In this document: piece by piece, positions 1 through 64,000 of the stretch | How the letters are laid out: every line of letters begins with the position of its first letter | Numbering within the stretch: position 1 is the stretch's first letter | Assembly: GCA_019059635.1 (NCBI GenBank) | Contig: JAGVRJ010000005.1 | Span: 744,001 to 808,000, forward strand | Length of the DNA stretch: 64,000 nt | Reading direction: 5' to 3' | Source of the DNA: Proales similis | Lineage: Eukaryota > Rotifera > Eurotatoria > Ploima > Proalidae | The notes under the pieces: model-generated | Told to the model about the DNA's origin: nothing | The model's database searches: none | What the model saw: only the letters and a program-made list of their open reading frames with translations | Position numbers and translations under genes: made by a program

Positions 1-42
1 GAGTGTTTTCTAATCTGAGAACTAGAACAGTCGTCTAATTTA

Positions 43-3000
43 ATGGTCCAGTCGCTCATGCAGATTGATGCAGCATCAACAGCGGCCGGTCCTCTAGCCG
101 TAGCCAAACGAAAGATGCCATTCGAAGAGCAGCGACAGTCGCAAATGTTCAAATTTGAACCTCCCCGAGAGATACGCGCGACGAGAAAGACAATCGCCGG
201 ATGCGATATCGACACGTCTTCTTTTTTGAAATTTTCCGAACCTTTGATAGCGAAACGATGCGCCCAAGCGCGTGCTCCTGAACAAGAAGCGAGCGAGCCG
301 CTGCCCAAACTTCGCGATACGAGCGGAAACGCCATACTTGCCAAGATGAAGAGTCTTAGTCCCACATTCAAATCGCTATTCGTCAAGCCCGGCAGCTCAA
401 AACGCATTGGCATAGAGCGACTGGCAGACAACAAGAGAATTCGAGTGAACAATGAGTTGCCACGCGCCGGCGATGTACTTGCTTACTTCTACGAAAGCCC
501 TCGACCGATCAAGGTCGAACAGGTAGAAAGCTCTCCTAAAAAACAGACAAATTCGCCTCTCGACAAGTGGACTTGTTTGGTTTGTCTGAGTCGTCACACG
601 GTCGACGTGAACATTTGTGCCGTGTGCGGCTCTTCAAAGCAAAACGATAAATTCAAACAGTCGTTTGCTCACATCCTTCCAGTCAAGGAAGAGCCACGTT
701 CGAAAATTTCGTTTCTGGACAATCTTGAGAGTAAAAGCAGAAGTTCGCCGTCATATGGTCCTGCTCGCTCGCTCGAGGAGAAGAAACCGCGTGCTAACCC
801 TTATCTGAAACGATGGACCTGTTCACAGTGCAATTTCTCCAACGATAGCCTAAAAATTGTCTGCCTCAACTGTCGATGGGTGAAAACGAATCCGTCGTCG
901 AGAAAGACACTCTTGAGCAAACTCGAATCTCCCAAAAAAGAGCTCAAACCCGCCGCCGAATCGGGCAAGACCAGCCAAGAGTTGACAAAAACTTTGAAAG
1001 AGCCGGAACCGGTCCCTCAAACTGAAGCTGCGCTCGTGCCATCAGTGGTTGTCAAACAAACAGAAATTCAAAACAAACCCGAGCCATCCAAAGAAGCCGG
1101 TGAATCGAATTTCAAATTGACACCTTTAACCCAGCCGCTCAAGTCAACGATAACAGTTGAGAAAACGAATTTGCCAGCAAAATGGACCTGTCCAACTTGT
1201 ATGGTTCCGAACGAAGACTCTCAGGCCAAATGTGTGTGCTGCTCAACTGCCAAGCCAGGCGCCCAGCCAGAAAAGACAACGACAACAACAACAACAACAG
1301 CAGTAGCAGCAGAGAACAAAACACTAAACACGGCTGCCAAATGGGAATGTGGCACGTGTCTTGTAAAAAACGATGCAGACCAAGTCAAGTGTGTTTGCTG
1401 CCAGACTGCGAATCCATCCAAACCAACGGAATCCAAAGTGTCAAAGCTTGTCATGCCCCAGGCCACCGAGTCGAGCACCAAGTTCAAGTTTGGCCTAGAC
1501 TCAGCTGCCACGTCGGGCCCAATCAGCTTTGGTTCGAATTCAGCGACCAAGCTCAGTTTTCCCACATCATCCACATCGATTCAGTTCGCTGGTCCGAAAG
1601 GCTTCGGGTTTTCGATGCCATCTCAAGCTGGATCCGAACCAAAGCCAGGCGTTCAAGTATCCGCACCTAAGGAAGAGATATCAAACGCAGTGGCTGCAGC
1701 TCCTAAGATTTCATTCAACTCATTTGCTCCTACTCAAATCGACAAGCCATCCGAACAGGCGCCCAGTGAAACTCCCAAGCCTGTTGTTCCATTTTCGTTT
1801 TCCTCTCTAAACAAAGAGACCAATGGACCGAAAGCCGCAAATCCGATGACTACGGCAACCGAACCGAAGCCGGCAATTAATTTTGCAAATGTCGCTCCGC
1901 AACCGGCTGCCAAGTTTTCTTTTGCAAATTCTTCGCCTTCGCCAGCATTTTCGCTCGGGCAGTCGAATGCCCTCAATTCGAGTCCATTTGGCTCGAGTAA
2001 ACCGGCCGAATCCAGTTCGGCTCTGGCGTTCGGACAAGATAGTTCAAAATCGACTCTGTTCACATTTGGCAAGCCGGCATCATTGCAAAATGGCTCGTCC
2101 AGCTCAGCAAATGTCGACCAGCCGCTCGAGCCTGCATCTAGCAAGTTCACATTCGGTGCACCTGCGCCAACAAATGACGCGCCCAAGCCGCTCTTGTCAT
2201 TTTCCAAGCCGAGCGAGACAGACGAGAAAAAACCGACGCCAGCATTCACTTTTGGTAAAGCGGCCGAGCCTGTAAAAACAACCTCAAGCATATTCGGTTC
2301 AGATGAGAGCAAGATTGGCTTCTCATTCGGCAACGAGGCTAAACCATCGCCTTTCTCTCAGCCTGCTTCAATCACGTTCGGCAGTCCAACACTCTTCTCG
2401 ACAGAGCCCAAAGCCACGGCTGCGCCTCAGTCAGGATTTTCCCTTTTCAAGTCGGCAACAAACGAACCAGTCCCTAATCAAAGCCCGTTTGGAAATGCAG
2501 CTCCGACTCAAGCAAGCAATGACAAGCCGAGTTTGTTCGGCTCCACATCAACTGCTTTTTCGTTCGGCAAAACCAACACAACCGGCAGCATGTTTGGCTC
2601 GTCAAATAACAACACAACCGGCGGCATGTTCGGCTCGACAAACAACAACAACGCAACGAGCGCGTCGAGTAGCTTCTTTGGAGCTCCAGTTGCGGCATCT
2701 TCATTCGCCACAGCGCCGGTCACTAATAGCCCGTTCACGTTCGGCCAAGCCTCGACTGCTCCTGCTGCGGCATCATCAAACAGCGCGCCGAGCTTCAATT
2801 TTGGTGTTCAAACGCAAAACAACAGTTTATTTAGTTCGGCAGCTCCGTCAACTACCGCTTCATCCATAAGCTCGACCCCGTCATTTTCGTTAAGTGCCAC
2901 TCCTAACTTCAACTTTTCAAACCCTTCGAACGGAATATTTCAATTCTCGTAAGTTGCTCGTTTCTTGTTCTGTTCTTGTCTGCTTCTAATTAAGAACTTG

Positions 3001-3083
3001 TTTTCAGAGGCGCTAATCCGTCAGAAGCCAGCTCTGAGCTGCCCAAACGACCGGTCAAAAAGGCTCAACGCAAACTTCGATAA
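43..3083 (+). CDS. Nup153: Nup153-like nuclear basket nucleoporin (5' end possibly upstream of window)
   Basis: Two coding exons, 43-2948 and 3008-3083, joined in frame across a 59-nt GT..AG intron, give about 993 residues. Four RanBP2-type zinc fingers (W-x-C-x2-C...C-x2-C) begin near residues 176, 258, 381 and 434. The rest, from about residue 480, is rich in FG, FGS and SFG repeats. The short second exon adds a basic C-terminus ending RKLR, as in animal Nup153. Family role: nuclear basket component that binds Ran through its fingers and transport receptors through its FG repeats. Only about 175 residues precede the first finger, much less than in vertebrate Nup153, and an acceptor-like CAG lies at 28-30 just before the chosen ATG. 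An upstream exon outside the window is therefore likely. Identity is confident; the start is not. Confidence 0.9.
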
Positions 3084-4473
3084 AGCATAGAAATCGACAG
3101 TTCCAAGTCATTTGCAGATTCAAATTTTTTTCCAATTATTTTAAGCATTCACGATTCGATATTTACGTCGTCGAATCAGACTAGATAAGCAACACGGACG
3201 CACATCCAACCAACCGACCAATGTGATCAACTACAATCGCACCTGATCACTATATATAAATATATATTCGATTTCGATCTAAACAAAAAATGCTCAAACG
3301 TAATATTTGCAATATTTGCTTGTAAAACCAAAGAGCGAGCACTTGAGGCTCTTTACAATGAAGAAAACCTTGTTTCGACTCATCGCCAGTTAGTTATCGC
3401 CTGTTAGCGAATGCTATTCAAAAGAAATTCTCTATGGATTATTTAAACATTTAAGCCCAATGTTTGGTTCTTCTGCTACTTTATATTTTCGCCATTTCTC
3501 TATTCTTTTCTTCAGTTCACTCTTTTCTGGTTTTTTCTTTTTAGCAAACAAAACAAAACCACAAATTATTCTTTTTGCCTTCTTCATTTTTGATTGAATT
3601 CTCTACTTTCAAAGGAAACACTTGACCAACCGAAACCAGCAATAAATGCTTCGATTATCAACACAGTTCTCCTGAATTTGGCATTTTTCTTTGAATTTTT
3701 CTGTTTGCGATCCGAGTGGGCGTTTTGAATTTGAGAAGTTGAAAGTGCGAGAGGAATAGGCCAAAAAAGGCGCAGTCAACGATCGCTTGGGGCCGATTAG
3801 CGCGTCGTCAATTACGCTATCGATTCGAGCGCTTGATGGCATATTGGCAGGGATTGAAAATATTTACTCGATATGTCGGCTGAGTCGATCTGATGCCCGC
3901 CAGCGTGGCATATTAAATCAGCAAGGCCTTAAGCAAACATGATAGCTACTCTGTGATGTCGGCATTCACCTTTGCGTCCGTTCAACTCTCTTATTAATAC
4001 CAGCTCGTACACGTAAACAATGCTGGAACGCGTATTAGATACAAATCATTTCGTTCCACAATATTCTAATTGTGCACCGCCTGCGATCGCTCTATTTACA
4101 TGATCGCAAGCCAATGCGCTGCTCAAGACTCGAAATATCATGAAAACAATAAGGTGCACCACTCGCACTCGTCTGTAGTGCTTGTGCCTTCATAAGCGTC
4201 CGTCGCGATCACTTTGCTTTGTTTCTCTGACTCTTTGCGTTCTCGCGGCTCTATTTGCAATTTCTCGTTTTGCTTCCGATTCTTCCCTCTTTTTGGCACA
4301 GTCTACCGTCTACTTGGCCGTCAACTTCCTTTAATGCGAATTTTGCCGGGTTTTTAAGCTTCTTTAGCTCATCGCGTCTTAGCTCTCAGCTTTCTTGTTT
4401 TCGAATTCGACAAGCTCGTCTGCCAAATCGCCAAGAGAGCAGAGCCGAATTAGCTTTCAATTTTCTATTTTAG
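3084..4473. other. Nup153 3' UTR and troponin T upstream region
   Basis: AT-rich, with no convincing coding signal on either strand. It should contain the Nup153 3' end and the troponin T promoter. A strong acceptor (pyrimidine tract plus TAG) ends at 4473, 29 nt before the TnT start codon, so TnT probably has a 5' UTR intron whose upstream exon lies here. Confidence 0.5.
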
Positions 4474-4502
4474 AGGACGAGACCCGAGAAGGCTGAAAGA
4501 AA

Positions 4503-7361
4503 ATGTCCGACGTAGAAGATAACGTGAGAGTGATTTAAATTTCAATTTCACCGAATCTCGTTTAAAACCCAATTGAATTTCCAGCAGGAGGAGCATGACA
4601 TTGAGGCGTTGCGTGCCAAGGCCGAAGAGAGACGTCGGCGTCAAGAAGAGGAGGCCAGAAGAGAAGAAGAAGAAAAGGCCCGTCTAGAGGCCGAACGCCG
4701 TGCCCGAGAGGTAACACTTTCGCCTACTTTTAAGAGCGATAACTTCGAACGCCTAGCTTTGTGTTCGCTCGCCAATTTATCAATCGGCCAGAAATAAGCC
4801 AATCCAGCCAACCTTACAAAATGTATCTTCAGTTCAAAAGCTAATGAACTCACTAGTAGCTGCTGCCCGGGCCGCTCTCCGACTCGAGCATAATTAATTG
4901 AAACGCAGGCAACTGATAAACGCATCGACCGACCGTAGCCGAATCGAATTGAAATAGATTGCAAGATTGAGATGATTAGGGAAAAACGATTCTGTTACGT
5001 GTAAAAGGCTTTCACGCCGACTGAAGCGATTCGGCCAACATTGATTATTATAATGGGCGTTTTTTCCTTCGCCTCAGCATAAAAATGGCTCGATGAAGAA
5101 ACTAGGGCAAGACGCGTGTGCTCAAACTTTCTTGCCCAGTCGGCAGCAGTTCGCCTACTCCAGCTAGCTGCAGTGTTTTCTTTTCAATAATAATTTCAAG
5201 TTTGTTGAACTGAATCATTTGATTGGCTGATCTCGCCCTATCTTCTTACCGACATAAGATGCAATCAGGCTCGCTTTTGCTCCTCTTCCAGATTAGGTTC
5301 CCATTCTCCTTATAGAGAGCCAACTTGCACTCAGCGCTTACTCACTCGCTCGTTCTCATACTAACCGACGAGCGCATAAAGCGAGCTTATTTGGCCATAT
5401 TGCCTTTCTAAATCTCATCGCTAATCTCAACTAACGCTGATTACTGCAATTATATTTAGGAAGAAGAAAAGCGCAAGCGTGAAGAAGCTATTCAAAAGCG
5501 AAAGCAAAAAGAACTCGAGAAACTACAAGCAAAGTCTAATCAATCAGGAGGCGACGAACAAATGGCTGCTGGTGAGGCATCAGTTTAAATTTGCTCCAGA
5601 GGAACGACCAGCAGCAAATGATCTTTCAAAATCTAGGATCCGGATCAAAGCTTAGCAATGTGCTCAAGGCTAAGGAGGATATGCAAAAATCCCCCGAACA
5701 GCTCGAGCAAGAGAAACTAGAGATCATTTCTTCTCGTATGGTCACTCTCGACTTGGACGGCAAGAACAAGGATGAGCTCGTCAGGACCGTAATTCAATTG
5801 CCTCGACCTGTTCGATCTGGCCGCATTTAAAGACGTTCCTTTCAAGGCACAAGACTTTTTCCAAGCCTTGTTGAATGTGCACAGCATCATCTATGATCTT
5901 ACTGAGAAGCACGAGCGACAAAAGTACGATGTAAGGCCATTTTAATATTGAATTCAAATTCATCGAATATTCTAACGATCGAGCGACCATTGTGAAAAAA
6001 GATGATGGAATTGGCTGAGCGAGCCCGACAGATTGAGAAAGGGTATGACCGCGATTAATGGCTCCAACTTTTCGAGACCAAGTCTAACTGAGCGGTTACA
6101 TTTAGAAAATCGAAAACACGCAAGTCAAATATTGTCCATACTGGTCTCGGAGGCAGTGTGTAAGTACCAAGAATTGACCGAGTGCAGCATGCGTCTGGTC
6201 CTAGCTGCCTGCGTTTTCGCTTGGCTTTTCGCACGCAGACCCCCCTCCTCTTCCCATGGCCCATCCAGATTATCAATCATCGGCATAACTGCTTTTCTAA
6301 TGCAATAACTGATGCGAGCACGCACGTAGAGGATTGGCGCACCCTCCCCGCATCTCGATGCACCCAAATGCTAATCTAAAATAACCAATGAGCTTCATTA
6401 ACATTGATCTAAAGCTTCGCGTGGGTCTCCGAAAAGATGCCTCAAGCGCCGGTAAGTCACACGTCCTTTATCTGGACGAAAAGAAAAACAAAGAAAACCA
6501 TTCAGAAAAGCGACAAATTGACGAAGAGCTTTATCCATTCATTCTAACTGTCCCGCTTCTTAAACTCGCTCTCTATTCTCTCTAACTTGGCCTCGACTTC
6601 TTTTTTCCGTTTGAGTGAATTTCAAAGTCTAATGTTGACGTCCACGGTCGATTTTAAACAATTTTATTCAGGTTTAATGTTGTGGCTCAAAATTACCCGA
6701 ATGCGCCGGTAAGTGAACTTTTCTAAGAGAAATAGGAGTCTGTGTCAATCTTTCTGCGTTGAATTTGCTCTTTCTGAACGTCTTTGACTGAAATTGACTG
6801 AATTCTCTAATCTAAAACTCCAAACGACTATTTCTTATCTTTACTCACCCAGAGTTGAATTTTGAGTTTTGAGTCTTTGTTTAATCAGTCTGATCTTCGT
6901 CAATTGTGCCGTTGGCAGTCGCCAAAGACGGTCGCTTATCATAATGCTTCGCATTTCTTACTCAAGTTCAACTGAGCTGGTTAAAATTAAACGCAACCTT
7001 TCTCTAGCAAAAAATATCTCTCTTCTCGCGATATGAGCGAGTGACCGACCGACGAACATTCAAAGATCGACGCGATCTTTGGGAGTCGCCCAAAGAGGTC
7101 GCTCAAAAGCAGGTCGAAAAGCCGACCGGAAAAAAGAAGGAGTTTGTGCCGCGCAAGCCACGACACGCAGCCGCCGAAGAAGAGGAAGAGCACCACGAGG
7201 AGGAGCACGCGCACGAAGAGGCCCACGAAGAGGAGCAGACACACGAGGAGCCTGAAGAAGAAGCTCCTCAGGAAGAAGAGGCTCAGGAGGAGGAGCACGA
7301 AGAAGCTGCCGAAGAGGAGCCGGCTGAAAACAATGAAGAGGCCGAGGAAGAAGAAGAGTAG
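4503..7361 (+). CDS. TnT: Troponin T with C-terminal poly-Glu tail and a mutually exclusive exon pair
   Basis: Exons: 4503-4523, 4585-4710, 5460-5571, 5637-5788, 5847-5930, 6002-6042, then either 6415-6451 or 6672-6708, then 7008-7361. All phases close, giving 308 residues. The protein has an acidic/charged N-terminal helix (EEE/RRE-rich), a central tropomyosin-binding region with the TnT signature around RMVTLDLDGKNKDEL and ALLNVHSIIYDL, and a YERVTDRRTF segment. The last about 60 residues are almost all Glu, with His and Ala. That long Glu tail is known from arthropod TnT. Role: the thin-filament subunit that anchors the troponin complex to tropomyosin in muscle. The two candidate exons 7 are equal in length and phase. 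The acceptor of exon 2 is a tandem CAGCAG (4582-4587), allowing a one-codon choice. Intron 2 (about 750 nt) is unusually long. Confidence 0.9.
6415..6451 (+). other. TnT: Troponin T alternative exon 7a
   Basis: A 37-nt exon flanked by CTAAAG and GTAAGT. Joined to exon 6 (phase 2) it encodes GFAWVSEKMPQAP. It has the same length, phase and first/last residues (GF...AP) as exon 7b, so using both together would break the frame while using either one keeps it. Position and behaviour match the mutually exclusive pair known in Drosophila upheld. Confidence 0.75.
6672..6708 (+). other. TnT: Troponin T alternative exon 7b
   Basis: A 37-nt exon flanked by TTCAG and GTAAGT that encodes GFNVVAQNYPNAP in the TnT frame. 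It is the partner of exon 7a and lies 220 nt downstream of it. Confidence 0.75.
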
Positions 7362-7488
7362 ACTGCGCGGGCGTCTATTCTTCATTTCTGACTCTGATTG
7401 GTTTTGTTTCGATTTTGAAATAGATTTCTAGATTATTGTAGGAGTAAAGACAAAAGCAAGCTCTAAGTGCTTTTAATTTGGTTTTGGT

Positions 7489-7494
7489 TTTATT
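7489..7494 (-). terminator. Poly(A) signal AATAAA of the PRMT6-like gene
   Basis: On the minus strand AATAAA begins two bases after the stop codon at 7499-7497, so the 3' UTR must be very short. The convergent troponin T stop is at 7361, only about 135 bp away, so the two 3' ends nearly touch or overlap. Confidence 0.6.
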
Positions 7495-7496
7495 GT

Positions 7497-8747
<1,251 letters not shown>

Positions 8748-9702
8748 CGTTTCGTTTAATCGCAGTAGCGGTGAATAACGTGTTTGTAAGAGTCAAAATA
8801 TTTTACGCGTATTTCCCTTGTGTGAATGAAGCATTTCGAGCAGGGCATTATAAATTAACCATTTGACTAGGGACCAGAGGGGCCGGATCGGTTGCAATCT
8901 AAAGCTCCAAATAAACCATCTGTGCTCATTTTATCTGCATTTATTTTTTAAACTTTTGGCTATGACATCAAATTTGGAACAGAAAAAACAAAGTGAACAC
9001 CAGATGATCAAGAAACGAATAAGTTACAAAAAAAAAGAAGAAAAAGCTTGAAAATGTGATGAAGAAGAAAGAGAAAAAATGAAGAAACGGGAGTGGAGAT
9101 ACAGGAGAAAGAGTGAACAACTTTAAAAGCATTATTAAAGGTTTGAACGATCAATTTGATGAGCCAAGCCTAAGCAAAGAAGCGAACGAGTTTGATTGTC
9201 TGCATCTTGACATTCACTGCATTTAGACACTGCTCGATTGATTGCTTTGCTGGTCTTTTTTTATTTTTCTTCTTGCGGCTTTGTTAGCTTCTCAATTTTT
9301 GCTACTTGATGATGACGGTTGATAGAAAGAAAACCAGAAATCCGTGCTCGGCAGGTTTGTGTTGCCGTACAAAGCTTAGAAGGACATGCTGAGTTTGAGC
9401 GATCAGCAGTTGTTGCTTTAAACAGCTTCTTTTTTTTAAAAAAAACATTTGAAAGTGTCTGGTGTCCTTTTTTGCTCCAAACGTGCACCGTTTGTGGTTT
9501 CTATGTTTGATTTTTGCTTTAATTGTTGTTATTGTTGTTTTTGCTTCAAACCGGTTCAAACTATTTGAATGTAATTAAATATCTTTGTGTAGAACATTTA
9601 ATGATGATCTTGAGAAAAGAATGTCAAGTAAGACTTGATCGGATCCTTTCTACAAAAGTTGTTTATTCTTAACCTTATAAGATAAGTTGACCTTATAAGG
9701 CA
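8748..9702. other. Intergenic: PRMT6-like promoter and cycle 3' end
   Basis: AT-rich with A/T homopolymer runs and no supported gene. Both flanking genes are on the minus strand, so this holds the PRMT6-like promoter at its left and the cycle 3' UTR at its right. Confidence 0.5.
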
Positions 9703-11766
9703 TTAGGATTTTGCTCCCGGGTTATTAAAATTCGACTGGACAAGATACGGGCTTGATTGTGGTTGATAAAACTCCAGCATTTTGCCGCTCATTACGTTCA
9801 TATTAGCGTTCAGGTGTACTTGATTGCCTGGAAAGTAGTGAACATGGTTTGACACAGGCGCCGAATAAAGACGGCTCCTTTGCACGTAAGAGTCGTCTTT
9901 CTTCGAGTCGATATGATCTTGTGTGAGCCGTTCGACGCCGGTCGACTCGATGCACGAGTCCTCGGGCGATGGTGTGAGCGGAACGAAAAGCTGACTAGAC
10001 GAACCGTTTGAGTTATTTAAGCTCACTTGATTGATTACAGAGGACGATATAGGCGTGTTGGGATAGGCGTAGCTCATCGGCCATGCGCCGCTTTGATACA
10101 GAACATTTTCACACACAATGAACTCGATTTGATTGTTGAAAGGATTCGAATGAGCCTTAAAAACACTTTCAAACAGCATGAAGGCGGCGTTATCCGCCTT
10201 GAATCTATAATGTTGACTTCGGATCTTGCGCTTCGGATTATTTATAGCTTCATGAAACGCCCTCCGAACAACAGGCAAATCGTCCGGGTGAATGTGATTG
10301 AATATAGAGTCAGACAGAAGCTGATGAGGAAGATAGCCGACCAAAGCCTGGCATCTTGGTTCCACACAAGTTATCTTGCCGTCGGTGTCCAGTCGGCAGA
10401 CGAACTTGGACGGCAGCTGTGAGTTTTCTTCTCCAATTCCACGCCTCTGTCCATAAGCAATCAAATAGTGCTGAAGAATGGGCTGATTTGAATTGGCTAT
10501 GGCACCGCCTAAATCACTTGGCTTCTCAAGCAGACTAGCCGAATGGAAACGTCGAAGTTCGTTTAGGCGCTGAGCCTTGCCCATAGCCGAGTCGGCCAAT
10601 GTCTTCAAATTAGCATTTACGCTTTCGGCTAAGCCGTAAGTGTCCAGTTGCTCTTCGGCTGCTTCGAGCTTTAAATTAGAACTCAACTCTGCCCGTAAAT
10701 AGCCGACAAAATGGACCACTTGATAAGTCTCTAAAGATATCGAAGAATTATTGAAATTTATGCACAATCGAGCGTATTGATTGAATATTGAACTCACGTG
10801 AGAAGCTCGATGAGTCAATCGCTGACTGCGACTTGTTTGTTGCTGCTGACGTCAGCCCATCGAATAGAATCGGCTCGCTTTTGGCAGGGCTCGATCTGAT
10901 TCGACATTGAAATGAGCGTCTCGAGCCCGTAGTAAAAGAGCGAGCTTTGTTCAGCATCAAACTATTCACGCTGCCGAATACTTGAGTTACAATTGCCATT
11001 TTAAATGAACATTTCCGTTTGAAGGCTGCACATTTAAAAGAGCCTACTTCCTGTCTGATCTTGATAGGACAGTTGATCTTTCACCGATTTTATGTCCGAC
11101 GGATGAATTATTTCGAAGAACGCTTTGTCCACCAATTGCTTCTTCAACACCATACGAAATGAGAAATTGCAAGAACGGAAAGAGAATACGAATAAAATCG
11201 CACCGATTCAAGGCCTAGACAGCTATTGGTCGTCTCTGACGCGTACACTATTTTTCCGTCGTCGCATTTAATCACCATCAAAAAGTCGCTCTTTCTTCGC
11301 AGCAGCAGATTTTGCAGCTCGACCGGGGTTATGTAATTCTGACACAAAAACGAGTCGCTAAGTATTGAAGTTGACGCTGAACAAAATCAAATGAGCTGTG
11401 TGTGCCCGTTGCATTCGTTCCGATTCGGTTTTACCTTTCAGGTTCTTCAGATGCTGAACAGCCATCTTCAATATCGTGATCTTGTCCAGCTTCTTGCCTT
11501 TGCTCGGATTTATTGGCAAATAGTGAACAAGCTCGTTTAAATGCTTGTTCATTTTCTGCCGGCGTCTTTTTTCAATTTCACTGTGTGTTGCTCTTGGAAA
11601 AAGCGAAATTTTGAAGAAATGCGACTCAATTGCCAATGGATGATCTTGCCACGTACTTTCTTTCTATTTGGCTGCTTAGCCGATGATTGATTGCCGAGCT
11701 TGAGGTCACACTAGTGCTGATGTCCTGTTCAGAGAGCGATCTAGCCATTATGCCCGACAGCTCCAT
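9703..11766 (-). CDS. cyc: Cycle/BMAL bHLH-PAS circadian transcription factor
   Basis: Exons (minus strand) 11766-11657, 11592-11435, 11376-11204, 11141-11048, 10980-10798 and 10730-9703 close in frame to 581 residues. The bHLH spans about residues 37-90, with the basic motif HSEIEKRRRQKMN and the second helix LDKITILKMAVQHLK. PAS-A follows (about 105-200, with SDSFLCQNY and FEIIHPSDI). A linker contains RRSFQCRIR, the counterpart of the BMAL RRSFFCRMK segment. PAS-B (about 345-455) has FVCRLDTDGKITCVEP and YRFKADNAAF. Role: partner of CLOCK, binding E-boxes to drive the circadian feedback loop. The protein ends NPGAKS shortly after PAS-B, with no sign of the conserved BMAL C-terminal activation region. 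The acceptor of exon 4 is a tandem AAGAAG. Confidence 0.9.
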
Positions 11767-14095
11767 GATTAACAAACCAGAAACACCAGTATATATAGAC
11801 CTTGTAGAACTCTCAAGCCCTGGATAAATAGACTAGCTCGCAATCTAAATGAAATTCGCAAGTAAATCACTTGTACGCAGGACAGTGTGCACAGGAGCCA
11901 GTGGCAACCGGGTCAACCGTCTGTTGCAACCGCTTTCTCATCTATGCTTAGTTTGCCTCTTTGTTTGCTCACAAAAGCATTTCGTTCTCTGCTCGAATTC
12001 TATTTAAAATAAAGAAAAAAAGCGAATCGCGATGTAAGAGAGTAACAAAGTGCTTTTGCGAATAAATGCGTGTGTGTGTTTGTGTGTTGGTTCGATTGAA
12101 CGCATGTGAGAGTGATTGATAGGGTTCGATTAGAGAAGAGGTCGGAGACAACTCGCTTGCAACAACAATTGCGTTCTCCGTGAATAGAAGCAACCACAGT
12201 GAGTAGGCAGCGAATTCGCTAGTCGCCTTGGTGGTTTAGATGTTAGTTTAGATAGATATCGCCAAGATATAGAATGACATGTAGCAGAATTGAATTGAAA
12301 AATCACAATTTAAATAGAGAGAGGTCTGAGTGTTGAATAAGGATAAAAGTATGGCCGTCGAATATTGTCGCTCTTTAAGTTTGCACTCTTTGGCCCGAGG
12401 TTTTCTGGCAGTGTTCTGAAGCAGCGAGCTCATGAAGGGCATGTTAGAATATGTATATATAATATACGAAGAACGAAATGCATCGGAGTCGATGCAATGA
12501 AAAATAGGAATTATGCATATTTGCGCTAATGGCAAGGCGTGCATCAGTGCTAGAGACGAAATAAAGCGAAGGCTCCTTGGTCTCGCAGTTTAATTATGTT
12601 CAGTCGAACCAGACGAAAAAATTATTGAAAATGCTAGAAAAAAGGGGAGAAGGAGAGAAAAGGGAGGGGGGAGGGGAGAATGCGTAAGAGCGCGAGAAAG
12701 AGAGAAAAGTGCAAATGTTGAAGAATTATGAAAAGCTTTAATTATAATAAAATTCGAATCCCAACGTCTTTGCCCTCATATCAATGCCCATTGAGTTAGA
12801 ACATTGAAACATGCCCGATGCAAAGCCTCGATAGTTGAAATTATGTAATCCGGCGAATATATAATGAAGTCTAGGCGAACGTAAATCGTAAACAGTCAAC
12901 CGGGCAAGATCAATTCAACTAATTACTAAATTACACTTATTACTTGGCGTTTTCCGACTAATTTCACCGTCTGACACGCGCACGCACGCATGCAAGCGAA
13001 ATATATAAACTAACCATTTCACGGGCATTTTGCGGAAGCGAATTCAAAAAAAAGGAATCGGTGATCTGATTGAAATAAAAACTTCAAACATGATCACGTA
13101 ATGTGTTTATGTGTATGATATCGATCAGCATGAAAACATCGAATGGAAGAAGGAAAAGACAACGTCGTCTTGTTTTTCATTTATACGTCAGCTTAGCGAG
13201 TGCAATGCAAATGTCGTATTCAGCATGAATATTCAATCGGATTGAATAAATGCGATTGTTCCATTTTAGCTCTAGTGGATTTCGCTCTATCTTGGTGTAA
13301 CCTCCCTCGAGCAAATTTGCTCTATTTTTTTTGACGCATTCAATTGGCGGTATTTTTCTGCTGATAAGCAAGATCCGAATTTGACATAAGTTTTCTGCCC
13401 GCATGACTACGACTTCACAGCTATATTGCTGTATATTGACTAAGAGCGAAAGAGAGAAAATAAAAAATAACAAAGAATCTGATAATATTAAGATTGGTTG
13501 GATAGAATAAAGAAGTGGCAAAGAATCGATATCCACGTTGTTGCCTTAGTTTCTTTTTAAAGCACATTTCAATGAACCATGCTTTGAAGGAGCCTTGAAG
13601 GCCAGCATCATAAGGACTCTCTCACGCCAATGCATGTTGCCAAGGCAGGCAAGCGCTTGTTGGTGTTGTTAGAATTTATTGGCAATTTGTAAATTTTGCA
13701 GACATTTCATATTTAAATTGGGTGAGCGAGATTTCACAATAATTCGTGTCTTGGCTGACCCTAAAATTGAACAACCAAACATAGATATTCACTATTTATA
13801 ATTTTTCCAAATAGCTAGAGTAGAGTTGTAATTTTAAAGAATTCTCTCTTTAATATGTGCCTCTGAACGAGAATAGGGATAGTCCCGCTCGTTTGCTTGA
13901 GGTTTAGGAAATGCTTAAGAAGGATGGCTTTGGATCAATGATTTTCACAATTATTCTGATTCACAGCTAATTTTAAGGTTTCTAACCAGCCGACGATTGA
14001 GGGCTTCAGATCAGAGTGAGTGATTTGGAGAAAGAAGAATGGCTGAGGGTAAAGAGTCTGCGCTAAGGGGCAAATGGGTCTTGAGGTTTTTATGA
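11767..14095. other. Long intergenic region upstream of cycle
   Basis: About 2.3 kb with no convincing gene on either strand. It lies between the start of cycle and the stop of NASP, both minus strand. It contains a G-rich tract at 12644-12676 (see findings), short GT repeats and AT-rich stretches. It probably holds the cycle promoter and any 5' non-coding exon, plus the NASP 3' UTR. Confidence 0.45.
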
Positions 14096-15619
14096 TTAGG
14101 CCTGAATCGGCTCCGGCTGGGCTTCATCGGTGCTGGCTTGTTCCATTTTTTCTTCCGTTTTTGTCGACTCGCTGTTGTTGGTTTCTGATTCATTACATTC
14201 GCTCAATCGGGTCTTTTTGGTATCGTTCGTCTCGTCGGACGCGCTGATTTTGCGCTTGCTTTTAACCAAATTGGTTATGTCTTTTACATCTGCGTTGGCG
14301 TTTGCAGAATCACCGTTCTCCTGGTCTTTCAAATTGTTCAATAGACACTCTTTGGCCTCCTTAATTAGCTTCATTGACTGCTCGCCTTGTTCATTGAGCT
14401 CTTCAAGCTTGGCGTTCATTTCTGGCGCCAACGCTTCCAGTTCAGCGATTTCTTCTTTAATATTGTTGCGCTCGGTATCGTTCTCGGCGCCTTCGGCAAC
14501 CGTCTCAAGCTTTCCCTTGAGCTTTTCGATTCGAAGCTGAATAATGTTTATCGATCGCTGGAAAGGCTCATTCGCCTCCTTGAACTGATTGTTAAACTGA
14601 TATGCAAGGCCGAGCTGGTAGTAGGTCTCGGCGAGCATTCGCTCGTCTCGATCCTCCTGAATCTCCTCTTGCATTTTAATTGACTCATTTATGTCGTTGA
14701 TGGCCTGTTCGTAAGACTCCTGTTCGATACTGACTTCGGCAAGTTTGGCCAGACATTCGGCGATGCGTTTCTTCTTGAAAATCGGATCATTGTCAAAGTT
14801 CTTGCTATAAATCAACTTGGCCAGTTCGAACATTTCCCAGGCTTGCTGCAGATTGCTAATGTCATCGGCCTCCTCGTTCTTGGTCAAATCTTCCTCCTCG
14901 CCCTCTTCGGCTTCTTCCTCTTCTTCGCCTTCCGCTTCTTCTTGTTCGGCTTTTTCTTCACCATTGGCGGTCTCCTCTTCTTGCTTGGACTCCTCGACGA
15001 CCTCTTCGGTCGGTTTCTCTTCTGTCGTCGGCTTCTCGCTCTCCTCCGGTTTTGGCTCACTGGCAGCCTCGGTTGGCTTTTCCTCCTCCTTGGTCTCCTC
15101 TTCTTCTCGCTGTTTTTCCTTCTCGTCCTCGCACATGGCGTCAATAACTTGTTCAGTTATTTTCTCCTTTTCTTCGGGCGCCACCTCGTCAGGATTGCCA
15201 TAACGGCTGTCATTGATCGGCTCAGAATCTTCTGGGACTCCGGTCAATGCATTGCCCAGCACGGTGTTCTCGACTCGCGCGAGCTCCAATAGAGCACGGC
15301 CGTAGTAAAAGTAAACCTCGGCGCAGTTCGAGTCCATTTCGCCGTATTTCGATGAGTAGGCTTTGCACGCGTCGCCGAAGTTGTTGGCCGACTCGTCATA
15401 TTTCTTCAGGAACAGATTCTTCTTTCCTTGCTGGAAGACTTTCTGCGCTTTTTCAAAGTCCTCATCGCTATTAATGCAGAACGTATTTAATCTCAATAAA
15501 AGTGAGAGAAAGTAGAGCGGATGCAAACTCCGTCCTCACCTCATTGGCTTGATGTCATCGACAGTTTTGGCCTCAATAATGGGCACTTCGCTGATCACTT
15601 CTTCTTTGGCAGAGACCAT
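14096..15619 (-). CDS. NASP: NASP, SHNi-TPR histone H1/H3-H4 chaperone
   Basis: Two exons (minus strand), 15619-15540 and 15467-14096, join in frame to 483 residues. An N-terminal TPR pair (DFEKAQKVFQQGKKNLFLKKYDES... and CAEVYFYYGRALLELARVE) is followed by a roughly 110-residue Glu-rich insert. SHNi-TPR repeats follow (LQQAWEMFELAKLIY, LAKLAEVSIEQESYEQAINDI, AETYYQLGLAYQFNNQFKEA), then a coiled coil and a basic KSKRK / KKTRL segment that can act as a nuclear signal. The acidic insert interrupting TPR2 is the family hallmark and contacts histones. Role: binds H3-H4 (and linker H1) in the nucleus and maintains the soluble histone pool. Confidence 0.9.
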
Positions 15620-16612
15620 TTTTAGGCTGAGAGAGAGAGCAGTTGATTTCGAATTTACAATTCTAAAGTATCGCCAACAAGTTAAAATTGGATACAAAGC
15701 TTAAATGAACGTGTTTGTGTGTGTGCGCGAGGACGTTTGGCTCAGACATGTTGCTCTGTGCACGCTCACTCAGAGCGGTCTTGAACAACAAATTTTAAAT
15801 TCATTCAGTGAACGCTGCTCCCAATTCATCGAGTTAAATTCTCCTCATCGACATGTAGATCGAGTGAGTGAGTGAGCGAGCTCGATCTGCTGTCCATGGC
15901 CGTTGTTTTTCGTTCGACAACAATATTCTAAATTTAACAAGTGCGACGAACTGGCTTGTGGCTTAGGGAAAGTCGGCCGGCGAGCTCTCGCCGCCACTAG
16001 GGCGCCGCGAATGAAGCGTTTATGCAAAAGGAGGGAGGTAAAGCAAAATTAAAACAGAATGCACATCGACCGAGAAGAATCGAGGAGCGAGAGGGGAACA
16101 GTGAAAAGTGGCGAGCGGATTCACTGGTCGTGTAGACTGTGTGCATTCAGCTGCTCTCTCTGCTTGCTTTTATAGTAGAAGCAGTAGTCATCGATGGCCT
16201 CCTCTTTCTCTTATTGTTTCCTCGTATACGAACCGGTTCGACTGTCTGCCATTGAGAACAATTGCCTGTTCGATCGGCGAAATTGTCGTCTTGCATAATT
16301 GTCCGTCGGTATTTGGCATCCATTACCTGCAATGACATCCAGCAGGCAATGTCTGGCATTTTGAGACTAAATGTAAATGCTGCTCGAGGCTCAGGACATA
16401 GAACGGCGCATGAATTAGAATGTGAATGAAATTTCGATCGCATTAGTAATTTAAGCCGGTTAGATGGCGCCTGCCACGTGACCTGTCGCTTTAGATACAC
16501 ATGTTGAATTTGAAATTAGATTTCTATCTTTTGTTTGCAGCTGGCCACCTAACAAAAATCATAATAATCAAAACACGTAGCCAGAGTTACTGTTAGCCGC
16601 TAATCGACCAGA
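15620..16612. other. Bidirectional promoter region between NASP and SFT2
   Basis: About 1 kb between two divergent starts, with no coding signal. A perfect CACGTG E-box lies at about 16475-16480, but a hexamer of this kind is expected by chance many times in 64 kb. Confidence 0.4.
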
Positions 16613-17495
<883 letters not shown>

Positions 17496-17900
17496 CTTGT
17501 TGGCTCCGATTGGCGCGTCGTTTCCGGCAGCATTTCTATTCTCAAATTCTGCTTAGCTATTTACCAAGCGATCAACTATTGCTCAACATTTTTCGTTCAA
17601 GACTAATTGTTAAATTATTTCTTGATTCTTATGAACAGCAACAACACACAGCAGCTTCTTCCAATTTTGCGCTTGGCGAACAATAAATCTTAGAATAATA
17701 AGTTTGTTGTGCAATGTTGAAAACTGGCTCTTAAATTCGAACATGAATTGACTTGAAACAAATTAAGACTCGGATCAAAGCAAAGACCGAGCAGAGATTC
17801 TAGTCAGCTCGCAGTCGCTTGTTGCTTCGTTTATTTCTATTTGCACTTGTCTGCTTAAACTCAAGCCGATTGCTGAATTTAGAGTCTGCAAACCGCGAGC

Positions 17901-19846
17901 ATGACGGAACAACTCGACTTTGAACGAGTGTACAAAGAGTTCAGAGGCGCATTTGTGAGCTTTCTTTTCATTTGCTGATTTTCGAATCAATCTTGTTTCA
18001 ATTGCGAACTTTCTACAGCAAGATGGCAATCTCAAGTTCCAGCCAAGTCAAATGTCGTTCAAGAACAGGAAAACAAATCGGCTGGAGAACATTCAGAACG
18101 ACGACATTCAAAGTCTACATTGGCTTAGACGAGCCAAAGGCTACTGTCTCAAGCTAAAACTGAAGAATGGCGCCACCCACTGGTTCGACGGTTTCCAGGA
18201 GACTGACTTTGATCGCGTGAACGAGTTCGCTGTAAAGCAGCTCGGCAAAAAGGTGGAGAAAATGGACATGTGCGTGAAAGGCTGGAACTGGGGCAAAGCC
18301 GAGTTCTCTGGGGACACTCTCAGCTTTCTGACTGACGGCAAGACGAGCTTCGAAATTCCGCTCAACACCGTCTCCATCTCAAACTCGGGAAAAAACGAGG
18401 CCATTCTACAGTTTCATCAGAACGACGATGCAGCCGTCTCGCTGATGGAGATTCGTTTTCACATTCCTCAGACTGCCGACTCGGACGCTGATCCGACGCG
18501 CGAATTTCTCGACAAAGTTCTGGAGAGAGCCGACGTGCAGAGCGCTTCAGAGGCCGACTCGATCTGCACGCTCACAGAGCTCAATTGTGTCACTCCTCGT
18601 GGTCGATACGACTTCAAGTTCTACACCGATTTCATTGACCTTCATGGCAAAACGTTCGACTACAAGATCTCGTACGATCACATCTTGCGCTTGTTTCTTC
18701 TGCCACACAAGGACGGACGTCAGATGTACTTTGTGATCGCAATGGACCCGCCAATGAAACAAGGCAACACTCGCTACCCGTTTCTGATCGTTCTATTCAA
18801 CATAGACGAGACAATAACGGTCGATCTGAACATATCCGAGTAAGTGCAGACAGGCGCCAATTACTAACTTTGCTAATCATGGAACTTGTGAAAGAAAAAC
18901 TCGCGAGAAATTCGGCGAACGCATCGACAAGCTCGATCAGACAATCTCGGGCCCATACCACGAAGTGGTCAGCCGAATCTGTCGAACAGTCCTCGACAAA
19001 CGAATCACTGTGCCCGGCAGCTACTCATCGTAAGTGATCTGCAAAATGCCAGCCGCTCTAACCGGAGTTCGAAGAGTTAATGTGAACAAATATAGAAATA
19101 GCGGCGGAAAATGTGTCCAGTGCTCGTTCCGAACCAACAGCGGCTTCTTGTTTCCGCTTGAACGTGGCTTCATATTCGTCAACAAGCCGGCCATTCACAT
19201 CTTGTTCTCGGACGTGTCGCTCGTACGATTCGATCGCTCACAGCAAGGCACTAGGTCGTTCGACTTTGAAATCGAACACAAAAACGGAACAAAGTACATA
19301 TTCAACGGAATAGAGAAAGTGGAACAAGAACGAATGCAAGAGTTCGTCAAGTCGAAAGGAATCAAAATAGCCAAGTCCGAAAAGGTCTACCAGGCCAAGC
19401 TCGATTTGGTTAACGAAGGCCATGACGCATACGCCGAAATGATGAAAGAGGAAGGTCGCGTCAAAGACGACGATGACGAGGACAGCGACGAGGAGGATGA
19501 AGATTTCGAAGCAGAGTCCGAATCGGAGGATGACATTGAGTACGACAGCGATGCGTCTGTTGATTCGAACAGTGAGGAAGAAGATGACGAGTCCGGCAGC
19601 GGTGGCTCAGACGAGGGCGGCGAAGACGACGAGGAAAGCCCGAAAAAGAAGAAAAAGCTCGAAGTGGCGAAGAAGGAAAAAAAGCCGAAAAAGGCCGAGG
19701 CAAAGCCGGTAAAAGCGAAAGCGGAGAAAAGCAGCAAGAAGCCGACCAAAGATGAATCAAAATCTAAGAGTAAGTCAAGCAAGGCCGAGGAGACCGCCAA
19801 ACCGCCCAAGTCGGCCGAATTTGTCGAGGACACTGACTCCGACTAA
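17901..19846 (+). CDS. SSRP1: SSRP1, FACT histone chaperone subunit, lacking the HMG box
   Basis: Exons 17901-17954, 18019-18839, 18895-19029 and 19096-19846 give 586 residues in frame. The Pob3/SSRP1 N-terminal dimerisation PH domain (KNRKTNRLENIQNDDIQSLHW, THWFDGF) is followed by the middle double-PH module (GRYDFKFYTDFIDLHGKTFDYKISYDHILRLFLLP, ...GPYHEVVSRICR..., CVQCSFRTNSGFLFPLERGFIFV). A long Asp/Glu/Ser acidic tract (about residues 470-530) and a Lys-rich tail (KKKKK, KKAEAK, KSKSKSSK) come last. Role: with SPT16 forms FACT, which loosens nucleosomes during transcription and replication. Insect and vertebrate SSRP1 carry an HMG box after the acidic tract. None is visible here: the tail runs to an acidic EDTDSD end and a stop, as in the shorter yeast Pob3. 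Confidence 0.93.
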
Positions 19847-20037
19847 AGATTGATCGGCTTTTCTTTTCTCATCCTCTTAAAACTGAGCAAGTTTTCAACT
19901 TGAAACCAAGTCATGTGACCAACAAACCAATTCAAAATTCCAACACGCATGGAAGAGAATCAATTCAATTTAAAAAAAAAAGCAAAAAATATCCAGCAAA
20001 TCAGAAATTCTTGCTGAAACATTTACGAATTACGAAC

Positions 20038-20043
20038 AATAAA
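20038..20043 (+). terminator. Poly(A) signal of SSRP1
   Basis: AATAAA, followed closely by a second overlapping copy, about 190 nt after the SSRP1 stop. It is the first canonical signal downstream. Confidence 0.5.
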
Positions 20044-20562
20044 ATAAACTCAATTGGAAAACAGCGTTTAAAATAAAAACAAAAACAAGATCGCTTTATC
20101 GGACAAATTTTTACTTCACTGTTTCAAATCGGTTTGTGTGCTGTATGTAGGAGTCTGTGTGTGTCTGTCTGTGTGTGTGTGTCTTTGTAAAGTAAACTAA
20201 AATAAAAGCAGACGAGCAAATAAGTTAAAAAAGAATGAAAGTGTAAAGAGCGTAAAAATGGTCAATACAAATCTCCTGGTTAACTTGGGCGACAATAAAA
20301 GTAAGCGATTAGGTCTCAAGCGCTCGTGTATGCTTGAATGGGCTCAAATAGATTTCAACAGAAAATGTCAAATTGGAAGAAACGTTCAACACTTACAAGA
20401 TATTTGTGCTCGAACTGATTTCACTTTTCTGGGATTTACGAGTAAGCAATTAGAAACGGGCAATTTTCGAATCGCATAATCTGAGTCTGGACAACTGATT
20501 AGAATCACAACAGGATTGAAGAGCAGCGAAGCGATGTGTCAAACGAAACAGAAAACTTGTCC

Positions 20563-23500
20563 ATGCTTCACAATCGCAATCGGGCACTCAATTTGAGTCC
20601 TAACGAGAAGACCAAACTTATCATTGTGATACTCAAAGCGATAAAAGTAAGCCGCACATGAGCGATTCTTTGTCTGGCTGCAATTTTAAAAATGAACAAA
20701 AGACTGTTGATTTGAGCGCGACCAGTATTGTCGATTACTTGTCCGAGTCGGTTGAGAGCCAGGCGTTCTTGCGTCAACTGAATTACCACATTGAGCTGAT
20801 TGCGCTTCATCCCTTACAAGGACTTCGGCTGTTGTTCACCGACTTGAAAATTTACTTCATCGCGTCGGCGTCAGAGGAGCAGCTCATCAAACCGTGGAGT
20901 GTGGTCGGCAAGTATGTGCGTCGATGCATAGTCATGTATGAGAAGATGCCGTTCGACAAGCTCGTGCTGCTCTGCAAACAGGCTAGCCACAACTTTAGAA
21001 ATTTGTCATTTTACATCGCCAACAGCCGCATGAGTTCGATCAACACTTTGAACGCATTGAACAAGATCTCTTCAATAAATCCGAACGTGCCCGAGGCGGA
21101 GATCGAGCGCTCGCCAAACGCGGGCGCAGGCCTATTTCTAAACGAGTCCAATTTGACAATTACCAGCGAGATATTCAATCGATCTGCCAATGTCGACTGC
21201 AGTGGAATGGATTTGGACGAGAGTCTGCCGCATGCTGGCTCGGCCGTTCCGTTGGGCAAAGAGTGCATGATTGAGAAAATGAGCCGTTTTCAGCTGCGGG
21301 CGCTCACCAGCACAGTCAGTGCGCAGCGGACTCAGTCGATTCGCGATTTAAAGCTGCTCAAAGCGAACGAGAACAACGACTCCAACGTCGGCGCTAACGC
21401 GCGGGCCTATCCTCTCAAGGTGACCTTTTCACTCAAAGAAGAAGCCGAGCTGAACAAAAGCAACGTCGAAGTTTCTGAACTTCCTCTGCCTACTGACATC
21501 AAGGCCCTAATGAGCTTGAACATGTCGAATAGCTGCGCGTTCTCTCGTAAGATTGCTGAGCTGTTTGTCGCCGAGCAGACGTTTCTGATCGAGAACAACG
21601 AGCACGAAGCGATCGACCCGATCGCGCTCAATCACAAAATCAAAGAGCTCCTCTCCTACGATTCCAACTTTTGCGACGCCTATTATCTCAAGTACTTGAA
21701 TTTCGTTCGTCTCCGAGACTATGGCTCGGCGTCGAAGGCTTTGCATGACTACTTTGACCGGCTGCTGGTCGGAAGCTCTGTTTCGTTCGCCGCCCTGAAT
21801 CTCTCGTCGATGGAGTACCGGTTCGACAACAAGTAATTGCACTCTTCAGCATTGGACGTTTTTCTTCTGCAGTTTTAGCTCAACCTTGCCACAGAGAGAA
21901 CGCGCTGCACGCATTGAAAGAGGCTATTACAAGCGCTCATCAAGAGGGAGACTCGGTCTGTTTGCAGCATTGCTTGGTAAATGAACGAATCTAGTTTGTG
22001 AGTGAGAGATTGGTCGATTAACTTTCTCTTGCTCTCAAGAGTTGGCTCTACAAAATTGAAAATTTCAACTTGGACCGACGCAATTTGCTTCTGAAAAACG
22101 CTTGCTCTAGAGCGCTTAGTAATGAGCAATACGTAAATTGCTTTGTCTTAAAAACAGATTCGATCTGTTTGAGTCTATTTTTGTCAACTAAAGGAACTGG
22201 CCGCCTACAATTTAAACTATTTCGCTCGTTGCAATATCGGAAAACAAGACCCTCAAGCGTAGGTTGACTGTAGAGTCGGTAAATTCAAATAGGCTTAATC
22301 GGGGGCCTGGTCCAGAATATTCAATCTGATGAACAAGCTCGACTTTGTGAATCTCAAATTGAACGCAAAAGTTGAACTCAGCATGCTGAACATGTGCAAC
22401 AAGGCTTCACTTTGGTCCTTGTGTGGACAAAGGTTTGCATTTTGTGGCCGCGCAGCTTCACTCAACCTGAACGCAACTTGAACGCAAGAAAATTGAGCGG
22501 CTTGTTCAATCAGATGCTGCTGAGTTTGAGCCGCAAACCGCAAAAGTTGAATACCGAGTCCCAGTGCATCGCCTTGTGCAATTTGGCACTCGAACACAGT
22601 CGACAAGTGAGTTGGCGCGTTTCATTTTGCACTGAGAGTTGAAATTGAGAATCAGCTGTGACTGCGCAGGGAGACTCGAGTTCCAGCCGCGAAATAATCG
22701 AATTCTGCAAGTTGTTCTACTCAGAGCACAGCAAACTGAGCGAGCATTGGCTGTACACGCAGAACCTGATTGAAATCGAAGCCAACACTCTGAAAGGCCA
22801 ATGGTCGTTGGCAAGAAGTCACATTGAGAAAATAGCAACGGTGGACATTCGCCAGGCCTACTTGGAGTGAGCTGTGATTCAGATCTGTGGCCGATTCGTT
22901 TGCATTCACTGTTGCTGTTTGCTTGAAAAGGGAAATGAATTTGTTCATATTGGAAGAAAATGTGGAAAAAGCCAAAGAGATGGGCAAGCGGGTGCAGGAA
23001 AGCTTAGACTCGAGCAGTCTGAACGTGCCAGTGGGCAGCGACATGAACTCGTTCAACCAATTAATCAGCAACAATGAAAACAATCAATTTGAATTTATCT
23101 ACAAATTAATCGATCTTAAGTAAGTAAGCCGAGTCACTAGCACCTATCACTGGAAATCATCTTTCTTGGTCGATTTGCAAGACTTAAATTCTCGTACATT
23201 TACATCTACATGGTCTTGCACGAGTACCCGAACGCATTGATTTTGGCAATTAAGCTCTATCACGAGCTGAAAAAGCTCAATTTCAGCTACTTGTACTCGT
23301 TGTCCGGCTTGACAGTGGCCAAAATACTGGTAAATAATGAGCAAGCGATTTAATGTGCAAAGAAGGCCTAGAATGCTCGACTCAAGATTCACATGGAACA
23401 CGCCGATCAGGCGATAAAGTATCTGGAAAACGCCATGGTGTTCATGATGGCCAATGGATCACTTCTCGATCAGGCTCGCATTCATTTCTATTACGCCAAA

Positions 23501-23852
23501 TGTCTGCATTTAATGCACAAGCAAAACGGTGAGTTTGAAGCGTGGGCAAAGCGATCAATCGCTTGAAGAGTGTATTTTTGTTCAGCTCTGCAGAACTGCA
23601 TTCAGCATATGAACGAGTGCATTCTCAAACTGGAGAAAATGGATGCGCAGATTTACTTGATTTCTGCGTACACTTATCAGGTTGGTGCCGTTGTTGATTG
23701 GACTCGGTGATTGCAGATCTGAAGCTGAAAAAAATGAAATTTGCAAGATTTTGCTTTTGAATGAGGCCGGCCGAATCGAGGAGAGAAATAACTTGGCGCA
23801 TAAATTTCGATCGACACGTGGCAAATTGCCGTTTGCCAACTGTTCTCTTTGA
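20563..23852 (+). CDS. ANAPC5: Anaphase-promoting complex subunit 5
   Basis: Thirteen exons: 20563-20646, 20703-21832, 21895-21976, 22040-22132, 22194-22258, 22316-22432, 22489-22606, 22670-22866, 22931-23119, 23182-23329, 23372-23528, 23586-23680 and 23748-23852. All phases close, giving 859 residues. Diagnostic matches to APC5 include ALNLSPNEKTKLIIVIL near the start, the block FVAEQTFLIENNE...DSNFCDAYYLKYLNFVRLRDY...LHDYFDRLL, and ALKEAITSAHQEGDSVCLQHCLSWLY, the conserved TPR. Role: scaffold/TPR subunit in the platform of the APC/C ubiquitin ligase that triggers anaphase. Several introns are only 56-57 nt. The chosen ATG is the first in frame after an upstream stop; an acceptor-like CAG before it leaves room for an upstream exon. 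Confidence 0.88.
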
Positions 23853-23922
23853 TTTAAGAGGAGATCCGAACTTGCCCAAGTAGATTTGGTTCGACAACTG
23901 ATTATTGATAAACATTTAACAA

Positions 23923-23928
23923 AATAAA
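23923..23928 (+). terminator. Poly(A) signal of APC5
   Basis: AATAAA about 70 nt after the APC5 stop. The convergent RING gene stops at 23983, so the two 3' ends are within about 130 bp. Confidence 0.5.
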
Positions 23929-23982
23929 ATAAGAATGCGTAAAAAAATAGAAAATTTCAATTGAGGGACAAAGAGGAGGCAA

Positions 23983-25674
23983 TTAAAAGTAATGAATCGT
24001 TTGATTTAATCGGTCGAGAACGGCGAACGCGTCGTCATTAAGCGCGAAAAAGTTATCGACTGCCGAAGCCTTATTCTCCATCCTTTTCTCGTAGAGAAGC
24101 AAGCAGTCCCAGTTGAACACACGAAGCATCTTGGTTTGTTTGCTTAGGACGGCCACGCGCTCGTTAGAGTCGATACGGGCGACAAACTGGCGATTGTCGT
24201 TCACGCTTAATGACTTGAAGTACTTGCCCGACAACTCGTCTAAAATGCGCACCTTGCATCTTTCGTAGTCGACGAAATAGACCTTTTCGTTCCTGATTCC
24301 GATAAGTCGAAAATTGCGATCCACATAATACGCGTCCGAGTCGTTCAGACTTTGCCCAAACGATTTCACGTGCTCGAGTCGAAAGTTGTAGCGATGAATG
24401 GCATGCTGCTGGCTTTTAGAACGCAGGTAAACTGCATTCTCACTCAGACTCAAGTCCGAAGGCATATAGTGAAGCTCGATGGCCGCCAATTCATTTAGTT
24501 GTTCGTCATAAAGCTTTAGGTGGCTGCTGTTCGATACAAACTTGTTGACCAATACCACGGCAATGTATTTGCCGCTAGGATCAACGTCCATGCGTTTCAA
24601 GCGATAGGAGCCGATCTCTGCGCTTATTTTCTTCACAGGCTCGCCGTTTGAGTTTAACACTTGGAGGCTTAGATTGTAGCTGAAGTCATTTTTAGAGCCG
24701 AGCTCGACTGCTTTTAATATTGACTTGTTGGGCAGCACTTTGATCAGCGCGTTTCGGGCACTCGACGGCAGTTTGTAGGAAACTTTGCGCTGCTTGTTCA
24801 AATCAATTATTCGATGCGACTCGATCGCCATGTTTAAATCAGTGCTTTGATTCAATGTGTTGTTCAGCGAGCTTTCATTCGCTCTGCTCTTTCTGAACTC
24901 GAGACGACCAATTATCGACGTGTCCAATGGCGCGCTCTTGGGCTTTACTAGTCTCAGCTCGGTCTTGACGCAGTTTTCAAAGTAGAGACGCGTTTTCAAT
25001 ATGCGCTCGTTGAGCTCATCGGCCATGTTCACAATTTGATTCATGTCCACGTCGTCTAGATCGGGCATTTGAGAAGCTTCGACCAGCTTGGAATGGTTAC
25101 TGGCGCTCTCTCGGCTGAAGGTCACTATTGAGCTCTCATCGTTGGTGCCTTCGCTCAAGTAGCTCATGGCGCTCTTCCTATGCATTGCGAGCTCTTTCAG
25201 AAGGCTTTTGCGCGCCTGTTCTAAATCTTTGATTAAACTGTCCGATCGAGCGTTTATTTCGGTCTCGAGCAAGTCGAAATGCGAGCTGAGCTTATCAGCT
25301 GATGATTTGATCGTTTCTTGGAGCAGATTCTGGCTTTGTTCCACGTCGACTAAGGCTTTTCTCATTCGTTTGTTGCGTTCGTTTCGATCTATTTGAATGC
25401 CGAGCGAGTTGATGGAGACACGCGAGGCCGGCTTCGACTGCTGGCTCTTGAGAAGTGTGAGCAATATCTCGTTGGTCGGAAACTGATTCATGTTGCGCAG
25501 TTTGTGATCTGCGCGGCAAAATCTGCATCGTGTCTCGTTCAATAGCTTCCTGTACGCGCAGTTCTCGCACACCGTTTTACCGCACGGCACCAATTTGGGC
25601 ACGTAGTCCTCCGAGTCGAAGAGACTCGTGCACAACGGACATGTGATCACTTGTCTGAGCTTGCCAGAGCTCAT
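23983..25674 (-). CDS. RING-type, coiled-coil protein with propeller-like C-terminus (TRIM-like)
   Basis: A single open frame of 563 residues. The N-terminus has a RING-like zinc module: C12, C15, C31, C36, C39, C50, C53 (CPLC...PCGKTVCENC...CRFC). The position that normally holds the His ligand (PCGHT) is Lys33. Residues about 95-185 are charged and helical (coiled coil). No B-box is seen. The C-terminal about 250 residues contain repeated strand-like segments (YIAVVLVNKFV, LKLYDEQLNELAAIEL, VYFVDYERCKVRILDEL) that suggest an NHL/WD-type propeller, without clear repeat signatures. The architecture resembles TRIM/NHL E3 ligases, but no orthologue is recognised. An acceptor (TTTAG) lies just upstream of the ATG, so a 5' UTR intron is possible. 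Confidence 0.7.
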   Translation of the reverse strand: MSSGKLRQVITCPLCTSLFDSEDYVPKLVPCGKTVCENCAYRKLLNETRCRFCRADHKLRNMNQFPTNEILLTLLKSQQSKPASRVSINSLGIQIDRNERNKRMRKALVDVEQSQNLLQETIKSSADKLSSHFDLLETEINARSDSLIKDLEQARKSLLKELAMHRKSAMSYLSEGTNDESSIVTFSRESASNHSKLVEASQMPDLDDVDMNQIVNMADELNERILKTRLYFENCVKTELRLVKPKSAPLDTSIIGRLEFRKSRANESSLNNTLNQSTDLNMAIESHRIIDLNKQRKVSYKLPSSARNALIKVLPNKSILKAVELGSKNDFSYNLSLQVLNSNGEPVKKISAEIGSYRLKRMDVDPSGKYIAVVLVNKFVSNSSHLKLYDEQLNELAAIELHYMPSDLSLSENAVYLRSKSQQHAIHRYNFRLEHVKSFGQSLNDSDAYYVDRNFRLIGIRNEKVYFVDYERCKVRILDELSGKYFKSLSVNDNRQFVARIDSNERVAVLSKQTKMLRVFNWDCLLLYEKRMENKASAVDNFFALNDDAFAVLDRLNQTIHYF

Positions 25675-26817
25675 CGTTCTAAATCAAAACAAACGCGATC
25701 ATTTGAACAAGCGACGCAAGAGGCGATCGGCACTCAAAAACTACGAAAAGCAACAGAAAGTGAACTCTAAACGCTGAGCAGCTTTTCTTTTTTTTTAACT
25801 CTTCTGAAGAGGGCGGACTGATGATTGCAAAGTCGATCGAGAATCATGATTTGGAGCTGAAATTGCTCCTATTATAAAAACAAGCGGTTCAAATGGACGG
25901 CAAGAAGCGGCTGCATTGCACAACGAGCGCTTATTTACTCTTTTTTTTTGTACGCTTTGTTTTCATAGTCTAGAAAGAGAATTGAACGAGGCAGCGAGAG
26001 AGAGAGAGTAGGTGAGCAGAGCCATAAGCGGACCATGGAGTGAGTAAAAGGGCCACTAAAGAGTGGCAAACGTCAAGTAAAAATTCCGAGCCTAGTTTTT
26101 GAAATCACCTACGCAAACCAAATATATACATATGAGGCTATAAGTAAAATAATTTATGCCCACCGGGAGACTGGCAAGCTGATACCATTTAGGGCTCATA
26201 GGAGAGCGGGTGTGTGTGGTCTGTTTATTAGTTAGCTAGTTAGCTGCGATTTGACCGTGTAGGGCTAAACGCATTCAATTACATAAAGAGATCAAGTGAG
26301 GTAGCCATGGCGACGGGCGGGAAACAACACGATTTGAAACGCAATATTTGATAATGCCGCTTGAGACGAGCCGATTGGCCAGTAATCTTCGACGGCTATT
26401 TGGCTTCCGATGCGTATTGTCGAGGAACCGATCGTGCCCGTCTTGAAAACAACAACAACGCGCTCGCACGCACAGAAGCCGAGCTTCGTTCGTTCAATCT
26501 CACACATTGAACGACTTAAAGGTACTTAACTCGGCTACAAACTGACACATACGAAATTGAAAAGAATTAAGTGCAGTCGTCTGGAGTTGTTTGCTTCTAA
26601 TTAACTTTTTTTTTGCTCATTTTGACTTTTTATATTCAAAATTACAACTAACGGACACGTGGCTGGCTGCAACCCAATTAAACGAATCGATTTTCATTTT
26701 ATTTAATTAAACAAGCGTTTTTTTTCTCAGCGGCGAGTCTGGGCAAGTTTTCCAACAAACAGAAAACTAACTCGGAAAAGTGACGAATAATTTAAAAAAT
26801 AAATAAACCACATGGAC
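25675..26817. other. Intergenic region
   Basis: About 1.1 kb between two minus-strand genes, with no supported coding sequence. It should contain the RING-gene promoter and the 3' end of the APH-like gene. A short GA-rich run lies near 25997-26010. Confidence 0.4.
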
Positions 26818-27858
26818 CTAGGCTAGAGTGAGGAGATTCTGGCGCACGTCGGGCCATAACGCGAGCAGCTTCTTTGTTCTGTCCGAATGCTCACGCTCAG
26901 ATTTGTCTTCTGTGGCGAGTTGCGTTTCTTTTCGGCGAATGTAGAGCTTGCATTCGCTTATTAATTCGTCTAGGTAATTTCTGATCAGGCTTCCCTTCAT
27001 GTGATTTGTTGACAATATCTGCCTGAGTGAGGCCAGCGACGGTCTAGCGCACACCTGGCTTCTGAGATCGATAAGGAATTCATTACAGCGGTCGTCATAA
27101 TCGTAGGTTAGAAAGCCCCAGTCGCTAATCTGCTTAATCTCAAAAGTCTTCGGCTCGACGAATATGTTGTGCGTGCTGAGAGCGCAATGGTGAACGGTCT
27201 TAGTGTCGTCAAAGTCCAAGTTGTTGAGTCTCTCGTGTCTGGCAATCAGCTCAAACAGCTCTGAGCGAAGATTGGTTAAGTTTTGACTGAGCAAACTGTC
27301 AGTGTGCTCAGTGAGCTCGGCCAGACTAAGTAGTTCGCAATTGATCTGATGAAAATAGCTGCGGTAAGAGAACATCTCGGCTGGCGGACTTAGCAGAGCC
27401 AGCTTTTCTCTAATTCGAGCTGTTTGCTCGCCAATATAGTCCAGACTGTTCGAATCGAGTTTGGATAACAACTCCCTGAGTGGCTGGCCTTCTGGCGCAT
27501 GTGTAAGAATGAACTCTACCCCAAGCGGACTGTTATGTCTGTTGCTGCCGAATGCGATTACTTTCGGCGCGTCAAGGTCAGTGTTGTTGCAGATGAATTT
27601 GGTCGCCCACACTTCATACTCGACACCGCAGGGCACTATCTCAGAGTACGATTCATATATTTTGAGCCAAAGCTGGCAGTTCGCTTTTGAGCGAATGTAC
27701 CGACCCTCGACTAGATATGTTAAATGAGTAACATGTGAGTGTTTTTTACTAAATTCACAGCACAACAGCTCGATATCGTAATTGATCAACAATTTCTTAA
27801 GCTTAGCGCTTAGATGCTCGCATTTGAGGCCCAGCTTAGATATGTTGAGCAATTCCAT
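26818..27858 (-). CDS. APH/choline-kinase-like fold protein, probably catalytically degenerate
   Basis: A single exon of 346 residues. The central and C-terminal parts follow the aminoglycoside phosphotransferase/choline kinase fold: ...EYEVWATKFICNN, APKVIAFG, EFILTHAPEGQPLRELL and a catalytic-loop-like segment HHCALSTHNIFVEP, followed by ISDWGF. In active members the loop reads H-x-D-x4-N with Asp as catalytic base; here that Asp is Ala. The Asp of the following metal-binding IDW/IDF motif is kept (SDWGF). No clear Lys-Glu pair is seen in the N-lobe. It may be a pseudokinase or only a distant relative. The substrate is unknown and no orthologue is recognised. Confidence 0.55.
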   Translation of the reverse strand: MELLNISKLGLKCEHLSAKLKKLLINYDIELLCCEFSKKHSHVTHLTYLVEGRYIRSKANCQLWLKIYESYSEIVPCGVEYEVWATKFICNNTDLDAPKVIAFGSNRHNSPLGVEFILTHAPEGQPLRELLSKLDSNSLDYIGEQTARIREKLALLSPPAEMFSYRSYFHQINCELLSLAELTEHTDSLLSQNLTNLRSELFELIARHERLNNLDFDDTKTVHHCALSTHNIFVEPKTFEIKQISDWGFLTYDYDDRCNEFLIDLRSQVCARPSLASLRQILSTNHMKGSLIRNYLDELISECKLYIRRKETQLATEDKSEREHSDRTKKLLALWPDVRQNLLTLA

Positions 27859-28511
27859 TCTTCATTGAGTTTGAATGAATGATGATGCATTCTTCTTGCC
27901 TCTTAAATACTGACGGAGGCACGCATCGTATTGACTCATCGAACAAAGCGGCTATGAAGCAATCTTACGAAATAATGCGAAACATCGTGTGCGTTCGTTG
28001 TATTTGCCTATCATGTGAATCGTCATCGTTTGACTGTGCACATTGCCAACTTGATTTTCCCGATCATTCTCAGGATTATTGAATACATGCATTGACCGCC
28101 TCAGTTGAACCGATATTTCGACAGATGAGTCATTCGATTCAGAGAAGCAATAAACGCAGGGTAAAATAAATTGGTTTGCACCACTCGATGCAAAAGAAAG
28201 GGCTTTGGACGAAGTAACAAAGGGTGCCAATTATTGACGGGTCCACACAAACTAAAACGTGCTGATCGGAATTATCAACGAATTGAAAAAAAGGAAATAA
28301 AAAATCATGCCCTTCAAGATCAAAGTATGGAAAGCATAGGTTATAGCCAAAAGGCAATCAAGAACCCTGATAGCCTTGTTGTTAGACGTAGATGTCTCTG
28401 GACAGCGGTGTGGACTAATTTATTCGCTTAATTATGCTAATTGTGGTGAAATCAACCATCGCTCTGTTGGCTAGTGTCTGCTTAAATATGAGAAAGCGGC
28501 CAGCAAAAGGC
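27859..28511. other. Intergenic region upstream of the first U1 gene
   Basis: No supported coding sequence. The last about 70 bp should hold the proximal sequence element of an snRNA promoter. I could not find a block clearly shared with the region upstream of the second U1 gene at the same distance. Confidence 0.35.
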
Positions 28512-28675
28512 ATACTTACCTGGCGCAATTGTAAAGGCGATCAAGAACTCCTTACGATCCAGCCGAGACTTGACCATTGCACTACCGGCCAAGTTGACGT
28601 TGGCGATTTCCTCAAATGAAGGAAACTCGGGCGCATAATTTCTGAGAGTAGGGACTGCGTTCGCGCTGTCCCGTA
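28512..28675 (+). ncRNA. U1: U1 spliceosomal snRNA, canonical copy
   Basis: Starts with the invariant ATACTTACCTGGC, whose ACTTACCTG pairs with 5' splice sites. Stem-loop I pairs GTAAAGG with CCTTAC (one bulge) around a U1-70K-type loop GATCAAGAA. Stem-loop II shows the U1A-binding loop ATTGCAC. Stem-loop III pairs TTTCCT with AGGAAA. The Sm site is AATTTCTGAG, and stem-loop IV reads GGGACTGCGTTCGCGCTGTCCC, as in animal U1. Length about 164 nt matches human U1. Role: recognises 5' splice sites at the first step of spliceosome assembly. The exact 3' end is inferred. Confidence 0.93.
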
Positions 28676-28950
28676 CATTCAAATCAAATGAAAATTTCCT
28701 TTCTCTTCTTCAAACTTCTTCAAACTTCTTCCACTCAATTCTTGTTTCGTTTCCCGGTTCAAATAAGATTCTCTGGGAGAGCTTCTCTTTTAAGTCGCAA
28801 GGCTCCTCCATATACGCAGATGGCGCTGGTCGAAACATCTATAATTAATAATGTGGCCAGTTGGTTGCCGGGAGCATGGCGGCATAAACATTACCACGTG
28901 AATAATTCGAATGAATTCAATATATTAAAGTGGTTCGTGCTCGGAAAAGC

Positions 28951-29113
28951 ATACTTACTTGGCGTTATTGCTACGGCGATCACCAACACCGTGCAATCGA
29001 GATGGAGGCCCTGTCATTGCACACCGACGGAGCTGAAGCTCGCGATTTCCACTAATGTGGAAACTCGAGCGCATAATTTCTGAGAGTAGGGACTGCGTTC
29101 GCGCTGTCCCGTA
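28951..29113 (+). ncRNA. U1: Variant U1 snRNA (C9 to U) gene
   Basis: Lies about 275 bp downstream of the first copy, same strand. It begins ATACTTACTTGGC: position 9, which pairs with base -1 of the 5' splice site, is U instead of C. Stem-loop I has different sequence but still pairs (ATTGC with GCAAT, ACGG with CCGT). Its loop is GATCACCAA, differing from the GATCAxGAA type. Stem-loop II keeps ATTGCACACC, close to the U1A consensus. Stem-loop III pairs TTTCCAC with GTGGAAA. The last about 45 nt, including the Sm site and stem IV, are identical to copy 1. Compensatory stem changes argue against a decayed pseudogene. Confidence 0.88.
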
Positions 29114-29327
29114 CAACTAAATAACAAAAAAATGAAAAGATTTCTTTCCCCTTCATCTCTTAATTGGAGTGCAAGACGAAACGAAGTGTCGAAGATCTGG
29201 TTTATTCGGCTCAGTTTTATTATCTCAACAAAATTAAGAGCATCAACATCAACGGGAAAAGAGTTCATCTCGATTCTTTTGCTTGAAATTAACGGAAAAC
29301 ATTTTTTTTGCTTAAACTAGATGGAAA

Positions 29328-31517
29328 TTAGAAGGCGAATCCGTCGTAGCCATCACCTCGGCGCTCTCGGCCACGTTTACCCATGAATGCAGACTCGCGT
29401 CCAAATGAGCGTCTTTCGCCCCCGAATCTGTTGCCCTTGAAACCAGACTGGCCACCGATACCGCTTTCACGCTCTTCCTTTTTCCGCTCAAGCATCACAT
29501 CGTATCGTCGTGCCATGTCTTCAAGTTCGATGGGCACTTGTTGATCGCCCTGCTTCAATAGCTGAATGAGCTCTTTGGCGTTTTTCCAATCCTCTCGAGC
29601 CACCAGGGAAATCGAGACTCCGGTCCGACCAGCTCGGCCTGTACGGCCCACTCTATGAACGTATTCCTCAATGTTCCGGGGAAAGTCGAAATTAAAGACA
29701 CACGTGATGTCTTTGACATCAATGCCTCGCGAGGCGACATCTGTTGCAATCAGAATTCTCACTTCACCTTGCTTGAACTCTTCCATGGCCTCTTCGCGAT
29801 CGCATTGAGCGCGATCGCCGTGTATTGATTGACATTGAACATTCTTTAGGATGAGATCGCAGGATAAATTGTCTGCGGTTGCCTTTCGCCCTACGAACAC
29901 AATCAACTTGTCGTCAGGCTTCATTTCCTCTTCAATATATCTCATCAAGCGTGCCCGCTTTTCGTCGTCACTCTGAACTATTTCGACACATTGCCGCACA
30001 GTCTTGGCTGCTCGCAGATCGAGTGTGCCCACATAGAGCTGAATTGGCTCGTTCATGTACTTGCTGGCCAAACGACGCACTCCCTCGGGCCAGGTGGCGC
30101 TGGTCATTACCGTCTGTCGATCGGGACGTATGTCCAACAGTATCTTCATGATTTGCGGCTCAAATCCCAAGTCGAGCATACGATCGGCCTCATCAATCAC
30201 CAGGTAGGTAACACTGGTTACGTTCACTACGCCGGCTTGAATGAGATCGTAGAGTCGACCCGGAGTGGCAATAATTATTTGCACGCCTTGAGTGCAGATG
30301 TTCATTTGTTCGCGTCTATCGCCACCGCCGTAGACGCAAACGCTTTTAATTCCTTTGTAGTTAATTTTTTTCACTTCCTTCTCTATTTGAATGGCCAGCT
30401 CACGGGTAGGCGAGAGAACCAGCACATTGGGCCCAACTCTCTCATGACGAGGAGTCAACTGATTGTCGATGTGGATCAGAGCAGGCAGTAGAAAAGCCAT
30501 CGTCTTGCCCGTGCCTGTCTGCGCGATACCAATACAGTCCAAGCCTTTTAGAAGAATGGGCCAAATTTGACTCTGAATCGGCGTCGGCTTTTCATAGTTT
30601 TGTTTGCGGCACTCGTCGATTATGTCCGGATAGTTGAAGAACGCGTGTTCTATTTTGCTCACTGGATTGGGCACTTTGGCGAAGAGTTCATCTTCTTGCT
30701 CGGCCGGGGTCTTCTCTAGTTCGGGCTCCTGGTCGGTCAAGCTGGGCGTAGACCACCAGCCCTTCTCCTGTTTGAACAGCTCCACTGAGATGTTGAAGTT
30801 GTCGCGTCTGTACCGTTTGACATCATCGCGGCTCATCTGCGCTACTTCAGGATGTTCGCAGTAAAAGTCCTTGACTATGGGCGGATGATCGGCGAACTTG
30901 CGCATGTCCTGAACTGGCTGCGATCGAATTGCATCCCAATCAATGGTCGAAGTTGCCGGAGCGTCGTACTGCTCTGAATCATTCGATCGTTTGGTTTCTC
31001 TCGATTGACTTCGAGCTCGAGAAGATTCCATGTGATTGCGTTTAAAGCTTTGACTGGGCCTGGAGAAGTTTTCGACAGATTCCTCGATGCGTCTCTTGGC
31101 CCCTTCAACGTCAGCTCGATTACTGCCGCTGATACGGATCTCAGTTGTTTCAGCGCCTTGTATCTCGTCTCGAGACGGCACAAATATCTTCACTTGCCAT
31201 TGGTCTCTTATTGCAGATATGTTGCAACCACCTTTGCCGATTATCGAGCTTATCGACCGACTCTCGACCACAATCGTGTCCGAGTAAGAATCGTTTGCGA
31301 ACCGAGGCCGGCTGTCCTCAAACCGCTGCAGCATTCTGCCGCGCCCAAACGAGCGCTCACGTCTATCGGATCGATCTTCGCCTCTCGAATTAAACGTGTC
31401 GTATCTGTGGGCGTCGTTATTCCTATTGAAGTTGTGGAAAGTTTGGGCTGGCTGAACCACTTGCCGGGCTTCACCTCGGAGCTCGGCGTCCCAATCTTCC
31501 TCGATCCAATCGTTCAT
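29328..31517 (-). CDS. DDX43: DDX43-like KH-domain DEAD-box RNA helicase
   Basis: A single exon of 729 residues. An in-frame extension upstream of MNDWIEEDWD exists but has no ATG. A KH domain at about residues 79-150 has the GKGG loop (94-97). A Q motif (PTPIQSQ, about 311) precedes motif I AQTGTGKT (332-339), PTRELA, TPGR, DEAD (442-445), SAT, ARGID-type and HRVGRTGRAG motifs, so the helicase core is complete. The linker WDAIRSQPVQDMRKFADHPPIVKDFYCEHP is like that of DDX43/DDX53. The ends are rich in Arg and Gly (FGRGR, GFKGNRFGGERRSFGR). Family role: ATP-dependent RNA unwinding; DDX43 acts in germ-line RNA metabolism in mammals and insects, inferred here from homology only. Confidence 0.88.
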   Translation of the reverse strand: MNDWIEEDWDAELRGEARQVVQPAQTFHNFNRNNDAHRYDTFNSRGEDRSDRRERSFGRGRMLQRFEDSRPRFANDSYSDTIVVESRSISSIIGKGGCNISAIRDQWQVKIFVPSRDEIQGAETTEIRISGSNRADVEGAKRRIEESVENFSRPSQSFKRNHMESSRARSQSRETKRSNDSEQYDAPATSTIDWDAIRSQPVQDMRKFADHPPIVKDFYCEHPEVAQMSRDDVKRYRRDNFNISVELFKQEKGWWSTPSLTDQEPELEKTPAEQEDELFAKVPNPVSKIEHAFFNYPDIIDECRKQNYEKPTPIQSQIWPILLKGLDCIGIAQTGTGKTMAFLLPALIHIDNQLTPRHERVGPNVLVLSPTRELAIQIEKEVKKINYKGIKSVCVYGGGDRREQMNICTQGVQIIIATPGRLYDLIQAGVVNVTSVTYLVIDEADRMLDLGFEPQIMKILLDIRPDRQTVMTSATWPEGVRRLASKYMNEPIQLYVGTLDLRAAKTVRQCVEIVQSDDEKRARLMRYIEEEMKPDDKLIVFVGRKATADNLSCDLILKNVQCQSIHGDRAQCDREEAMEEFKQGEVRILIATDVASRGIDVKDITCVFNFDFPRNIEEYVHRVGRTGRAGRTGVSISLVAREDWKNAKELIQLLKQGDQQVPIELEDMARRYDVMLERKKEERESGIGGQSGFKGNRFGGERRSFGRESAFMGKRGRERRGDGYDGFAF

Positions 31518-33801
31518 TTTATTTTTAATTTGTTTCAATTTGCTCTTCTTTTATTTGTTTAAAACAAAGCCGTGCGTATTCGCGCAGGCTGGAATCTCGA
31601 GTTAAAACGGCGCGCCAAAGTTCAATCGTCATCTTATTTGTCTGGCAGCGAACGAGCGAGTTTTATTTTGAAACAAGCTTCTGCAACCTGGCGCCATGCT
31701 CTGCAAAGCGAATCTGCAATTCAATCTAATGCCGCATTTGCAGAGAGCTTTTCGAACTCAATTTGAATGCAACCAACAACTGACTGGTTTCTAATTTCCT
31801 TTTCGTTGGTCGGCGTTCGCTCATGTGAAATTAAGGTCACATGATTTGAGGAGGCCTATACGCTTGAATTAAAGGACTCAAGTTCCTTACTTGCGCTCGA
31901 AACAGTTTAATTGTGAATGCGCGGTCGTTTATTTCGATCGGAAACTTGATTGGCGAACGATTAAGAACGCTTTCAATAAATCAGCCCACTCGGGGTCAAA
32001 TTTCCGTCGTTCAGGCTCGTCAAAATAAAACTCTCTTGTCGGCTTATCAGGCCGCCCTTTCATATCGTGCGCTGTTTGCTTTTTTCTGTGTATATTGCGA
32101 ATTGAATAGTGAAATTAACGGGATCCAAGCGAGTTTTTACGCCATCAATGCTGCTTATTGCAGCAGGTGCTTCTCTTTCCCCCCTCCGATGACTCAATTA
32201 GTTGTCACAAGCTGCGAAGTTAAACGCTCTTTCTTCTGCTCGTTTTAAGTAAATTGCCGTGGGACAAGTTCCGCTCAGAAGCTTAGTTGTTTAGTCGGCT
32301 CGAAAGTCTCACTATTTTAAATCGGCTTAGGCGGTTAATTATTGAGCGAGCCGTTCCGATGGCCGGGAAGCCATTCTAGTTTTTACTTGACTCGACGATT
32401 TGTTTAGAGCACATTTGTTGTTTTTGATCGACTCGCAAACTTGAAAGCAAATAGACCTCGATTTGTTTGGCTTAGGAACAAAATTTGACAAAAGCCTCTC
32501 AGTCAACCTTCACGAGGTCAGCCGGCACGAGAGTCTCCTCTGTGCTAAGCGCCTGAATTCCGCAAATTGAACTAACTCAGTTCTAACGAGCTAATTTAGG
32601 TCTTATTTGCGCACAAATAGAGTCAATCGATCGACGAACGCGCACAAGTTGGCCGGTTCGATTTCCGGCCGAGCCGAGATGGAAGTTGCCGCATAAAAGC
32701 GCGAGTTAATTTATAGAAGGGACTATCGTGCGCCGCTCCTCTGTTTGGCATGCAGTCGTGATCACAAGCACGACGCCGGAATCGGACACTAGACCGAACG
32801 AATCACTGTCCACATCTTCTTTATGCGCACTCGCTCTTGAATGCCCGTCGTCATTCACATAATTCTCTTCGATTCACTTGTGCCGAAATATGGACGGTAA
32901 GATGCATAGAGCGAACGAAAGACAGAGAGAGAGAGAAATCGACAAAGAAGACGAGTAAGAGAACAAAGTGGAGAAAAAGAGCGCCGAATCAGAGGAGAGG
33001 ACTATCATACGTGTCTACGGGCCAACTCAACTTGACTTGGCTTTTATTATTATTATTATTAATACCATTGTTCAATGTCCGCTCGGCACAAAGTAACACA
33101 AACCGACCGGCCAGATAAACAACAACGGACAAAGACGAATAGGATATTGATCAGGTCGAAGAATCGACTGTTTATGGCGATACGGGGTCATCTGCTGACG
33201 CCAGTCTATCATCTTTGCGCATCAACGGGTGGCGTGCTCGTACTCTAAACGCGAATGGCGGCAATATGGCAGAAGGAGGCAATAATTGAGACCATTAGCA
33301 TGGGCTCGCTTGCGTCATACAATTATGCCCTATTGCGTTGGAGGATGCAACAACCGGCTTACTATATTGGATTAGGGCTTCACCCGATCGTCTTCATCGT
33401 CGGCGGCGCCAGTCAGCCGCCATAATCTCTCACCAGTCATTCTTATCTTGAGCTTATCTGCTCCGATCAGACCATTCGCCGCCGCCGCATCAGCCATTAT
33501 GCCCAGTGCACCATTTGCTGCATTTGCGCGCGAACCAACCAACGATTGGGTTTAGGGTGCCTGTGAGCGTTCTCTCGGTCCATGCAAATTTGCTACTCTA
33601 TTATTCCGCTCGCAGATCAATTTCGGCCTCTAAGGGGTGCCCGTCTGCTTATGTGAAGAAATGGTGTGTGTGTGTGTGTGCGCGCAGGCGATCAACGCCT
33701 ATGGCGGGAAATCATGAGCTCAGCGAATACTCAAACGAGCGCAGCTAACATTTCTTAAATCGGTTTAGATTCAAGCCTGAGCAGAGTACTGGCACACAGA
33801 A
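31518..33801. other. Divergent promoter region between DDX43-like and srGAP genes
   Basis: About 2.3 kb without a supported gene. It holds the DDX43-like promoter, srGAP upstream sequence and probably srGAP 5' non-coding exons. Visible structure includes a GGCCGG...CCGGCC hairpin at about 32651-32670, an ATT repeat at about 33045-33062 and a GT repeat at about 33663-33680. Confidence 0.4.
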
Positions 33802-36800
33802 ATGAACTCAGGCAGCTCGAGCGGCACAAACTTCAGAGTGCTTGGCGCACTGGTGCCGGCTGTGACCGGCTCGCTTGACCTCGACAAAGTGCGGCCAAAC
33901 TCACCGCAGACAGGCAGCAATGGCACTCGCGCGCCCATGCTTCAGCACACCAACTCGGCCGCGTTGCTCTCCTCTTTTCACGAGGAAAAGGTCTACAAAA
34001 AGGAGAAGCAAATCCTAACCGAGTTCGACACCAAAGCACGAGGTTAGTCTGAATTGCTTATTTACTTTACCGATTGAGAGCGAGACACACCGAAGCCTTT
34101 TTAATCTGCCGACCGAGCCTTGACTAGACTGGCCTATAGGTCGATTTGACCGCGCTGCCGCAGCAGGCTTCTTGTCGATTGTGTTTACATATTCGGCGAA
34201 TCAGGTTTAAGTCTTATTGTTTGAAAACGCAAATAGACAAATTCAGCCGCTTAGCTGCCTCATTCATGCAGCTTCCGCCGCTTCTAGTCAAGAGCTTGGC
34301 CCGGCCGCATCTATTAACCTGAGCCTCCATTTGCGCAACTTTTCGTGCGTAAAATCTACAACAATACGAAACAACTATAAATATGAGCAACATATTAGCC
34401 ACTCCAAGTCCAATCAACGCGAAAATTGCTGCCTAGACGGTCGCTCAAGCGCATCTGTTTGAGTCTGGCGCCAATTTGTATCAGAGTCAACCCTTGCGCC
34501 CTTTTTTGTTGGGCCACTTTGCCATGCAGCCAACACTATCGAGTCTTATTCGGTCTTTAATTGGCTAATTTGCATTTTTGCACTCTAACAATATGTTTGT
34601 GGACGATCGCTTGGCACGTTTGTCAGTCATCAAGTGATTTACGCGATTCGTTCGTTTGCTCTTTTCGAAGCCCAAGATTCAATTAGTGCGACGCCCGGGC
34701 CGGCCGGCCAGCTTGCATTAGGAAGCAACTATTTGCCTAAATCCAGTGTGTTTGCATTTGTTTCATTTGGCGGCGATTGAGAGCATAGACGATGGTGGTG
34801 GTGGTGGCGGCCACCACCACCACCATCGCAGGGATCGTAATCATGATGGCGATCATCTTGAGTAGTGCGGCGAATCGACGACGGCGTCAGACGAGATCGC
34901 CCGATCGATTTGCCAGCTGAATGCACTCTGCTATGCTCACAGTCGAGCAACTGGTGCGGTTGATTGTAAATAAAAGAAAAAACTGTGACGTCGCGGCCCT
35001 CTATTCGTTAGTCCACTTGGCCGCTTCGACCTGAATTTGGAGCATTATCGCTCGCCACACGATCGCTCGCCTCCGAGCGCATTTATAATTATTTGAAAAC
35101 CGCTAGACCGACCTCGACCAGCACAGCATGCATTCTGTCCGTCTTCAAAAATTCATTTGACGATTTCAACAAATACTTTTGCCTTCAGTTGCCGACATTG
35201 GCGAATTGTCGTCTTTATCGTGCATCGATTTAATACTCTACCGGTCACTTGTCCTTTTCCGTAGAGTCGAATAAAGCCCAAAGAAGAGAGAGGAGCTGAG
35301 TCTCTTCAGGTAGAGGTTGGTCGCGTCAACTATGCAAAGCCATGTCGGTCGGCAAAGAATGTCCGGTTAAAGCGCGAGACGACTTATCGGCTCAAGTAGC
35401 GAGAGCAAACTATTTGAGCGCGTCGATGCACTCAAATAGAACGTTCGCATTACGTCACAAGTCCTATTCGTTCATATCTGCCAAGCAAATGCTAAAAAGA
35501 TCTGGCCAAGCCAATAAGAGCCTAATGCCTTCGAGTAGCTTCTCAGCCAGCAGTGTTGCCAGGTCGACCTATATTAACGCGCCCAAGGCTAAATCAAGTC
35601 TCATTCTCGATCTACTCTCGCCCTCCAGTTTCTAAATTTCATTCTAAACGCCTTCTTTTCTGCAGACCTCAAAGTCCAGCTGAACGATGGCGTCAAGTGT
35701 CTGGAGCAGCGTCTGGACACGCAGATTTCAATTGTCTACGAAATGCAAGACTATTTCAAGAAGCGCGCCGAGGTCGAAATGCAGTATTCACGCGACCTCG
35801 ACAAGCTGGCCAAACAGCTTACCGAACGTCATAAATGTGATAAACGAAGGTCTGAACAACTCTAAATGACATGAGTCGCTGCCACAGCCATAAATATGAT
35901 TATTTTAGACGCGAAAACTGGCAGCTGCATTCGACTTATAAACTTTGGGAGTCGCTTGTGAGCGACACTCGTCATCATGCCAAATATCATCAGGTGGCCA
36001 GCGAAGTCTGCTCTAAATACGTGGCCGACAAATTCGACGATGTGATTGAGGACATGAGACGAGTGTTCAACAAAGTTGGTTCCCATTCTAATCTGATCTC
36101 TTTGCATTGCTTGCTTGATTTGATTTCCTTTCATCTTCAAGTGCAAGCTTGTGAGTCAGTCGACGCACGAAGAGATATTTCGCGTGGTCGGCGAGCTAAA
36201 CGCAGCCATGAAAACTTACCACGAGTACCAGAGCGAGAGTAAACAGGCCGAGACCAAACTCAAATACGTGCAGTCGCAGAAGCCAAAGTACGAGAAGCAA
36301 AAGAGCAAGAAGAAGCTGAAGCAGTTTGAAAAGCAGGTCGAAAAGGTTGGTTGTGCGACGCCGAGCCGTTCGAGTCACTTTTTCTAAATTAGAGCCCATT
36401 CAAGCGGCTTCAAAAGTACACCGAGACCAAAGTGAAAGCGTTCAAGGCTCGCAACGAGTACATCTTGAGCATCCACGCCGCGAACGCTTGTCTCGACAAG
36501 TACTGCAACGAAGACATTGGCGATCTGATCGACGTAAGCTCTCACCTTGGCGCATGCCGCTGATCGCAGTCTAATTGAAGCAATTTAAAGTGCATGGACT
36601 TTGGCGTTCATTCTTCAGTGGCCAAGTGTGTCTTCATCTACTTGTCCGCACTCGAGAACATAAAGAGATCGTGTCAAATCAGCGTGGACAATCTGAGCCG
36701 CAACGTGGGCGATCTGGACGCCAGCAGTGACAAGTCGGCCTATTTGGAGCAGTTTGCGTCTGTGTTCAAAATTGGCAAGCGATTTCAGTTCGAACCGCAC

Positions 36801-39800
36801 AAGGGCGACGAAGTATCGCAAGTGAACGCGCAATCGCTGATCAGATACGAAATGCAAAAGAGATTCGACCAACTGGACGCTCGACTGAAAACCCTCAAGA
36901 CAGAGAACGACGAAATATTCAAAACGATCGAGGCGACGGAGAAAACCCTTCTCGACTATTTCGACTTGAAGAACTGCGATGTGAGCGATCTATTTCGCGA
37001 CCTTCATCTGCCCAATCACCACATGACGCCGGCCAAGAGGAGCAAGCGGATCGAAGTAGAAGACTACTACGTTCAAAAAGTGCACCAATACATGATAAGC
37101 AGTAATTTGATCGCTCGTTTGGAGTCGAGACACGGCCTGATGCAGAAAGCGCTTAACGGATGCATGAACACGACTGACAGGTCGTTAGACAACCTTGAGC
37201 TCATCAAAGAGCAGCAGCAGAAGAAAAAGATTGGCAAGGCGCCCCTGATCGGGCAGCCACGTCTATTCGGCGGCCGTCTTATCGAGTACATTAGTGTGAC
37301 CAAGCAAGAAATACCGCCGATAATAACCAGCTGCATAAAGGCCATCAATCGCCTAGGCCTGCACAACCAGGGCATATTCCGCATACCGGGCTCTCAACTC
37401 GAGGTCAATCAGTTCAAAGAAATGTTCGAGAAGGGAGAAGATCCTCTGGTGGACGTGAATCCACGTGAGATGAACTCAGTGGCCGGCGTGCTCAAGCTTT
37501 ACTTGCGCGAACTCAAAGAGCCGCTGTTTGGCAAAGATGTCTACGACTCTTTTCTTAACGCAGTGAGATGTAGTGGCGCGCAAACGGACACCGGCGGCGG
37601 CGGTGGCGAATGCACCGAGGCCGACAAAGTGGAAAACATCAGAAAGGCTATGAACGCCATCTCCAAGCCGGTCTATGTCGTGCTTCGCTATCTATTCGCT
37701 TTTTTCAATCACCTGAGCGAGTTCAAAGACGAGAACATGATGGACGCTTACAACATCGCCGTCTGTCTGGCGCCCACTCTGATACCGGTTCCCGAAGATC
37801 GAAAAGACCACGTCAACCATCAGACCGACACAATCGAGCTCGTCAAGCTCATGATTCAGCACAGCGAGGCAATATTCTCTCGCGATTGCGACGGGCCTAC
37901 CTACGAAAAGTTTGAAAGGTAAAATTCAGCCCTATTCCTCCTTTTTCAACAAGAGCAGGTTTTCATTTCTTGCCAAAATCAAGCGAAATCGACGATGACC
38001 TCGACGAGACGGACGAAGACGAAGACGACGAGTCTGAGAAGCAGTTCATGCGGAACATGTCTGACGACGGTAAGTCTTTGCTTGTTGGTTGTAGCTCTCG
38101 TAGTCACTTAGAGGCGTTAGGCAGTCGAGAGTGATCTAGCATGACGATGCAGGCAGTTTTCTTTCATTTAAGCCCCCCCTCTAAATTCAGTGTAGAGTGT
38201 GAACTCATCCAAATTTGAAATTTCAAATTCATAGCCAACAGTCTGGTCGATATGCCTTCGCCGAGCATAAAAATAACCGACACGTCTGGAGATTTGACAT
38301 CTCCGAGTGCAGCGGGCGTCAATTTCAATCGTCATAGCACACATTCTCACAGGCGGTGCAAAAGTCGTCTTGAATCTGAGCTTGGAGGTGTCTATCGCGG
38401 CGGCGCAGGTGATTCGAGCGGATCCAGACGCCGCTTGTCTACCTCTTCATCGCTGTCCGCATTTGCCTCGCGCAGTATGACCTCTTCGTCATCCAATTTG
38501 AACTCATCGACTTGCTCGCCTTTGGCTTCACCGACCCAACAAACGACTGCAATCGACTTGGAGTTGTGTAAACGAGTTGAAGAGGCATCGCTAGAAACCA
38601 ATGTTTAGACTCAGTTGACGCATGGCCGTCTTCGTTTTTCAGTTTCATTTTTCGTCCCCCAATTTTCGCCCTAATTCGCGTCTCTCTTGAGGTTCTCGTT
38701 CATTTTTTTGGGTAATTCAAGTGTGCCATTCTAACCAAGCATCAGTTGAAAATCTTGCTTGTTTGCAGTCTTAGCGACCGATTGTATGCTCGCCCTAGTA
38801 CTAACTTGTTTGAAATTACATTATTCTTGAACTTTGCTCTAATCGATTCTAATTGTTGATTTCGACTCGCAGAACTCTACACAGTCGAAGCGATCGCTCT
38901 TCACGACTACAAAGCTCGAAGTGATAAAGAGCTTTCGTTCAAAAAGGGCTCCATACTGGCGATCCGAGGTCAATTGTCTGCAGACTGGTGGCAAGGTACC
39001 TTAGGCTCGCCATCGCTTACAGCCAACACAAGCACCCCGAAACTCATACCAGACAAATACATTGCGCTGAGATCGTCGACGAAGCGAACGCGCAAAGGGT
39101 CCACATCCACACCATCAAACACATCTATGCAATCGCCGGGCACTTTTGCTGCCTCGCCAAGACACCGATTCAATTTGCCCAACGGCCGAGAGAACAGTGC
39201 TGAAATCGAGGCCAGAAAAGCAACAAACGAGTTAAATCGGGTAAAAGAGAGCGACATAATCGATGACGGAGAAAGCATCAAGTCTCCTCTCTACATGAAC
39301 CATTCGGGCAGCAGTAAGATGCGTTCACCGTCTATAAACTACCAGCTGAACAAGAGTTTGGCCATGAGCAACAAGCGCAATTCGTCGGCGAGCTCGCAAT
39401 TTCTCAACGGCAGCACTCCCGAGTCAGATCGAACTGCATCTGACCAGGCCAGAAGCATCGAAAACATATTGTTCGGAGCTCGGTCTGGGTTTGACCGCAA
39501 AAATTCCCAACGAATGCATCAGATTGAAGACGCGCTGGCGTCAGTTCTGGACGATATGAAGCAGCTAGATTTCAACAGCAGCTTGTCGAATAGCCCTCGC
39601 ACTCCGCATTCGAACTCGTCGTTGTTTAACTCTTCGTCTCCTGCCTCTGGCACTGCCAACTTGCGGCTATTCAGCGGAAGCCAAACACTAAAGAGGGAGT
39701 TCACTCGCTCGAATACGAACCGCAGCAGTCTCATAAGGCGAACTGACTTCTCTCTGATAAATAGAAATGAGACTAACAAGAGCAGTAAACGGCCCGATTT

Positions 39801-40452
39801 GGTATTAGACTTGCCGACCACTAATCTGCTGATAAAATCGCCGAAAACAAGCACCCTGCACTCTGAGTTGATCAGATTAAAATCAGTTGAGCACTCATCG
39901 TCTTCCTCTACGTCGTCGGCTAGCTCCAACGAGTGCAAAACGAAGAACGGTGCTCACCTTTACTGCTCGTCGACCTCGTCTACAGAGTCGAATATTTCGA
40001 TGAGAAAGAGAAGTGCAAGCGACGACCAGCTAGTTGACGAAAGTGACAACACCAGCAATCCTGACTCATCCAGCCTTAATCTGGCCAAGCCTTCCAAGTC
40101 AAATGAACGCCCGAAAATTGTAGAGAACGAAAACTGCGAGCCTAGTATGCTGGATGGTGGATGCGATTTATCATCGACTAAGAACATGACAGAAGCGGGC
40201 AGTCGAAGTGAAGATGGCAACAAGTCGAACGGGGACTATTCGACCCTGCCCAAAGAGGCAAAACGGGTGCCGCCTCCACTGCCACGCAAGCCGGACAAGT
40301 CAGAAGAGATTCTACGCAAACTGGGCAAATCGCCAACACTGAACGAGTCGATGTCTTCCACTTCTTCGTCGGTTAGCAACAGCTCGCCCAGCAGTCCCAA
40401 GTCGTGCAATCTGTCAATTCGACTGACAAACAGTAAAGCAACTGACGTGTAA
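33802..40452 (+). CDS. SRGAP: Slit-robo Rho GTPase-activating protein (F-BAR, RhoGAP, SH3)
   Basis: Exons 33802-34042, 35666-35849, 35909-36074, 36142-36345, 36393-36533, 36591-37918, 37984-38069, optional cassette 38235-38408, and 38873-40452. With the cassette this closes to 1367 residues. The F-BAR domain spans exons 2-6 (FKKRAEVEMQYSRDLDKLAKQL; YKLWESLVSDTRHHAKYHQVASEV). The RhoGAP domain carries the arginine finger in GIFRIPGS and the signature LKLYLRELKEPL. The SH3 domain starts ELYTVEAIALHDYKARSDKELSF and continues DWWQG...LIPDKYI. The Ser-rich tail has VPPPLPRKP and ends ATDV. Role: F-BAR membrane remodelling with Rac/Cdc42 inactivation downstream of Robo in neurite and cell migration. 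Intron 1 is 1.6 kb. An alternative end is annotated separately. Confidence 0.9.
34043..35665 (+). other. srGAP intron 1, with an open frame and a perfect palindrome
   Basis: By far the longest intron in the gene. It contains an inverted repeat at 34791-34827 and a Ser/Lys-rich open frame, 35342-35635 (97 codons from an ATG), ending 31 bp before exon 2. That frame could be an alternative first exon, but its only phase-compatible donor would leave an intron of under 40 nt, so I do not call it a gene. Confidence 0.4.
34791..34827. repeat. Perfect GGT/ACC palindrome in srGAP intron 1
   Basis: Two 18-bp arms, (GATGGTGGT... and its exact complement), separated by one base. The arms are GGT trinucleotide repeats, so this is a repeat-based cruciform-prone site. 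Confidence 0.95.
38235..38608 (+). other. SRGAP: srGAP alternative terminal exon lacking the SH3 domain
   Basis: Enters in phase from exon 7 (acceptor ATAG). If the internal donor at 38409 (GCAG/GTGATT) is ignored, translation runs on through a Ser-rich segment to a stop at 38606-38608, ending ETNV. This would give a protein with F-BAR and RhoGAP but no SH3. If the donor is used, the exon is a 174-nt in-frame cassette. I see no AATAAA shortly after the stop, which weakens the terminal-exon reading. Confidence 0.45.
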
Positions 40453-40795
40453 AATGGTCAAACAACTCCCATCTACTCTCAGACTACTTTCCGACTTGCC
40501 ACCTCTACAGAGGTACGAAACAATCACAAATGCAGAATTGTACTTGTTGGTCAAATTAATGAATTAGCACTCGGATTTGCTGTTGAGTACATCGGTGCTG
40601 TTTAATTAATTGTTTTTCTTTTCATACTCCTTTTCGTGTTCTAATTTTATCTACAAATGCCCAAGAAACGCTTGGTTTCTTACATTGTTTCAGTCTATAA
40701 ACGAGTTAAACTCTCAAATGTCAATTTATAGAAAAGAGCCCACAAAACCGGCTCTTCGGAGGGGAAGATGAAAGAAAAAGTGTGATTAAACATTC

Positions 40796-41161
40796 TCAAA
40801 CATATTTGACACGTTTGCAGGCGACTAAAAACTGACTGGCGTTTGTGGGGTGCTGGAGACCAATCGGTCCCATCTCGCAGTCGGCACAGGCAAGGTACTT
40901 CCTTCCATTCACGGCATGAGTGAAGCCGACATTTTCGAACGTAAACATGTCGTTTACACACCAGAACTGATCACAGTCTTCCATTTGAATCTGATCGGCC
41001 AGCTCCTTGCGTTGCCTCATCAATGGAACTTGCAGCGGTGGCGCAAAGTTCTCGAGCGATGCCGAATGGGCGAGCAGGATCACCGAGTTGCAGAACTGGC
41101 AGACCATTTTCTGGCCGTTCGGACTCGTATGCGCAATTTCTTCAGAACATTCGGCGCTCAT
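40796..41161 (-). CDS. RABIF: RABIF/Mss4, Rab-interacting chaperone
   Basis: A single exon of 121 residues, starting MSAECSEEIAHTS (the open frame extends upstream without homology). Two zinc-binding pairs, CQFC (near residue 20) and CADC (near 95), and the block DMFTFENVGFTHAV...LACADCEMGPIG match vertebrate Mss4 closely in order, spacing and length (123 in human). Role: holds nucleotide-free exocytic Rab GTPases as a stabilising chaperone/weak GEF. The ATG lies only about 120 bp beyond the DDX54 stop on the same strand. Confidence 0.92.
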   Translation of the reverse strand: MSAECSEEIAHTSPNGQKMVCQFCNSVILLAHSASLENFAPPLQVPLMRQRKELADQIQMEDCDQFWCVNDMFTFENVGFTHAVNGRKYLACADCEMGPIGLQHPTNASQFLVACKRVKYV

Positions 41162-41279
41162 CTCAAACTCAATTCTCTTTAACCAGACTCTGCCAATCGG
41201 TGCAACAGGAGCGACCTTTCGCAGGGTAAGTTGCGACTCAAAAACAACGAACAAAACAAGCAACCGACTCGGTGAGACT

Positions 41280-41285
41280 TTTATT
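41280..41285 (-). terminator. Poly(A) signal AATAAA overlapping the DDX54 stop codon
   Basis: On the minus strand the final Lys codon, the TAA stop (41283-41281) and the next base form AATAAA. With the RABIF start about 120 bp further on, a short DDX54 3' UTR is expected. Confidence 0.55.
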
Positions 41286-44200
41286 TTGGCTTTCGCTTCT
41301 TGCCTCTTTCGGCTTTTCGTTTTGACTGGAATTTTTGAATTTTGCGCTTCCTTTCACGCTCCTTGATTATCTGGTCGGTGTTGCGCAAGCCAATCTTTCT
41401 ACCACCGCCGCCGCCGCCCTTTTTAGGCTGCTCATTCTTCTCCATCTTTTTGGATCCTCTCGTCTTGCCGGACCCTTGTTCGAAACGTTTCACGCCTCGT
41501 TTGCCGTTCGACTTGAACTTGTGACTTCCGAAATATTTGTTTTCTTTTCGGCTCAAGCATTACTACTTAAAGCAGCTCGGGAGAAAAATTCTTTGCAATT
41601 ACCGACAAGAGTTGAGCCAAAGAACTTTTTGCCCTTGTTGGATGCTCGCTGCTCTTCGCCGTCGCGGTTGTGCAGTTTGTCTTTGTTTGTTTTCAGCCAC
41701 TTGGCATAGCTGTCTGTCTTGTACGAGGCGTTTATGTAGTTGCCGCTCTCTGTTTTTATCTTTTTGCTCTTTTCCATTTCGCTCTGGGCGCTCACGAATT
41801 TCTTCTTTTTTCGGTCCCATTTCGTTTTCTGCATGTTTCGTCTTATTTCCTTTTCGTCGTCGGCGATCATGTCCAGTGTGGCGTCTTTCATTTCTCGATT
41901 AAAGTTTCCGTTTATGCCAAGTCTATTCAGACGTTTGTTAAATACAAGAAGGCAAAATCGAAATTTAATTTTTTTTTCCAACTCACTGCTTCTCGGTCTC
42001 GTAGCCTTTCGGTTTGTAGGGAATAAAGTGCTCGTGGTCGATAATCGACTGGCGGCGTTTTTTCTTCCGACTTGGCTCTGACGCGTCTGAACCATTTCGT
42101 TTCGTGTTCGGCTCTTGACGATCGTCATCTCCATTCTTGATCGTCACCACAAGGTCGTCGAATTCAATTTGACTCGAATCTTTGTTTTGTTCAATTCCAA
42201 GACCATTCTGCTCGTCAGCGTCGTTGTCGTCGCCGCTGTCGTTCTCTCTTTCCTTCCGCTTGAACACGTCCGTCTGCACAGTGCACAATGTCTTTTGAAA
42301 CATAGACGCACTCTCGCGGGCCAGATCTTTGCTTTGAAACTTTTCGACAATGCGCTCATGGCAGGCCCGTTTCTTTCTCATCACCAATGCGCTCGACTGT
42401 GAGTTGTTTGTTTTGTTTATTTCAAATATTGTCTTCGACACCAAACGTAAATAGTCAAACGAATATTCAAGCTCTCTCGCTCTAACCTACCGATTTGGTG
42501 CGAAAATTTCTCAATTTTTCCAGCAGATTTTGTTGAGTATCGTATGAGGTTCGCAGTTCACTATCAGACGCTTTAACCATTCGTTTAGAGAAAAGAGTTC
42601 AAGTGGCGATTGTCAAATCGATTTACCCAGGAGCGGATGGACTGGAATCACTGGATAGAGAAGGCGGATGTTTTTGGCTGCTTTCACACTCGCCGATTCG
42701 GACAAAGGCCTAGACTTGAGATACTGCTTGTACGCTTTTTCTTGCACTTCAAATTGACTTTTCTGCAGACGAATAAGGCTTGAAAATTAATCTGAAATCA
42801 CCGTGCAAAAAACTGACCAGTTCGATTTTGGCTTCAAGTATCGAGTCGATGATTTCCTTTTCAACGTCGACCACTGGCTGTGGAACGGAGCCGAACACAT
42901 CAATCCAGTCTTGTTGAACAGTTGAGAGATTTGAGTTTTCAGTCTGTAGACACGAGCCGCTTACCGTCCGGATCAGAGTTGTCGCTCGCGAACTTGATTT
43001 GTTTGGCCAGAAACTCGTGAAGTTCATGCAGATAAGGAATCTCATCGTCGCTTATCAATGAAATCGCTTTGCCTGTCTCACCAGCACGCGCCACTCTGCC
43101 GACGCGATGCACAAACAGCTTGGCTTTGGCCGGAAAGTTGACGTTTATTACATTGTTCAGCTTGGGAATGTCGATACCGCGAGCGGCCACGTCAGTGACG
43201 ATCATCACGGCCGCCCTCTTTGTTTGAAATTTGGAAATGTTCAGCTGTCTGGCGGCCTGGTCCAAACTTGAGTAAACATATGCCACTTGATAGTCGAGTT
43301 CTTCCAAGAGCTGCTTGAGAAACTCAACGTGATGCTTGGTGGAGACGAATATCAGCGTCTGCTCCATATTTTTCAGTTCTTGCTCGTCCTCAATATCCGC
43401 CGGATTCTTCTCCACTTTTAACACGTTTTTGAGCAAATGCAGCACAACGGCTAGTTTGTCAGACGCGCGGCAGCTTAAAAACGCCATCTGCAGCTTGTCG
43501 CTCAGTTTGCTCTCGACATCCAGTCGAATCAGAACAGGATCTTGGAGGCCAGCTCTGGCAAAGTCGACAAGAGACTGAGGCAAAGTGGCGCTGAACAACA
43601 GCGTTTGCCGATTGTCTACAGGCAGCTTGCTCAGAATCTCGTTGAGCTGCTCTTTGAAGCCCATTTCGAAAAGCCTACAGCAACGTTTAGTTTGCTTTTC
43701 CCAATCTTTTCTTATGATTCAGTTCGTTCACTCACCGATCTGCTTCGTCGAACACGACATACTCGACTGAATTGAGTTTAAGATTCATTTCTATGCAAAT
43801 GTGTAGGAATCGTCCCGGAGTCGCGATTATTCTTCAAATGAACGGAGATCAATCGTTGGGTTTTTCGATTTGTTTCGGCTCGCTTACATGTCTGGCTTTT
43901 CGTGCATCACTTCAAATTGATCTTCGATTCTTAAAGAATTGAATGGAATGTTTAAAATCGTTGGCTCCTTCTCTAAGATCACAAGCAAACCACGACTTAC
44001 TTGTCACCGCCGAGTATGACGGCCGCTTTGAAATCCATGTATCTGCCAAACTGTTTCAGTTTAGGTCGGTTTGAGATTATTGCTCAATCAGAACCAATGA
44101 AGTTGGAATATACCTGTTTGGCGAATTTGAAAGTCTGCAAGGCAAGCTCTCTGGTCGGTGACATGATGAGTGCACGAGGCCCAGCTCCTCTGGCTTTCTG

Positions 44201-44510
44201 GACGTTCTTTTCCAAACACTGCAGCATGGGCAGCAGGAAAGCGGCGGTCTTTCCGCTGCCTGTTCGGGCCATGGCCACCACGTCTTTGCCTGACAATATC
44301 TGTGGAATCGCCTTGCGCTGAATGGGTGTCGGCTGCTTGTAGCCACTGTTTAGTATGCTTTTCAAAATTTTCCACGAAAGACCTTCGCATCGAAGCGAGT
44401 CAGGCGAATAGGAAATTGACCGAATCAAGCCGGAACTTACCCATGGCCTGAAAGCCGCCCGATTTTAGTTTAAGGCTTCGGCCGGTCTTGAGTTTGCCTT
44501 CCTCTTCCAT
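41281..44510 (-). CDS. DDX54: DDX54/Dbp10 DEAD-box helicase
   Basis: Twelve exons (minus strand): 44510-44441, 44382-44114, 44050-44001, 43929-43888, 43831-43736, 43674-42965, 42909-42818, 42762-42627, 42570-42491, 42432-41987, 41922-41603 and 41543-41281. All phases close, giving 857 residues (human 881). Helicase motifs: ARTGSGKT (about 62-69), [17 protein letters not shown] (about 172), SATLP (about 204) and [10 protein letters not shown] (about 366). The C-terminal Dbp10 domain is clear: [16 protein letters not shown]...[32 protein letters not shown] and [15 protein letters not shown]. The end is Lys/Arg/Gly-rich. Role: nucleolar helicase in 60S ribosomal subunit assembly. The exon 11/12 junction has alternative in-frame solutions. 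Confidence 0.9.
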
Positions 44511-44571
44511 TATCTAATTCGACTCAAATTTGTCAAATATGTTGAGACTGGGAAGAAAAGAATAGAAAACC

Positions 44572-44600
44572 CGCGCGCGCGCGCACACACACACACACAC
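44572..44600. repeat. Alternating CG/CA dinucleotide tract
   Basis: A run of alternating pyrimidine-purine steps, CG units passing directly into CA units, 29 bp long, about 60 bp upstream of the DDX54 start codon. Such runs favour Z-DNA. It sits in the divergent DDX54/UQCRH promoter region (44511-45101), which holds no other supported feature. Confidence 0.85.
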
Positions 44601-45101
44601 CAACACGATGAGCACGGTCAATTCAAATGAGAATAAATTTAAAGCAAATATCTGTTCACATCAAGCTGATTGAGTCAAATCAAACCTGAATTAAATTCAT
44701 TCGAGTCGGCCGCAGATTTTCTCATCAGTCTTGACCAGATTCAGACCCAATTTGATCTCTTCTCGATCGCTGGTCCGCTCTTCCGGCTAAGAAGCAGTCG
44801 TGAGATAGACAGCAACGAGAGCTCGAGTCAAGTGATTAAAGCTGAATGGAATCTTAAATTAGTTTTGCAACCAGCGCCTACTTGCTCAACAGGCGCTGCA
44901 TTATATTAACGCGTTTCTAGCTTGCATACTCTCTTCGGATTTATGTAAGGCAAGCGAAGCTTGTTGTACGAGCAGGATAGCGTGAGCCAGCACTAGTCGA
45001 GCAACCGCAGCTTCAAGCAGCCTTTCAACCCGCTGTCCGTTTAGTTTTAGATACTTCGCTGTGATTTTAGCCACCATCTGATTTACACGTGAACTGTCAA
45101 C

Positions 45102-45449
45102 ATGTCCGACGAAGTAGTTGTATGTGCATTTTCGCTTCTCTATTCTCAAAATTTTCCTCGTTGCTCATTTGACTCGACTGAAAAGGATCCAGCGATTGCC
45201 ATTCGCGAGCGATGTGCAAACGAGCCGATCGCCAGACAACTCAAAGCAAAACTCGACGAATGCACCCAGCGAGTGCAGTCCGGCAAGGCACCGAATGAGA
45301 GCTGCCAGCAAGAGCTTTTCGACTTTTTGAAATACGTGGACAAATGCGTAAGTGTTCGGTTGACCTTGAAATTCTCTAAAGTCTCCTCATTCCATTTGTG
45401 GCTTTTGTCGATCTAGGCCGCTCCGAAACTGTTCGCCGCACTTAAATAA
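45102..45449 (+). CDS. UQCRH: Cytochrome bc1 complex hinge protein (subunit 6)
   Basis: Exons 45102-45119, 45186-45347 and 45417-45449 give 70 residues. The fold-defining cysteines sit in RERC, DEC, ESC and DKC, spaced as the two disulfide pairs of the mitochondrial hinge protein (CHCH-like). The segment QELFDFLKYVDKC...KLFAALK matches the conserved C-terminus. Role: intermembrane-space subunit of complex III that helps cytochrome c docking next to cytochrome c1. The usual Glu-rich N-terminal stretch is missing: only MSDEVV precedes the conserved DPAIAIRERC. Confidence 0.87.
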
Positions 45450-45770
45450 CTCTTTGTGTTGGTCGTCTGACTCTTTCTTTCGCTGTCTCTTTTCTCTCTC
45501 TCTCTCCCGATGATCCGTTAGCCAATCATACAATCGTCAGCCAAACCGGACCAACTTACAACAAACCTTGTACCCGTCTAACAAATAGCAAAGTTCACTT
45601 CAACCTTTCTGAAAAATGGTCAATATCATCGGCACAAAATAAACGGCAAAAAAAAGAGAAATAAATTGAAGAATTTCGAGCAAGCTAGTAAATAATTAAG
45701 AGAGAGCAAGATAGAAAAGAAAAAGAGTCCAAGTTGAAAGAGTGGATGAACGCTCAGTCTGAACAACAAG

Positions 45771-45776
45771 AATAAA
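45771..45776 (+). terminator. Poly(A) signal of UQCRH
   Basis: AATAAA about 320 nt after the UQCRH stop and about 115 nt before the NSMCE2 start codon on the same strand. Confidence 0.5.
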
Positions 45777-45891
45777 ACTAGAACATGAACAAAGTCTATT
45801 TGGCGACAAGATTTTTATTAGCGGAGTGAGTTATGAGAAATTCGACGCGCCTTTCTTTTTCATTCGCGATTCATTTAAAGTCGATTAAGAA

Positions 45892-46810
45892 ATGAATCAG
45901 ACGGGCAGCCTTCAGCTGCAAGCCAGCGAAATGCAGAATGCTTTGAAGAGCATTGAGAAAAAGGCGCTCTTCTTGTGCGACAGTTCAAAGGGCCTTATTG
46001 ATGAGCTCAGTTCAGGTATTTGAGCAAGCCCAGAGACAAAAAAAAATGAACAGCTTGTGATTGGTGTTGATCAGCAAAAAGCGCTTTCGAATCTGCCATG
46101 TCCGCATCTGACTCTGCAGAGCTGGCCGAAATGCAGGCGTTTAAGGCTCAAGTCCAAAAGGCGGTTGGCCAGCACATCGATTCAATGGGCCAATCTCTTA
46201 ATGAGCTTGTGCAAATTCTTGACACCGGATACGATTTCATGGGCAAAGAACTTGAGATCAGGCAAATTGTAGCGGTCGAAATTTTGAAATTTAGATTAGC
46301 CATCAAATCAGCTCGTTTGTTTAGTATCAGAGTAACCCGAGTGACGTTGACGAGAAACTGATGAAAAAGTTAATGGGCGAGAACAAAAAGCCGTCCAAGT
46401 CATCTATGGGCGTTAGTTTGCTTCGCAGGTTTGAGAGCATCACCGAGTCGTTTGGCCGAGGTTTGCTATTTTTGCCAATCACACTCAACCAGCCAGCTCG
46501 GACGAAAATGGCGCGAACGTAACGCGAAATTTTCAAGGCCAAGGTGAAGAAGATGGCGACGATTTGGTGATGGATACACCTCAGAATCAAGTGGTTAAAT
46601 GTCCGATTACAGGCAAGAAGATCGTTGACGCTTGCAGGAACAACTACTGTGGCCATGTTTATGAGCGAGAGGCGATTATGAGCTACATTCGATCACGCAG
46701 GGACAGAAAGTAAGAGAAATGGAAATCATTGCACGATTGGAAAGGTTAAATTCGGATTCTTTGTCAGGTGTCCTTTTGCTGGCTGCACGCAAAAAATTGA
46801 CATAAAATAA
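45892..46810 (+). CDS. NSMCE2: NSMCE2/Mms21 SUMO ligase of the SMC5/6 complex
   Basis: Exons 45892-46015, 46075-46268, 46325-46460, 46538-46709 and 46768-46810 close to 222 residues. The N-terminal about 110 residues are helical (the SMC5-binding coiled coil). The C-terminal SP-RING has CPITGKKIVDACRNNYCGHVYEREAI and KCPFAGC, with the Cys-His-Cys zinc ligands present. Role: E3 SUMO ligase on the SMC5 arm, in DNA repair and replication-fork stability. An acceptor-like tract ends 11 nt before the ATG. The stop TAA lies inside an AATAAA (46806-46811). Confidence 0.9.
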
Positions 46811-46982
46811 AAATATTGAGCACCAAAATGCACACAAGCACCGACAGCCAGCGAGTTAGAGCGGTTTAGGTCTGTGCAGACGCGGCGATAAGTCGGGTTT
46901 ATTTTTTTTCTCCTATTCATCTGTACAAATTGAATAATAGCGAATAAAAGACTTGTCGTTGTCGACAACAAAAACTAAGAGA

Positions 46983-47301
46983 AATGCAGAGAGAGAGAGA
47001 GAGAGAGGAACTGGGCCGAACAAGTCATTTTATAATTAGGTTTTTTTTTTCAAACGTCTATCGACAATCGAACAACGGGGCTTCGAAGAATATTCGTCTC
47101 GTTGAGTTTTTTTTCTCCACCTCTCCCTCTCTATATCGCTCCCCTTTTTTTTGCCTTTTTCTTTCTTTCAGCTTCTTTCTTTCTCTTTTTGTTCATTGCA
47201 AAAGTAACCACGGTAACTCAGAGGACTAATTAATTCTAGACAAGCGAAAGCAGAAGTTAAGCGAGTTAGTTACGAATCGCTTTTGTTCTCTTAAATTGAG
47301 A
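46983..47301. other. APPBP2 upstream region with GA run and pyrimidine tracts
   Basis: A GA repeat at about 46988-47008 is followed by T/C-rich stretches to about 47200. A polypyrimidine tract followed by AG lies directly before the APPBP2 ATG. Confidence 0.5.
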
Positions 47302-49884
47302 ATGAACCGCGACTATGACCGGCATCACAGTGACCGTCTTAGAATCAAAGTTAATAGGCTTAATGTAGCCCAAGCGATCGAGGCTGACAGCAACCTGTTT
47401 GCTGCCATATTGAACTCAAACATTCTGTCCGATGAGCAAGTTGAGCTTATTCAATTTACCCCTGGTCACAAAGAGAAAGTAAAAGTGCTTGTCGACAAGT
47501 TGATCAACGAAGCCCATGTTAGCAAGGACTGGTACAAGCAGTTTAGACAAACGCTTCGACTCCACAAAAAGGAGCAGTTGATCGCCTTTCTGGACAGCAC
47601 AGAGATAAAGCGGCCTCGTTTGGCGAATAAAATCATCCATGAGATACAATATGGAAACCAGCAGCGGTTCCATCAGCAAGACGAGAGCAGCCAGAATAGC
47701 CGAGAACGGTCCGAGGTCGAGAACAAGACAGTCGACATAGAGATCGACTTGAGCGAGTTGAATGAGGACACTGTGCAGAGTCTGGTAGAAAATGTGCCAA
47801 CGTTTAGTATGAAGCCGCAGACATTGCTCAACGAACTGCGAAACTCAAACGATCCAGATGACCATCGGCTGCTTGAGTTGGAAAATCAAGCGTTTGAGTT
47901 GTTCAAGCGGTTCGAGGCGCTCTATTCTATTTACGAGTCGAAGCAGAGTGCGCAAAGTGCCGCGCTGCTATTTTTAGACCTCAAGCCGGTCAGTGAGCTG
48001 CTCTTGTGGCCAAACGCACACTTGTTTATGAAATATTTTCGTCACTTGCACGAAACGTTTCAAATCAACTTGCTCGAGTTCATGGCAAATCAGATCGCTG
48101 ATCAAATGCGCACTAAACGTCCGTTTATGCTGACTCAATACGACAGTTTTGAGCAGCTTCTGTACGCACTGGTAGGCCTGCTTATTCAAAACGAGAGTCA
48201 CTTGCTGGCCGACGCTGTAATGGACGAATACCTCGTCTATTTGGGCTATTTCGAATCGAATCCTGGTCTCATGACCGACTTCTGTGGCCTAAATTCGCCG
48301 CCGAGCCTCAGAGTTTGGAACAGCTATCTGACCAAGTCGAAATTCAACGCCTACTGTCAACTGATTCTAATCAAAAATCATCTGTGCGAGTTCAGGACGG
48401 CCCTTAGACTGGCAGAGAGGGCGCGTGATTTACTCACAGGCCAGCAATCAGGTACGCCCTAGTGAGCTGAGCCAGCTCTTCTCGATCAAATTGAGCCTTT
48501 CTTTCAAAAGCGACCAGTTTGGATACGACGATTCTAAACTACGGATCAGCTCGGGCCCATTTAGAGCTCGGCAATTTGCCCAGGTCGCTGCAGTTTTTCG
48601 TCGCTTGTTTGAAGAACATTGAGTATGAGCACGAGCATGTGGTCGACATACTTGGCGCGGCGTCGATTTGCTTTTCGGCAAATTGGAAATTCAAGCAAGC
48701 CCAAGAGCTGGCCACAATCGCAGTCAAATTGGCCAAGTGAGACATTTCTCAAGCCATCTGTTCACTAACTTGTCGCTTGTAACAGCCAACCCAAGTGAAA
48801 GGTTCGGGAAAAGACACGCCGAGTATGTGAAAGCGCTCCTCTACTACTGTCACTTTTCCAACGAGTACATTCAAGAGGAGAGTACGCTGGACGTGTGCTA
48901 CGTAAGAACTTGCTCTGTGACGCCCTGTCCTTTTTTTCACTTGCCAATTATTGCTCATTCGGCCAGCACACGGTGAGCGTGGCCGAAAAGGTGTTCGGAC
49001 ACGAGTCGATCATGGTGGCCAACGCGTTCAAGGCGTGCTCTAAAGCCCTCGTTTCAAGTCGTCTCTTCTCGAACAATCTGTTTTACGAATACGCCAAACG
49101 AGCATACACGATCGCTTCTCATTACTTTTCCAAACACTCGCCAAGGCTCATAACCTATCAGATCATGCTGAGTAAGTCTTGAGTGTGACATTGGCTCAAT
49201 TGGCTCTAACGTTGAACTCGGCCACCAGTAACCGCCCTCCAGTGGAAGAGCGTAAACTCGCCGCATCAGGAAATTCGCCACGTGAATCTGAACGACGCCC
49301 ATGAGCTGTGTGAGAACACGCTGAAGAATTCAATGGAAACATTCGGAATGTTTAACTTCACCACGGCAAAGCTCTATCGTTTGTCGGCGTCTCTGCTGTA
49401 CTACATGGAAAAAGACGCCGAGTCAGAGCTGATGCATCAAAAGTCGCTCGAAATACTCGAGAACATCGCCACTGCGGACGACTACCACTATTTACTGGCC
49501 AAGAGCACGCTGGGCGTGTTTTACAAGATGATCGAGCGCATCAGCGATGCCATCTGCGTTCTCTTAGAGGTGGTCGATAAAATAGGTGAGCTGGCTAGTA
49601 CATGAGTATTCTCAATAGCGCCTGTGCTCATTTTGGTTCATTCAGATCTCGAGGCAGTTAGGGAGATAATCGGCTTCTGTAAATGGATACCTTCGATCTA
49701 CGTCCACTTGAGTCAATGCTATAAAATTAAGAATGTACCCGAGCTGGCCTCCTACTACGAGAAGTTGGCCGATAACATGAGACACCAGACGGGTCAGCAT
49801 CTTTATCCACGAGGAGACGTGCTGCTCGAGTTCGAGAAGCCGATCGACAAGGATTTGAGTCATTTGCGAGCCTGGTTCGCTTAG
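47302..49884 (+). CDS. APPBP2: APPBP2-like TPR protein with CARD-like N-terminal domain
   Basis: Exons 47302-48451, 48511-48736, 48796-48901, 48967-49171, 49229-49585 and 49646-49884 give 760 residues. Residues about 280-760 align in order with vertebrate APPBP2 (585 residues), a kinesin-light-chain-like TPR protein that is a substrate receptor of CUL2 ligases and binds the APP tail. Examples are FGKRHAEYVKALLYYCHF, AEKVFGHESIMVANAF, KRAYTIASHYF, LNDAHELCENTLKNSMETFGMFNFTTAKLYRLSASLLY and MHQKSLEIL. Residues about 20-100 (NLFAAILNSNILSDEQVELI...HKEKVKVLVDKLI...WYKQFRQTLR...QLIAFLD) have the helix pattern of a CARD. The long first exon covers the CARD and the start of the APPBP2 part, so the fusion is not a splicing artefact. 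Confidence 0.78.
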
Positions 49885-49929
49885 GATCTCGTTCAATCAG
49901 TTCCTCAATTCGAAATGTCCGAGCTGAAT

Positions 49930-49935
49930 AATAAA
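49930..49935 (+). terminator. Poly(A) signal of APPBP2-like gene
   Basis: AATAAA about 46 nt after the stop. The SFSWAP start is about 260 bp further on, same strand. Confidence 0.5.
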
Positions 49936-50194
49936 CTTGATTTCTCGCTTTTGATCCGGTTACATTTTGCCAGTTTGATTGATTTGCTTCTCACCCCGAG
50001 CACTCGATTTTCTCATTGGCCCTTAAGAGCCTCTTTAAAGGCCAAGACAAATTAAGAGCGCTCGCTTCGTATAAAAGCTCCGTGAACGGTCTGTGTGCAT
50101 AAACACCAAATCAGAAAGACAAAGTGAGCGAGACAGGGGGAGAGAGAGAGAGAGAGCATTCGGAACGGCCGAAGGAAGATCCTTGCCTTGCAAA

Positions 50195-52197
50195 ATGAGA
50201 GGGAGCGAGGAACACTTTGATATACTCAGCAGCCATCAGCATTTGTTCGAATCGCATCGGCCTGATGGCAAACAGACAAGCACCAAAAACCGGTCGTCGG
50301 TCAGTAAGGACAACGACTTTGATCATTTGACGGTGGTCGGCTACTCGTCCAAGCTCTACAGAGACGACATGAACGCTCTCAAGCTTGAAGACCAGAACTA
50401 CCTGATTCCGTGGAATGGCGACGAGTCACTTCTAATCGATCGGTAAATAGTTTGATATCAAGTTTATGATTGGCGCGTGACATGCGCTTCCTCTAGCTAT
50501 GACTGTCGAGGATACTTGTACGACCTGGACCCGTACGACGCTGATCTCATGAGCGACCTTCAGCGCCGGCCTCGATTTAGTCGAGAAGAGATCGAAATTG
50601 AAGAGATCTGCGACCAACAGCGCTACGCCGACTTGAACTCGCAAGAGGACGAAAACGACTCGAGCACAGGTAAAATCCGAAAAGTGCGATTTCGCTTCTC
50701 TATTTCTCAAGCGAATGAAAGCAGACACGAACGGACGCGGAGCAGCAATTGCACATGCGTACGACGACTCGGCCGATAGGAATGAGGCAAACAGTCACGA
50801 GGCCACCGGTGAAAGCCAAGAAGCAGACGAACAAGAGGAAGAAGAGGAAATATTTGAGCCGAGCGAAAAGTTCAAGCTTCCGACCGGAATGTTGATTGTA
50901 ACAACCAAACGTTTTACCCACGCTTGCCGTTGAAGACTAATGTTCGTTTGCGCCAATAGCCCGAAACGGTGAAAATGAATCAGATCATACTCAAGACGTG
51001 CAGTTTTGTAGCCAAACAAGGCCTGCAAATGGAGATATTCTTGAAAACGAAGCAGGCGGCCAACTCTCAGTTTGACTTTTTAAACTTCGACCACCACCTC
51101 AATCCGTACTACAAGCATCTGCTGGGTATCGTGAAAAGCAATCAGCTGAATGTCGATGAGTTTCTAGTGACGAGTAAGCATGCATTGTGTATTGAACGTT
51201 TTACTGCCTCGGCGCCGAATCGACTTGTCAAACATAACGAAAATATCACTTTTCTCGGTGCCTTTTTAAGGATGTAATTGGCCGCAAGTATTGATCTAGA
51301 GCCTGCTGGTATCTATCATTTGTATAAGCAAAACTCCATTCGAATCTTTTTTTTTACGCAATATTTACTCTCACCCCCTTGAGCTGTTTGAACGTTCACT
51401 AACGCTGTGTATCTTTTTCTTAACCATCAAACCAACATGAAATTGAAGAAGAAAAAAGTCGACCAGCTCAGAGCAAAGAGGAGAGCTCAAGTGAAAACGA
51501 GGACGACGATGAGAACGAAAACTACCTGCACCCATTGCTAAGTCAAGGCCTAGTCTCCAACGTCGTCGATGCTCAGGACGAGAAATCGAGCCAATCAAAC
51601 GCAGATGAGCATCAGTCGCCTAGCTCAAACGAAACGCAGCCAGAGGCGCACGAGTAAGGAAATAAGAAATGCAAGTTGAAGCTGATGGAACTCAATTTCA
51701 CATCTAAAAGTGAGCCCAAGGACGAGCTTAGACTAGTAATTGAGAAAATGGCCGATTATGTTGCTCGCAACGGATCTGAATTTGAGGCCAACATTCGCAG
51801 CAAAAATGACTCGAGATTTGAATTTTTAAATGAATCGCACAAGTTCAACAATTATTACCGCAAATTAGTCGACGAGAAAATGGTAAACGCTCACATTGCG
51901 ATCAGTATGAACTTGGCTTCATTCATAAAGGCGAAGGTGAAAATCGAAACGGCAAAAACAGAGACGAATGAAGAGAAGCAGGAAAACCACAGTCAAGCAG
52001 ATCGCTCCGATTCGAGTGACGAGGACGACGGACAGAGAACAGAGCGTAAAGCGCGGCGTAAAGAATCGTCTAGCCGTAGTCATCGTCACCACCATCATCA
52101 TCGGCACAAGCATCGTCGTCATCGACATCACGACTCAGACTCTGAACGTTCGAGTAGAAAACGATCTAAACGAGAACGGTCGTCTCGCTCACCTTAA
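50195..52197 (+). CDS. SFSWAP: SFSWAP, suppressor-of-white-apricot splicing regulator
   Basis: Exons 50195-50442, 50497-50669, 50725-50897, 50960-51173, 51449-51653 and 51711-52197 give 499 residues. The N-terminal SWAP domain has [35 protein letters not shown] and [11 protein letters not shown]. Two SURP modules follow: [20 protein letters not shown]...[17 protein letters not shown] and [18 protein letters not shown]...[15 protein letters not shown]. The C-terminus is a short His/Arg/Ser-rich tail with RS dipeptides. Role: alternative-splicing regulator, known to control its own pre-mRNA in Drosophila. It is about half the length of the human protein, lacking most of the RS region. Poly(A) signal AATAAA at 52313-52318. 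Confidence 0.9.
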
Positions 52198-52624
52198 CTG
52201 CCAAACCGCTTCCTTATTTTGGAAATTTTCTCAGCAGCTGCACAGACTCGTCTTAGATAAAAACTCGAAGCAAATTACATCTGAACGGGAGCGGTGTTTG
52301 AAACGAGCCGGAAATAAAGCAATTTATTAATTCATAAGTTATTGTTGATTTAAGGTTGGACAATGAGAAGAGCGAGACTCAATTGGGCTGGGTTTGACAA
52401 TTCGGACAATAGGAATGAACGAACTCGATTATGGCCGAATGGCAAATACACAGTTCGGTGCTTCTAGTTTTAAAATTTGCTAAATGCTTGAATCAAGAAA
52501 ATAAGTAAGTGGCTAATTAGCGGCAATCAATCGGTTGGAAAATAAAAAGCTTGTTGCTGTAACTTAATCGAGCAGTTTAAGTCTATGAGATTGGAAAGGG
52601 ACAGAGAGAATGCTGAAAAGTGCC

Positions 52625-55600
52625 TTAGACTTCGGTTTCGCCCGATTTGCCTGAGCGTGCACTAGTTGAGCCTTGGTTGTTATTCTTTGAACCGTGGTCC
52701 TCGTCTCCTTTCTTCGACGAGTCGGGCTTTTTATCGGCCTCGGCACCTTCAGAAGCGGCTGCTTGTTTTTCTGCTGCGGCCTGCTTCTCAGCGTCTACGA
52801 TCGATTGCAAACTAGAGTCTCACTCCGAACAAGACAATATACTCTGATTGAATACTGACCTGCTAGGGCTTGCCACCGGGCTTTATTGTCGGCAAGATTT
52901 TCAACCCACGGTCTCTCTATGTTCTTCTTTTTCCCTCTTTATACGCGCCAAGTGTAATTTAATTCGCGCTAGTCTGATGGCAGGTGAGTTAACTTACGTT
53001 GACTCGGAACTCGAACTATCGCCGATGTCTGACTTGGACGTTCTTGACTGCTCTTCGGCCAAGATCTGATCGAATACTTTTTCAATCATGTCGCCGAGAA
53101 TGCATAGCAGCGGTTCGACGATGAAGTTTATGAAACCTTTAAAATGAAAGCGGGCGATTATTTCGGATTTTCTGAATATTTTGATTGTAAATCGAGCCAG
53201 AACTGAGGCCAAGTGCAACACAAGTGCCAAGTTGAATAACTTACCGATTTGAGACTGAGCAACTGGTGTATTATTACGGTCGCATAGAGGCGAGAACGGC
53301 AGTCCGAGCTCTTTTTCTTTGTCACCCTGATTGAAAAACTCGTCGACCAACAGTCGTGTCCATCTTTCATGCAAAGGCCATGGCTTTCCCGGATGGCTTA
53401 TGTCCGCACAGTGAATCACTAGTGGCAGTGCTTTGCCCTTGTCGATGTTCTCGTTCAGGCTGATCATGCTCTTGATCAACTTGAGCTGCGTAAAGTGATA
53501 AGACATGTCCGTGGCAAGAACCATTTCGATCACGAGCTGGCGAAATTCTCTTTAAAATTTGGGCCGTGACGATCGTCGCAAAGCGGCGGTAGGAAGCGAG
53601 CAGAACAACTCACTTGTATTCTTCACGAGTCAAGCCCTGAAGGATGTTGTAGGAATCTTGCGCCATGAGCTTGAACGCCGCACTAATGTGATAGTTCTCT
53701 AATATGGCGCGATCATTGTATGTCATTGCGTATTCCGAACTGCAATTGTTGCAAGTGAGTCAACACGCTCGTGCACGACAAACAGACGCCTACCGTGTTT
53801 GCATATGGAAGTTGTTGGTCGTTCCGGTGTGCTCAAAATCGTGAATTATGGCCGATATGAAAGTGGCGAATATTTCCAAATTGGTCAACCAGGTCTTTAC
53901 AAATATTCGAATGGGTCAGAGGTTAACGGTGAGGCAAACGAGAGATCTACAATCAAGCTGACCATTAGACCGGCGTTATTCAGCATGTGGTAAGTTGTTT
54001 GAAGCACATCAGCTGCGTGAATGAGATTGTGATAGGGATTTCGGTGTTTACTGTAGCCGATCTCCATCGCCTCCAAAAAGTTCTGCATCACCAAATTTTG
54101 AATCTTAAATACAGGCCGGCCTGTTAGCAGTTGGCAGTGAAAATAATAAATCGGATGAGAGTGGCAACCTTGAATTTGGTGAGCAAATCGAATTTGGTCA
54201 TGAGCTCGAATCCGACGTAGCGCAACGCTTGTCCATCTGAGCATTCATTCATTTCGAATACTTCAAAATCCCAGTGATTTATGGTCTTGAAATTGACGAG
54301 CTCATTTTAGAACGTGTTCGAATAGCCGAATGATTGGCTAAGAAAGTACCTTTAGAACGCGAGATATTTGAGCTGGAACGTTAGACTCAAGTGAGCTTGA
54401 CATGCGCCGCAACATTCTAAGCAAAAATGTTTCAAGGTAGAGATCGAATGGCGAATTGTGTTCACAAACCTGTCCACCATGATGCCGGCACGAATCGCCT
54501 GCGCGACGCTCTTGAATTTAGGCTTTTCGTCTGTTTTTTTCTTCATGTTGGTCACAGAGCGCGTGAAGGTCATTGAGAGCCAATTGCGCACTTCGTTCGG
54601 CACCGAGTCGGGCTCAACCTCGGACAGGACATCGTCTTCGCTCATCAGCCTTCTTTGGTTCATCGTCAAAGAATATTGAATCGAAGAGGCGGCTTAAGTT
54701 TAAACTTTTACTTTCTCTCGTCGTGCAGCACGTTCTCGAGCACCTTGAGAAAGTACTCGATATTCTTCTTCAGGTCTTGCTTGCTGACCAGAGAGAAAAA
54801 CTCTTGATCAGGCTCATCGAGCGCGTCTCTGATCTTTTTCATTCTGTGATTGATAAGCGTGTGAGTGATTGCTGATGCGAGATAAAAAGAAATTTGAATT
54901 AAATTAGACCTCAATGTGCTACATTTGATCGAATCGATGTTGTCCACGAGCGGCAATGCCTCGAAGCGAGACAGATCTGCATACAGATTGGCATTTTGAT
55001 TCGTTGCGAATTCTTCGTCGAATTTTGCTTGATCAATTGACGTACGAGAGCCTTTTTAAACGGCAAAATTAAGCAACACAAACAAAAGGAAAAACGAACT
55101 CGCAGAAACAAGTGGCCTGCGTCTCAATGCTCTTCTGCTTAAGACTTGTTCAATTACCTAGGAACAATATTCTGATTTTTTTCACATTTATCATTTAGTA
55201 ACTGAAATTCGCTCAACATAAAATAGGAGTGTGGTGACGAGGACGACGACAAAGATGACGATGAACTGTACAACAGGGCTCACGCGTTAGGTGGCAAAGA
55301 TCTAAGGGCAAAAATGAAGGGGCCAAATTGAAGGAAATGGGCTAGGAATCGAAACCAGCAAGCTCAAAAAGTTGAAAAGAGAGTTAGCAAGTTTTGACTG
55401 AAATGCGTTGTTGAGTTTTATCCGTTTTACGTCGAAAAGAATGGAAGCGGCGAAACGAGAGAGAGAGAGAGAGAAAGAGGGAGAGTGCGCTTGCCGATAG
55501 GCGAGGCAATGCCAGTCGAGCTCAATATGCAATTTGCGCACTCTAAAATAAACCTGAGTGAGCAGTGCCGAATGGTCAGGACACCTTTGAAATGGCTTTC

Positions 55601-56545
55601 AATTTCGAGACTAAGATTGGCTTCACTGACTTGTGCGCCATCCAAGAACTACTACTTCTCTTCATGCGTTGCTTTTGTCTAATATTCTATGGGACTGACT
55701 CTTGCCAGTCACGCAATCCGACTTTTAGCAAGGAAACGTTTATGAATGCGACTGAAAATAAAACTTGCATGCTTGCCAGTTTAGATTATCTATGCTGGGG
55801 GAGGCTCAAGGCGTGTCAGCGCATTCTAATGCGGCAGCGCACAGCCTCGTATTTAAATAATTAGCTTAGAGTGAGAGCGAAAAGGTATTGCCACGTCTGA
55901 ATTGCTGTTTTGTGAGTCCCGTTGCTTAGCACCTCTGGATGATCTAAAGCAAAATGTTTCTGTTCTCCATTGAGTGTGAGAGTGCGTCTGTATTTTTCTA
56001 TTTCCACTTCATTCATTCATTCGCCTTTTTTTCTCGTCAGTTTTTACCTCATATTCAAAACAACGTTCAGCTCGCTCAACTGGAGCCGAGTCGACAGCTT
56101 AAGATGTATAATCACCACAGCTGTTGCCAGATTGTTTCTTTCAAGAGCAAATTATGGTGGAAAAACACATTGGGCACATGAATAAGAAGCAGCAGCAGCA
56201 GCAGCAGAGAGCATTGAACAGAGAGTTGCTGGATGAATATAAGTAAGAAACATCAACACACATACCGGTACGGAGTCCTTGCTGGTTGAACGAGATGATT
56301 GAGGACGAGGCGTCGTCGTTCACTGCTTTGAAGTGTACGTTGTTTGATACTTGAATGAAAAAGCAAGAAAAACATTAAAAGAGCTGAAAGCGACAGGACG
56401 TCAAGCTGCTATTTAATTATTTGCACCAAAAAGCACCTTCGATCATATCACCGTTGGGCAGCGAGGCCATTATTCGGCCATTTTTGGTCTTGTAATAGCG
56501 AATGGCGAGCTTCTCGACAGGAGAACTTTGGCGTTTGTCTGCCAT
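52625..56545 (-). CDS. PDE1: PDE1, calcium/calmodulin-dependent cyclic nucleotide phosphodiesterase
   Basis: Fourteen exons (minus strand): 56545-56437, 56325-56266, 55051-54910, 54843-54712, 54652-54470, 54416-54350, 54285-54169, 54103-53963, 53894-53794, 53739-53614, 53549-53245, 53136-52998, 52936-52860 and 52794-52625. All phases close, giving 622 residues. PDE1 hallmarks are DLKKNIEYFLKVLENV, SVPNEVRNWL, TFTRSVTNMKKKTDEKPKFKS and the catalytic HD motifs YHNLIHAADV, IHDFEHTGTTNNFH, IHCADISHPGKPW and GLPFSPLCDRN. The metal and nucleotide-binding residues are present. Role: hydrolyses cAMP/cGMP under Ca2+/calmodulin control. The Lys/Gly/Ser-rich tail ends ETEV. An alternative 5' coding exon is annotated separately. 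Confidence 0.9.
56185..56208. repeat. Short AGC/CAG trinucleotide repeat
   Basis: About seven AGC units within the intron between PDE1 exons 2 and 3. Confidence 0.8.
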
Positions 56546-58167
56546 TCGTTCTAGATGCAGCTTCTGGTTACATTTAAACAGCCTCTCGAGGCTTGAACAA
56601 TGACTACAAAGGATCTAGACGAGGTTTCGACAACTCCCTTGGTCTTGCTAAAGGCAATCGGATAAAAATATTGAGACAAAGAGGACCAGAGATGGAAAGG
56701 ATAGAATCAGTTTGCATATCTTGTCCGGAATTCGGTTGAATTTAGCAAAAACAAGTATGCACCAAAGCCGACTGGAATTCGATAGAATGCTTTTAGCAGC
56801 TCTGAAAAGAGAATTACACACAAAGACAGACGAGATGGCACAAGCTAAGCAGAGTAGAGAAGAAATAAAAGTTAATGGAGGAGTGAAGAGTGGATCTGAT
56901 TGATTGAATGCATCTTAGCCTGTTTGTGTCTCTTTTTCATCATCAAAAGATCCATTGAGAAAATAAGAGAAAGAGAGAGAGAGAGACAGAGATATGAGGA
57001 TGATGATTAAGAAGATGATCGAATGGTCCGAATAAATGAAGATCTAGACATTGGTAATAATTCTTCAACGCATAATTCTCAAGTCGGTTTGAAATTGATT
57101 CAATTAAAATTTAGACGTTGGCGTCAGTCAGATGGATGAGGAATAAGTTGACGAAGCCAATTAGAGTAGATTCTTTTACTCGAATGGGGTGGGGAGCCAC
57201 TAAGCGTATAAATGAGTACAAGAGACCAACTAAATCAGCCCCCTCCTCCCTCGGCATGGCTCTCGCTCTCTCCCTTCCTTGATTAGATCAGGCTGATGAT
57301 GATAAGAGTGGCCTGCATTTCAATCCATAATGATCGCAATTGCACAAACTGGCATGTGAAATTCGAATAAATTTATGCTGATGAAAACGCGTGCCTCTTG
57401 TCGATTCAATCCAGCAGAGCGCTTGAATATGGGCCATAGGACGAGGCGGCGGCGGCACTTATTTGCCAAATGGCGCGCAGCCGTGAATCGACTAATCAAT
57501 TTCATGATCAAGGCAAACGCTCGCAAACGAGGCGAGATGGGCCTAGGTGTTGAACAGAGTACCAGAGAACTTGAAAGCTGCACGTAAATGCGCGGAACAA
57601 AGAAGAAATTGTTGAATGTTGTCATTTAAACTTTGACAAATATTTGACCTCGTTCAGATTGTGTAATTTGATAGCAGTCAGCTCACACGCACACATGTCG
57701 ACGGGCGACCAGATTGAACTTGTAAGCCGATTAGGTAATTATTAGGTGATGACTTGTGAACTAAAGAGTTGTCGAAATTCTCTTGGCGAGCATAAGCATG
57801 CAAATTAGTGAGACAAAAAGGAACGAATTCGTGACAGCGCCTGTTTGCCGACTAGAAAGGGCGCCGGACGTGAAGGCTTTATGAAATTTGCATCATGAGA
57901 TATCGATTCTGCTCTGCACGCATACACGCCGTTAAGTAATATGTAGTTTTCCTTTCAAACGGCAGCGTCTATCGATCGCTCTGATTGAAAGGCCGACGCG
58001 AAAACTTGTGCCCGCAGATAGCAGAGAGATCGAGTCTTCTGTTTGCTTGCATTTTTAAAAATAAAAAACAAAGCCGCAGAGAGTAATCAGAGCAACCAGA
58101 AGTGAACAGTTGAGAAGCTCGCCAAATTCGCTGCGTCTAATGTTTCACAAGTCTATTTTAAACCTAC
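56546..58167. other. PDE1 5' intron/promoter region
   Basis: No supported gene in 1.6 kb. It contains a GA run near 56966-56987 and several short unrelated open frames. If the upstream coding exon is used, this is a PDE1 intron; if the 56545 start is used, it is promoter. Confidence 0.4.
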
Positions 58168-58744
58168 CTTGCTCGTACAAACTGCTGAACACACTGTTGC
58201 TGTGCGTCTGATGAATGCTGGGATTCAAGTCGACCATGGCCGACACAGACGGGCTTCGGCTGGGTATGTTAGCTGTAATGTTGCTATGCTTGCTGCTCGA
58301 GTTCTTTTGCTTGTTGGCATCCGAACGGTGATAGTAGTGATGATGAACGTGGTAGTGGCTGAGCTTGTGACTGCCATGCCTTGACGATGTTGCTTGATCA
58401 GCGCCCGACGTCTGCATCTGACTCAGAGATGCTTCTTGCGACGACTGAATTGACAACGATCTCTTGAGCGTAGTTACTGTCTCACCACGTCTGCTGATTC
58501 GTATTTCCGCGATCTTGTTCGAATTAATCGACGAATCTTCTTGCCCTCTTGTGCTCTTTGCTCGCGAGCGAGAGCTCTTCCGCTGAGCGCCACTGTGACT
58601 CGTGCGCACAGAAATAATTATATTGCGACTTGACGCCTCAATTTTTCCCTCCAGTTCGCCGTCCACGATTTCCAACGTTCGATCAATGCTCGGCTGAGTG
58701 TGGCTTGAAGACTTGTTTGGCTTACGCTGCGACACGATTGCTGC
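58168..58744 (-). other. PDE1: PDE1 alternative 5' coding exon (Ser/His-rich)
   Basis: A 577-nt stretch open throughout in one minus-strand frame, bounded by an acceptor (CTGAAAG) and a strong donor (CAAG/GTAGGT). It ends in phase 1, the phase needed to join PDE1 exon 2 at 56325. The encoded about 192 residues are rich in Ser, Lys and His (HYHVHHHYYHRSD) with no recognised domain. It lacks an ATG near its 5' end, so a further upstream exon would supply the start, or an internal Met is used. Assignment to PDE1 rests on strand, phase and open length. Confidence 0.5.
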
Positions 58745-60834
58745 CTTTCAGTTGAAATCAGTTTGTCGGATTTTGTTTGTCGGGTTTAAATGACCAGACT
58801 GAAAGTAGAGCTTCTTTTCTGCGGCTTTATTTGATTTTGTTATCTTGTCTCGCCTGGCTAAATCTGCTTGTGCTGCTAGCGTTGCGTTGATGGCGTTCGA
58901 TGTGTCTAAATCTAAATTTAGGCTGCTTAGCCAAGTGATGGAATATTTGAGAGAAGCGAAAATAGACGAAACAAGTCTCGTTTAATTCTGTTAATAAATA
59001 AACACGGTTATTTAAAGCAGCAACGACAACACGAGCGGAATAATCCACGCGTATTTCCCCAGGATTTTATTTCAGCCGAGACAAGACAGAATGCGTTTGA
59101 TGATGAATGTCAAGAAAGCTTGTCGGTGGTGAGAAGCTTATGTGCATTGGCGAGATAGACGAACGCCGCCAATCAGTTGACAAGGTAGCACGAAAACTGA
59201 TGAGATCGGCAGCGCAATTATAGCTCTCTGGCAGAAAAGAAAAAGCCAAATCGACAGAGGCAAAGACGCCCCTCAGATTTGTACACATTGAACAAACTAA
59301 ATTCCGCTTTTGACTGGAACTAGAGGATTAGAATTCGGGAAGCGCAATGGAACCAAATGCTGAATACGGAATTTGATTTTTTTTTTCTCTTATTTTAAAT
59401 AATGGCTGATTTACAGGAAGAGCTTGGGCTGACGCAGGTCTGATTTCATTTGACACTCATCCAATTTTTAATTTATTCGCTTATCAATAAGCTGGAAATC
59501 TCTCGCTTCGGTTCTATCTCCCTGCTCTGCTCTCTCGCTGCTCTCTATGGTTACGAAAATATGATTAGAGAATATGCTGCTTGATGTGACGGATAAGCGC
59601 AAGAGCGTGAAGCAAACAACGCGCTCGCTCGTCCAAATGACGCGAACCAATTTTGCTGGCAATTTAATTAGAATTCTAGGCCCGAGTAATTACAAGCATG
59701 TTAGCAAGGAGAAGCTGCACGGTGTGCAGCCGGTCCTCCTTGCTTGCTCATTGTGATCCAATATGCTGCAACTGATGCATCTGATTAATGCCTGGCTTCG
59801 GGCGTTGCTTTAATAAAACTCAAAAGCCAAACATGGGCGTCTGTTATGTCCGTCAGCAATTGCAATTGCGCTATCTTGCCTATCAGGGCGCATCAAAAGT
59901 ACAAAGACCGTGACTGCGAAATTCATTTACTAGACTAATTCTGGATGGCACTGATCAGGATGATGATGATGATTAAGATGTCATAATTGGCCAAGCATGC
60001 AGTTCATTGTGACGAAAAAGTCGATTAACGTCACTGCTCTTTGCTTCTTCTTTCAAATTATCCGTTTTCGGCTCTTTTCCTTATGAATATCTTGCATTTT
60101 CAAAAAGGTTCCAGGGCATATTATGGGCACGAACACGGGTTCGGCAATTGCCGTTTTCAAAGTCGCTTTCGATTAGGCCATGTTTCGATTTGCCGCTCTA
60201 CTGTTCTGTTTGTGGGGTGGGAACCTTTGATAAGAGGATGAAAAGGAGAAATTTTTCTGTTTTCGGCCATGCATTACGACAAGCTTGTCAATAAGATCGG
60301 CAATTCAGCCCTGATGCGCAAATATAATTACCCAAGACATTTTCGACTGACGCGAGTCAGATGCAGTCTTAATGCAATTAACCGTTCAGGCATGACAAGG
60401 TTCAATCAAAAGAGAAACGGGTCGCATCTTACGGATGAGCGGCTAATTTTGGCCAGAATAAGCGTTCATCTGTCTGTCTGTCTGAACGGGGTTCATGGGC
60501 CTGTTGTTTGTGACCTCTCACGCGCTCTGGTTGCATTCAATCGAATCGGACAAATAATTCAAGTAAATTGGACAAAGAATTCCTGGCGTCGGTGAAATTT
60601 CCACGCAAGGCCTATTGTTCTGAATTTGTGTTTTGTTGAGATTCGAGTGTTGGGAGTTTACCTTCGTCTGAAGACAATTTGCGCGTCGATGCATGTTGGA
60701 AACGGCAAGAATGCGACTCTAGTCTGCATGCATCGCTAAAACGCGTATGCCCCAAGCGTTTGAGAGCTAGCAAGCAGTTTGCTATTTATCTCGGCAAAAC
60801 ACATTCCAGCTGAAAAAGGCCCTCCTGATCTAGC
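58745..60834. other. Intergenic region between PDE1 and SMC1
   Basis: Divergent upstream region of about 2.1 kb with no supported gene. It includes a strong hairpin at 59703-59744, a GAT repeat at about 59961-59975 and a CTGT repeat at about 60471-60486. Confidence 0.4.
59703..59744. repeat. Two-step inverted repeat (hairpin)
   Basis: Outer arms AGCAAGGAG and CTCCTTGCT (9 bp) and inner arms GCTGCAC and GTGCAGC (7 bp) around a 3-nt loop, with a small asymmetric internal loop. All bases in the arms pair. Confidence 0.85.
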
Positions 60835-63800
60835 ATGGGCTACTTGAAGCAGATCGAGCTTGAAAACTTCAAGTCGTACAAAGGACTGGTCAAAATTGGC
60901 CCGTTTCGCTCGTTCACAGCCATAATCGGACCGAATGGCTCGGGAAAGTCCAACCTGATGGACGCCATTTGTTTTGTGCTCGGCGAGACGACCAAGAACC
61001 TGAGAGTTAAAAAACTGAGCGAACTCATACATGGAGCTCCGATCGGCAAGCCAGTGTCCAATCGAGCAAGTGTCAGTTTCGTCTACTCGTACGGCGATCA
61101 GACAAGCGAAGAGATAAACGAGTCGCGCAACGACGACGAAGACTCGTCCGACGTAGAGGGCGCCAATCTGGTCAAATTCACTCGAACCATTCACGGCTCC
61201 TCGTCCGAGTACAGAATCGACGGACGCGTGGTCAGTGCGATCGACTATCAAAACGAATTGGAGAAGATTGGCATCTACTTGAAGGCGAAGAATTTCCTCG
61301 TCTACCAAGGCCAGGTCGAGTCGTTGGCAATCAAGAATCCAAAAGAGCTGACCAACATGTTCGAGGAAATCAGCCGCTCGTGTGAGCTGCGCGAGGAGTA
61401 CGAAAAGCTTAAAGGCGAAATGGAAAAGGCAGAGAAGGAGACGCAAGAGAACTTTCAGAAGAAGAGAGGCGCTGCTGCGCAGAAAAAAGAGGCTCGAATG
61501 GAAAAGGAAGAGGCAGAAAAGTGTGCCAAGCTTCGCACAGAGCTAAACGAGAACGAACTTCAACTCAGATTGTTTCAGCTTTACCACAACGAGCAGAGCA
61601 TTGAACAAGTGCAGTCCGAACTGGACAAGCGGCAAGACGAAATGCGCGTGCTGGACGAGGCCAAGTCCGAACTTGACGATGAGATGAAGGACCAACGACG
61701 CCGACACGGGCAAGAAATGCGCGAAATGACTCGGGTGCAAGAAGACATACGCGAGCTCGAGGCCAAACTCGGCCGTCTCAAGCCCCAATTCATCAAGACC
61801 AAGGAGAGCTCGACTCATATTCAAAAGAAGGCCGACACGGCTCGACAGTGTTACGAGACAGCGCAGCGTGCGCACAAGACGCACGAAGAGGAGGTGGCCA
61901 CTATCGAAGCAGAGCTTGATCAGCTCAATAAGGACATGAGCGAGTTTGAGGCTTCAACGATGGCATCGGCCGGCGGCCACGGACAGCTTGAGCTTCGCCA
62001 GTCACAAATGAAAACCTATCAGCAGCTGAAAGAGAAAGCCTCCCAGCAGACGAGCAGCCTAAAAGAGCAAGTGGACGCATTCAAACGAGAGCAAAAGATC
62101 GACCAAGATCAGCTGGAGAACGAGAAGCGCAAGCGAAACGACGGCCAGCAAAAGGTAAAGCAAAAGGAGCTCGAGTTGAACGAGCAGAAGCTCAAGCTGA
62201 GCAAGCTATGCGAATACATCGCCGAGACCGAGCAGCAGATCGGACAAGAGCAGCGCAACGAGAAAGAGCTGAGCGAGCAAGTGGAAGGAGCGCAAGACAA
62301 GTGCAAACAGCTCGAGGACGAGCTCGGCAAAGTAATGGGCGAGATCGGCGACGCTCGCATCGACAAGTTCGAGTCGTCCAGAAATCAGAAAAGAGCCGAG
62401 CTCATTGAGCAGTTGAAGAGGAAATTTCCGGGCGTGATTGGTCGCCTGCTCGATCACTGTGAGCCGGTGCATCGCAAATACCAAGTGGCCTTGACCAAAG
62501 TGATGGGCAAGAGCATGGACGCGATTGTATGCGACACTGAACGAACTGCCCGAGACTGCATCCAGTACATGAAGGAGCAGCACTTGCCCTGCGAGACCTT
62601 TTACGCTCTCGACTACATTGACGCCCCACAGCCGGACGAGCGACTCAGAGAGATTAGGCAGCCTCGACACACAAAGCTCCTGTTCGATGTGTGCAAATTC
62701 AATCCGCCCCAAGTGAAGCGGGCGCTCTTGTTCGCTGTTGGCAACTGTCTCGTCTGCGAGACTGACGAAGATGCTCGCACGCTTGCGTTCAACTCTGGCC
62801 GAACAAGACACAAGGTCGTGTCGCTGGACGGAACTCTATTCCAGAAGAGCGGCATGATCTCGGGCGGCTCGAGTGACCTCAAGCAAAAAGCCAAACGCTG
62901 GGACGAAAAGCACATGGAAACTCTTCGAGCCAAAAAGGAGGATCTCACCAATCGGCTGAAGGAACAAGTGAGACAGAGACGCAGGGAGCCGGAGCTAGTC
63001 GACCTTCGATCCAACATTCGCGCTCTCGAATATCGCCTCAAGTATTCGCAGCAAAACCGCGAGACACTCGAGTCCCGTACTGTGCCGGCGTTGGAAAAAG
63101 AACTCGAAAAGCTGAGACGAGAAGCATCAAACGGCGACCAAGTAGAGCCGATTGAGACGCGCATCGCCGAACGGGCGCAAAAGCTTGCAAAGCTGAAAAA
63201 CGAGCTGGACGCAATCGAGGACAAAATCTTCGAGCAGTTCTGTGTCGAGATCGGCGTTTCAAATATTCGAGTATACGAAGAGCGTGAGCTGGCAGGCGAA
63301 CAAGAGAAAGTGAAGGAAAGAATGAGATTCGAAGAGAGACGCACTCGTCTCAACACTCAGCTCGAGTTTGAGCGTTCGCGTGACACAAACAAAGCACTGG
63401 AGCGATGGGAACGCGAGCTCAAATCGAGCGAACAAGAGCTGGAGCGTCTGAAAAAAGAAGAAGCGAGTCTGGCGCAGAAAATGCAGTCGCTCGAGAAAGA
63501 GATAGACACGAAGCGGCAAAAGCTCGACAAACTGAAGCAGAACGCTCAGGCAGTAGATGCCGACACTGCCGAACTGAAAGGCCGTCTAAGCGCTCATCAC
63601 AAGGAAGTGAACGAGCTGAGAAAGAAAATGAACGCGCTTGAGGCAAAAATGATGGACAAGCGGCTAGAGAGGCATGGAATACTAAAGAACGCCAAGCTCG
63701 AGCTCGTTCAGCTTCCAATGTTGGTCGGAGAGATGGACGACATAAGCGAAGAAGACCCGATGCCAGGAACGCAGCTGACCACTGGTCTGTCGACCGACAC

Positions 63801-64000
63801 CGGCTCGTTGAACACTCTGAGCACGAACGACCAGAACACGCTGTTCGAACGAGAGGCTCGCATTCGCCTCGACTACAAACGCCTGAGTGGCGACCTGACC
63901 GATTTGGACACCCGTGACGAGATCGAAAAGGTGCAAAACAAGTTGTCGAATCGAATTGAAGAGTTAAAGGAGCTGCTCGCTCACTACGCAATTCCAAACA
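60835..64000 (+). CDS. SMC1A: SMC1 cohesin subunit (3' end beyond window)
   Basis: One uninterrupted frame of 1055 codons to the right edge, with no stop. It starts MGYLKQIELENFKSYKG, as in animal SMC1. Walker A GPNGSGKS is at 32-39, followed by the SMC1 block LMDAICFVLGETTKNLRVKKL and the Q-loop region FLVYQGQVESLA. Long heptad coiled coils flank the hinge (about 530-680; FPGVIGRLLDHCEPVHRKYQ...ALTKVMGKSMDAIVCD and VVSLDGTLFQKSGMISGGSSDLK). The second coiled coil runs to the window end; the signature, Walker B and C-terminal head lie outside. Role: ATPase arm of cohesin. The lack of any intron over 3.1 kb contrasts with its neighbours. Confidence 0.95.
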   Translation, partial: MGYLKQIELENFKSYKGLVKIGPFRSFTAIIGPNGSGKSNLMDAICFVLGETTKNLRVKKLSELIHGAPIGKPVSNRASVSFVYSYGDQTSEEINESRNDDEDSSDVEGANLVKFTRTIHGSSSEYRIDGRVVSAIDYQNELEKIGIYLKAKNFLVYQGQVESLAIKNPKELTNMFEEISRSCELREEYEKLKGEMEKAEKETQENFQKKRGAAAQKKEARMEKEEAEKCAKLRTELNENELQLRLFQLYHNEQSIEQVQSELDKRQDEMRVLDEAKSELDDEMKDQRRRHGQEMREMTRVQEDIRELEAKLGRLKPQFIKTKESSTHIQKKADTARQCYETAQRAHKTHEEEVATIEAELDQLNKDMSEFEASTMASAGGHGQLELRQSQMKTYQQLKEKASQQTSSLKEQVDAFKREQKIDQDQLENEKRKRNDGQQKVKQKELELNEQKLKLSKLCEYIAETEQQIGQEQRNEKELSEQVEGAQDKCKQLEDELGKVMGEIGDARIDKFESSRNQKRAELIEQLKRKFPGVIGRLLDHCEPVHRKYQVALTKVMGKSMDAIVCDTERTARDCIQYMKEQHLPCETFYALDYIDAPQPDERLREIRQPRHTKLLFDVCKFNPPQVKRALLFAVGNCLVCETDEDARTLAFNSGRTRHKVVSLDGTLFQKSGMISGGSSDLKQKAKRWDEKHMETLRAKKEDLTNRLKEQVRQRRREPELVDLRSNIRALEYRLKYSQQNRETLESRTVPALEKELEKLRREASNGDQVEPIETRIAERAQKLAKLKNELDAIEDKIFEQFCVEIGVSNIRVYEERELAGEQEKVKERMRFEERRTRLNTQLEFERSRDTNKALERWERELKSSEQELERLKKEEASLAQKMQSLEKEIDTKRQKLDKLKQNAQAVDADTAELKGRLSAHHKEVNELRKKMNALEAKMMDKRLERHGILKNAKLELVQLPMLVGEMDDISEEDPMPGTQLTTGLSTDTGSLNTLSTNDQNTLFEREARIRLDYKRLSGDLTDLDTRDEIEKVQNKLSNRIEELKELLAHYAIPN

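Follow-up and report, generated by a model that had tools for sequence, protein, structure and literature searches.

The 5' end of U1 snRNA is held to be almost invariant, since one sequence has to suit every donor. The window (the whole stretch of DNA analysed, 64,000 nt from the monogonont rotifer Proales similis) holds two U1 genes in tandem, the second of which is changed at a base facing the exon side of the 5' splice site. The locus thus raises the question of whether this second gene, U1b, is a working U1 and, if so, which introns it would read. The evidence makes it probable that U1b is a working second U1 gene in a two-decoder U1 system, which would be transcribed, assembled into an snRNP and able to select donors through its own pairing. 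The two genes and the segments that matter for their comparison are located as follows.

28512..28674, + strand: U1a, canonical U1 snRNA gene, ACTTACCTG
28951..29112, + strand: U1b, variant U1 snRNA gene
28953..28961, + strand: 5' splice-site decoder of U1b, ACTTACTTG, with the changed base at 28959
29069..29115, + strand: 3' stretch of U1b, 47 nt (Sm site, SL4 and 3 nt past the model), identical in U1a (counterpart 28631-28677)

A cmscan search of the window returns exactly two matches at the gathering score, both to the U1 family (Rfam RF00003) and both over the full model, 1-166. U1a scores 129.1 bits (E 2.4e-32) and U1b, which starts 276 bp downstream on the same strand, scores 118.1 bits (E 3.5e-29) against a gathering score of 69.5. 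The 5' ends read ATACTTACCTGG in U1a and ATACTTACTTGG in U1b, and their sole difference is a C-to-U change at nucleotide 9 (C9U), which in the standard register lies opposite donor position -1. The preliminary description of the locus had reported this change in the second U1 gene, and both the sequence and the cmscan alignment confirm it. Relative to the expected U1 5' end, AUACUUACCUG, U1b differs at that one base and is identical at the remaining ten. Judged from its sequence, C9U marks a variant U1 and is no failure of U1 family membership. Across the whole alignment 35 of 167 columns differ between the two genes (gaps included), and with 132 of 167 columns identical the U1b copy is not a recent one. 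The last 47 nt are identical in both genes while the 5' part is heavily diverged, which points to strong constraint or gene conversion in the 3' stretch.

The preliminary description had also called U1b structurally intact, with paired substitutions in stems I and III that a decaying copy would not keep. In the covariance-model alignment, U1b keeps 39 of 46 consensus pairs and U1a keeps 40, although 24 paired columns are substituted between them. When 24 substitutions are placed at random in U1a, 26.5 +- 2.6 pairs survive, with a maximum of 38 in 5000 trials, so the claim that U1b is no decaying copy is upheld; these pair counts come from a cmscan alignment that is itself fitted to the structure and therefore lean towards pairing. 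Compensated pairs do exist, but of the eight pairs changed on both sides most are in SL2 (five), with two in SL1 and one in SL3. Intactness holds for the pairs and the full-model match and does not extend to two other features. When folded alone, U1b has a minimum-energy fold that differs from the U1 fold, whereas that of U1a resembles U1; the structure of U1b is accordingly judged by its covariance-model fold. In addition, the loop that forms the U1-70K site is altered.

28978..28987, + strand: SL1 loop of U1b (U1-70K site), GATCACCAAC, in which a conserved G is changed relative to GAUCAaGAAG in the cmscan alignment

This loop reads GAUCACCAAC in U1b and GAUCAAGAAC in U1a, compared with the Rfam consensus GAUCAaGAAG and the membership pattern GAUCANGAAG. 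The U1A loop, CAUUGCAC, is present in both genes, and the Sm site and SL4 of U1b are aligned by cmscan. Despite the change in its U1-70K loop, U1b is, on the aligned structure, no decayed copy.

The flanks of both genes carry elements that recur at the snRNA genes of this genome.

28390..28399, + strand: distal promoter element of U1a, AGATGTCTCT, 2 mismatches
28684..28694, + strand: 3' box of U1a, TCAAATGAAAA
28818..28827, + strand: distal promoter element of U1b, AGATGGCGCT, at -133, 0 mismatches, the single exact copy within the window
28919..28929, + strand: TATA-like box of U1b, AATATATTAAA, at about -32, found by eye and given no chance estimate
29128..29138, + strand: 3' box-like element of U1b, AAAAATGAAAA, 1 mismatch to TNAAATGNAAA, a consensus drawn by eye from these genes

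The distal motif, GTAGATGGCGCT, was obtained by an expectation-maximization (EM) search of the 200 bp upstream of seven snRNA genes, with U1b excluded. A direct 18-nt promoter comparison had yielded matches of low quality in which the shared element could be made out by eye, and the EM search then recovered it. Elements like AGATGGCGCT lie upstream of all eight snRNA genes found, with 0-2 mismatches and in inverted orientation at U4, and the element is exact at U1b, like those of U2a and U6. The exact form occurs in 9 of 1500 random 200-bp windows. A TATA-like stretch is seen by eye at -40 to -18 in all eight genes. In vertebrates, a TATA box separates Pol II from Pol III snRNA promoters; since a TATA-like stretch near -30 is present here at U1, U2, U4 and U5 as well as at U6, that rule seems inapplicable in this genome. 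An ATTATG promoter element has no good copy at U1b (3 mismatches), and the same is true of U6. A match to the 3' box consensus with at most 1 mismatch occurs in 59 of 3000 random 40-bp windows. The integrity, promoter and 3' box of U1b fit a live snRNA gene, one that would be transcribed.

The wider snRNA set was searched in the genome of 32,716,893 bases on 15 contigs. Among the 120 listed homologues of the flanking DDX43 gene, the best named one comes from the rotifer Brachionus calyciflorus. Because the search scored the best candidates, gene counts are lower bounds: at least two genes each for U1, U2 and U5 and at least one each for U4 and U6. By the genes found, the major snRNA set is very small. 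With two U1 matches found, the variant thus accounts for half of them. The U5 loop is rich in uridine. Next to their human counterparts, U5 loop 1 and the U6 ACAGAG stretch show nothing unusual, which we take to mean that they offer no explanation for a shift to A. The splicing factors found comprise one U1-70K N-terminal match and three zf-U1 matches, apparently from two genes, one of them U1C. The second zf-U1 gene (L188) is presumably ZMAT5, as which it reads. With this ZMAT5-like gene and a U12 snRNA match (G000:C11:298375-298539, 56.1 bits), a minor spliceosome appears to be encoded. A single LUC7 gene was found (G000:C2:732863-733582); its subtype is unsettled by PDB or NCBIfam and was assigned from homologues, the named ones among the 120 listed being mainly Luc7-like protein 3. 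The genome search returned no second PF03194 match (LUC7L/LUC7L2), and this absence of further LUC7 paralogues may increase the importance of pairing on the exon side.

U1-like 5' ends were also sought among viral and GTDB genome contigs, neither collection being meant to hold animals. The viral contigs gave 34 stretches with the ATACTTACTTGG form and the GTDB contigs at least 119 stretches with both forms, all of which are chance matches. Among the 153 pattern matches checked, none has the U1A loop and two have a loose Sm-like string only, so that no U1b relative was found in these two collections.

Introns were called with a two-strand gene finder that joins a coding model trained on open frames to GT-AG introns of 40-120 nt with acceptor and length models. 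The donor model is limited to positions +3 to +6, and exon bases -3 to -1 are not used as donor signal. The sample of 332,861 bp, or 1% of the genome, consists of the window, six snRNA loci and 25 stretches of 10 kb, and all introns in it are ab initio calls. Introns at most 70 bases from a stretch end are left out, as are genes with a coding score below 12 or fewer than 120 coding bases. There are 343 introns away from stretch ends; 332 are required by frame or stop, and 287 have a donor posterior >=0.9. The removal of two repeated donors leaves 285 introns for the arm models and subset tests. A first census with introns of up to 600 nt contained doubtful long introns and was replaced by the 40-120 nt model, applied to 282,861 bp and then extended. 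The called introns have a median length of 60 nt within the 40-120 nt searched (n = 285), and the base before the acceptor AG is A in 119, C in 92, T in 71 and G in 3 of them. Two calpain-like copies in one 10-kb stretch (L183, near 2543 and 5936) have a common CAA|GTGAGTCC donor.

The preliminary description proposed a genome-wide count of the -1 base at donors, and such a count was made on the 332,861 bp sampled. The 287 donors have G in 123, A in 92, C in 42 and T in 30 cases, compared with 71.2, 81.7, 71.9 and 62.2 expected from codon-position composition. With 92 seen against 81.7 expected, and C and T depleted, A at -1 is tolerated rather than enriched. What is distinctive about the -1A donors is their context of C at -3 and A at -2, together with the scarcity of C and T at -1. 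No exon end is commoner than CAA, seen 36 times in 287 donors against 8.8 expected (4.1x; by phase 11/4/21 against 2.7/1.5/4.6); the counts are 20 against 9.4 (2.1x) for AAA, 20 against 7.5 for AAG and 17 against 5.4 for CAG. Other exon triplets have no such peak, the largest ratios being 2.0 at -6 to -4 and 2.65 after the acceptor. When genes are resampled, CAA fails to exceed CAG in 0.9% of 2000 draws. CAA donors are uneven among stretches, with 10 of 31 in the last 50 kb sampled (L182-186) and 25 of 254 elsewhere. In the absence of gene calls, CAA is also the top triplet before the words GTAAGT and GTGAGT, but control words have about 30% A at -1 as well, so this count of triplets before GTRAGT words is weak by itself.

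An implant control was used to examine the finder. Introns were placed at random positions of coding sequence (n = 1194), in genes that were also used to train the coding model; the finder called 1057 of them, 1040 exactly. The share of CAA is 2.4% among implants, 2.6% among implant calls and 12.3% among real donors, and the control thus shows no triplet bias of the finder. Ten of the 36 CAA junctions, picked by eye as recognisable, were checked, and all ten lie inside one Pfam domain. Alignments to solved structures are gap-free at the CAA junction in PDE1, histidine ammonia-lyase and calpain, and a distant helicase has a one-residue gap there. Two such donors in the window are the following.

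22607 (first intron base), + strand: CAA|GTGAGT donor in what is probably the gene named APC5 in the preliminary description, posterior >=0.9
53613 (first intron base), - strand: CAA|GTGAGT donor of PDE1, with Pfam PDEase_I spanning the junction and a gap-free alignment to PDE1B

The four -1A donors originally cited from the window fared unequally. Those of APC5 (20646/7, AAA|GTAAGC) and PDE1 (53613/4, CAA|GTGAGT) pass the strict filter and the other two do not: the donor of DDX54 (44000/1, CAA|GTAAGT) is called by the finder and fails the posterior filter, and that of NSMCE2 (46709) is not called.

The bases around position -1 bear on whether one decoder suffices. Were A at -1 a mismatch to a sole decoder, most of the pairing signal at -2 and -3 would be expected to vanish, as is seen for C and T. 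CA at -3,-2 is present in 36 of 92 -1A donors and in 9 of 72 -1C/T donors (Fisher p = 1.7e-4). The intron side varies with the exon side as well. Donors with GURAG account for 40 of 123 at -1G, 53 of 90 at -1A and 53 of 72 at -1C/T (A versus G, p = 1.6e-4). By this measure the intron side of -1A donors is not significantly weaker than that of -1C/T donors (p = 0.067), and matches at +3 to +6 in the first census do not differ significantly between these two classes (p = 0.11). Within the GURAG donors (n = 146) there are 20 CAA and 2 CAG ends, while the other donors (n = 139) have 15 of each. The near absence of CAG next to a strong intron side gives the impression that donors avoid full-length pairing with canonical U1. 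A bulged-C9 register of U1a was considered and rejected; it predicts CCA, of which 2 were seen against 4.4 expected.

The exon triplets of the 285 introns were then modelled as the product of a phase-matched background and a pairing term for nucleotides 9-11 of the U1 arm. The log-likelihood is -1068.3 for C9 alone and -1038.7 for C9 with U9, and it stays at -1068.3 for C9 with A9 or G9. The mixture weight of 0.71 for U9 is a fit and not a fraction of usage. When all 64 arms are scanned blind, UUG, the arm of U1b, comes first as a single decoder (-1049.3), and the canonical CUG ranks fourth (-1068.3). UUG is also the best partner for CUG, the next being UUA (-1052.0), and as an arm UUG has a lead of 16.8 log units over UUU. 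Among 2016 arm pairs scanned coarsely, the eight best listed all include UUG, with CUG and UUG together in fifth place, 1.0 unit behind the leading pair. UUG is the best second decoder in ten of ten overlapping data sets (the whole, two halves, the window, the rest, the last 50 kb, stricter flanks, stricter posterior, GURAG and non-GURAG), a replication made of splits of one data set from one genome. CUG is the best single decoder in the non-GURAG set only. Duplex energies were predicted for 9-nt donors and the 11-nt U1 ends. U1a gives -11.8 kcal/mol with CAG|GUAAGU and -5.3 kcal/mol with CAA|GUAAGU, and U1b gives -9.1 and -9.4 kcal/mol, respectively, so that U1b is predicted to bring CAA donors up to the strength of good ones while CAG is still tolerated.

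The near equality of the two U1b energies also suits a simpler account, by which U1b is an expressed but ordinary isoform whose U9 wobbles with G at -1 and which serves all donors, the CAA class being due to other factors, such as uridines of U5 loop 1 that pair with A at -1 and -2 or LUC7L3 as a stabiliser of the exon side. U5 loop 1 has been proposed as the exon-side reader, and in human cells knockdown of LUC7L3 makes splicing turn from sites whose U5 loop 1 potential is strong to others (PMC11732430). The U-rich U5 loop and the LUC7L3 type of the one LUC7 gene found also suit this account. The identity of the triplet nevertheless makes this account unlikely. U5 uridines would favour AAA and with it A at -3, yet CAA exceeds AAA in number and ratio, UUG outperforms UUU, and the data favour C at -3, the partner of U1 G11. 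It is moreover at donors with a strong intron side that CAA is preferred to CAG. The human exon-side class is AG//GU and not AA//GU, and the class is similar in worm, fly, fish and Arabidopsis (PMC11732430).

Two further accounts concern the role of U1b rather than the reader of the exon. U1a could be constitutive and U1b a regulatory isoform, enriched in a stage or in stem cells, whose action is limited to a few alternative donors or is dominant-negative. The planarian variants U1C1 and U1C2 have the same C-to-U change and are enriched in neoblasts, and their authors offer both readings (PMC6312358). The chance of such a role is slim here, since the -1A class (92 of 287) is mixed with -1G donors in the same genes and is too broad for a minor switch, and since the distal element is closer to the shared motif at U1b than at U1a. 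That U1b is a recently silenced pseudogene, still intact in appearance, is scarcely credible. The altered U1-70K loop and the lowest-energy fold of U1b alone would suit it, but the pairs kept through so many paired-column substitutions argue against decay, the U1A loop, Sm region and SL4 are intact, promoter and 3' box are present, and the divergence from U1a indicates that the copy is not recent.

The preferred reading remains the two-decoder system, in which the 5' end of U1b, ACUUACUUG, would read -1A donors, best of all CAA|GURAG, through a continuous Watson-Crick helix of U9:A-1, U10:A-2 and G11:C-3. The adjoining U1a would read (C/A)AG|GU donors. Introns across the genome would be divided between the two, frequently inside a single gene, giving a two-decoder U1 system for ordinary introns. 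The earlier suggestion that U1b serves -1A donors is borne out insofar as CAA is the top triplet and UUG the best of the 64 arms; a dedicated gene set is not seen, since both -1A and -1G donors occur in 35 of the 47 genes for which the filtered set includes at least three introns. The match of the donors to the changed arm supports a second, constitutive 5' splice-site decoder. Chances are about even for the stronger proposal that the C9U U1 is the main reader of donors with a strong intron side (CAA|GURAG), with U1a keeping (C/A)AG|GU, and that U1 duplication has reshaped the donor code of this genome. If true, the constraint on U1 can be escaped by duplicating the gene and changing one base, with donors following. 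Whether U1 or U5 loop 1 reads the exon side is debated, and as the two predict different bases at -3 (C and A, respectively), the matter is testable in vivo.

Several known systems share parts of this arrangement. Human vU1.3/.4 and vU1.8 are likewise U1 paralogues with a changed 5' end or changed loops (PMC13172311, PMC5159530). The C-to-T change of vU1.3/.4 is in the recognition domain and, according to its authors, could allow AT instead of GT donors (PMC13172311), so it would face a donor base other than -1, and a matching genome-wide donor class is not stated in the passages cited on human variant U1 (PMC13172311, PMC5159530). Drosophila resembles the present case in that its U1 genes are few, vary in sequence and differ in expression (PMC10645366). 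Its variants G134U and G123C are in or near the Sm site, whereas the U1b change is in the 5' splice-site decoder (PMC10645366). An engineered compensatory U1 for Fah c.706G>A restores a donor whose last exon base is A (PMC10572768); the matching change would be C9U, but unlike U1b that U1 is laboratory-made and directed at one exon. The animal Fritillaria borealis also combines a shifted donor population with duplicated splicing parts (PMC13326754). Its introns are mostly non-canonical and its two U1 versions have identical, unchanged 5' ends, so that, unlike in the case of U1b, a diverged U1 is not the route taken (PMC13326754).

The closest parallel is Schmidtea mediterranea, in which U1C1 and U1C2 have a C-to-U change at the base that anneals to donor -1 and specialised splice sites have been suggested (PMC6312358). 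U1b has the same base change, a U1 fold that is kept and changes in protein-binding loops, as these variants do (PMC6312358). Planarian U1B and U1C variants are raised 2-4 fold in sorted cells, and U1C expression is validated (PMC6312358). U1C belongs to a set of 11 validated U1 variants for which the passages cited mention no donor match, whereas U1b belongs to a pair of U1 genes, the only ones found in its genome, and agrees with the donors sampled (PMC6312358). The open-licence papers searched, as far as the passages cited extend, describe no genome with donors that suit both decoders. The C-to-U change as such is already known from planarian U1C, in another spiralian animal, and it is the match of a donor population in a two-gene U1 system that appears to be new.
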